From Bacteroidota bacterium (GTDB lineage Bacteria; Bacteroidota; Ignavibacteria; Palsa-1295), in the NCBI GenBank assembly GCA_030706385.1, contig JAUZOQ010000024.1, positions 1-40,350 of the forward strand: a stretch of 40,350 nucleotides of DNA, in the 5' to 3' direction. The notes below the pieces were generated by a model that had not been told where the DNA came from, did not search any database, and saw only the letters and a program-made list of their open reading frames with translations. A program made the position numbers and the translations under genes. Shown here piece by piece: positions 1-40,350 of this stretch (position 1 is its first letter; every line of letters begins with the position of its first letter).

Positions 1-434
1 AAGGCGATTCGATTATTCCACAACTTTTGAGCACGGAGCAGGAAACTCGTATCTCCTCATCATTTTCCAAGATCGGTACGGAAGTTGAATCGGCCGTCGA
101 ATCGCTACGCACCATTATCGCTTCTACCGATCAGACGCTCGATCCGGCCCTGACGACGGTGAAAGGAAAAATGCTGACAGCACTTAAAGATCTCGAAGGA
201 AAATCACTTGCTGCCGAGCGGAAGAAGCAAAGCGGAGCGAGACAGCAATTCGAAAAGGCACTGAATGTCCTGCTTCCCGAAGGCAAACTTCAGGAGCGTG
301 AACTTTCATTATTGTACTTCTTAAACAAGTACGGAATGGATTTTTGGGCCAGATTGAAGCGGCAACTCATGGCAAAACCGCCGGAAACCGATAGTCATCA
401 TATCATCGGCGTATCGAATATTCTGAATTCATGA
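1..434 (+). CDS. bshC: Bacillithiol synthase BshC, 3' end only
   Basis: The reading frame is open from base 3 of the window and continues upstream of its edge, so this is the C-terminal part of a larger gene; the TTG at 27 is not a convincing start. The visible region is a helical, Lys/Glu-rich segment followed by 'EGKLQERELSLLYFLNKYG', which matches the conserved C-terminal signature of BshC (usually GGKLQERVLNxLPFLxRYG). BshC adds cysteine to glucosaminyl-malate in the last step of making bacillithiol, a low-molecular-weight thiol of Firmicutes and many Bacteroidota-related bacteria. The other bsh genes are not in the window. Recognition rests on the C-terminal motif only. Confidence 0.8.
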   Translation, partial: GDSIIPQLLSTEQETRISSSFSKIGTEVESAVESLRTIIASTDQTLDPALTTVKGKMLTALKDLEGKSLAAERKKQSGARQQFEKALNVLLPEGKLQERELSLLYFLNKYGMDFWARLKRQLMAKPPETDSHHIIGVSNILNS

Positions 435-497
435 TGCCTGGGCGACGGTGAACTTCCCTTTCGCTCTTCTCGTTATATGCAACCCTTGTAAAAGAAT

Positions 498-571
498 GCA
501 CCCGTAGCTCAATTGGATAGAGCATCTGACTACGGATCAGAAGGTTTGGGGTTCGAGTCCCTACGGGTGTA
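498..571 (+). tRNA. tRNA-Arg (anticodon ACG)
   Basis: A full cloverleaf can be drawn. The acceptor stem GCACCCG (498-504) pairs with CGGGTGT (564-570), closing with one G-T pair, and the discriminator is A571. The anticodon stem TCTGA/TCAGA encloses loop CTACGGA, giving anticodon ACG. The T arm carries TTCGAGT. ACG is normally edited to ICG and reads CGN arginine codons. The 3' CCA is not encoded (the next bases are CAA). It lies just downstream of bshC on the same strand. Confidence 0.95.
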
Positions 572-756
572 CAACGGCAAGGTCCTGCCATCGTAAAGTC
601 TGAGCATCTGTCGATCCGGGTTTAGGAACCCTCAAATCCAAGGACATTTACTCTCCGACAACTTTCGAGATTTTAAGATTGTCAAAGAATATTTTGATGC
701 AGCATCATCTATACTCGCGATTTCAAAGGTTCAAGTAATAGACTGAAAATAGAAAA

Positions 757-790
757 CCGCCGGAATTTACCGGCGGCCCTTCTTTTTTTT
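757..790. terminator. Rho-independent terminator, probably bidirectional
   Basis: A 7-bp GC stem, CCGCCGG (757-763) with CCGGCGG (770-776), has a 6-base loop. It is followed on the plus strand by CCCTTC and a run of eight T. On the minus strand the stem is followed by TTTTCTATTTTC, so it can also end the lipoprotein gene transcribed towards it from 1863. Confidence 0.75.
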
Positions 791-831
791 CAGTGCGAAC
801 CAATGTTTCTATTTTCTATGCTTCGATGAAT

Positions 832-1863
832 TTATCTCTTCCACTTTACGCCAACACTGCCAAATGAACCTACCGATGCGGCAGTAGAGGTGCCAGGCAC
901 GTTCTTATAGAGTGTGCCGGCGTTGACATACATGACGGAGCTATTGTTCGGAGACCAGGTGGGATAACCGGCATTGCTTGCGACACTGTTAGTCGTGGGA
1001 GTCGCACCTGTGCTAGGATCGCAGTAGTAAAGATGATAAGAACCCGACGCATATACGCTAAAGGCAAGCTTGTTCATTCCACTCCGCGACCATTCTAGTC
1101 CGAAGATCTGGCCGGAGACGTCAATGGTATCGGCCAGAGACCAATCCGAAGTATTATAGATCAGGATAGTTGATGCCGTCGAGCTAGTACGAATGAATGC
1201 GAGTTTCGAATCGTCCGGGTTCCAGGTGGGGTCTCCAAGTTTCACGCCACCCGTCGCATCGTATGAATAGATCTTCGATGGTGCAGTCAAGCCTGATTGA
1301 TCAACCACATAGACCGAATTTGTCGAACCATCCGCAGTGCTATAAGCGATCTTTCCCATCGTCGTCGTCGATGACCAGAATGCGTTATTCATACGGACGG
1401 TCTGGTCAGCAAGTCCAACGATCGTTCTCAAATTACTGGCGACCGGCACTCCGCTCGAATTAACGGAGATATCGAAGGCTTTGATCGTATCCGGAACGGT
1501 CCCTGTATTTCCATTCTGCGGATAGCCTCGTTGTGTCAGGCAGATCGAGCTTCCCGTTGGGGACCAACCCGGTGCGCCATCGAACGCGACCGCCCCTATC
1601 CAGTCCTTGGCAACCTGCACGGACGTGCTATTTGCCAAATTCGAATCTCCAACGAAGATCGCGGAGTATTGTGTAGTTTGCCCGTGAGATTTCGTATATA
1701 CGTAGCCGCTCCAGACCAATGCTGGATTTGCTGTGGTAGTACCGCTGACAGGTGCCTTGAGCGGCATTGGCTGCGTAATTCCCGAACTCGGATCTTGCTG
1801 GCATCCCGCGAATAGTGCAATCGCCAGGATCATCGCTGAAGAAATAGAAAGTACTTTGTGCAT
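832..1863 (-). CDS. Lipoprotein with TolB/PD40-type beta-propeller repeats
   Basis: The 343-residue product starts with a lipoprotein signal peptide whose lipobox is LFAGC, giving Cys21 as the lipidated residue, so it is expected to be membrane anchored on the outside of the inner membrane or in the outer membrane. The body holds repeats of the TolB/WD40-like form: 'PTWNPDDSKLAFIRTSS' around residues 210-225 and 'PTWSPNNSSVMYVNAG' near 305-320. These blades usually mediate protein or ligand binding; no catalytic motif was seen. It stands alone, with its own promoter-like sequence at 1901-1931 and a terminator below it. Function is unknown beyond the fold. Confidence 0.8.
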   Translation of the reverse strand: MHKVLSISSAMILAIALFAGCQQDPSSGITQPMPLKAPVSGTTTANPALVWSGYVYTKSHGQTTQYSAIFVGDSNLANSTSVQVAKDWIGAVAFDGAPGWSPTGSSICLTQRGYPQNGNTGTVPDTIKAFDISVNSSGVPVASNLRTIVGLADQTVRMNNAFWSSTTTMGKIAYSTADGSTNSVYVVDQSGLTAPSKIYSYDATGGVKLGDPTWNPDDSKLAFIRTSSTASTILIYNTSDWSLADTIDVSGQIFGLEWSRSGMNKLAFSVYASGSYHLYYCDPSTGATPTTNSVASNAGYPTWSPNNSSVMYVNAGTLYKNVPGTSTAASVGSFGSVGVKWKR

Positions 1864-1900
1864 TGTAGTTTTTTTAGTGATGAAATATGAATGAACACTG

Positions 1901-1931
1901 CAAAACTACAGGGAGAACCATGAAAAAACAA
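1901..1931 (-). promoter_or_regulatory. Bacteroidota-type promoter of the propeller lipoprotein
   Basis: Read on the minus strand, ATTG (complement of 1929-1932) is followed after 20 bases by TAGTTTTG (complement of 1901-1908). This fits the Bacteroidota TTTG / TAnnTTTG promoter form. Transcription would start near 1894, leaving a leader of about 30 bases before the ATG at 1863. Confidence 0.5.
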
Positions 1932-1969
1932 TTGCCGGAAGTCATGTTCTGCCATGACTTTTATCACGA

Positions 1970-4087
1970 TTATTGCTTCACTATTTTCTTCGTCATAACC
2001 GAATGATCAGAAACGATCCTCACATAATATATCCCCGGAGTATAACCGGAAAGATCGATGGTAAACTCAGGGCCCTTTATATTGTGAAGCTCGATCATCG
2101 TTTCGCCCAAAACATTCATAATGGAAACATTCGATGCATTCTCCGGAGCGCCTTTTAGCATGATAATTCCCTCTGTTGGATTTGGGGAAATACTAATTTG
2201 ATCGGAAATACTGCGTGGCGCGGCGTTAACAGAGAGCTGACCGAACTCCGCTATCGGCCGTCTCCAGATTCCGTAATCATTGCCAAGAATGATCTCAGAA
2301 CCACTCTGTGCTATTCCCCAGGTGGTGTAGTTTGTACTCGGAAGTCCTTGATTCGCATCAATCCAATTTGCTCCGCCATCCTTAGAAAAGAAGAATCCCC
2401 CGTCGCCTCTGGCTAAGAGGTTATTTCCGAAGGAGAGAAGCAAGTTCACTCCTTTATGGCCTGGTAATCCGTTATCCGCTTCGCTCCAGGTAGCACCACT
2501 ATCGGAAGAGACAAACACTCCTCCCGGAATGATACGATCAACCAGAGGGATGGCTGTGGCTGCAGCATAGAGTTTGGTACCGATTGTTACGATACTAATT
2601 ACATCATGGACTTCAAAAGATCCGAAGTTCGCACGCATCCAAGTCGTGCCGGTGTCCGCTGAAATAAAAACTCCGCCATCGCCTGCTGAACCTCCTCTTT
2701 CAGTTTGAGAAAAGAGAATGCCTCCGATCTTCGCAAAGTAACTTACGCCGTTTCCCTCAATCCCTGAACTTGCCGGCTGCCAAGTCTCTCCATTATCCAA
2801 GGAGCGATAAACACATCGTTGTTCGTTCTGCCAGTAATGGGTCCATGTACCAACAAAGAGAACGTTGCCCAACTCTCCAAGTCCCCAGACATTTGGGGAA
2901 GGTTCACCCTGATTGACACTTTCCCAATTCATTCCGTCGTCACTTGAACGATAAATACCGTTTCCGGCATCTGCCAGAAAGAGATCTGAGTTGTGAACCA
3001 AGAGAGCATTATTAAAGCTGTTTAATCCTCCATCATCCGTCAAGGATATCCAATTCCTTCCGTTATCCGATGACTTATAGAGTTTATCTATCGAAGCTGC
3101 ATAGAGATTACTACCTTTGACAGCAAATGCATGTCCGGGAATTCCCGTTAGCCCTGTATTGAAGTCCGCCCATAATGAGCCGCTGTTTTTTGAAATGGAG
3201 ACGCCTCGTATTGTTCCGGCAATGAGGGTTGTGCCATCGACATTGACGGCAGAGATTGCAAGCGTAGGCAATCCATCATTGACCGATACCCAGCTTTTAC
3301 CATTATCCGATGACATCTGAACTCCGTTTGCATCGGTTGCTGCGAAGAGGTTCTTTCCCGAGATTGCAATATCCCATACTGTGGCATTATTCATTGCGCC
3401 GGAGTTAATTGAAGTCCAGGTTGCGGCGTTATCGTTTGAGATATATACGCCTCCTCCGGTCGCCGCATATAATGTCGTACCGGAAGCAATCAACTTGTTC
3501 GCATAGGGCGAGCCGGTAGTTTGCCAATGCGTGCCAGAATCATCAGAGCGATAAATATCATCCTTTGCGCCTGCGAAAAGAGTAGTACCGATCACCGCCA
3601 GTGCAACACAATTCGTATCGAACAAACCGTTATCGGTACCGATATTTTCCCAATTCACTGCATCAGTCGATACAAATAATCCAGAAGATGTACCGGCAAA
3701 CATATTATTTCCATCAATCAAGAAAGTTTGCACATTCCTTGGCTGCAACGTTGTCTTCCAACTCGCTCCATTATCGGTCGAAATACCGAGTCCTCCGCTA
3801 GTCGCAGCATATAGTGTCGATCCGTTGATTGTCAGCGTATTGATAGTGTTACCCGGAAGTCCATCGCCCACAGGTTCCCAGCTGACTCCCTCATTCGTAG
3901 TGAGAAATGCCCCGGCTCCGTATGTGCCTGCAAAAAGATTCGCCCCACTTTTTGCGAAGCACCACACATTTGCACCAAACGGACCGTTTGTTTTGACCCA
4001 CTGTGCATGAGTGGCGGCAGTAACAAGTGTCACCAAGCATGCTGCACAGCATAGGCGAACGAAGAGTCGCATGGCATTATTTTTCAT
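1970..4087 (-). CDS. Secreted BNR/sortilin-like propeller protein with T9SS sorting domain
   Basis: The 705-residue protein has an N-terminal signal peptide ending near 'TAATHAQ'. It is then built of repeated BNR/Asp-box blades such as 'YRSSDDGMNWESVNQG' and 'FVSSDSGATWSEADNG' (S-x-D-x-G-x-x-W), the pattern of sialidase- and Ycf48-like propellers. Despite the Asp boxes there is no sign of a sialidase active site. The last ~75 residues, beginning 'ISPNPTEGIIMLKG' and ending 'YYVRIVSDHSVMTKKIVKQ', are a type A C-terminal sorting domain, so export through the T9SS and surface attachment or release are expected. It is a paralogue of the gene at 19174 and is divergent from the histidine kinase at 4278. 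An internal ATG at 4072 is an alternative start. Confidence 0.85.
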   Translation of the reverse strand: MKNNAMRLFVRLCCAACLVTLVTAATHAQWVKTNGPFGANVWCFAKSGANLFAGTYGAGAFLTTNEGVSWEPVGDGLPGNTINTLTINGSTLYAATSGGLGISTDNGASWKTTLQPRNVQTFLIDGNNMFAGTSSGLFVSTDAVNWENIGTDNGLFDTNCVALAVIGTTLFAGAKDDIYRSDDSGTHWQTTGSPYANKLIASGTTLYAATGGGVYISNDNAATWTSINSGAMNNATVWDIAISGKNLFAATDANGVQMSSDNGKSWVSVNDGLPTLAISAVNVDGTTLIAGTIRGVSISKNSGSLWADFNTGLTGIPGHAFAVKGSNLYAASIDKLYKSSDNGRNWISLTDDGGLNSFNNALLVHNSDLFLADAGNGIYRSSDDGMNWESVNQGEPSPNVWGLGELGNVLFVGTWTHYWQNEQRCVYRSLDNGETWQPASSGIEGNGVSYFAKIGGILFSQTERGGSAGDGGVFISADTGTTWMRANFGSFEVHDVISIVTIGTKLYAAATAIPLVDRIIPGGVFVSSDSGATWSEADNGLPGHKGVNLLLSFGNNLLARGDGGFFFSKDGGANWIDANQGLPSTNYTTWGIAQSGSEIILGNDYGIWRRPIAEFGQLSVNAAPRSISDQISISPNPTEGIIMLKGAPENASNVSIMNVLGETMIELHNIKGPEFTIDLSGYTPGIYYVRIVSDHSVMTKKIVKQ

Positions 4088-4253
4088 TTGATAATTTTAG
4101 ATTAATCTGATTGATATCCCCAGGCCCAAAATACTACACGTGGCATCCGGAAAACAAGCAAGGGAGTCAGTTTATTCGATGATAGTAGTCATAAAATATC
4201 ATTACTTTAATCATAATCTTACTTCGTTAGCCGTCACATTGAACAAAAGGATG

Positions 4254-4261
4254 TATCTTTG
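4254..4261 (+). promoter_or_regulatory. Possible -7 element before the histidine kinase gene
   Basis: TATCTTTG matches TAnnTTTG and lies 17 bases before the chosen ATG at 4278. No good -33 TTTG sits 20 bases upstream. It favours 4278 over the upstream GTG at 4140, which would place the promoter inside the coding sequence. Confidence 0.35.
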
Positions 4262-4277
4262 GACTCTGTATTATCGA

Positions 4278-7200
4278 ATGGTGAAAATATTATATTTGAA
4301 AAAGACTCTCTTTGCTCTTGTAATCTGCTCAATAAGTGCTGCAGCTTCCTATTCTCAGATTGCCGAGCAAAGTAATGTATTGCGTGCACGGCACCTCAGC
4401 ATTCGCGATGGTCTTTCTTCCAATCTTTTATATTGCCTTTTTCAGGATTCGAAAGGGTTTATATGGATAGGGACCGGAGCCGGCTTAGATAAATATGACG
4501 GTCATACATTCAGAAAATATTTGCAGCACACAGAAGATTCAATCGGAAATGCGATCGAATGGCAATCCTATAATTGGACGACTTCTATTACCGAAGATAA
4601 CTCGGGTACGATCTGGGCAACACGAGGATTGCTTGTCTCTATCGACCGGAAAACCGGGAAGGAGACCTGGTACCGCCATGATAAAAATAACTCCGGTTCA
4701 ATTGGGGATAAATTTGCAGGCACAGCATTTGTCGATTCCAAAGGGCGTTTATGGGTAGGTCTTGAGACGGGACAACTTGACCTCTTCGAACCAAAAACAA
4801 AAACCTTTCGACATTTTGATTATCTTACACGACGCACTGGGTCACTCCGGGAAACCGAAGGAATAAAGCAAATAAGCGAACGAGACGACGGGCGGCTCAT
4901 TCTTAGCTCCGGCGGGTTCTCGGCTGTTACAATATTCGATCCGAACGACGGTTCGTTTACCGATCCGATATTCGACCGCATTGATGCCGGAAGCGGTTTT
5001 TTTTCCGAAGTAGCAATCGATAGGTTGAATCGGAAATCAATTTCCGTATATAGTGACACGATCAATAAATCGATAGTTCTTTTCCAAGGAACTCCGTTTC
5101 ATCTGTCGTCACAAAAAATAACCATTCCGAGAGATCGGTTCTCTTTGCTAAACCTGCACGCCGATAAGACACTACTGTACCGTGGTGAAGAAAAATACTG
5201 GTTTACATCCGAATCAAGCGGTTTGCTGGAATTAGATTACAAGAACGGAAACATATCTGTAGTCAGCGTCCTTGACGAGCAGAAATCACCGGTAAGCATT
5301 CTCGATGTCTTCAGATCACGGGATGGAAAAATATGGATGCGCTCGACAAAGGGACTATACGTTGCCAATGATAGAGACAATGCATTCTATACGATCATGC
5401 TCCATACTATCGGCAAGGATCAACTTACTATTCCTATCCGCACACTTTTTATTGACAAAGCGCAAACCTTATGGGCTGGCACTGGGCAGGGTACCATATT
5501 CCGTTATGATTCTGCACATGCGCAGTTTCGTGAGGCGATCACATTCCCTTCACACTCTTTGTATCCACGGCCTTCGAAGATCAATGGCATTGTGCAGGAC
5601 AAGAATTCGCGGTTATGGATAACAGTGCGAGGCGGTTCGCTCTATAGCATCGACTCACCATTCACAAGGGCGATCCGCAGAGCAGAAAAGCCTTTAAGCA
5701 TCCCTGAGGAAACTAATAGAAGCTCATGGAATGCGATGGTTGATACGGATGGCATTGTATGGACGGGATATATGCAGTTCGGAAGAAAAACGCCGGAAGG
5801 CTTCGGCTTAATGCGTGTCGATCCGAATAGCCTGCGTGTCGATCGCTTTTCCTATTTGCCGGATAGCTCGATATTAGGGTTAGTCTCTGTCTATGAACGG
5901 GATAGGAATACATTATGGGTCGGAGCAGGAGTTGGATTATGCATTTTTGATAAACGAACGGAGAGATTCTCCAAAATATATTCTCATGATCCGAAAGACA
6001 ATCATAGTATAAGTAAGGGTGCTGTTTGGCTTTTGTTTCGAGATCACAGGAACAGATTGTGGATTCCTACAGAATCCGGACTCGATCTTCTTAACGAAAA
6101 AGAAGGAGTATTTACGCATTTTGCAATCGGAAATGGCCAGCCGCAAAATGCTATCTCCGCCATTGTAGAAGACAGGCTCGGCAAATTATGGCTTGCAACA
6201 GAGAATGGCATAGTATGTTTCGATCCCGAGACGAGCACTTCGATCACCTATACTTCAGAAGATGGACTTCCAGATGATCCGTTGCGTTTCACAACTGCCG
6301 TCACATCTCAAGCGGGTGAATTCTTCTTCGGCGGTGCAGATGGCGTCACATGTTTTTTCCCGGCACAAATCCAAAAGTCAGATGTAACAACTCCCCTGCT
6401 CCTGACAAATTTCAAAGTCTCAGATAGCGTGTGGTATGATGAACTTGCGAATAGCGATACGATCAGCTTGACCTATAAAGAGAATTATTTTTCAGTCGAT
6501 ATATCGTTTCTTACTTTCGGCAATACTTCACAACAACAGTACGAGTATATGCTCGAAGGATATGATAAACAATGGATAAAAGCCGGAGATAGACGAACCA
6601 TATCATATAATAACGTCCCTCCCGGGAATTACCGGATGAAGGTTCGCGCCTCTACTAGAGGAGAAAAAGTATTTCAGAATGAAGTTTCCGCCTTTATATA
6701 TATTACTCCTCCCTTTTGGGATAGATGGTGGTTCAGAAGCTTTGGCCTGCTCTTGCTTATCAGTCTGTTATTTTATTTCTTTAATGCGCGGAGAAACAAG
6801 CAGTTGTTACTGCAAAATCGACTTGACGATGCACGCGAAAGCGAGCGCGTTAACCTTGCGGGTGAATTGCATGACGGCCCGCTTCAGGATCTCTACGGCG
6901 CACGCTTTCTGCTCGAGCCCCTGCTCGCAAAGGATGAACACGATGCATCAGCGATTAAACTTGACGAGGTGCTCGCTAAAGTTCGGCGTGATCTCCGGGC
7001 AATGACGGGAGAGCTTCAGATCCCGCATTTCGATTCTGGATTTGCTGAAGAGTTGCGCGTGTTTTGTACGTCATTTGCAGAACGGCATCCGACTATCGAA
7101 GTCATTGAACATATAGCGGAAGAAGCGAAGCCGCTTCCTCTTGTCATACAACAAAACCTTTTCCGCTTATTCAGGACGGCAATGGCGAACGTCGCCAAAC

Positions 7201-7430
7201 ATGCAAATGCTTCCCGCGTTGAAATACTTTTTGCCACCAGAGAGGGTACGATTACGTTAAAGATCATTGATAACGGCACAGGATTTATGGTGCCGAACGA
7301 TCTTGGCTCCTTAGTGCAAAATAAGCATTACGGATTATTCTTGATGCATTCCTATGCCCAGACCATAAAAGCGAAGTATTCAGTACATTCAAGACCGGGA
7401 TTCGGCACGGAAGTGGGAGTTTTTATCTAA
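4278..7430 (+). CDS. Sensor histidine kinase with periplasmic two-component propellers
   Basis: From the ATG at 4278 the product has 1050 residues, beginning with a signal peptide or TM segment (VKILYLKKTLFALVICSIS). The large N-terminal part has repeated 'regulator propeller' blades, for example 'FQDSKGFIWIGTGAGLDKYD' near residue 50 and 'DRLGKLWLATENGIVCFDP' near 635. A Y_Y_Y-type domain ('PPGNYRMKVRAS') then leads to a TM helix at about 815-840 ('SFGLLLLISLLFYFF'). The cytoplasmic part is a HisKA_3 dimerisation domain with 'ELHDGPLQDL' (phospho-acceptor His865) and an HATPase domain with N box 'NVAKHANASRVEIL' and 'IIDNGTGF'. The kinase likely senses an extracytoplasmic ligand and phosphorylates the regulator 7 bases downstream. 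The long extension back to a GTG at 4140 has no signal-peptide logic and was not used. Confidence 0.9.
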   Translation: MVKILYLKKTLFALVICSISAAASYSQIAEQSNVLRARHLSIRDGLSSNLLYCLFQDSKGFIWIGTGAGLDKYDGHTFRKYLQHTEDSIGNAIEWQSYNWTTSITEDNSGTIWATRGLLVSIDRKTGKETWYRHDKNNSGSIGDKFAGTAFVDSKGRLWVGLETGQLDLFEPKTKTFRHFDYLTRRTGSLRETEGIKQISERDDGRLILSSGGFSAVTIFDPNDGSFTDPIFDRIDAGSGFFSEVAIDRLNRKSISVYSDTINKSIVLFQGTPFHLSSQKITIPRDRFSLLNLHADKTLLYRGEEKYWFTSESSGLLELDYKNGNISVVSVLDEQKSPVSILDVFRSRDGKIWMRSTKGLYVANDRDNAFYTIMLHTIGKDQLTIPIRTLFIDKAQTLWAGTGQGTIFRYDSAHAQFREAITFPSHSLYPRPSKINGIVQDKNSRLWITVRGGSLYSIDSPFTRAIRRAEKPLSIPEETNRSSWNAMVDTDGIVWTGYMQFGRKTPEGFGLMRVDPNSLRVDRFSYLPDSSILGLVSVYERDRNTLWVGAGVGLCIFDKRTERFSKIYSHDPKDNHSISKGAVWLLFRDHRNRLWIPTESGLDLLNEKEGVFTHFAIGNGQPQNAISAIVEDRLGKLWLATENGIVCFDPETSTSITYTSEDGLPDDPLRFTTAVTSQAGEFFFGGADGVTCFFPAQIQKSDVTTPLLLTNFKVSDSVWYDELANSDTISLTYKENYFSVDISFLTFGNTSQQQYEYMLEGYDKQWIKAGDRRTISYNNVPPGNYRMKVRASTRGEKVFQNEVSAFIYITPPFWDRWWFRSFGLLLLISLLFYFFNARRNKQLLLQNRLDDARESERVNLAGELHDGPLQDLYGARFLLEPLLAKDEHDASAIKLDEVLAKVRRDLRAMTGELQIPHFDSGFAEELRVFCTSFAERHPTIEVIEHIAEEAKPLPLVIQQNLFRLFRTAMANVAKHANASRVEILFATREGTITLKIIDNGTGFMVPNDLGSLVQNKHYGLFLMHSYAQTIKAKYSVHSRPGFGTEVGVFI

Positions 7431-7437
7431 GACAATT

Positions 7438-8067
7438 ATGAATGCGATTCGCGTTCTCATAGCAGACGATCACGAAATGGTTCGCAAAGGTATCCGGTCA
7501 TGGCTTGAAGCGGAACCGGATATCGAAGTGGTCGATGATATCGAGCGCGCAAAAGATGTTTTTATCAAGGTCAATCATCATAAGCCGGATGTGCTTATGA
7601 TCGACCTTCATTTCCCCGATCGGCACGGACTCGATGTGATCCGCGAACTTCGCGCAGCCGGGAATACGACTCCAATTCTTGTCATGACCGGTTATGAAAA
7701 GCAGCGTGCCAAAGCTGTGCTCGAAGCAGGAGCAAATGGTTTTATCAGCAAAGAAGAATCGAAAGAACGCGTGATCGAAGCCGTACGGTGGGCTTCCAGA
7801 CGCGAAAACGGTTTATGGATCAGCCCGGTTGCGGCGAAAGAAGTTGTCGAATCCGATAAGGCTATTGCTCAAGCCGATCTCACAAAAACCGAGATCAAGA
7901 TCCTCTCGCTCATCGAGCGTTCGAATTCCGAAATTGCTGAAAAACTCTATCTTTCCGAAGGCACGATTAAGAATCATATCTCGAATATCTATAGTAAGCT
8001 TGGAGTAAAAAGCCGCCAGGATGCGGCCACTTGGTCGCACAAGCATGGGCTTTCCGAACCCCGTTAG
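7438..8067 (+). CDS. NarL/LuxR-family response regulator
   Basis: The 209-residue protein has a receiver domain: acidic pocket Asp10-Asp11, phospho-acceptor Asp56 in 'LMIDLHFPD', Thr in 'ILVMTGYEK' and Lys in 'FISKEESKE'. It is joined to a LuxR-type helix-turn-helix ('LTKTEIKILSLIERSNSEIA' then 'LSEGTIKNHISNIYSKLGVK'). It follows the kinase gene by 7 bases, so the two are almost certainly one operon and a cognate pair. HisKA_3 kinases typically partner NarL-type regulators. Target genes are unknown; the divergent T9SS propeller gene at 4087 is a reasonable candidate from position only. Confidence 0.95.
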   Translation: MNAIRVLIADDHEMVRKGIRSWLEAEPDIEVVDDIERAKDVFIKVNHHKPDVLMIDLHFPDRHGLDVIRELRAAGNTTPILVMTGYEKQRAKAVLEAGANGFISKEESKERVIEAVRWASRRENGLWISPVAAKEVVESDKAIAQADLTKTEIKILSLIERSNSEIAEKLYLSEGTIKNHISNIYSKLGVKSRQDAATWSHKHGLSEPR

Positions 8068-8327
8068 ACCGATCTCTCTAACTAATTACAATCTGTAACG
8101 AAAATCACTGCTTTCTTTGAGGCGGACAGGCGAGACTGCTGGACATATCCATTCGAAGTTTTCATCTCTAGCTGAACCCTTTCAGCGAGATGATGAGAAA
8201 TCTAACCTTGTTTCAGAAAGTTTGGGGTGCGAATCCTTTGCGTTCATCGCTGCTTCGAACCGAGCATCCGACTTCTTGCGGTCCGCTTCGATGGACTTAG
8301 AATAATCTTGATCGGGCTGATTGCATT

Positions 8328-8735
8328 TTAGCCCATTCCCAGCATTTCTTTTGCTTCCTCTGATAGTCGTTCGGGAGTCCATTGAGGCTCCCATACGAGA
8401 TCGACTACGGTTTTCTTTTGCGGGAAGTACAACTCGATCGCTCGTTCGACTGCCTCAATAATACTGCCATGCATGGGGCAGCCGGGTGTCGTCATGGTCA
8501 TCTTAATATAGATGTCGTTCTCAGTCACCCGAAGTTCGTAGACGAGCCCGAGATCCACAACATTAATCCCTAACTCGGGGTCGAGGATCCCGCGCAGCGT
8601 CTGGAGAACGAGTCCCTGCTCGATCGAAAATTGGTTACCGCCCACCGTTCCCGGCAGATCCAAATCTGCATAGCTACCGGAATTCTCCGGCGAATCCGGA
8701 GCCAATGCTTTTTCATCAAGATCAAAAATATTCAT
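8328..8735 (-). CDS. DUF59/MIP18-family iron-sulfur assembly factor
   Basis: The 135-residue protein from the ATG at 8735 is a DUF59 domain: 'LRGILDPELGINVVDLGLVY' followed by 'IKMTMTTPGCPMHGSIIEAV', with the conserved Cys in TPGCP. Family members (SufT, PaaD, MIP18) help insert or mature Fe-S clusters. The start overlaps the upstream membrane-protein gene by an ATGA, which indicates translational coupling; a longer frame back to 8864 lies entirely inside that gene and was rejected. As the last gene of the 11947-8328 unit, it may repair or load Fe-S proteins under nitrosative or oxidative conditions; this is inferred from context. Confidence 0.85.
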   Translation of the reverse strand: MNIFDLDEKALAPDSPENSGSYADLDLPGTVGGNQFSIEQGLVLQTLRGILDPELGINVVDLGLVYELRVTENDIYIKMTMTTPGCPMHGSIIEAVERAIELYFPQKKTVVDLVWEPQWTPERLSEEAKEMLGMG

Positions 8736-9994
8736 CGTCTGTAAATCCCTATAATCGTGAATCCAAATAAGATCGAAGATCCGGCAAGCAGCAGAGATCC
8801 GATACCGAAGAGCATTTGCGGTTGGATGATAAGCCCGGTACCTGCTATTATGACTCCAATGCAAAAGAGCACAAGTTCTGCTTTTGCCAGCCGGTCATTT
8901 ACCATTTCTTTCATCGTCGGAACAACGGCAATTCCGGCACGCGGAGCGTATTTGTTCAGCCACACCAGGAATGGGATGATCTTATACAACTCACCGAGAA
9001 TCAGTGATGATGCGAATCCGAAAATAACGACGAATCCGTATGCAAGTGCAATTCTCAAATACGATTCGCTTCCGGAGGGTATCGAAACGAGTATACATCC
9101 TAGAATGACGGCAATACCCAGAAACACGAATGATACAATTGCATGCTTCATCGCCACGTCAAGGGCTTTGCGAAGCCGCCCTCTCAAAACCAGAACGATC
9201 TGTATAACATAGGCCAGAAGCCCAATGGCGATCAGCCCTGCATAGACTCCGAGCAATATATCCGGTCCGCCAAGACTCTCTTCCACCATCGTTCCGAGCA
9301 AACCGACGTTCACGAACCAGAATGCGATCCACATCGGTCGCAAGCTGTATTTATGCGAAATAGCGAACATTGGCAGAAGTTTCATCGCAACGCCCATAAT
9401 GATCATCGAGACCCATCCTGCCAATCCGAAATGCGCATGGATCTTCAGAAAATCAATATGTGACCGGCTGATGAACGGATGACCAAAATTGATGGCAAGA
9501 GTTAACCCTAAGGTGATAGTGATGAAAAAATAGAGAAGACCTGCCAACAGAAAATATCCTGTCAAGTCCCATTTCTCAACTGTGAACATGGTTCGCAGCA
9601 TATTCCACAAGAAGAGATATCCCGCCAAAGCAACCAGAGCTCCTGAAATATCAAGAAGCAATCCGACCTGGAACATCCACATTCCGGATGAGAGTCCTGT
9701 AAGACCGGCCAGATAGATCCAAAATTGCCATTCCCCAAGTCGTCCGCTCCAGAGCGGCACTTCCAGCACTACCGGAACAAGCTGGAACATCGCGCCGAAG
9801 ATGGTCATTGTGATCCAGGCAAGCGTGGCGATGTGCGTAAGGGCAAGGATATGCGGCTGAAAGAAATGCCCGTGAATTTCATTCCAACCCAAGGATAGAC
9901 AAACACAAAGAACCACATAGGCAAGAGTCGCCGAGACAAAATATTTGGAAACCATCCGAAATGGCGGCGCCATTTTTGTTGAAAGCAGATCCAT
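8732..9994 (-). CDS. 12-TM heme-copper-oxidase subunit I-like / NnrS-like membrane protein
   Basis: The 420-residue product is nearly all hydrophobic and shows about twelve TM helices. TM2 has 'LALTHIATLAWITMTIFGAM' ending in LVPVV, TM6 'KIHAHFGLAGWVSMIIMGVA' ending in LLPMF, and TM10 'IFGFASSLILGELYKIIPF'. These three similar segments suggest the pseudo-threefold plan of heme-copper oxidase subunit I and NnrS. Histidines in TM2, TM6 and TM9 could bind heme, but the paired HH and HxH copper ligands of true oxidases and of NorB are not visible. A normal O2 or NO reductase is therefore doubtful. Its start overlaps the stop of the DUF1858 gene by one base (TGATG). The NorC-like cytochrome two genes upstream is a plausible electron partner. 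Confidence 0.65.
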   Translation of the reverse strand: MDLLSTKMAPPFRMVSKYFVSATLAYVVLCVCLSLGWNEIHGHFFQPHILALTHIATLAWITMTIFGAMFQLVPVVLEVPLWSGRLGEWQFWIYLAGLTGLSSGMWMFQVGLLLDISGALVALAGYLFLWNMLRTMFTVEKWDLTGYFLLAGLLYFFITITLGLTLAINFGHPFISRSHIDFLKIHAHFGLAGWVSMIIMGVAMKLLPMFAISHKYSLRPMWIAFWFVNVGLLGTMVEESLGGPDILLGVYAGLIAIGLLAYVIQIVLVLRGRLRKALDVAMKHAIVSFVFLGIAVILGCILVSIPSGSESYLRIALAYGFVVIFGFASSLILGELYKIIPFLVWLNKYAPRAGIAVVPTMKEMVNDRLAKAELVLFCIGVIIAGTGLIIQPQMLFGIGSLLLAGSSILFGFTIIGIYRR

Positions 9995-10815
9995 CAGTCG
10001 TCTTTCTTAATTCGGATAACAATCCGGTAACTATTCTCTGCAAGCTCTGTCGTTATCCACTCATACCCCCGTTCAGTCAAGTGCGGATACAGCATTTTAG
10101 GCTCACGATGATGATGTACCAACAGAGATGTTCCTTCGTCCAATGTCGGAAGCGTAGCAAGAATTCTCATCATTGGTTCCGGTGGCTCCAATCCGGATAC
10201 ATCCAGTTCAAAGATCTTCTCCTCCATCGTGGAATCGTGCCTGTTCGGAATTGAACTGACTTTTTCTTCAACTCCTTCAACACGACCGGTGCGATAGAAA
10301 AAGATATGCCAATCACCGCCGATCTCTTCGGTCCAATGTTCGAAACCACGATGAGAGAGAACATCATAAAGCGGAACCGGCTCAAAGATATTTACCAGAT
10401 GCATCACTTGCCCATCCGCAAGTTGTTTCACCGCCAACATGATCTTCTTGAATGGGTCGGTGTTCCGGTTTATATCTTCCCTTACATCCACTAGAACGAT
10501 CTGCTCAGGCCTCAGAAGAGAAAGAAATTCAGGCCTCTCGTGCCGGGACAAGGCAGGATCGTTCTCGATTTCCGCGGGCTCAGAAGCGAGAGATTCACTG
10601 ACCGATCCGCAAGCGGTGTTTAGTGCGGCAACGAGCGCTGCCGGAGTAATATTCGCGATCTTTGCGGCCTGAGCAACACTGACGCGCGGCGTGAGCATCT
10701 TGCGAAGCAACGGATTTTTGAGCTTTCCAAAAGCAGGACTTGCTTGAAGAAATACTTCTATGGTCTCGGGATATTGAGCCAACACTTGAGAAACCTTCAT
10801 TTCGCTTGTGATCAT
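9994..10815 (-). CDS. DUF1858 plus tandem DUF2249 protein
   Basis: The 273-residue soluble protein begins with a DUF1858-like helical domain ('MKVSQVLAQYPETIEVFLQ' to 'AAKIANITPAALVAALN', about residues 6-70). Two DUF2249-like domains follow, one at about 100-175 ('LVDVREDINRNTDPFKKIM') and one at about 195-270 ('FELDVSGLEPPEPMMRILAT'). The second contains a His-rich 'LLVHHHREPKMLYPHL' at the position where DUF2249 proteins carry their conserved HxPxPL. DUF2249 is a small TusA-like domain often found beside hemerythrins, cupins and nitrogen-oxide genes, but its biochemistry is not established. Both ends overlap neighbours by one base, showing tight coupling with the cytochrome and the membrane protein. 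Confidence 0.8.
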   Translation of the reverse strand: MITSEMKVSQVLAQYPETIEVFLQASPAFGKLKNPLLRKMLTPRVSVAQAAKIANITPAALVAALNTACGSVSESLASEPAEIENDPALSRHERPEFLSLLRPEQIVLVDVREDINRNTDPFKKIMLAVKQLADGQVMHLVNIFEPVPLYDVLSHRGFEHWTEEIGGDWHIFFYRTGRVEGVEEKVSSIPNRHDSTMEEKIFELDVSGLEPPEPMMRILATLPTLDEGTSLLVHHHREPKMLYPHLTERGYEWITTELAENSYRIVIRIKKDD

Positions 10816-11210
10816 TATTTCGTTTCCAAATAGCTGATTATCCTGAGAATCTCGTCATCGGACAGATGAAATTCCGGCATGATAGTGTTTGGTTTGATAC
10901 TTTTGGGGGATTTGATCCAGGCAAAAAGCTCCTGGCGTGTTTTTCTATCCTTCACGGCGTTGAGTTTAGGACCGATCTCTCCGCCGAAATCATCGATCCG
11001 GTGGCAAAGAAAACATCCATATCGCTGCATGATCTTGAGTCCCTCCTCGCTTGTACCCGAAGATTCCTGGAAATTCTCCCAAGGATTGATACCCCTTCCT
11101 TCCGTGCTGCGAACAAACATATTCACAGTAACAAGCAGAAAAACGACAAGACAGAAACCTACTCCGAACTTGAAGAATACTTTTCCGCTTGTTTGCTTAG
11201 GTTGTGTCAT
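10815..11210 (-). CDS. Membrane-anchored monoheme cytochrome c, NorC-like
   Basis: The 131-residue protein has one N-terminal anchor helix ('FGVGFCLVVFLLVTVNMFV', residues 15-33) and a class I cytochrome c domain with heme motif Cys66-x-x-Cys69-His70 ('YGCFLCHRIDDF'). Met111 in 'IMPEFHLSDDEI' is the likely axial ligand. The order TM anchor, CxxCH, 'GPKLNAV', MPxFHLS and a final helix closely follows NorC, the cytochrome subunit of nitric oxide reductase. It is shorter than typical NorC, and no true NorB is present here. It probably donates electrons to the HCO-like membrane protein encoded two genes downstream. The stop TAA shares a base with the next gene's ATG. Confidence 0.85.
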   Translation of the reverse strand: MTQPKQTSGKVFFKFGVGFCLVVFLLVTVNMFVRSTEGRGINPWENFQESSGTSEEGLKIMQRYGCFLCHRIDDFGGEIGPKLNAVKDRKTRQELFAWIKSPKSIKPNTIMPEFHLSDDEILRIISYLETK

Positions 11211-11278
11211 CCGATTAGAGATTACATTCGATCAACTTTTCCAAACAAGGTAACGGAAAGAGCAGCAAACGAATGAAT

Positions 11279-11346
11279 ACAGGGAGGGGACCACCAGCGG
11301 CAGTTGCCGCGTTCGAGGCGTGACGAACTGCCAAAGGTGTCCCTGT
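11279..11346. other. Long imperfect hairpin between DUF2249 and cytochrome genes
   Basis: Three nested complementary blocks are visible: ACAGGGA (11279-11285) with TCCCTGT (11340-11346), CACC with GGTG inside it, and GGCAGTT with AACTGCC around a ~20-base loop. On the minus strand, the coding direction of the neighbours, no T run follows. It therefore looks like an mRNA-processing, stabilising or attenuating structure rather than a simple terminator. On the plus strand TTTT follows, but no plus-strand gene needs it. Confidence 0.5.
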
Positions 11347-11358
11347 TTTTCATTTTAT

Positions 11359-11601
11359 TTATGCGATCCTCTTGATCCCCACTCTCCAGACAACAGGTCC
11401 GGATTCGATGTCCTCCCACTCGAATTTCCCCATACGTTCAAAACCGAATTGGTAGTAAAGCGGCTTGGGGTTATGGTCGTTGATGAGAAGAAATGACTCG
11501 CCTATTTCTAATCCGTCGAAGACACGGAAAATAGTCGGATGCTTCTCGGGCGGTGGAATCGGGCGAATATCTAGCTCTGTACTGTATATCGTTTCTGTCA
11601 T
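11359..11601 (-). CDS. Single-domain DUF2249 protein
   Basis: This 80-residue protein is a complete DUF2249 domain: 'ELDIRPIPPPEKHPTIFRVF' followed by 'LLINDHNPKPLYYQFGFER' and 'FEWEDIESGPVVWRVGIKR', the characteristic HxPxPLyyqf ... PxxWrVxI pattern. It starts 25 bases after the cupin stop, so the two are probably one transcript. DUF2249 proteins recur near genes for nitrogen-oxide handling, hemerythrins and cupins; their activity is not established. The tandem DUF2249 protein at 9994-10815 in the same unit is related. Confidence 0.85.
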   Translation of the reverse strand: MTETIYSTELDIRPIPPPEKHPTIFRVFDGLEIGESFLLINDHNPKPLYYQFGFERMGKFEWEDIESGPVVWRVGIKRIA

Positions 11602-11626
11602 GATGTTTTTTTATTGAAAACAAAAA

Positions 11627-11947
11627 TTATGTAGCCCGGATGAGATGAATCAGCATCTCAAAATTGTGGTTGAACGGGTTGGACGGATTAAATGCCGCGG
11701 CACCATCAAGGGTGATAAACATTCCGGGTTCAAGAAGCAACGTCGAGCCATCGGGCAGAGGCAAATTCGCTTTGCCGCGCAAGGGCTGCAACGTGACCTC
11801 ATAACCCGGATGAGAGTGTGGTGGTACCGATAAGCCTGGCGATAGGCAGAGCAACAGCACTTTTGTTCGATCACTGCTGAAGATCGGTACATGAACGAAT
11901 TTGTCCGGGTCGAACCGCGCTACTTCGTTGAGTCGTTGAATTTCCAT
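11627..11947 (-). CDS. Small cupin-domain protein
   Basis: From the ATG at 11947 the protein has 106 residues and forms a single cupin barrel. The metal-binding motif 1 is 'PPHSHPGYEVTLQPLRG' (HxH...E), and motif 2 is reduced ('FNPSNPFNHNFEML'). Such stand-alone cupins may bind Fe, Zn or Mn and act as small dioxygenases, isomerases or sensors; the substrate is unknown. The start was chosen because AAGGG lies about eight bases upstream and the promoter at 11976-12019 leaves room for a leader. A longer frame to 12007 would cover that promoter. It appears to be the first gene of the 11947-8328 unit. Confidence 0.8.
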   Translation of the reverse strand: MEIQRLNEVARFDPDKFVHVPIFSSDRTKVLLLCLSPGLSVPPHSHPGYEVTLQPLRGKANLPLPDGSTLLLEPGMFITLDGAAAFNPSNPFNHNFEMLIHLIRAT

Positions 11948-11975
11948 ATCGTGTTCCCTTTCCTGATGTACAGTA

Positions 11976-12019
11976 CAAAAATACAGGTTCCAATCATATT
12001 GAAACATGACCTAAGTCAA
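11976..12019 (-). promoter_or_regulatory. Crp/Fnr(DNR)-box activator promoter
   Basis: On the minus strand the palindrome TTGAC-TTAG-GTCAT (complement of 12006-12019) is a Crp/Fnr-family box. Downstream is TATTTTTG (complement of 11976-11983), an exact TAnnTTTG -7 element. The box is centred about 41 bases before the expected start point near 11972, the classic class II activator position, and there is no TTTG at -33. That is what an activator-dependent promoter should look like. The adjacent gene at 12033-12746 encodes the obvious candidate activator. Confidence 0.65.
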
Positions 12020-12032
12020 CAAAACGCGGATT

Positions 12033-12746
12033 CTAGGGATGAATCCGGTATTCAGCGAGGGCACGGAGAGCTTTATAGTCGGAAATCGTGATCGTGCGGC
12101 CCCTGGTTTTGATGATTCCTTCTACTTCTAATTTTTTCAGAGTACGATAGAGCGTTTCGCTTATCGTACCTAGCTGAGAGGCGAGAACAGATTTTTGCGA
12201 GTCCAGATGAACGAAAGGCTCCGCCAAGGTTCCTCGCTTCGCTTCTTCGACGAGATCCACCAGATGACGTGCAAGCCGGCAGCTAACATCGTGCAGTGTC
12301 AGGTTCTCTAATTGCTGGGAAAGGGTTCGAATTTTCTTTGCAAAACCACCCAGCATCTTACGCATCAGTGAAGGTGAATTGCCGAGAAAGCCGAGAAATT
12401 CTTTCTTTGGTACGAAAAGAAGGACTGTAGTCTCCATCGCGACAGCATGTGCCGGATAATTCCCTTTCTCAAACATCGGAACATCGGCAACCAGGGCATA
12501 TGGTTGCAGTAGATGCATGATAAACTCTTTTCCGTCCTGGTTAACCTTATAGACCTTCACACTGCCCTTGAGAACAACGTAAAATCCCGCATAGGGATCG
12601 CCTTCGAAAAAGACGTGTGCATTCTTCTTGAACCGCTTTACCGAGGAGAATGCAAGAACTCCCTTAAGTTCATCTGCGGATAATTCCGAAAATAACGGAA
12701 TTGTACGATAGGTGGCGAGATCAATTACCGTAGCATCTTTCGTCAT
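12033..12746 (-). CDS. Crp/Fnr-family transcriptional regulator, DNR-like
   Basis: The 237-residue protein has a cyclic-nucleotide-binding-like domain ('IPLFSELSADELKGVLAF' to 'AHVFFEGDPYAGFYVVLKGS') and a C-terminal winged helix with recognition region 'ASQLGTISETLYRTLKKLE'. The E-T-x-x-R arrangement resembles that of FNR/DNR proteins. It lacks the N-terminal cysteines of oxygen-sensing FNR (only one Cys, in 'HDVSCRLARH'), so a [4Fe-4S] oxygen sensor is unlikely. DNR-type heme-based NO sensing is possible. It follows the NuoF-like gene by 5 bases and sits just before the FNR-type box at 12006-12019. The ligand is inferred from neighbours only. Confidence 0.85.
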   Translation of the reverse strand: MTKDATVIDLATYRTIPLFSELSADELKGVLAFSSVKRFKKNAHVFFEGDPYAGFYVVLKGSVKVYKVNQDGKEFIMHLLQPYALVADVPMFEKGNYPAHAVAMETTVLLFVPKKEFLGFLGNSPSLMRKMLGGFAKKIRTLSQQLENLTLHDVSCRLARHLVDLVEEAKRGTLAEPFVHLDSQKSVLASQLGTISETLYRTLKKLEVEGIIKTRGRTITISDYKALRALAEYRIHP

Positions 12747-12751
12747 ATTCG

Positions 12752-14080
12752 CTAAGGTTGGCTTCGTCCTTCCGAGTAGGTGAATAAATGATTGTGAGTA
12801 TCAAGATCAAAAATCTTCGGTAGTACAACTTTATGGCACGTCTCACAGCCTCTCTCGGAATGAAGGGTGAATTCCTCTGCAAATTCCCGGATGATGCTTA
12901 GAATGATCTGCTGATGCTCTACAGGAAGAAAGCACCGATTGCCCTGAGGAGCAAGCACGGCTCCTTGTCGGATACCCTCGATCGTTTCTGGTCCCCCCTC
13001 GCCGTTAATGAGCTTCCGAAGATTGATTGTGGATATGTCAGTACCCCTTTTACAGGCACTGCATTGGTTACACGATTCCATCCAGAGAAAATTTGAAAAC
13101 GTATACGCCGCTTGTACCATACATGTCGTATCGTCAAAAACAACGAAGCCTCCCGATCCTAATCCTGAACCGATCGCCCGCACGGTATCGAATCCCAGTT
13201 GCACATCCAATGAGTACGGTAGAATGACTGCATTTGAAACACCGGAAAAAATTGCTTTTATTTTCTTTTTAGGAAAGAGCCCACCCCCGCAATCGAAAAT
13301 GAGTTCGCGTAATGTCGACCCCATGGGCAATTCGTATACTCCAGGCTTACGTACATTTCCAGAGAGAGTGAAGATCATTGTGCCAGGAGAATCGGTGGTA
13401 CCAATTCGGCGAAACCATTCCGTTCCCCTGGTGATAATGTTCGGAATATTCGAAAGAGTCTCGACATTATTGACAACTGCCGGATTCAATTCCCATGGGT
13501 TCGTCACGAACAGTCCTTTCACATATGGCGGGTACTCAGCTTCACGAGGCATTGCCAAACCTCCTTCTATCACTTCAAGCATTGCCTTTTCCTCGCCAAG
13601 TAGATAATCTTCCGGTCCACGTGTGATCACAATCGATATTTCTCCGAGCAAGTGATGTTCTGCCATTGCGTCCAAGGCAAGACTGAGAGCCGTGTATTCC
13701 TTTTCGAAGCTGGTCTTCATTACAATGTAAGCATTCTGAGCGCCAACTGCATATGCTCCGATGGCGATCCCCTCAAGCAACTGATAGGGATTCATACGGA
13801 TGAGCATCCTATCTTTGAACGTCCCTGGTTCTCCTTCCGCAGCGTTGCACACAAAATACTTAACAGAGCAAGGATCATGTGCTACCGTTGCCCATTTCAA
13901 TCCTGTTGGGAATCCGGCGCCTCCTCGGCCACGAAGACCGGATCGCGTTATTTCGGAAATGATTTGCTCTCGGGACATCGTAAGAGCTTTTATTATAGCC
14001 TTTCCTCCTCCGGCATTCAGATAGCTTTCAATATTCTCAACTGGATTTTCTGGCAAGATTTTATGGTCGGGCAATAGCAT
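12752..14080 (-). CDS. Orphan NuoF-like NADH-binding flavoprotein
   Basis: The 442-residue protein contains the FMN/NADH site of the NuoF/HoxF/FdsB family: 'RSGLRGRGGAGFPTGLKWA', 'CNAAEGEPGTFKDRMLIRMN' and 'LLGEEKAMLEVIEGGLAMPR'. A 4Fe-4S motif 'ESCNQCSACKRGT' is followed by a fourth Cys in 'GNRCFLPVEHQ'. Family members pass electrons from NADH to Fe-S partners. No other complex I, hydrogenase or formate-dehydrogenase gene lies beside it, so the partner is unknown. The C-terminus carries an unusual 'GCETCHKVVLPKIF'. The ATG at 14080 was preferred to a TTG at 14104; neither has a clear ribosome-binding site. It is probably co-transcribed with the regulator below it. Confidence 0.85.
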   Translation of the reverse strand: MLLPDHKILPENPVENIESYLNAGGGKAIIKALTMSREQIISEITRSGLRGRGGAGFPTGLKWATVAHDPCSVKYFVCNAAEGEPGTFKDRMLIRMNPYQLLEGIAIGAYAVGAQNAYIVMKTSFEKEYTALSLALDAMAEHHLLGEISIVITRGPEDYLLGEEKAMLEVIEGGLAMPREAEYPPYVKGLFVTNPWELNPAVVNNVETLSNIPNIITRGTEWFRRIGTTDSPGTMIFTLSGNVRKPGVYELPMGSTLRELIFDCGGGLFPKKKIKAIFSGVSNAVILPYSLDVQLGFDTVRAIGSGLGSGGFVVFDDTTCMVQAAYTFSNFLWMESCNQCSACKRGTDISTINLRKLINGEGGPETIEGIRQGAVLAPQGNRCFLPVEHQQIILSIIREFAEEFTLHSERGCETCHKVVLPKIFDLDTHNHLFTYSEGRSQP

Positions 14081-14658
14081 GTAAGCGTTTAGGCAATAAA
14101 ACAAAACGAATGCTGGCCCTGTAATGTGCCACGGTCAGTGTGACTTCTGCTTCCGAAGGATGAAAAATTCGAACAGAGTGGGGATGTCAGATCGTGCGAG
14201 ATAATTCTTTTGCCAGCAAACCATCCCTCTTCTTAATGATGGGTACGTTCGTTTAGTTTAATATTCATATAGGGTCCAATCATCATTCGAAATTGAGTCA
14301 TGATACTGTTATTTAGGTCGCAATCGTTCTTGGACCTGCTGCTTCGGGCCGCAATTTCCGACGGAATCGAAAAGGTCATCATTCGCAATGATCGTTAGCA
14401 TAATTGACTAGTGCTCCTATCACTCTTGCAGCCGCTTTCCTCCCTCAAAACAGAAATTTGGTATTCTACCGAAAGTGTATTATATTTGCACATATTTGCT
14501 TTTCCCCACACGAATCGCATCACCTTTGATTTTCCCCTAAGATCATCAATTTGTTTGAGTTGAGAGGAGTCAAATTTGCCCTTCTTTTGCCTAGTAGTTA
14601 GTGGCAAAACGCGAGTTTTCGTTGGTAGTTTGGTATTTAATTTATCCGCTTACACATT
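14081..14658. other. 578-base intergenic region
   Basis: This region lies between the divergent NuoF-like gene and the beta-roll gene. It holds the promoter at 14457-14488, and so the predicted leader of about 165 bases of the beta-roll gene. I saw no convincing gene, tRNA or Crp/Fnr box in the rest. A 70-codon minus-strand frame at 14395-14607 has no family resemblance and no ribosome-binding signal. Confidence 0.6.
14457..14488 (+). promoter_or_regulatory. Consensus Bacteroidota promoter of the beta-roll gene
   Basis: TTTG (14457-14460), exactly 20 bases, then TATATTTG (14481-14488) match the TTTG-N20-TAnnTTTG form. Transcription would start near 14494, giving an untranslated leader of about 165 bases before the ATG at 14659. 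Confidence 0.6.
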
Positions 14659-17600
14659 ATGAAACATCTCAATATGTATGTGCTGGGGTTAATGCTATTT
14701 GCCTCAGCCAATATCCATGCGCAGGGGCGACTTCTGGGAGCTCGGCGTCTCGTACTCGATAATAATGATCTCATCACGGCCAATAATGTATACTTCGTCG
14801 ATAAGACGGGATCGCTTGGCATCGATAACACGGGTACGATCACCGGTACCTTCCCAAGTACCTGCGCACTGCTCGATCTCTCATCGATTACCAAAGGTTT
14901 TCTGCCTCCGCGTATGACGACGGCTCAGGAACTTGCACTTTGCGGCGGCAGTCCGCCCGAAGGTCTGATTGTCTATAACCTCACCACTCACACACTTGAT
15001 GTTGCAGGTAGCGGAGGATTTATCAGCGGCTCGTTCTGGAATCAGCAAGGTAATCTCGGCACGAATTCTGTGACCGATTTTGTCGGCACAAAGGATGCGC
15101 AGGATCTTGTATTGCGTACGAATAATACAGAAGTCGTTCGGATGAGAGTTGATGGCGGCATTCAGGTACCCCATACGACTGCACCGAATATCGGAGTCTA
15201 TATGAAAGGGACGAATCCATTCCTTCATGATTTCGGAACAGACAACGTCTTTCTCGGTGCAAATGCTGGAAATTTCACCCTGACGGGTATTGATAATACT
15301 CTGCTGGGAAATGGAAGCGGGCCGCTCATTACAACCGGTTTTCAGAATACTTTCATCGGATCACTGACTGGAATAAGCAATACGACAGGTTCGAACAACT
15401 CCTTTCTGGGATTTCATGCCGGCAAGTTGACGACGACCGGTATTCAAAATACCTTTATCGGCGCGGGAGCAGGAGAATTAAATACAACAGCAAACGGAAA
15501 CACGATGCTTGGCTTCCAGGTCGGATTTAATACTTCGACAGGAGCGAACAATACCTATCTTGGCACACAGGCCGGATTCACAAGTACGGCAGGAGCATCG
15601 AATACGATGGTCGGATTCCAGGCAGGCGCGTTGAATACCGTCAATAATAATGTCTTCGTTGGTACATTCACCGGATTTTCTACATCGACCGGTGGCCAGA
15701 ACACAGCGATCGGAACGCAATCGATGCAAAATAATACTACTGGTACTCTTAACGACGGCTTAGGATATGGAGCCCTATTCGCTAATCAGACAGGAAGCGA
15801 GAACTCCGCATTTGGTGCATTCACGATGGAATCGAATACGACCGGTTCACAAAATGCTTCCTTCGGAAATTCGTCATTGAGGCTCAACACGACCGGCTTT
15901 TGGAACACGGCAACCGGCTATGTGGCGATGGAAAATAATACGACAGGCGCGGAAAATGTGGCCGTCGGTACATCGGCATTGCGCTCAAACGTCATCGGCA
16001 ATCAGAATACTGCTGTTGGTATGAATGCGCTCTTCTCAAATACATCAAGCGTCAATACTGCCATAGGAGCTTTCGCACTGACGGCGAATACGACAGGCAG
16101 CGAGAATACAGCAACGGGATTCCAGGCGCTGGCTGCGAATACAACAGGACTATTGAACTGCGCCTTTGGCAGCGGAGCGCTCGCTGCAAATACTACAGGC
16201 AATGAGAACGATGCCTTCGGACGCGTCTCGATGACCACCAATACTACCGGTTTCCAAAACTCAGCGTACGGTAATGCATCGATGCGGTTGAACACGACAG
16301 GATTCTGGAATACGGCGCTCGGCTTCGCCGCAATGGAAAATAATACGACCGGTGTTCAGAATACTGCAGTCGGTACTTCGGCACTTCGCAATGATGTTCT
16401 CGGAAATAACAATACTGCAATCGGCATGAACGCGCTCATCAATACGACCGGTTCGGATCAATCTGCCGTTGGTGCGTTTGCTCTTGCGGCCAATACGACG
16501 GGCCAATTCAACGATGCATTTGGTATTGCCTCACTGAATTCGAACACTACGGGCAGCTTCAATACAGCGCTCGGACGTGCGGCACTGCAATTCGGAACAA
16601 CTCCCTCTGGCAACGTCGCCATCGGCGTTGCAACACTTCTCAATAGCATCGGAACAGGAAACGTCGGAGTTGGCGTCAATTCGTTGTTGGGCACAACAAC
16701 AGGATCGTTCAATACGGCAGTTGGCTATATTTCCGGCCCGGCAAATGTCGTTGGAATTCAAAATACCTTCCTCGGAGCATTAACCGGATCGAATTCGACA
16801 GCAGATAATAATACTTTCGTCGGCTATCATGCCGGCAATCTCACGACAACCGGTGCTCAGAACACCTTTGTCGGAGCGGGTGCTGGCGAACGGAATACGA
16901 CTGCGGGCGGAGGTACAGCCGTAGGTTTCCAATCGGCTTTCAATAACTCAACCGGAGGATTCAATACGACACTCGGCTTTCAGGCCGCTTTTTCGAACAT
17001 TACTGGCGGTGAAAACACGATGATCGGTTTTCAGGCCGGTGCGCTGAATACCGGATCGGAGAATACCGGCATCGGCGCTTTCGCTCTCTTTAGCAATACT
17101 ACCGGTATCCTAAACGTAGCCGTCGGAAGCGGTGCCCTGCAATCGAATACGACCGGAAATGAGAACAACGCTTTCGGCCGCGTCTCCATGATCTCGAACA
17201 CGACGGGATTCCAGAACTCTGCATTCGGAAACGCTTCTATGCGTTTGAACACAACGGGAATATGGAACACTGCGCTCGGCTTTGCCTCGACTGAGCACAA
17301 TACAACCGGGCAGCAAAACACTGCCGTCGGAACTTCATCGCTCCGACTCAATGTGACGGGATCTTTCAATACCGCCCTCGGTATCAACGCATTGTTCAAT
17401 AGTCAAGGGGATGATAATACGGCAGTCGGTGCATTCAGCATGCAGGGTAATACTACAGGCCTGCAGAATGTCGTCGTCGGAAGATCGGCTCTCTTTACAA
17501 GTACGGATGGATCTGCAAACACGGTGATGGGATTTGAATCGATGTTGAATTACGATCATTCGAGCAACAACACAGCGATTGGATATCAGACGCTTCATTC

Positions 17601-18306
17601 GAATGGTACAGGAAATTCCAATACTGCAGTCGGATTCCAGGCAGGATTTTCGAATACAGATGGATTCTGGAACACCGCTATCGGAACGCAATCCATGCTC
17701 CTTAATGACGTTGGCGCATTTAATACAGCCCTTGGTAGTTTTTCATTGCTCAACAATACCTCCGGCGGTTCGAATGTTGCTATCGGACTCGATGCAGCCC
17801 GCCATAATACGACCGGTGGAGGAAATACAGCCGTCGGAATCATTGCCTTGCGTGAAAATACTTTGGGAAGCAGTAATACGGCTGTTGGCGGTAATGCGCT
17901 GCATGATAATCAGTCCGACAATAACACTGCCATCGGCGCAAGTGCAGGAAGTACGAATAACACCGGCAATCTGAATACTTTCGTCGGTGTGAATACGCAA
18001 CCAGCCGTTACCAATCTCGTTAACGCATCGGCGATCGGAGCGAATGCGCAGGTCGCTGCGAATAATAGTTTAGTGCTTGGTTCGATCGCTGGCGTTAACA
18101 CTGCAGTAGCAAATACGAATGTCGGGATCGGAACAACAACGCCGGCTCGTGCACTACACGTGAAAAGTGCGGCGTTGACGACTGTTCGCATCGAAGGCTT
18201 GCCGACTTTTGCTAACGATGCTGCGGCAGGTGTTGGCGGGCTAGTCTCGGGCGATCTCTATGTTACCAACGTCGGAGGTGATCTTGTGCTAAAAGTAAAG
18301 ATCTGA
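14659..18306 (+). CDS. Large secreted beta-roll repeat protein (NTAxG/NTTG repeats)
   Basis: The 1215-residue protein has a signal peptide ('MYVLGLMLFASANIHAQG'), an N-terminal region of ~180 residues, then some 60 short repeats of the form N-T-A-[VIL]-G-x-x-A-L-x-x-N-T-T-G. This resembles the left-handed beta-roll or trimeric head repeats of YadA-like adhesins and tail-fibre proteins. The C-terminus has 'NVGIGTTTPARALHV' and ends 'SGDLYVTNVGGDLVLKVKI', a tail common in Bacteroidota repeat proteins. No T9SS sorting domain, S74 peptidase domain or YadA anchor is visible, so export beyond the Sec step and attachment are unclear. A surface, adhesive or structural role is inferred from the repeats. 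It is followed by a strong terminator. Confidence 0.8.
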   Translation: MKHLNMYVLGLMLFASANIHAQGRLLGARRLVLDNNDLITANNVYFVDKTGSLGIDNTGTITGTFPSTCALLDLSSITKGFLPPRMTTAQELALCGGSPPEGLIVYNLTTHTLDVAGSGGFISGSFWNQQGNLGTNSVTDFVGTKDAQDLVLRTNNTEVVRMRVDGGIQVPHTTAPNIGVYMKGTNPFLHDFGTDNVFLGANAGNFTLTGIDNTLLGNGSGPLITTGFQNTFIGSLTGISNTTGSNNSFLGFHAGKLTTTGIQNTFIGAGAGELNTTANGNTMLGFQVGFNTSTGANNTYLGTQAGFTSTAGASNTMVGFQAGALNTVNNNVFVGTFTGFSTSTGGQNTAIGTQSMQNNTTGTLNDGLGYGALFANQTGSENSAFGAFTMESNTTGSQNASFGNSSLRLNTTGFWNTATGYVAMENNTTGAENVAVGTSALRSNVIGNQNTAVGMNALFSNTSSVNTAIGAFALTANTTGSENTATGFQALAANTTGLLNCAFGSGALAANTTGNENDAFGRVSMTTNTTGFQNSAYGNASMRLNTTGFWNTALGFAAMENNTTGVQNTAVGTSALRNDVLGNNNTAIGMNALINTTGSDQSAVGAFALAANTTGQFNDAFGIASLNSNTTGSFNTALGRAALQFGTTPSGNVAIGVATLLNSIGTGNVGVGVNSLLGTTTGSFNTAVGYISGPANVVGIQNTFLGALTGSNSTADNNTFVGYHAGNLTTTGAQNTFVGAGAGERNTTAGGGTAVGFQSAFNNSTGGFNTTLGFQAAFSNITGGENTMIGFQAGALNTGSENTGIGAFALFSNTTGILNVAVGSGALQSNTTGNENNAFGRVSMISNTTGFQNSAFGNASMRLNTTGIWNTALGFASTEHNTTGQQNTAVGTSSLRLNVTGSFNTALGINALFNSQGDDNTAVGAFSMQGNTTGLQNVVVGRSALFTSTDGSANTVMGFESMLNYDHSSNNTAIGYQTLHSNGTGNSNTAVGFQAGFSNTDGFWNTAIGTQSMLLNDVGAFNTALGSFSLLNNTSGGSNVAIGLDAARHNTTGGGNTAVGIIALRENTLGSSNTAVGGNALHDNQSDNNTAIGASAGSTNNTGNLNTFVGVNTQPAVTNLVNASAIGANAQVAANNSLVLGSIAGVNTAVANTNVGIGTTTPARALHVKSAALTTVRIEGLPTFANDAAAGVGGLVSGDLYVTNVGGDLVLKVKI
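15240..18000 (+). repeat. Coding tandem repeats with higher-order duplication
   Basis: Units of roughly 42-75 bases encode the NTAxG...NTTG blades. Larger blocks recur. The block starting 'MRLNTTGFWNTALGFAAMEN' near 16279 has homologues 411 bases upstream (near 15868) and 957 bases downstream (near 17236). The 'NTFIGSLTG ... FQAGALNT' block near 15346 recurs about 1419 bases later near 16765. The copies have diverged in sequence, which points to old segmental duplication rather than fresh slippage. Confidence 0.8.
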
Positions 18307-18339
18307 GATCTTCCTGCCGTAAGAACTTCGTTCAATTGA

Positions 18340-18370
18340 AACCCCGCCGATCAGGCGGGGTTTCCCTTTC
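18340..18370. terminator. Rho-independent terminator between convergent genes
   Basis: A 9-bp stem AACCCCGCC (18340-18348) with GGCGGGGTT (18354-18362) and a 5-base loop is followed by TTTCCCTTTC-like sequence on the plus strand and by TTTCAATTG on the minus strand. It ends the beta-roll gene and may also end kdsC arriving from the other side. Confidence 0.85.
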
Positions 18371-18453
18371 TCATAAATAGCAGAAGACTCTAATTCGGAT
18401 CATAATCGATGAGTATTTGGAAAATGCCATCGATCTCAAACGCTATCGATTCG

Positions 18454-19002
18454 TTACTCTTCCAGCTTCCGTAGCTCCAGGATCCAATCGGCAAAATCAC
18501 GAAAGGCACCGTTGCCGCCGCGGGCTCCGGATACATAGTGGACTTCCTGCATGATCACTGCCATGGCATCTCCCGGGCTGGCCGTCAGACCGGCTTTACC
18601 GATTGACCGGATAATCTCGAGATCGTTGACATCGTCACCAATATAGGCAAGATTTTCTACGGCAAGTCCCGTGCGTTGGAGAATGGTCTCCAGGAATTCG
18701 GCTTTATCAATTACACCGGGAAAATAATAGGGTAACTTCAATTTTTCAGAGCGTGCTTTGACAACAGCAGAATTTTCTCTGGTCAGAAATGCTGTTTCGA
18801 TTCCGGCGGCCTGGAGGAGCTCCATTCCCATTCCATCACGGATCGAAAATCGTTTAAGCACTTCCCCGTCGGCTCCGTAATAGACTCCTGTATCTGTCAG
18901 AACACCATCGACGTCAGTCAGGACGAGCTTGATATTGAACGCACGATCGGCAAGTTCTTCAGAATCGAGCTCGCTATTTTCCTGATCTTCTTCGTAATCC
19001 AT
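18454..19002 (-). CDS. kdsC: 3-deoxy-D-manno-octulosonate 8-phosphate phosphatase
   Basis: From the ATG at 19002 the 182-residue protein is a cap-less HAD phosphatase of the KdsC type. Motif I is 'LVLTDVDGVLTDTGVYY' (Asp30 nucleophile, Asp32), followed by 'RFSIRDGMGMELLQAAGI', motif II 'AFLTRE', Lys in 'VIDKAEFLE' and motif III 'YIGDDVNDLEIIRSIG'. The C-terminal 'SGARGGNGAFRDFADWILE' is typical of KdsC. It removes phosphate from KDO-8-P in the making of the KDO sugar of LPS, consistent with a didermic cell and with lptD elsewhere in the window. An N-terminal acidic extension of ~22 residues precedes the domain. Other kds genes are not present here. Confidence 0.93.
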   Translation of the reverse strand: MDYEEDQENSELDSEELADRAFNIKLVLTDVDGVLTDTGVYYGADGEVLKRFSIRDGMGMELLQAAGIETAFLTRENSAVVKARSEKLKLPYYFPGVIDKAEFLETILQRTGLAVENLAYIGDDVNDLEIIRSIGKAGLTASPGDAMAVIMQEVHYVSGARGGNGAFRDFADWILELRKLEE

Positions 19003-19100
19003 AGTTGTAATGATTAGTGGAGCATTGAGTACGTAAATTTTTTTGTTCTTGTTCCGCAACCCACAGAAGAAGATTTTGGCTGCATTTGAGAGAAGTTTTG

Positions 19101-19108
19101 TAAATTTG
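19101..19108 (+). promoter_or_regulatory. Likely -7 element for the second propeller gene
   Basis: TAAATTTG matches TAnnTTTG, 65 bases before the ATG at 19174. A TTTG at 19075-19078 lies 22 bases upstream, slightly long for the -33 spacing. Confidence 0.4.
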
Positions 19109-19173
19109 TATTATTGGGTGCTCTTGTACTCCCAACCGGATTTCTTGTTTTACTAATACCACTTATCTTGATC

Positions 19174-21297
19174 ATGAAAAGCATCATCGTCCTATTCCTT
19201 GTTATCGCTTTTGGTTCAACATCACCTGCACAAAATTTCTGGCAGCAGACGGCGGGTCCCGGAGCAGGCTCCGTCATTGCCTTTGGCAAAGGAACCGGCA
19301 GTACGGTTCTTGCTGCGACAAACACAGAAGTATATCGTTCGACTAACTTTGGCGCGGAATGGCTTCCGCTATCAAAGACATTCGATCTGACGAATTCCGA
19401 TGTCCTTTCTAGCGATACCAGCGGCAGAATCTTTATCGCCGATACGTATGGCCTCTACGAATCCACGGATAACGGCTCTTCCTGGCAGCCGATCGGAGCA
19501 TCGCTTTCCGGCAATACGTTTAACGGAATTACCGTCAGTGCGCACGATATTGTTTTTGTCGGCACATATGCCAATGGCGTCTACCGCTCGATCGATCACG
19601 GCGCAACCTGGACTCAGTCAAAGAACGGTCTGCCGACGGAACCGGGCATTGGCGATCTCTACTCGATTGACGGGTTGTATTCGGCTCCCAACGGAAGCGT
19701 ATTCGCACTTACGACTGGGGGCTTGGCACGAACAACGAACGATGGAAACTCATGGCAGATCGTCGGCGGAGCAGCGATTCCATCAACGATCGTCTCACTC
19801 GCTGCAAGTTCGACAGGCAGGCTCTTCCTTACCACGACTCTGGGTCTGCTTTCTTCGGATGATAACGGCGACACGTGGATAAATCTATCCAACAAAAACG
19901 GTCTGGCAACAACACTTGCATGGAAAGTCGCTACCGATGGCGGCCAAACCATTCTTATGAGTGCAATCGAAGGATTATGGATCTCCTCCGATAACGGTGC
20001 CTCGTGGAATTCCTCGCGTCCCCCGCAAGTCTACGATGAAGACCAGGCACTCTATCTCGATTCGAACGCCGTGCATATCTATGATGGAATGCAATACAGC
20101 GGCATCTATTATTCAAATGATAAAGGTGCTTCGTGGGTAGCAAGGAGTCTGGGCCTGATCGATACAAAGATATCATCGTTGGCCACTGACGGTCTGGGCA
20201 ATCTCTTTGCTCAAGGGGTGAGTTCGACGTACGGAAATGCAATCTACGGTACTAGCAACCTCGGCGATACATGGGACACTTTGATGACAGGTTCTGATTT
20301 CAGAGCCGTTGCAGCGGCTCCGAATAACGATCTTTATACGTGCGCCTATGGTGACGGCATTTATCGTTCGAGCGATCATGGAGCGTCGTGGCAGAAAGAA
20401 ACTTCTTTACCAGGATTGTATAAGGATAAGCCAAGCACGCTCACCGTCACACCATCAGGAGTAGTTTTTGCCGGTGGGGATAATGGCGTAATATACCGAT
20501 CCGATAAACCCGGAGTCTGGTCGATCAAAGTGAGCGGTCTGACTTCTTCTCCGATCACCATGCTCGGTGCCAATAAAACTAGCGATGTCTTTGCTGCAAA
20601 TGCCGACGGACTTTTTCGAACGACGAATAACGGTGCAAGCTGGGAGCAGTTATCAGGCGCTCCCGGAGGTGTCGTAGCTTTCGCTGCAGATTCCAGCGGC
20701 AACATTTACGTCGTGACCGAAGCATCGGCAGTGCACCTATCCACCAATAACGGCGATAGCTGGAATCCAACGGGTTTATCCGGAGCAAGTGCTATCGCAG
20801 TGAATAACGTGGGGACTGTTTATGCCGTCGGTACTTTCGGCACAAAATATTCAAACGATCATGGAAGCACCTGGACTACCAACAGCGAACTCAGCGCATA
20901 TTCACCGACACAACTCATCGTCCATAATAGCGAACGGCTAATTGCCGGTACCAATGCGAACGGAGTATTTCGTAGCCTGCCTACTGCTGCAAGCGGAGTC
21001 GGTTCTCAAAGTTCAGTGGCGGGTCTTGTATTCATTGAGGATAATTATCCGAATCCATTTTCGCAGAAGACGACGATCCGGTATTCCTTATCCAGGCCTG
21101 GAATGGTTACTGTCGAAATCTACGATAATTGCGGGAAGAAGATCACAACGCTATGTCATATATACGAACTTCAAGGAGAACATGACATTATCTTCGATGC
21201 TGCCTCACTTCGTCTGGCAAGTGGTATCTATAATTGCCGAATAGAGTGCGACGGTGTTGCGGCGACAAAATCTGTGGATTACCTCGAGTTCCGTTAA
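19174..21297 (+). CDS. Secreted BNR-propeller protein with T9SS sorting domain
   Basis: The start at 19174 gives a clean signal peptide ('MKSIIVLFLVIAFGSTSPAQ'). The 707-residue protein is then composed of Asp-box blades such as 'YESTDNGSSWQPIG', 'YRSSDHGASWQKET' and 'HLSTNNGDSWNPTG' (S-x-D-x-G-x-x-W), as in the paralogue at 1970-4087. The C-terminal ~85 residues, 'NYPNPFSQKTTIRYSLSRPG' to the end, form a T9SS type A sorting domain with the usual YPNPF motif. It is likely exported to the cell surface or medium; the ligand is unknown. Its stop codon overlaps the stop of the convergent gene at 21294 by a few bases. Confidence 0.88.
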   Translation: MKSIIVLFLVIAFGSTSPAQNFWQQTAGPGAGSVIAFGKGTGSTVLAATNTEVYRSTNFGAEWLPLSKTFDLTNSDVLSSDTSGRIFIADTYGLYESTDNGSSWQPIGASLSGNTFNGITVSAHDIVFVGTYANGVYRSIDHGATWTQSKNGLPTEPGIGDLYSIDGLYSAPNGSVFALTTGGLARTTNDGNSWQIVGGAAIPSTIVSLAASSTGRLFLTTTLGLLSSDDNGDTWINLSNKNGLATTLAWKVATDGGQTILMSAIEGLWISSDNGASWNSSRPPQVYDEDQALYLDSNAVHIYDGMQYSGIYYSNDKGASWVARSLGLIDTKISSLATDGLGNLFAQGVSSTYGNAIYGTSNLGDTWDTLMTGSDFRAVAAAPNNDLYTCAYGDGIYRSSDHGASWQKETSLPGLYKDKPSTLTVTPSGVVFAGGDNGVIYRSDKPGVWSIKVSGLTSSPITMLGANKTSDVFAANADGLFRTTNNGASWEQLSGAPGGVVAFAADSSGNIYVVTEASAVHLSTNNGDSWNPTGLSGASAIAVNNVGTVYAVGTFGTKYSNDHGSTWTTNSELSAYSPTQLIVHNSERLIAGTNANGVFRSLPTAASGVGSQSSVAGLVFIEDNYPNPFSQKTTIRYSLSRPGMVTVEIYDNCGKKITTLCHIYELQGEHDIIFDAASLRLASGIYNCRIECDGVAATKSVDYLEFR

Positions 21298-22163
21298 TGA
21301 ATGATCAACGATCGCATGGAGATCGATCCACCAAGATTCTTTGCATTGAAGAATGCAAGGTTTTCATTCTTCTGCTGCAAGGCGATGGCATAGAGAAGTG
21401 GAAGGTAGTGCTCGTTCGTTGGAATGGAAAGCTTAGCGATTGATCCGTAATCCTCGTAATGAATAATTGATTTGTGATCCCTCTCTTCCAGGGCTTTACG
21501 GATCTTATCATCGAATTCAACGGCCCAATCGAATCCATCGGGCATTTCGAGCCGAACCATGCGCAAGTTATGCACGATATTCCCGCTTCCGATAATTAGT
21601 ATACCCTTCTTCCGAAGTTCTTGAAGCTCTTTGGCGAGTTCATAATGGTACTCCGGAGGCTGGGTGTAATCGAGGCTGAGCTGATACGTCGGAATATCGG
21701 CGTTCGGAAACATTCGTGCCAGCACTGACCATGTGCCGTGATCAAGCCCCCAGTCCTCATCAAGAGAGACGGAAGTCTTTTTGATCAGTTCTTTCGTCTC
21801 TTTGGCAAATTCCGGAGAGCCCGGAGCCGGATACTGCTTATCGAATAAAGCCTTTGGAAATCCTCCGAAGTCATGAATCGTCTGTGGTTTCTCCATCGCC
21901 GTTACCATCGTCCCACGCGTCTGCCAATGGGCCGATACACAGAGAATCGCTTTCGGTTTTGGCAAGGATTTTCCGACATTCATCCACCCGGTGCTGAACT
22001 CATTATCTTCGATCGCATTCATCGGCGAGCCATGGCCGACAAAAAGCACGGGCATGATCGAGTCCGAATCTTTCGATGCAGCAAAAATATCTTTGAAGTC
22101 CTTTACAGTACTCATTGCCAATATTCCTAATCCTGTTTGTTGAAGAAATGATCTGCGGTTCAT
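21294..22163 (-). CDS. 4,5-DOPA extradiol-dioxygenase-like enzyme with Tat signal
   Basis: The 289-residue protein from the ATG at 22163 belongs to the YgiD/LigB class of metal-dependent extradiol dioxygenases. Ligand motifs are 'LFVGHGSPMNAI', 'CVSAHWQTRG', 'IIGSGNIVHNLR' and 'PTNEHYLPLLYA'. The N-terminus 'MNRRSFLQQTGLGILAMS' is a twin-arginine signal (RRSFLQ), unusual because many YgiD proteins are cytoplasmic. It suggests export of the folded metalloprotein. An in-frame ATG at 22184 lies directly after the T run of the ftsH terminator, so 22163 with AAGGGG upstream was chosen. YgiD-type enzymes cleave catechols such as DOPA; the real substrate here is unknown. Confidence 0.82.
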   Translation of the reverse strand: MNRRSFLQQTGLGILAMSTVKDFKDIFAASKDSDSIMPVLFVGHGSPMNAIEDNEFSTGWMNVGKSLPKPKAILCVSAHWQTRGTMVTAMEKPQTIHDFGGFPKALFDKQYPAPGSPEFAKETKELIKKTSVSLDEDWGLDHGTWSVLARMFPNADIPTYQLSLDYTQPPEYHYELAKELQELRKKGILIIGSGNIVHNLRMVRLEMPDGFDWAVEFDDKIRKALEERDHKSIIHYEDYGSIAKLSIPTNEHYLPLLYAIALQQKNENLAFFNAKNLGGSISMRSLIIH

Positions 22164-22184
22164 TCTGACTGAAAACCCCTTCAT

Positions 22185-22214
22185 AAAAAGAGAAGGCACA
22201 CAATGTGTGCCTTC
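22185..22214 (-). terminator. Rho-independent terminator after ftsH
   Basis: A perfect 10-bp stem GAAGGCACAC (22192-22201) with GTGTGCCTTC (22205-22214) and a 3-base loop is followed on the minus strand by TCTTTTTAT. It lies 35 bases past the ftsH stop and touches the ATG at 22184, so any transcript of the DOPA-dioxygenase-like gene must come from readthrough or a promoter hidden in this short gap. Confidence 0.85.
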
Positions 22215-22248
22215 AGAAAACCTCAACCGTTGCACACGAAGACTCCGC

Positions 22249-24456
22249 TTATGCAGGCATCGGTGCGATTCCGCCAAGATCTCCGAGCGGCGGGATCTTT
22301 ACATTATCGGCGATCGTAAATTTTTCCTTCGTCTTCTCGACAGGCTTCTTCTTTTCGAATGGAGGAAGTGTTCCGCCTGCGATAATGATATCGATCTCCG
22401 TAGAGTTCAGCGTCTCGCGTGTAAGCAATTCCAGAGACATCCGATGCAACGTGTGAATATTATCCTTGAGGATCTTATCCGCCCGTTCCATGCCTGTTTC
22501 GACGATATGCCTGATCTCTTCATCGATCATCCTGCCTGTCGAATCCGAGAACGTCTTGCTATTGGACATATCCCGGCCGAGGAAGACTTCATGCTCGCCC
22601 TGTCCGTATTTCAGCGGACCGAGCTTCTCCGACATACCCCAGTCACAGACCATCTTGCGGGCAATATCGGTTGCGCGCTCAATATCATTGCCTGCTCCTG
22701 TGGTGATACGATTAAAGATCAATTTTTCCGCTGCGCGTCCGCCTAAAGCGTAGGCAATAACTGCTTCGAGATACTCACGTGAATACGTATGCTTCTCATC
22801 GATCGGAAGATAGCTGGTGACGCCAAGCGCTCTGCCACGCGGAATGATCGTAACCTTATGGACGGGATCTGCATCGGGTATCATTCGTGCAACAAGCACG
22901 TGTCCGCTTTCATGGTAGGCCGTAGTCTTCTTCTCTTCATCGCTGATGATAAAGGATGTGCGTTCGACGCCCATCATCACCTTATCTTTAGCATTCTCAA
23001 AATCCTGCATCGTGATACGATCGACATTCCTGCGTGCAGCCAGAAGCGCAGCTTCATTGACCAAGTTTGCAAGGTCGGCGCCCGATAATCCAGGAGTGCC
23101 TTTGGCAAGCACTTCAAGATCGACATCGCTAGCAAGCGGCGTTAGGCGTGTATGCACTTTCAATATTCCCTCGCGGCCGCGAACATCGGGGCGATCGACA
23201 ACAACTTGCCTATCGAATCTACCCGGACGAAGCAGAGCAGGATCGAGTACATCAGGACGGTTTGTTGCCGCCATGATAATAACTCCGTTATTCTGATCGA
23301 AGCCATCCATCTCAACAAGAAGCTGATTCAATGTTTGCTCCCGCTCATCGTGACCGCCGCCCAAACCTGCACCGCGATGACGACCGACGGCATCGATCTC
23401 ATCGATAAAAACGATACACGGAGCATTCTTCTTTGCCTGATCGAAAAGATCGCGTACACGTGAAGCTCCGACTCCGACAAACATTTCCACAAAGTCCGCG
23501 CCTGATATGGAAAGAAATGGAACACCTGCTTCACCGGCAACTGCACGTGCTAAAAGGGTCTTTCCCGTTCCGGGAGGGCCGAGCAACAGTACGCCGCGCG
23601 GGATCTTTCCGCCCAAACGCTGGAATTTCGTCGGCTCTTTTAAGAACTCGATGATCTCCTGCAATTCAACTTTCGCCTCATCGGCTCCGGATACGTCGGC
23701 GAATGTAACTTTCGGTGCCTTATCATCGGCAAGCTTTGCGCGCGACTTCCCGAAAGAGAATATTCCCTTCGGGCCGTTCATGCCCTGATTCTGCATTCTA
23801 CGCATCAGGAAGATCCAGAATACTCCTAAAATGATCCAGGGAAGGAAACTCACTAAGCCATCCATCCATGTGCTGGTCGAATCTTCTTTCGAGATCGTAA
23901 GCCCCTTTTCATTCCAGATCTTGTATTGATCGTTCAGAGTCTCGGGAATAAGATTGGTGACGATATGCTCAGTGGTAACGGGCGCCTTTCCGGCGACCGG
24001 GTTCTCAATGGTTTCCTGATGTTTGAACGTGCCATGAAAACGGTACTGGTTCAGTCCGTATTGCTCGATCTTTCCATTCTGGAATTTGCCATCGGCAAGA
24101 AGCTGTTGGTATCTGGTATTGGTAACTTCGACTTCGGCCGGCTCGCCATTCCCCTTGAAAAGGAAGAATAAACCTGCAACGCCGACGAACATCACTGCCC
24201 AAAGGAGTAACGTGCGGAAGATATGGCTGAGATTGGTCTCGTTACCCTGGCGATTTGGTGGAAGCTTTGGCGACATATTATTGCGCTTGGGCGCCGGACG
24301 TTTTTCGCCCGAACGTGAAGCATTCTTCCCATTCGAACTTACGGGGCGCTGCTCTTTTTTTGTCGTACGTTCATTAACCGGAGTTTTCGATTCGGCGGGA
24401 GTTTCTGTTTCCGGTTTCATGCCCGAAGGTTCGGGAATATTTGTCATTTCTGCCAT
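22249..24456 (-). CDS. ftsH: ATP-dependent zinc metalloprotease FtsH
   Basis: The 735-residue protein has an extended Lys/Pro-rich cytoplasmic N-terminus (~75 residues), TM1 ('[18 protein letters not shown]'), a periplasmic loop and TM2 ('[15 protein letters not shown]'). The AAA domain follows with Walker A 'GPPGTGKT' at 293-300, Walker B '[15 protein letters not shown]' and SRH '[20 protein letters not shown]'. The peptidase domain has the zinc motif HESGH (His515, Glu516, His519). FtsH degrades misfolded membrane proteins and short-lived regulators and is usually essential. It is transcribed in the same direction as tilS upstream, but a hairpin at 24637-24660 probably separates the two units. 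Confidence 0.98.
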
Positions 24457-24628
24457 TTTCTGTTCATACTAACGGTTGCGTGGATTTGCGCTGCCGTTAC
24501 CATTTATATATAGTAATTGAAATTTGTGTTCGTCTGTACTCTTCCGTAATGGGAAACACCCTTTAGAGAATGTGAGTTCGGAGCCGTTTGAATAAGTCAT
24601 TTCATCCTAAAATGAGCCATTTCGGCAA

Positions 24629-24660
24629 CATAAGAAAGGCGGACCCGAGATAGTCCGCCT
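24629..24660 (-). terminator. Terminator after tilS
   Basis: The 8-bp stem AGGCGGAC (24637-24644) with GTCCGCCT (24653-24660) lies 20 bases beyond the tilS stop. On the minus strand it is followed by TTCTTATG, a modest T-rich tail. Confidence 0.6.
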
Positions 24661-24679
24661 ACTCCTGAAGTCTTTCCAT

Positions 24680-26140
24680 TTAGATAATACGTCTTAACTC
24701 TAAGGCTGTTTCGGATTTGGCCGAAAGCCGACCGAATTCAGCACTTCTGATGCCCGGAATCCAGAGAATGAACTCCGGCTCATCCTGGAAGACGACTACG
24801 GGGACAAAATATTTTAATCTTCGGCTCTTTATTCCCGCTTCGCTCAAGATATCGCTTACAAGACGGGACTTCCCTTTCATGCCGAAAGGCTGGATCCGAT
24901 CGCCTTGCTTCCAGTAGCGAATCCGCAGTCTCCGGCCTTCGAGATCGGAAAATTTGAAGTATGCACAATTCGAATCGCCGGGTTTATCCCAACTACGAAC
25001 CTTCTTTGCAGCAATGAACCCGGCTGGAGTCTTCACTCTTTTGCCAATGATAAGATCATGACCGTTAACCGGAGGAGTATCGATATTTTCGATCGTAACA
25101 TACTTGCCATCATGAGCAATAACAACTTCTTTCGAAAGAGCAAAACTCTTCTCAGATGGATACTCTAAAAAAGATTCTAAGAGCAACGAACGAATGTGAT
25201 CAAGCGATACGAGTTTTTCGGATAATGCCGATGCCTCACGAGTGATCAACTCCCGCCGCAAGAAATCTGGTGCTGCGTGAAGGATCTTCCGATCGAGCGA
25301 GACGATCTTGCGATTCGGAAAGTAAGAAGGCTGCTCTGCAATCGCTTTCGCACGAAGGACCCTAACCTCATTTTCGATATAGGCAGCGACCGATGCAATA
25401 TTGCGCGACATCTTCGCAAATCCGGAGTATACATTCCTGTCCTTATAGGCCTTCTCCAGTGCGGGAAATACCTGATGCCTCAGGCGGTTGCGCTGAAAAT
25501 CCAGAGAGTCATTCGAAGCATCTTCGCGATACGGAATATTCTTTTCTGCAGCGAAGGCGCGCAACTCGCTCTTATTCACACCGAGCAGAGGCCGAATGAG
25601 AACACAGTCCGACGTGATCTTTCGTGACTCGGGAATGCCCTGCAATCCATTGAGGCCGGCTCCGCGAACAATGTTCATCAGCACTGTCTCTGCCTGATCG
25701 TTCGCCGTATGTGCAGTGGCGACAAAATCGAATTTCTTCGACGTGACGGCTGCAGCGATCTTGTCGTACCGCAAAGTCCGTGCAGCTTCTTCCGTGCCGA
25801 TGTTTTTCAGAACGGAGTAAGCGTTCGTATCGACTGAAAAGATTTGAATGGGAACTCGTAATTTTCCGGCGAATTGCTTCACAAGCAATTCGTCCTTATC
25901 CGATTCTTTGCCTCGAAGACCATGATTAATATGGATGAGCGCAAGTTTTTTCAGATGCCCTTTTTTTCGTAGATCGTTCAGAATGAAGGCAAGCGACATG
26001 GAATCGACTCCGCCGCTTGTAGCCACGAGTACCGATGACGTGCTCTTAACTCCGAGCCGCGAGATGGCGTGAGCGACAATACTTGTAATACCTTCTTCCT
26101 TTGCTCTCATCTGAATTAGCAACGGTTTAGAACTGCCCAT
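24680..26140 (-). CDS. tilS: tRNA(Ile)-lysidine synthase TilS
   Basis: The 486-residue protein has the PP-loop ATPase motif SGGVDS at 42-47 ('VLVATSGGVDSMSLAFILND'), then 'LIHINHGLRGKESDKDE', 'ATAHTANDQAETVLMNIVRG' and 'IRPLLGVNKSELRAFA', all TilS hallmarks. A C-terminal TilS domain has 'IRYWKQGDRIQPFGMKGKSR' and 'SDILSEAGI'. TilS converts C34 of the CAU-anticodon tRNA-Ile to lysidine so that AUA codons are read; it is essential in most bacteria. The ATG at 26140 has a good AGGAAAG site and overlaps the end of lptD by 14 bases, so the two are coupled. A second ATG at 26110 is possible. Confidence 0.96.
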   Translation of the reverse strand: MGSSKPLLIQMRAKEEGITSIVAHAISRLGVKSTSSVLVATSGGVDSMSLAFILNDLRKKGHLKKLALIHINHGLRGKESDKDELLVKQFAGKLRVPIQIFSVDTNAYSVLKNIGTEEAARTLRYDKIAAAVTSKKFDFVATAHTANDQAETVLMNIVRGAGLNGLQGIPESRKITSDCVLIRPLLGVNKSELRAFAAEKNIPYREDASNDSLDFQRNRLRHQVFPALEKAYKDRNVYSGFAKMSRNIASVAAYIENEVRVLRAKAIAEQPSYFPNRKIVSLDRKILHAAPDFLRRELITREASALSEKLVSLDHIRSLLLESFLEYPSEKSFALSKEVVIAHDGKYVTIENIDTPPVNGHDLIIGKRVKTPAGFIAAKKVRSWDKPGDSNCAYFKFSDLEGRRLRIRYWKQGDRIQPFGMKGKSRLVSDILSEAGIKSRRLKYFVPVVVFQDEPEFILWIPGIRSAEFGRLSAKSETALELRRII

Positions 26141-28868
26141 AGGTGCTTTCCTGGCGCGTGAGCTTGATATCCCGAAGTTCAGGTGCTTTCAGGCGAAGCT
26201 CGAAGTTGAATCCGCGGATAATTCCGGTCGGCCGGTAATCGAAATTCAATTCCCAGCAATCGAGATCGCGGTGAATTCGAAGATTCGGCACAACGATCTG
26301 CCTCGAGACTAAGTCATACGCCGCACTCGTTGTAAAACTCCAGTTCTTCGTAAGCGAAAGTGAAAAACTCAAATTGGCAGAAAGATTCTTCTGACTTCCG
26401 AGAAATGAATAACTTTCCGTATAGGAGATGCCGTAGTTCGCATTCCACTTCGGACGAAACGGAATCGAGATGAATGCTCCGGGATAATTCCCGCCTAAAT
26501 ACATCAACCGCTCATCTTCCGGAGTCTTCAACTGGAAAAAGCGGCGAAGTGAATCGATATTATCGCCTTCAGTCGATGTGCTGGAAGCAAACCCTCCGCT
26601 CAAGCTGAAGGCAACATTGTTAGCACGAAGTATTCCTTTGCCGAGATACAGTAATGTATGCTCCGTCGAGTCGTTCCCTAAATATCCTCGGGGATAGAAC
26701 GAATACTGCGCATTGCCGCTGATCGCAAGGAATGTACCGATCTGCGTACTCATTGAAACATTCAACGGGCTGAATATTTTTTGAATGAGGTCATACCCGG
26801 AGCCGAAATTCAGATTAAGAACTTTGATCTTTTCTTCCGTACTCGAATCGGCATTAACCTTATGCTCGACCTTCGCTTCGAAATCGTTGCCAAGACTAAA
26901 ACCCATCGTTCCGGATCTTGCGCCCATTGCATACCCTCCGGCTCCAAGATCTTCTTCGTACTTGCTATACCGGATCAGCTGTCCCGTTTTAAGATCGGTA
27001 TACGTCTGCACCTCTTGAGACGAAACATCGGGCGTCAGGGTGAATGAAATCGAGGGCTGAAGTGTATGCCGCAAAGCTTTTATTCCAAAAGCTCCGATAT
27101 TCGCAATTCCATACATTGTTGTGCTCGCAGCAAGCGAAAAACTGTACCGATTAACCCGATGAAAACCGTTATCATACGTCTCATCAAAGACGATCGTCGT
27201 ATCGGATCTTCCATTGAATGTCTCGATATGATACTTCGGTGTTTTCGTTTTTGCTCTGAACAGCCAATCTTCGGAATAGCTGACCGAGGGCATGAGCGAA
27301 ATATATCCGACCTTCGGCTGAATCGATAATGACGGACTATGTGCGATCACCATCTGAGAAGTATAGACGAACGATGTATCGCCGCGGTGCAATGAATCGC
27401 CCGCTACCATATGCAACGTCTTCTGGTCGCCGCGTGAGAAGCTTCCGCTATAATTCAATTGAACGGTCTGCAATACGCTTGCTTCCGTGCTTGCCGATGG
27501 ATCGCCGAAGATGTAGATCGGCGATATGCGAGAAAACGAGATCGTCGGGCTCGATTCGCTGTATTCGCTGGTGCGCAGATTCTGATTTCTTTGATATCCT
27601 GCACTCAGCGAAAATCCGATATCATCCAGAGTCGTATTGAATGAAGCCGCAGAGTTCGCCGTTTGCTGCAAAACATCATTAATATTTTGCGCATTGTTTT
27701 GCGCGTAACCATTGCTCTGAAAATGCAGGTTCGTCGAAAAGGTCGTTACCGGATTGATATTGAGCGTCGGAACGACGAAGCTTAGTTCGAAATCGGTTGC
27801 ATACGGATCGATGCTGCTATACCTAGTCTTACTGTACCCAAGGGAAAGATTGATCGGCCCGCCCAACAGGTATCGCTTCATATACGATGCCACAAAATTC
27901 AGATTATAGCCGCCCTTCGTATAGAGATCGGTTCTCACGAGAGCATCGAAATAATCGTCGAACACTTCATAGTATCCCAAATGCGTGAGTCCGAATCCGC
28001 GCGAACCGGTAGTCGAGTAATTCGGAGCAATGATGCCGCTCGTTCTGCCACTTGCATGATTCGGAAAAACGGCGAAAGGCAGCCAGAAGACCGGAACATC
28101 GGCAATGTAGAGATAGACAGGGGCTGCAAATACCTGATCCCCGGAGATGACTTTCATCCTCGGAGATTCGAAATAATAATGCGGAGTCGGCTGCGAGCAT
28201 GTCGTGTATCTTCCGTTCTCTACAAAGAGTGTTTTTGGTTCAACTTGCTTGATCTTTTCGCCATAGTAGTAGCCTCCTTGCATCGTCGTCGTCCCAAGCT
28301 GAACGGTGCCTTGCTTGGTTTTCAGATTGTAGAGGATCACTTCCCCTTCGTATGGTGTCGGCCCATCCATAAGTTTGGGCGCTCCGCGCGATTGGACTCT
28401 TGCCGTATCACGAATGACGCGGCGTTGCTTGCCCATATTCGTCGTGATCACCGAATCGAATGCAGCACTAGTGGCAAGCAGTGTATTCTTAGGAAAATCC
28501 ATGACGATGCGATATGCCTGAAGGTTGCGGACTTGGTAGTCAAGAGTCGCATCACCGGTCAAGGTCATCTTCTTCTTCGCAACTTCAAAAACGGATGAGT
28601 CCCGCGCTGTATAATAGACGATCGTATCGATATCGCCTCGAACCGAATCGCGGGCTATAAAGAGAGAATCCGGAAGATCAAAGCCAGGGCGCTTGACTTT
28701 CGCTGATCTCTTGGCTGCAGCAGCTTTCGACGTATCCGATGGCACGATCGTTTGTGACGATGCGGTGACGGCGAGAAAAAAGAACGAGATAAAAAAAAAG
28801 GAAAGCATTGCAAAAGAACCTGCGCTTCGCGGCCCGAGAGAACGAAGATAGTGAATGGCCTCAGGCAT
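26127..28868 (-). CDS. lptD: LPS-assembly protein LptD (OstA-like)
   Basis: The ~913-residue protein has an N-terminal hydrophobic signal ('[19 protein letters not shown]'), an OstA/LptA-like beta-jellyroll region ('[19 protein letters not shown]' and later '[16 protein letters not shown]'), and then a long beta-barrel. The LptD signature near residue 260 reads '[20 protein letters not shown]' followed by '[20 protein letters not shown]'. LptD with LptE inserts LPS into the outer leaflet of the outer membrane. The start is uncertain. The ATG at 28868 overlaps the queC stop and gives an arginine-bearing n-region; the ATG at 28808 begins directly at the hydrophobic segment. It is the middle gene of the que-lptD-tilS run. 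Confidence 0.92.
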
Positions 28869-29541
28869 ATCTCGGCCGCTTTGCATAGCTCAAAGGATCT
28901 GTGGCTCCGGCAAGTTCGAAACCGCGAAGCCGTAGGGCGCAGGAATCGCATTCACCACAAGCTTCATCTTCGGATTGATAGCATGACCACGTCAACTCCA
29001 GCGGCACACCAAGCTCCAAAGATTTTTTTACGATCTCTGATTTCTTCATTGCGATCACAGGGGTGATAATCCTGATATGCGTTTCGGGTTTTGTGCCAAG
29101 ATTGATCGCTTTCTCGAATTCGTCAAAAAATACTTTTCTGCAATCGGGATAACCCGATGAATCCTCTTCGACTGCTCCGATATAGATGCGTTCGGCGCCA
29201 AGAACTTCTGCCCAACCGGTTGCAATGGAGAGAAACGTACCGTTGCGAAAAGGCACATACGATGATGGGATATCGGTGGCTGCAAGATCGGCTTTGCTGA
29301 CGGGGATCGCTTCGTCGGTTAAACTTGAGCCGCCGATTTGCCTCAGTACTTCCGCATCGACTACGAGCCGCTTTGTAATTCCGAGTTTATCACATATTGC
29401 CTGAAATGCCGCAAGTTCACGGCGCTCGGTTCGGTGACGATAGTTGAAATGGACCGCAGCGACGGTATCGGATTCTGCGCAGGCGATCGCAGCCGTTAAC
29501 GTCGAATCCATTCCGCCGGAGAGTAGTACGACCGAAGTCAT
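28861..29541 (-). CDS. queC: 7-cyano-7-deazaguanine synthase QueC
   Basis: The 226-residue enzyme has the PP-loop motif SGGMDS at residues 8-13 ('[16 protein letters not shown]'), '[18 protein letters not shown]' and the C-terminal zinc-binding cysteines in '[19 protein letters not shown]'. QueC turns 7-carboxy-7-deazaguanine into preQ0 using ammonia and ATP. The gene overlaps queD by 4 bases (ATGA) and the probable lptD start by 8, so translation along this mRNA is likely coupled. Confidence 0.97.
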
Positions 29542-30014
29542 TCTAACATGTGAGCTTGATGTTCGAATACACGCTTATCGAACGGTGCGATGCGGATCTC
29601 GCCCGATACTTCTGCCGTTGTCCGCTCCGTTTCCGAAACGGATATCCGAAGTTCGCGAATATTCTTATACTGCATGAAATTGGTTGAAAGCCTTTCGAAG
29701 AACCATGTTGCAATATTTTCTGCCGTTGTTGGGAAATCCACAAATACGGTCTTAAATCCGTTGGCCAGCAAAAAATCTTTGACGACTGCATCGCTACGAT
29801 CGCAAAGAAACGAGTGATCGATCTCCTTGATGAATGGCTCGACGATCGTGACGAGATCGAAGTAATCCAGTACCATTCCGTTCGCATCGGGCTCACCGGT
29901 GATTTCGACCGTAAGAGCATAGGAATGGCCATGAATATTTCGGCACCCTCCGGTATGGAATGGCAGCCGGTGCGCCATCTCCCAATGGAATGATTTGCTG
30001 ATCTTCGTGAGCAT
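29538..30014 (-). CDS. queD: 6-carboxytetrahydropterin synthase QueD
   Basis: The 158-residue protein is of the QueD/6-pyruvoyltetrahydropterin synthase family. Zinc ligands are His15, His28 and His30 and the catalytic Cys is Cys24, in '[20 protein letters not shown]'. The acidic '[20 protein letters not shown]' and the substrate-binding '[16 protein letters not shown]' follow. It makes 6-carboxytetrahydropterin from dihydroneopterin triphosphate, supplying QueE. Only one base separates it from queF and it overlaps queC, so the three form one operon. FolE, which supplies the substrate, is not in the window. Confidence 0.96.
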
Positions 30015-30015
30015 A

Positions 30016-30423
30016 TTACTTCTTCAAATGCACTACTTTAATTCGCTTACTTTGTTTCGGAGCAGCGTCAAATCCCTTGATATATCCTACTTCTACGATC
30101 GAATGCAGGCCGCCGCGTGTGGTGAACTCGCCTCGAACCGTGATCGAACGCGGCTTCAGGGCGCTTACCATATCGTCGAGTATTTCATTGGTCACGGCTT
30201 CATAAAAGATGCCGCGGTTACGGAAAGAAAGGAAGTAATACTTCAGAGCCTTCAATTCAATACAGAGATCATCCGGAACATATTCAATCGTGATCGTTCC
30301 GAAATCCGGCAGGCCCGTCATCGGGCAGACGGAGGTGAATTCCGGATTCACATGAATGATCGTGTAATCGCGTTCGGGATTCGGATTCGGGAAAATATGT
30401 AATTCCGGTTTTGTCGTTGCCAT
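30016..30423 (-). CDS. queF: NADPH-dependent preQ0 reductase QueF
   Basis: The 135-residue protein is a type I, single-domain QueF of the T-fold family. The catalytic Cys33 and Asp40 lie in 'PEFTSVCPMTGLPDFG'. The QueF motif is 'ELKALKYYFLSFRNRG', and it ends with 'TTRGGLHSIVEVGYIKG'. It reduces preQ0 nitrile to preQ1, the base inserted into tRNA by Tgt. It begins 60 bases after the unknown secreted-protein gene and is tightly joined to queD. Confidence 0.97.
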   Translation of the reverse strand: MATTKPELHIFPNPNPERDYTIIHVNPEFTSVCPMTGLPDFGTITIEYVPDDLCIELKALKYYFLSFRNRGIFYEAVTNEILDDMVSALKPRSITVRGEFTTRGGLHSIVEVGYIKGFDAAPKQSKRIKVVHLKK

Positions 30424-30482
30424 TAAGATAGTATTCTCAATTGAAAATTATTGCGAGTAGGGCGATCTTGAAGACTGTCATG

Positions 30483-31127
30483 CTATTCCTTCTTCTTTGT
30501 CGAGCAGCTACACGGAACGGAGCTTGTTGTCGTCGGATCAGCTCCAATCGGAATAAGCCTGCGGTCGGGTTCATAAAAGACCGAAAGTAACGATGATCGT
30601 ACTTGCTGCTCCAGTTTATCTTTCCTTCCCTCAGGAATGAATCCCTTAACTAGATAGGTATCGGTCGAATCTCCTACGAAGACTAACCATTGCAGGTAGT
30701 CGTCGCCCTCGACCTCTCCCGATATTTTCGCCACATGCGCTTCAAACTTATTGATTCGGAATTCATACGAATCCAGAAGCTTCATGCCGAGAGAATCCTT
30801 GTGTTTTGTGCTATCGAAACTCTTGAAGAAGTTTGCTGCTACGGTCTTGATCCCCTGCCGGATTTCCTGTGCTCTAATGGCGGCTGACATTTTCCGGTTG
30901 ATAAAGCCCGGCTCGTTCGTATCCTTGATGAATCCATCGGGCGGAACGATACTAACCTTCATCATCGGAAAGTCCCGATACTTTTCTGTAAAGTAATTCG
31001 TGATCGAAAAACTATCCTGTGCAAATACCTTCACCGAAATGAAGCTTGTCATAAAAAACAAAATACCCACAAGCAGCACATCTCTGTAGCTATCGGTAGT
31101 TCTCTCTCTTGTATTCCAAATCTTCAT
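30483..31127 (-). CDS. Secreted protein of unknown function inside the que cluster
   Basis: I do not recognise this 214-residue protein. It has a basic N-terminus and a hydrophobic stretch ('VLLVGILFFMTSFISVKVFA') with a likely signal cleavage before 'QDSFSITNYF', so it should be exported. The mature part is mixed alpha/beta ('YRDFPMMKVSIVPPDGFIKD', 'YLQWLVFVGDSTDTYLVKGF') and ends in a short 'PCSCSTKKKE' tail. No enzyme motif was seen. It sits 30 bases from queE and 60 from queF on the same strand, so it is probably co-transcribed, yet an exported protein has no obvious place in cytoplasmic queuosine synthesis. The nearby envelope gene lptD offers a more natural link. Confidence 0.75.
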   Translation of the reverse strand: MKIWNTRERTTDSYRDVLLVGILFFMTSFISVKVFAQDSFSITNYFTEKYRDFPMMKVSIVPPDGFIKDTNEPGFINRKMSAAIRAQEIRQGIKTVAANFFKSFDSTKHKDSLGMKLLDSYEFRINKFEAHVAKISGEVEGDDYLQWLVFVGDSTDTYLVKGFIPEGRKDKLEQQVRSSLLSVFYEPDRRLIPIGADPTTTSSVPCSCSTKKKE

Positions 31128-31157
31128 TCCGATTTCTCAATTCACAATTCACAATTC

Positions 31158-31853
31158 TCACACTCCTCTTTCAACTCCGGGCCAGATGATCTTGTGCAGT
31201 TGCACCTGGAACCGCACCGGAAGCCTATCTTCCAATATCCATTTCGCAAGATCATCGGGAGCAAGAATGTCCGTTACCGGCGACATCAATATTGTTCCGA
31301 CCTTCGCTGCAAGATCGAAAGAAGTAATCTTCTCTTTTGACCAGAGATAATCATGGCGATCACCGATCACGAACTTCACTTCATCGGTCATCTGAAGATA
31401 ATCGATATTCTTATAAAGATTACGAGCGCTCATTCCCGATGACGGCGTTTTAAGATCGACGATACGCTTGACTCTGGGATCGACACGACTGATATCGATA
31501 TGTCCGCCCGTCTCAACCATGACTTCGTATCCCTCGTCACATAACGATTTCATCAAACCGAATGCTGCTTCCTGCTCCAGCGGCTCTCCGCCCGTAAGCT
31601 CAACGAGTTTGCAGTCGTATGCATGAATTTCATCCAGCACGTTTTTAACAGAACGATCTTCACCTTCATAGAAGGCATACTCGGTATCGCAATACGTGCA
31701 ACGCAATCCACAACCTGTTAGCCTGATGAAGATGCAACGATCGCCGGAGCGAGAACCCTCGCCCTGGATCGAATAGAAAATCTCATTGATTCGCAGAACG
31801 TCCGGCCGTTTCTTTTCGGCAACGGTCAGCGCTTTTTCCAATACTTCAGGCAT
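31158..31853 (-). CDS. queE: 7-carboxy-7-deazaguanine synthase QueE
   Basis: The 231-residue radical-SAM enzyme binds its cluster with Cys48, Cys52 and Cys55 in 'IRLTGCGLRCTYCDTEYAF' (CX3CX2C). It also has the QueE signature 'EIFYSIQGEGSRSGDRCIF' and 'LVELTGGEPLEQEAAFGLM'. It rearranges 6-carboxytetrahydropterin to 7-carboxy-7-deazaguanine, linking QueD to QueC. It is the first gene of the minus-strand que run. No preQ1 riboswitch could be recognised in its ~100-base upstream region. Confidence 0.97.
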   Translation of the reverse strand: MPEVLEKALTVAEKKRPDVLRINEIFYSIQGEGSRSGDRCIFIRLTGCGLRCTYCDTEYAFYEGEDRSVKNVLDEIHAYDCKLVELTGGEPLEQEAAFGLMKSLCDEGYEVMVETGGHIDISRVDPRVKRIVDLKTPSSGMSARNLYKNIDYLQMTDEVKFVIGDRHDYLWSKEKITSFDLAAKVGTILMSPVTDILAPDDLAKWILEDRLPVRFQVQLHKIIWPGVERGV

Positions 31854-31960
31854 GGAGCACTAAACACCATCCCGGGCGCTCCTGTTCAAAAAGGGGCCGG
31901 GAAGTCCGTCGATTAGGCCTCATAATCGCAGGATTTCAGAATTCAGAGCATTATAGTTAG

Positions 31961-31968
31961 TATTTTTG
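31961..31968 (+). promoter_or_regulatory. Likely -7 element for the kelch-protein gene
   Basis: TATTTTTG matches TAnnTTTG, 39 bases before the ATG at 32008. The -33 region is poor (TTTC at a spacing of 23). Confidence 0.4.
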
Positions 31969-32007
31969 AGGACCACCAGTTCTCGATCATCACCTCAGGA
32001 TAAAACT

Positions 32008-33240
32008 ATGAAAACGCTTATTGTCTTCTTCGTACCTCTACTGCTACTAATTTCCTCATCACTTTCGCTCAATGCTCAAGGTATAGTAGACGGAACATGG
32101 ATTCCGCGATCCAGCGAGGGCTTTAGCGCTCGAAAGGGACCGGCTTCCGTGGTTGTTGACGGAAAGATCTATGTGCTCAATGGCCTTGCACCGGGTAATG
32201 TTATCTATAGAGATTCGATCGTCGTCTACGATCCCGTCTCGGACTCCTGGAGCACTCCCATAACGATCGGGCAAGACACGCCACGGTATATGATCGCTGC
32301 CGATGTTGTTGACGGGAAGATCTATGCAATAGGCGGATCAAATAGTGTCGCATTGACAACGCTTCAGGTATATGACCCTTCGAAAAAAACCTGGACGACT
32401 CCGGTTACAACAGGTACGTTTACCGCGCGCGACGCACTGACAACCGGCGTCGTGGACAATAAGATCTATGCAATCGGAGGAGAAGATGATTTCGGACCCG
32501 TAAATACCGTTGAAGTCTACGATCCGGCACACAATACCTGGAGCACCCCTACAACGACGGGGACATTTGTTCCAACGAGCAAGCTTACATCGTGTGTTGT
32601 CAATAATAAGATCTACGTGATCGGCGGCTACGATGGATCAATGGATCTGAACACTGTTGAGATCTTCAATCCTGCCACGAATGTCTGGACTTCTCCGACT
32701 ACGACGGGAACGGCTACACCACGTGATGCGCTGACCTCCTGTGTTGTCAACGGAAAGATCTATGTCATTGGCGGATTCTCCAATGGGCAAACGCTCAACA
32801 CGGTGGAAATTTTCGATCCGGCCACGAATGCCTGGAGCACTCCGGTAACTAGCGGTACATTCACTCCTCGATGTTATCTTACTTGCAGTGCGATCGGCGA
32901 TAGCATTTATGTGATGGGTGGGTTCGATACCGATCGTGATTCGGTTCTGAACACGAATGAGGAATTGGTAGCCTTGAAAAGTGGCGTAACGATCAAGCCC
33001 CGTACTCCTGAGCTTCGCGTTTCACCGAATCCTACTTCAGGAATGATCTCCCTTCGGAATCTGCCCGAGCACATTCAGCATCTTTCGGTTACGAACGTTC
33101 TGGGAGAATTGATCCTCGAAAGAGAAGGGTTGAATTTGCCTGACATCACCATCGATCTATCGAAGCAACCTCAAGGTTCATATTACGTCAGGATCGTTAC
33201 GGCTACTTCGTCGGAGAGTAGATTGATCGTTCGGGAGTAA
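32008..33240 (+). CDS. Kelch-repeat propeller protein exported by T9SS
   Basis: From the ATG at 32008 the 410-residue protein starts with a signal peptide ('MKTLIVFFVPLLLLISSSLS', LNAQ cleavage). It then carries five or six kelch blades with the regular pattern 'KIYAIGGEDDFGPVNTVEVY' and 'YDPAHNTWSTPTTTGTF', which fold as a beta-propeller. The last ~75 residues, from 'LRVSPNPTSGMISLRNLPE' to 'SRLIVRE', are a T9SS type A sorting domain related to that of the protein at 1970-4087. The blades are very similar to each other, suggesting recent internal duplication. It is probably a surface or released binding protein; the ligand is unknown. Confidence 0.9.
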   Translation: MKTLIVFFVPLLLLISSSLSLNAQGIVDGTWIPRSSEGFSARKGPASVVVDGKIYVLNGLAPGNVIYRDSIVVYDPVSDSWSTPITIGQDTPRYMIAADVVDGKIYAIGGSNSVALTTLQVYDPSKKTWTTPVTTGTFTARDALTTGVVDNKIYAIGGEDDFGPVNTVEVYDPAHNTWSTPTTTGTFVPTSKLTSCVVNNKIYVIGGYDGSMDLNTVEIFNPATNVWTSPTTTGTATPRDALTSCVVNGKIYVIGGFSNGQTLNTVEIFDPATNAWSTPVTSGTFTPRCYLTCSAIGDSIYVMGGFDTDRDSVLNTNEELVALKSGVTIKPRTPELRVSPNPTSGMISLRNLPEHIQHLSVTNVLGELILEREGLNLPDITIDLSKQPQGSYYVRIVTATSSESRLIVRE

Positions 33241-33347
33241 TTCAATCAGATGAAAATATTAGGATGTCTTAGCAGAGGTGGTGTGATCAGATTCCGTCGG
33301 CAGGAAGGAATTCTCTAAAATCAGTCTTCTAATATCCCGACAATGTT

Positions 33348-33422
<75 letters not shown>

Positions 33423-33572
33423 AAATTAATTTTAGAGTTGCATACAACTACACTTCGCGGAGTCAAGTTTCAAATTTCTTTGATCGAACCTACCCGAATG
33501 GCTTCTTTTTTAAGGCGTTGGCTGGATCCAGTTGCGATAGCCAAGAATTGGTACTCTATCCCTACTAAAGCA

Positions 33573-33599
33573 AAAGGTTTGAGCGGAGCTCAAACCTTT
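33573..33599 (-). terminator. Strong 12-bp hairpin
   Basis: AAAGGTTTGAGC (33573-33584) and GCTCAAACCTTT (33588-33599) form a perfect 12-bp stem with a GGA loop. On the minus strand it is followed by TGCTTTAG. It may be a second, backup terminator of the candidate RNA or an independent element. The strand is assigned from that context. Confidence 0.5.
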
Positions 33600-33603
33600 C
33601 TTG

Positions 33604-33747
33604 AAAAAACAGCGCTTCGGGATCTGTATGGGCGGTGAGAGAAATTGGTCCTCCCTTTGTGAAACACACACTAGTCTCCGAAGCGCCCCTATCGTTAAAA
33701 CCTCTTAGTAAATAATCCATAAGAGGCCAAAATCGTTGCAGCATTCA
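33604..33747 (-). ncRNA. Candidate small RNA with own promoter and terminator
   Basis: Downstream of the TTTG-N20-TAACTTTG promoter, the minus strand contains a hairpin CCTCTTA/TAAGAGG. It is followed by a long hairpin closed by a 9-bp stem, GCGCTTCGG with CCGAAGCGC (33686-33678 and 33620-33612), with GGGAGG/CCGCCC pairing inside, and then TGTTTTTTC. That gives a transcript of about 144 bases ending in a terminator-like tail. It lacks a clear open frame. I could not match it to tmRNA, SRP RNA, RNase P or 6S RNA by eye. Confidence 0.45.
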
Positions 33748-33751
33748 GATG

Positions 33752-33783
33752 CAAAGTTACAACATTCTGTCTAAGAAAACAAA
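33752..33783 (-). promoter_or_regulatory. Consensus Bacteroidota promoter for the candidate small RNA
   Basis: On the minus strand TTTG (complement of 33780-33783), exactly 20 bases, then TAACTTTG (complement of 33752-33759) match TTTG-N20-TAnnTTTG. Start of transcription is expected near 33747. No coding sequence follows within several hundred bases. Confidence 0.6.
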
Positions 33784-33955
33784 TTATTGGACTCTGAGTT
33801 CAAAAAATACGGGGAAATCTCAACTTTTTTTTCCAAGACCAATATTGCTCTGAACGGGTCCGGGGACGACTTTCATCATTTATCCCTTTCTTCGGTAGCG
33901 TCCGACGGACTCGTTCAAAGCGAAATCCATGAGAGACCTGAGCCCTGCAAAAACA

Positions 33956-34501
33956 TTACTCTCCGCTCTTGGCAACCAGATGCTGCACGAAGGATTCGAC
34001 GGCAGTATAATTTTGGAGATGGCTATCGGTGCAGCTAATACTTGCGATCTGGCTTTCGGGGACAAGTTCGGGATTGATGACCTTATAGAGCATCGCTTCC
34101 GAGCGGTAATAGACTTCACGATCTTTGTTGATCTTCATGCGCGGCTCGTTGAATCCGACGATCCAATCCGCACCGAGCGAGCGGGCTTGCTTCTCAAGCA
34201 TTGCAAGGACATCTTCAGCAGAGCTTGCCTGAATGGTGATACGACCGATCTCGATCGCGGATTTCGGCATGACCGAATCCGGCAGCGGCTCATGATAAAT
34301 GAGTGAACTGGTATCACTTACAGCCGGCAAAGCGAGAAATGAATGACGCTCGAGACGTACGGTATCGATGCTACGAGCACGGATCGTTTCCGTCTTCCAG
34401 AGATCTTCATTTTCCGAGAAATTTTGCGCCAAAGCAGGCTTGCTTAAGCCAAGTGCCAAACTAATTGCTAATCCCAGTCCTAATTTGTTGATCGATTTCA
34501 T
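33956..34501 (-). CDS. Small secreted protein, unknown function
   Basis: The ATG at 34501 has a strong GGAAGGA site and a classic signal peptide ('KLGLGLAISLALGLSKPALA', cleavage before QNF); the frame extended to 34537 was rejected for that reason. The 181-residue protein has a mature alpha/beta domain with 'IEIGRITIQASSAEDVLAML', 'KQARSLGADWIVGFNEP' and 'YYRSEAMLYKVINPE'. This order loosely resembles small envelope proteins of the YbjQ/heavy-metal-binding type (strand, helix, 'GAdaIvgv', strand), but the match is weak. Neighbours give no clue: it stands alone between the candidate small RNA and tRNA-Gly. Confidence 0.75.
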   Translation of the reverse strand: MKSINKLGLGLAISLALGLSKPALAQNFSENEDLWKTETIRARSIDTVRLERHSFLALPAVSDTSSLIYHEPLPDSVMPKSAIEIGRITIQASSAEDVLAMLEKQARSLGADWIVGFNEPRMKINKDREVYYRSEAMLYKVINPELVPESQIASISCTDSHLQNYTAVESFVQHLVAKSGE

Positions 34502-34726
34502 TTTCGTATTCCTTCCGTGAGGCAGCCCCTTAATCATAGAATCACATACCTAAATATCATACACAAGCTGTCTCAATCACCATTCGATACAATTCTTATA
34601 CCATAAGTCCGGAGCCTCCGAAACCCTATTCTGATGCGTCAGGACCAGGGTTTTGAGTGGATCCCTTCGCTTGAAAACTCCGGAAATCTAAATGCGATTT
34701 TCACCTCTATTCGCACGAAAATAGCG

Positions 34727-34734
34727 TAATTTTG
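34727..34734 (+). promoter_or_regulatory. Likely -7 element for tRNA-Gly
   Basis: TAATTTTG matches TAnnTTTG and lies 16 bases before the tRNA start, about the right distance for a short-leader tRNA transcript. The -33 part is weak (TTTTC near 34698). Confidence 0.45.
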
Positions 34735-34750
34735 CAGCGCAGCCAAACTT

Positions 34751-34822
<72 letters not shown>

Positions 34823-34907
34823 CTTTTGACAGCTGCCCAACACGCATCGGGGCTTGGGGAAACATACAGCTCCCCCACATTTTCACACGAATTCTTATTC
34901 ATTTTGA

Positions 34908-35702
34908 ATGCAGAATCTCCCGGACCTTGAGCCACTCATTCGGAATACTTCCCGCGGCGATAAGCGAAGCGAGGAACGGCTCTTCGGCATTCTGTATAAA
35001 TTTGTCCATGCCGTGATCCGCAAGAAATGGCGCAGTTCGCTTTCCGAAGATGAGATCGCCGATATCCAGCTCGACTGCCTCGAGAAACTCCTCATCACAT
35101 TTCGCGATCCCGAAAAAGCCGAGAAAGTGCTCGAACAAGCCCGTGTATTCGGCTTTGTGCATGTTGTTGCAGAGAATACGGCCATCGATTACAACCGCAA
35201 GCGCAACCGCCGCGACAAGGTCTTCATCAGCATCGATGAGATCTCCGAATCCGAAGAAAACCCGAACTGGGAATCGAAGCTTTCCGGAACTACTTCGACG
35301 AGCGATCTTTCGGATTTTATCCTTGGCGGAATGGAGACGACACGTATGCTTTCCGAACTTGATGGAAAGTACCGTCAAGTTCTCGAAGAGCGCCTAGGGG
35401 GAGCGGAATATGATGAAATTGCTGAAAAGATCGGTATTTCCGTCGCAAATGCCCGCCAGATCCACAAACGCGGTGTCAATCTACTCCGGCAAAAACTCGT
35501 CCAAAAACACAAATCCGTACTTTCTTCCCTTTCGGTGTCACAAAACGCCGTTTTGAAACGATTGTATATGAAAGAGGCAGATCCGGGCTCAGTTGATACC
35601 GGAGAAACCACTGAAGAAGAGGCACTATCGGCATTCTACGCAGCCTTGCTGACCAAAGGCCTTGTGATCTTGCTTCTCGGAATAGGATTAAGGAATTTTT
35701 AA
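34908..35702 (+). CDS. Sigma-70-family (ECF-like) RNA polymerase sigma factor with hydrophobic tail
   Basis: The 264-residue protein has a sigma region 2 ('ADIQLDCLEKLLITFRDPE', 'VHVVAENTAIDYNRKRNRRD') and a region 4 helix-turn-helix ('YRQVLEERLGGAEYDEIAEK', 'GISVANARQIHKRGVNLLR'), with no regions 1 or 3, as in ECF sigma factors. After region 4 there is an extra ~70 residues ending in a hydrophobic stretch, 'ALLTKGLVILLLGIGLRNF', which could tether it to the membrane. It is followed after 3 bases by an anti-sigma-like membrane protein. ECF factors are usually held inactive by such a partner and released by a signal. Target promoters are unknown. Confidence 0.88.
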   Translation: MQNLPDLEPLIRNTSRGDKRSEERLFGILYKFVHAVIRKKWRSSLSEDEIADIQLDCLEKLLITFRDPEKAEKVLEQARVFGFVHVVAENTAIDYNRKRNRRDKVFISIDEISESEENPNWESKLSGTTSTSDLSDFILGGMETTRMLSELDGKYRQVLEERLGGAEYDEIAEKIGISVANARQIHKRGVNLLRQKLVQKHKSVLSSLSVSQNAVLKRLYMKEADPGSVDTGETTEEEALSAFYAALLTKGLVILLLGIGLRNF

Positions 35703-35705
35703 GAA

Positions 35706-36599
35706 ATGAAACAAAGCGAGAAAATAGCGAATAATTTTTCCGATGCCTTCCTTATGGCATTGCTCGAAGGAGTGGATACATCGGAAGTTATCCGGCAATT
35801 TTCAAAGGATTATCCCGAAATGGAATCGCAATTCCGCGCGAACGCCGCATCGCTGGAATTGCTCTATGGCGATATTCGCACTTCCGGTCAAATTTCCGAA
35901 AACGAAATTTCAACCGCCTACCAAAAAGTATCGCAGAGATTAGGATCGACCGCACCGGCGAAAACTGTGCTTGCTTCCAAACCCGGATTTTTTGCGCAGA
36001 TGCGTATGGCATTTTCTTCCAGCCCGATGTGGGCCGGTGCTTCGCTTGGCATCGGCGTTGCCGTTGTCATCGCTTTGCTCTGGCAGCCATGGGTGATCAA
36101 AGAGTCGTTGAAAGAGACTGCCGAACATGCAACTCCTTCGACAATCACTCCTTCAACTCCTCAGGCACAGCAACAATTTGCAGTCAATGATGAACCGTCC
36201 GTCGATCCGATGAAGATGCCGGAAGTCCGGTATCGCGGCAAGGATACGAAACAGATGCTGAGCACGACGCAAAAGAGAATGCAGGATTCGATCGATGCTG
36301 CGCGTTTGAAAGCAATGGCAACTCCGAAAGCATTAGCTGCACCGACCGATCTTCATCTCGAACCTCTTTCTCCCGGTGCGATCTTCATTCGCTGGAAAGC
36401 TGTCGAAGGCGCTCTCAGTTATATCGTTGAGTGGAAAACCGAGAACGATGAAAACTTCAAACCTGTTACGCAGATCAGTCAGACGGGGACGCGCATCACA
36501 TCCTTAGAGAGCGGGAAAACATATTTCGTGCGTGTGATCGCAGCGAGCGGCGAACGAACCGGACCGGCGTCTGATGCCAAGAGCATCGTTGTTCCGTGA
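35706..36599 (+). CDS. Single-pass anti-sigma-like protein with external FN3 domain
   Basis: The 297-residue protein has an N-terminal cytoplasmic helical part (1-100) with 'DAFLMALLEGVDTSEVIRQF' and 'SKDYPEMESQFRANAASLEL'. This 'LLxG.D...YPE' pattern is frequent in proteins encoded just after sigma factors. One TM helix (about 108-127, 'WAGASLGIGVAVVIALLW'), a linker rich in Thr/Pro/Gln, and a fibronectin type III domain (212-297, 'PTDLHLEPLSPGAIFIRWKA') follow. No zinc-binding anti-sigma motif (HxxxCxxC) is present. The layout, sigma-side tail inside and FN3 outside, suits a transmembrane regulator. AGGAA overlaps the sigma-gene stop, and its own stop overlaps the CHAT gene start (GTGA). 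Anti-sigma function is inferred. Confidence 0.75.
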   Translation: MKQSEKIANNFSDAFLMALLEGVDTSEVIRQFSKDYPEMESQFRANAASLELLYGDIRTSGQISENEISTAYQKVSQRLGSTAPAKTVLASKPGFFAQMRMAFSSSPMWAGASLGIGVAVVIALLWQPWVIKESLKETAEHATPSTITPSTPQAQQQFAVNDEPSVDPMKMPEVRYRGKDTKQMLSTTQKRMQDSIDAARLKAMATPKALAAPTDLHLEPLSPGAIFIRWKAVEGALSYIVEWKTENDENFKPVTQISQTGTRITSLESGKTYFVRVIAASGERTGPASDAKSIVVP

Positions 36600-39085
36600 A
36601 ACTTCTCATAAGCGTACTCTCACTAACTTTCGTTTTCTTTCTCCGTTCATCGAGCGCTCAATCACCCGTTACTCCTGCTTTCGAACACACTCTTGATTCC
36701 CTGTTCTACAGCGGCGAGTATGCTTCGGGCGAAGAGATGATCCGTTCAGCAATCTCTCGCAATCAATCAACTTCCGATACCACTCTTGCCTGGCTTAGCC
36801 AGAAGCTCGGCGCATTCACTCAGGAATTGGGTAAATATGCCGATGCCGAAGATGCATATCTGCGATCGGAGAAAATTTACTCCGCGTCGCTTTCGGCCGA
36901 TCATCCGTATGTTGCTTCCGTTCTCAGCAGGCTTTCCGTTCTCTACTCCGAGCAAGGCCGGTTTGCCGATGCCTTAAGTTCTGCGCGAGAACAATTTCTC
37001 ATCTACACGAAATTCTTCGGCAAAGATCATCCTGCAACAGCTCTTGCATCGATCGTGCTGGCATTGCAGTATCTCAATACCAACCAAACCGATTCTTCCG
37101 AGCGATTGCTGGCTGAGTACCGTCCCATCATCGTGAAGAACTTCGGCGCAGTCAGCAAAGAAGCATCGCGCCTTCATGAAGCTGAGGGCAGAATGGCTTT
37201 TGCGAAGAAAGACTACCGCAAAGCGGAAGCATCATTTATCATTGCCAGGCAGACAGCGCAAAACACTCCGGGCGATAAGCATCCGCTTACTGCCCGGATC
37301 GCTTTGGCGCTGGCACGCACGAGGCTGATACTCGGAAATACCGATTCGGCGATGAGCAATATCACCGATGCGCTCGGCGTTGCATTCCGCGCAGCCCGCC
37401 CCTCGCATCCTTTTACGGCCGAGTGCCTGATGACGAAAGGATGCATCGAAGAAGCAAGCGGTAATATTCCCGCTGCATTCGGATCCTATCAACAAGCACT
37501 CGCCGTCTACAAGGAAGCGACGCGAGAGAATTTCCGTTACACAAGCGAGCGTGAGCGGCTCGCTTTTATTCGAATTGTCAATGAACAACTTTCGCGCGTC
37601 GCATCGACGACGCTGCGAACATCCGCCTTCTATCCGGGCGGTATCGGAATCTACTACGACGGCTTGCTTTTCCAGAAAGGTATCGTCCTCTCCAGTCTGC
37701 AATCGATGCGCCGAAGAGCCGTTGAATCCGGCGACTCCTCCGTGCATGCACTGCTCGATAAACTTGCAGCGATTCGCACGCGGATATCCCGACTCTCAAG
37801 CGGTACGGCATTTACCGGCAAGCCATTTCTGGATAAAGATTCGCTCGGCATGATTGCTAACGATCTCGAACGAGATCTGGCGCGCAAGGTGCAGGCCTTC
37901 GAGAAGTTGCAGGCTCTCGGGATGCATTCCTGGAAACATATCCAGGGATCGCAGACCCGCGATAACTTCTGCATCGAGATCAGCCGATTTCCCTACTATG
38001 ATGGCGAGCGCCGAACCGATACGACATACTATGCTGCACTCATTCTTCAGGGCTCCGATACAAGTGCTCCGCATCTTGCCGTGATCGGCACCGATGCCAT
38101 TGAGGATTCTTCCGTGATCAGACAGTATTTCCGATCGCTCGAAAAACATCCGCGCAAGAAGAATACCAATGCAGCGCTCATTTCGAAATTGCTCTGGTCG
38201 CCGCTCGAGCCGTTCGTTGCCGGAGCGAAGAAGATCTTCATTGCTCCCGATGGCATTTACGATCAGATCGCAATTCCGGCGCTCTTCGATAATAGCGGCA
38301 AGCGCCTGCTCGAGCAATTCCAGATCGCAACGGTTGCAACGACGGCGGATGCTGCCGAGCTCGAGCCGCAGTTCGATTCGGCATCGATCGATATCTTTGC
38401 CAATCCCGATTTCTCTGCCGGAGAACTCGAGCCTCTGCCCGGCACAATGAGAGAAGCGGAATCGATCTCGCAAATCTTTGACGGCTACAAATGGAAAGTG
38501 CATTCATTTACACTTGGAGATGCAACCGAAAAAAATCTGAAGCTTCGGCATCATCCATCAATTTTGCATATTGCAACGCATGGAAGATTTTCATCGAACT
38601 CCGAATCCGTAATTGCCTCCGATAGTCTTGAGTCGAGCAATCCGTTCACTCTCGAGAATTCGCTGATCGGATCGGCTTTGTATTTTACCGGAGCGAATAT
38701 CACGCTGGCAAAAGGCTCTTCCGATCCGGCGAACGACGGAGTACTTACGGCTCTGGAAGCCATGGATCTTGACCTGCAAGGCACCGATCTTGTCACCTTA
38801 AGCGCCTGCGAAAGCGGCAAAGGAATTATCCAGCCCGGCGAGGGTGCATTCGGGCTTGCGCGTGCCCTCCGCACTGCCGGAGCACAGAACATCCTTATGA
38901 GCCTCTGGCAAGTGCCGGATAAGGAGACAAAAGAACTGATGACGGCATTCTATTCCCATCTCAAAGGTGACAGGCTCGGAGAGGCATTCCGAAATGCGCA
39001 GCTCGAAGAGCGCGAGATCATCCGGAAACGATACGGCGACGATATCCCCTATTTCTGGGCCGGATTCGTCCTTATCGGACAATAG
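36596..39085 (+). CDS. Exported TPR-CHAT caspase-like protease
   Basis: The 829-residue protein starts at a GTG overlapping the previous stop (GTGA) and has a signal peptide ('MKLLISVLSLTFVFFLRSSS'). Residues ~40-340 are TPR repeats of kinesin-light-chain type ('ADAEDAYLRSEKIYSASLSA', 'DHPYVASVLSRLSVLYSEQG'). The C-terminal ~250 residues are a CHAT domain with catalytic His662 in 'ILHIATHGRF' and Cys738 in 'LVTLSACESGKG', then 'GEGAFGLARALRTAGAQNIL' and 'DIPYFWAGFVLIG'. CHAT proteins are caspase/separase-related cysteine peptidases, often activated through their TPRs. The signal peptide places this one in the envelope, next to a membrane protein with an external domain that could be its target. 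The start is fixed by the coupling overlap. Confidence 0.9.
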   Translation: MKLLISVLSLTFVFFLRSSSAQSPVTPAFEHTLDSLFYSGEYASGEEMIRSAISRNQSTSDTTLAWLSQKLGAFTQELGKYADAEDAYLRSEKIYSASLSADHPYVASVLSRLSVLYSEQGRFADALSSAREQFLIYTKFFGKDHPATALASIVLALQYLNTNQTDSSERLLAEYRPIIVKNFGAVSKEASRLHEAEGRMAFAKKDYRKAEASFIIARQTAQNTPGDKHPLTARIALALARTRLILGNTDSAMSNITDALGVAFRAARPSHPFTAECLMTKGCIEEASGNIPAAFGSYQQALAVYKEATRENFRYTSERERLAFIRIVNEQLSRVASTTLRTSAFYPGGIGIYYDGLLFQKGIVLSSLQSMRRRAVESGDSSVHALLDKLAAIRTRISRLSSGTAFTGKPFLDKDSLGMIANDLERDLARKVQAFEKLQALGMHSWKHIQGSQTRDNFCIEISRFPYYDGERRTDTTYYAALILQGSDTSAPHLAVIGTDAIEDSSVIRQYFRSLEKHPRKKNTNAALISKLLWSPLEPFVAGAKKIFIAPDGIYDQIAIPALFDNSGKRLLEQFQIATVATTADAAELEPQFDSASIDIFANPDFSAGELEPLPGTMREAESISQIFDGYKWKVHSFTLGDATEKNLKLRHHPSILHIATHGRFSSNSESVIASDSLESSNPFTLENSLIGSALYFTGANITLAKGSSDPANDGVLTALEAMDLDLQGTDLVTLSACESGKGIIQPGEGAFGLARALRTAGAQNILMSLWQVPDKETKELMTAFYSHLKGDRLGEAFRNAQLEEREIIRKRYGDDIPYFWAGFVLIGQ

Positions 39086-39137
39086 GACCGGAGAACTGTC
39101 ACAGAGCGAAATTGACGAACGTTTCTTCTATATACCT

Positions 39138-40262
39138 ATGCGAACAGTATTCTACCGATCGATCCTCGCACTGGCTGCCGTAATGACTCTCGGCTTCCGG
39201 AGCGAGCTGTGCGCTCAGCCCTTGCGGTGTGAGCTTGCGATCTCTCCGCGGCCATCGACACGGCTTGCCGAGTGGAGCAGCCGCCGCGAAACGGCCACGC
39301 TCATGATCTTCAACACCGGCGATAAACCGGCCAATGTGAAGATCGATGCACGCCTATCGCTTAACGGCTCGCTCATTGCTTCGACAAAAGCGGGATCGAT
39401 GCCCGTACTTCAGATACCGGTCGGCGGACCGGCCATCTTTTATGCCGGAGATCTTTTCCCCGAGAATGCCGTCAGCTTTTTCGGCGATCTCAAACAGACG
39501 ACGATGCGATCCGGAATCCTGCCCGAAGGCAGTTACGAATTGTGCATCACGCTCATGAGCCCGCAGACGAACCAACCTGTCTCGGCACCAACATGCCGTT
39601 CGTTCTTTCTTGCGAAGTTGATCTTGCCGACGTTGCTCCAACCCGAAGATAACAAGAAGATCATCAGCGGCACGCAGTCGACGACGCTTTTCGTCTGGAG
39701 CCCGTTGATCCCTGTTTCATCGGCATCGGTCGTATACCGTCTTCGTCTTGTCGAAGTCCTGCCCGGCCAATCGGCCCAGCAGGCCTTTTCGGTCAACCTA
39801 CCGCTATTCGAACGCACGGCTCCGAACTCGACGCAGCTTCTCTGGCCTCCGGAAATTCCCTTGCCCGCATCCGGCGCAACACTTGCATGGGGTGTGCAGC
39901 CCGAAGACGATCAGGGAAATCCGCTCGTTCTGCCCGAGCGCTATACGAATGCTTTCAATCTCATCGTTCTCCCATCGAAAGATGAATGCGCGAAACTTCA
40001 GACAAAGATCGCCAACCTTCGCCAGGAAGGATTAGCTATCGAAGAGCAGTACTGGTCGGCCGACGGCCTGCTTCAGCGAACCACACAACTCCTCGAAGAA
40101 GCCGAAGAACGCGCCGATGCACTCGATATCCAAAAGATGAAAACAGAAGTAGCAAGCGCCGGAAAGAAACTCGAAGAGATAAGAGTCACCTTCGATTCAG
40201 CCAGAAAAAAATACGACGATGCGATTACCAAGTACGAAGAGTGCTTGGGGGGAAGTCGATAG
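39138..40262 (+). CDS. Secreted protein with Ig-like domains and C-terminal coiled coil
   Basis: From the ATG at 39138 the 374-residue protein has a signal peptide ('YRSILALAAVMTLGFRSELC', AQ cleavage). The middle, around residues 150-270, includes 'LLQPEDNKKIISGTQSTTLF', 'VYRLRLVEVLPGQSAQQAF' and 'LAWGVQPEDDQGNPL'. This is the Ig/FN3-like pattern, ending in YAWxV, common in Bacteroidota surface proteins of the TANFOR type. The last ~90 residues form a charged coiled coil. The frame upstream to 38967 overlaps the CHAT gene and lacks a signal peptide, so 39138 was chosen. It follows the CHAT gene by 52 bases and may be an outside partner or substrate. Function is unknown. Confidence 0.7.
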   Translation: MRTVFYRSILALAAVMTLGFRSELCAQPLRCELAISPRPSTRLAEWSSRRETATLMIFNTGDKPANVKIDARLSLNGSLIASTKAGSMPVLQIPVGGPAIFYAGDLFPENAVSFFGDLKQTTMRSGILPEGSYELCITLMSPQTNQPVSAPTCRSFFLAKLILPTLLQPEDNKKIISGTQSTTLFVWSPLIPVSSASVVYRLRLVEVLPGQSAQQAFSVNLPLFERTAPNSTQLLWPPEIPLPASGATLAWGVQPEDDQGNPLVLPERYTNAFNLIVLPSKDECAKLQTKIANLRQEGLAIEEQYWSADGLLQRTTQLLEEAEERADALDIQKMKTEVASAGKKLEEIRVTFDSARKKYDDAITKYEECLGGSR

Positions 40263-40342
40263 TCGATGGTCGATGGTCGATGGTAGAAGAAAGTTGGTAG
40301 CTGGTAGAAGCTAGTCGTTAGTCTTTAGTCTTTAGTCGTTAG
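40254..40342. repeat. Heptanucleotide repeats at the 3' end of the operon
   Basis: Four 7-base units, AGTCGAT twice and GGTCGAT twice, fill 40254-40281 and contain the stop codon of the preceding gene. After a Gly/Ala/Thr-rich gap come AGTCGTT, AGTCTTT, AGTCTTT and AGTCGTT (40313-40340). Both sets share the form (A/G)GTCNNT and look like slippage-prone microsatellites. The array may continue beyond the window. Confidence 0.8.
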
Positions 40343-40350
40343 CAAAAGGA

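Follow-up and report, generated by a model that had tools for sequence, protein, structure and literature searches.

Exported CHAT proteases that are not orthologous to one another occur across the phylum beside unrelated pairs of an ECF sigma factor and a membrane anti-sigma factor, roughly tenfold more often than chance predicts. One such association is a four-gene operon in the window (the whole stretch of 40,350 nucleotides analysed here, which is also one entire contig, contig 79, in the 3.52-Mb draft genome of an uncultured Bacteroidota bacterium). In our opinion, this operon may be an envelope-to-transcription unit in which the CHAT protease acts as the site-1 activator of the sigma/anti-sigma pair, a reading to which we give slightly less than even credence. 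The broader proposition, namely that the envelope CHATs of Bacteroidota are widespread site-1 proteases for membrane anti-sigma factors, with a conserved Arg-small bond as the cut site and one branch employing a tail-anchored sigma factor, is more tentative still.

The sequence-only reading had described four genes on one strand, separated by 3, -4 and 52 bases and encoding an ECF-like sigma factor, a single-pass membrane protein that carries an outside FN3 domain, an exported CHAT protease whose catalytic dyad is intact, and an exported coiled-coil protein. The coordinates of the open reading frames bear out this layout, and the four assignments agree with the searches reported below; all features of the operon lie on the + strand. 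The first gene (34908-35702) encodes a sigma factor of 264 aa that matches TIGR02937 over residues 22-197 (47.1 bits; cut-off 42.9) and scores over the cut-offs of Sigma70_r4_2 (PF08281, 33 bits) and PF04545. It contains sigma regions 2 and 4 only, within about residues 1-200, and thus belongs to the ECF factors (group 4); none of the named ECF subfamilies scored above its cut-off. The second gene (35706-36599) encodes a single-pass membrane protein of 297 aa, a candidate anti-sigma factor by position, topology, conservation and AF2 model. Its TGA stop codon is overlapped by the GTG start of the third gene (36596-39085), which encodes the TPR-CHAT protein of 829 aa. The match of this protein to the CHAT family is strong (PF12770, 185 bits; cut-off 24), as is that to TPR_12 (108 bits). 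The CHAT domain (38177-39082) retains His662 in an HIATHG motif (38579-38581) and Cys738 in a SACESG motif (38807-38809), which makes the protein a CHAT protease by domain and dyad, with proteolysis itself predicted only. Its N-terminus (36596-36661) resembles a signal peptide, as do those of its orthologues, and it is the product of the single CHAT gene that a Pfam search found in the genome. The fourth gene (39138-40262) encodes an exported beta-sandwich/coiled-coil protein conserved beside the CHAT protease, with a signal-peptide-like start and a coiled-coil-like C-terminal part; no Pfam family scored over its cut-off for this protein, TANFOR being matched weakly. It is a candidate sensor or regulator of the CHAT protease. 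Downstream of it, the contig ends at 40350.

The conserved adjacency anticipated by the sequence-only reading was observed, the opposite of the outcome that it had regarded as fatal to its proposal, namely relatives in which CHAT is never near the sigma/anti-sigma pair. Comparison by tblastn and maps of open reading frames revealed the same order of sigma factor, membrane partner, CHAT and fourth gene in two further genomes, G002 and G006, in the latter of which the operon spans two contigs. Identities to the window proteins are 60-62% for the sigma factor, 36-42% for the partner, 41% over the full length for CHAT, and 43-44% for the fourth protein; retention of the order at such identities indicates that the four-gene arrangement is not due to chance. 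It should be noted that the G006 CHAT gene is divided between the ends of two contigs, which share overlapping sequence (positions 1-1631 of L034 and 9391-10488 of L035; contigs G006:C72 and G006:C316), so that this operon is whole by inference only. Among 13 genomes of the family, exactly three carry the sigma orthologue, and a CHAT gene is detected by Pfam in those same three. A profile search of 395 genomes of the phylum returned no further orthologue of the sigma factor, and a sigma-profile search of genome contigs gave a single locus, corresponding to the G006 contig. Thus, the exact operon is narrow in distribution, yet its units travel together. A tRNA-Gly gene (34751-34823, + strand) lies directly upstream of the operon in all three genomes (3/3) and is the only likeness among the upstream regions of the three sigma genes, in which no common promoter motif was found. 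Also kept with the tRNA-Gly in all three is a divergent gene for an exported protein of about 190 aa (33956-34537, - strand), with 47-52% identity among the genomes; this protein is a possible target or partner.

The linkage extends well beyond this family. CHAT genes of the class were taken regardless of their neighbours, and the open reading frames around them were called and searched with a profile built from the sigma factors gathered here. With the window family left out, an ECF sigma gene lies within 3 kb of CHAT at 16 of 70 loci in the class, where a genome with about 20 sigma genes per 4.1 Mb would give 1.7 by chance. Outside the class the count is 11 of 39, against 1.1 expected; at five of these 11 loci (L158, L161, L167, L170, L175) roughly 2.5 kb of DNA with unrelated genes separates the sigma gene from CHAT. 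The corresponding P values (6e-11 in the class and 3e-8 outside it) are too small, since related loci were counted as independent, and the association is strong nonetheless. Most CHAT genes have no sigma neighbour. A sigma gene within 1.6 kb of CHAT, usually with a single-pass protein beside it, is found at 24 of 112 loci, a set that includes L033 of the window family and two matches from the blind search described next.

In a tree of 73 CHAT domains, built by a quick method and containing some long branches, sigma linkage is distributed over several lineages and requires nine changes, and the window clade stands separate. In the blind search, an alignment (A6) of five partners with a zinc finger, a membrane helix and an FN3 end was compared with 296 genomes; it yielded two full-length matches beyond the query genomes, one of them from another class, and both are flanked by an ECF sigma gene on one side and a CHAT gene on the other. 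That the window neighbourhood is without function, a coincidence kept by descent, is accordingly a very improbable explanation: the exact operon is known from three genomes only, as such a coincidence would have it, but trios of the same type, made up of genes that are not orthologous, turn up far more often than chance would allow, and blind prediction succeeded twice. No CHAT relatives were found in viral contigs, and in the plasmid CHAT neighbourhoods of cyanobacteria and Flammeovirga no annotated sigma gene adjoined the matches inspected.

The sequence-only reading had taken the membrane partner to be anti-sigma-like and to be cut by an envelope CHAT protease that thereby releases the sigma factor, and this interpretation is partly supported. 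It is favoured by the conserved adjacency, by the exported CHAT with its dyad, and by the wide association; against it, residues 1-80 carry neither a zinc motif nor a fold with a PDB match. The partner has a single hydrophobic segment at residues ~108-126 (36027-36083, by hydropathy). The inside N-terminal domain (residues 1-80; 35706-35945), which is the candidate sigma-binding part, consists of four helices in the AF2 model (residues 3-21, 25-35, 37-60 and 65-78) and is followed by a disordered stretch, a helix and, outside the membrane, an FN3 domain (residues 212-290; 36339-36575) recognised by Pfam (PF00041, 35.3 bits; cut-off 25) and by Foldseek. The model is of moderate confidence (mean pLDDT 57.6), and residues 1-95 of this moderate model have no fold match in the PDB. 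The window partner does not match zf-HC2, the zinc motif of class I anti-sigma factors, and so falls outside class I. We regard it as the likely holder of the neighbouring sigma factor. The inside parts of linked partners vary: zf-HC2 scores over its cut-off in L114 and L072 and just below it in L088, and is absent from the partners of the window and of L101. FN3-like outside ends occur with either kind of inside part; they are recognised by Pfam in the window family and by eye in L080, L082, L088, L091, L113, L114, L116, L138 and L139. By eye also, the outside part is TPR-like in L106, L109, L120, L161, L166, L167, L170, L174, L175, L176, L178 and L179, and of another beta type in L072 and L115. 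Common descent of the window FN3 end and the ends of the zinc-finger partners was considered and set aside, as the profile comparison was non-significant (probability 0.2).

A feature shared by these otherwise different partners is an Arg followed by a small residue in the outside linker. An R-[GSA] step is present there in 28 of 28 linked partners, some of them related, versus 5 of 9 controls, and its position is aligned within the TPR and FN3 types. In the window family the motif is [YF]-R-G-x-D in all three orthologues (RYRGKD, QFRGAD, LFRGTD), with R177-G178 of the window partner (36234-36239) as the candidate site of cleavage or docking. Other FN3-type linkers read EFRSEE, KFRSGD, HFRSSA, PFRGAS, TTRSDE and NTRSNL, and TPR-type linkers AERGSS, IERGTT, IERSAE, INRAAD, VNRGAE and SRGRIT. 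From composition alone, an R-[GS] step would occur about once in each outside region. The aligned position within each type is better evidence than the bare counts. As a strict rule for CHAT proteases, Arg-small cleavage is weakened by data on Craspase, whose orthologues have no fixed P1 residue (PMC11106740). Because the motif is short, is expected about once by composition, comes from partly related partners and has no counterpart in a fixed Craspase P1, we treat the step, a candidate cut or docking site, as a lead only.

The closely linked CHATs have two properties that bear on how they might act. The His and Cys motifs are recognised in 23 of the 24, which suggests that catalysis matters, and a C-terminal membrane helix is found in 10 of 24, versus 6 of 88 other CHATs. 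Such a helix would hold the active site against the outer surface of the inner membrane, next to the partner linker; the window CHAT itself is without it. An alternative in which CHAT steers the pair without cutting it, its TPRs serving as a sensor, or as a scaffold to which the FN3 end binds, or cuts some other protein such as the fourth gene product, draws on the nature of TPRs and FN3 as binding modules and on the conservation of the fourth protein beside CHAT. The near-universal His/Cys motifs speak against it, and we consider it improbable.

A somewhat stronger competitor, although still an unlikely one, reverses the order of events, so that the sigma/partner pair senses envelope stress through the FN3 end and switches on CHAT and the fourth protein as effectors. 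ECF genes often adjoin and control their own operon, and the window operon is tight. Gene orientation tells against such an output role. The genes are co-directional in the window family and in L101, L106, L108, L109, L114, L080, L120, L092 and L179, and divergent in L072 and L115, but in many relatives (e.g., L082, L088, L091, L113, L116, L138, L139, L174) the CHAT gene and the sigma-partner pair are convergent, hence not co-transcribed. Membrane anchors on CHATs and the recurring linker Arg likewise fit physical coupling better. Anchors, Arg and convergence are all compatible with a sigma factor that also regulates CHAT.

If CHAT is the site-1 activator, as we prefer, the partner, its FN3 end reaching into the periplasm, would tether the sigma factor to the inner membrane in an inactive state. 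The exported TPR-CHAT protease would cut the partner in the disordered outside linker, with R177-G178 as the candidate bond, and either a ligand on the TPRs or the fourth protein, also exported, would gate this step. The shortened outside part could then be acted upon by an intramembrane site-2 protease of the M50/RseP type, and cytosolic proteases would complete the breakdown and free the sigma factor, which is perhaps itself tail-anchored. The single-pass partner with an outside part fits the topology of regulated proteolysis, and an M50 protease is encoded elsewhere in the genome. We infer sigma binding, gating, cleavage, the cut site and the site-2 step alike.

The tail of the sigma factor, which the sequence-only reading had overlooked, adds a complication. 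In the window sigma and its orthologues, a conserved extension of about 55 aa closes with 13-16 hydrophobic residues, present in all three orthologues and reading KGLVILLLGIGLRNF in the window (35655-35699), a candidate tail anchor. Its hydropathy is the highest among 34 sigma C-termini, followed by those of the orthologues and of L101, an independent co-directional sigma-partner-CHAT operon and the sole other case among the 34; the rest do not exceed 1.06. The tail may be an anchor that by itself locates the sigma factor at the membrane, or it may contact the membrane helix of the partner. Should it be an anchor, cutting the partner may not free the sigma factor, and a simple model of cutting the tether is complicated. 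Restriction of the tail to the window orthologues and L101, whose partners both lack the zinc anti-sigma motif, would suit a scheme in which the tail does most of the holding, site-2 proteolysis of the sigma factor itself sets it free, and the partner is accessory. With about 13-16 hydrophobic residues, however, the tail is short and may serve as a protein contact instead of an anchor; we judge this scheme quite improbable.

In logic, the nearest known system is the type III-E CRISPR Craspase, in which Csx29 cleaves Csx30, the inhibitor of CASP-sigma (PMC10028731). Both systems link a TPR-CHAT protein, at the level of the genes, to an ECF sigma factor and its inhibitor, the latter a candidate here. 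Unlike Csx29, the CHAT described here has a signal-peptide-like start, and in place of Csx30 its neighbour is an FN3-ended membrane protein; the CHAT falls outside the Csx29 family (NF041237, 12.7 bits; cut-off 300), and no CRISPR effector genes neighbour it within the window region studied. The RseA/DegS/RseP and RsiW-type systems of regulated intramembrane proteolysis resemble the proposed one in that a membrane anti-sigma factor with an outside part, a candidate here, would be cut first at site 1 and then at site 2; the site-1 protease here would differ in being a caspase-like cysteine protease. Outside CRISPR, genes for CHAT, subtilase and carboxypeptidase are reported in the context of the ECF54 group (PMC8999054, section 3.3), and a bare CHAT-ECF link is therefore not new, a precedent that the sequence-only reading did not mention. 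ECF54 is proposed to act without an anti-sigma factor, whereas here a membrane partner lies between sigma and CHAT. Neighbourhoods of EACC2-caspase, ECF sigma and DUF1822 also bring a caspase-fold protease and an ECF sigma factor together (PMC8195603), but with another protease family and in a conflict-system architecture with EACC2. The intervening membrane partner, the export of CHAT, the recurrence across the phylum and the sigma tail were not described in the open-access literature searched.

CHAT proteases are common in bacteria, and to our knowledge few outside type III-E CRISPR have a known substrate. From their recurrent association with sigma/anti-sigma pairs, a specific substrate and bond can be predicted for many of them. 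If the reading is true, a caspase-like enzyme would join the bacterial routes from envelope signal to transcription, and the arrangement would hint at the origin of the CHAT-inhibitor-sigma circuit of Craspase.

Several other CHAT neighbourhoods were encountered. Fourteen loci (L046, L047, L049, L083, L086, L087, L089, L093, L094, L095, L098, L099, L104, L130) form one CHAT clade (99 SH-aLRT) of proteins of about 800 aa, lipoprotein-like in the members inspected, with no ECF sigma gene within 3 kb; in L046, L047 and L049 a FecR-like gene (~340 aa) and a gene for a protein of ~750 aa lie in front. At L161, L167, L170 and L175, where the arrangement is conserved within a single family of another class, the sigma factor and a TPR-ended membrane anti-sigma candidate with the linker G-[VLI]-R-[SA] adjoin an scpA-like gene, and CHAT is 2.5 kb away. 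Elsewhere in the window, an exported Kelch-repeat protein (31966-33240, + strand) carries a Por_Secre_tail domain, which points to type IX secretion. Lastly, divergent CHAT-like proteins (E 1e-22 to 1e-37) at L125, L126, L127, L128 and L129 have as neighbours an ECF sigma factor and a protein that is either exported or membrane-bound, with a thymidylate-kinase-like gene adjoining in at least four of these loci, which come from several families; this is another conserved sigma-protease neighbourhood.
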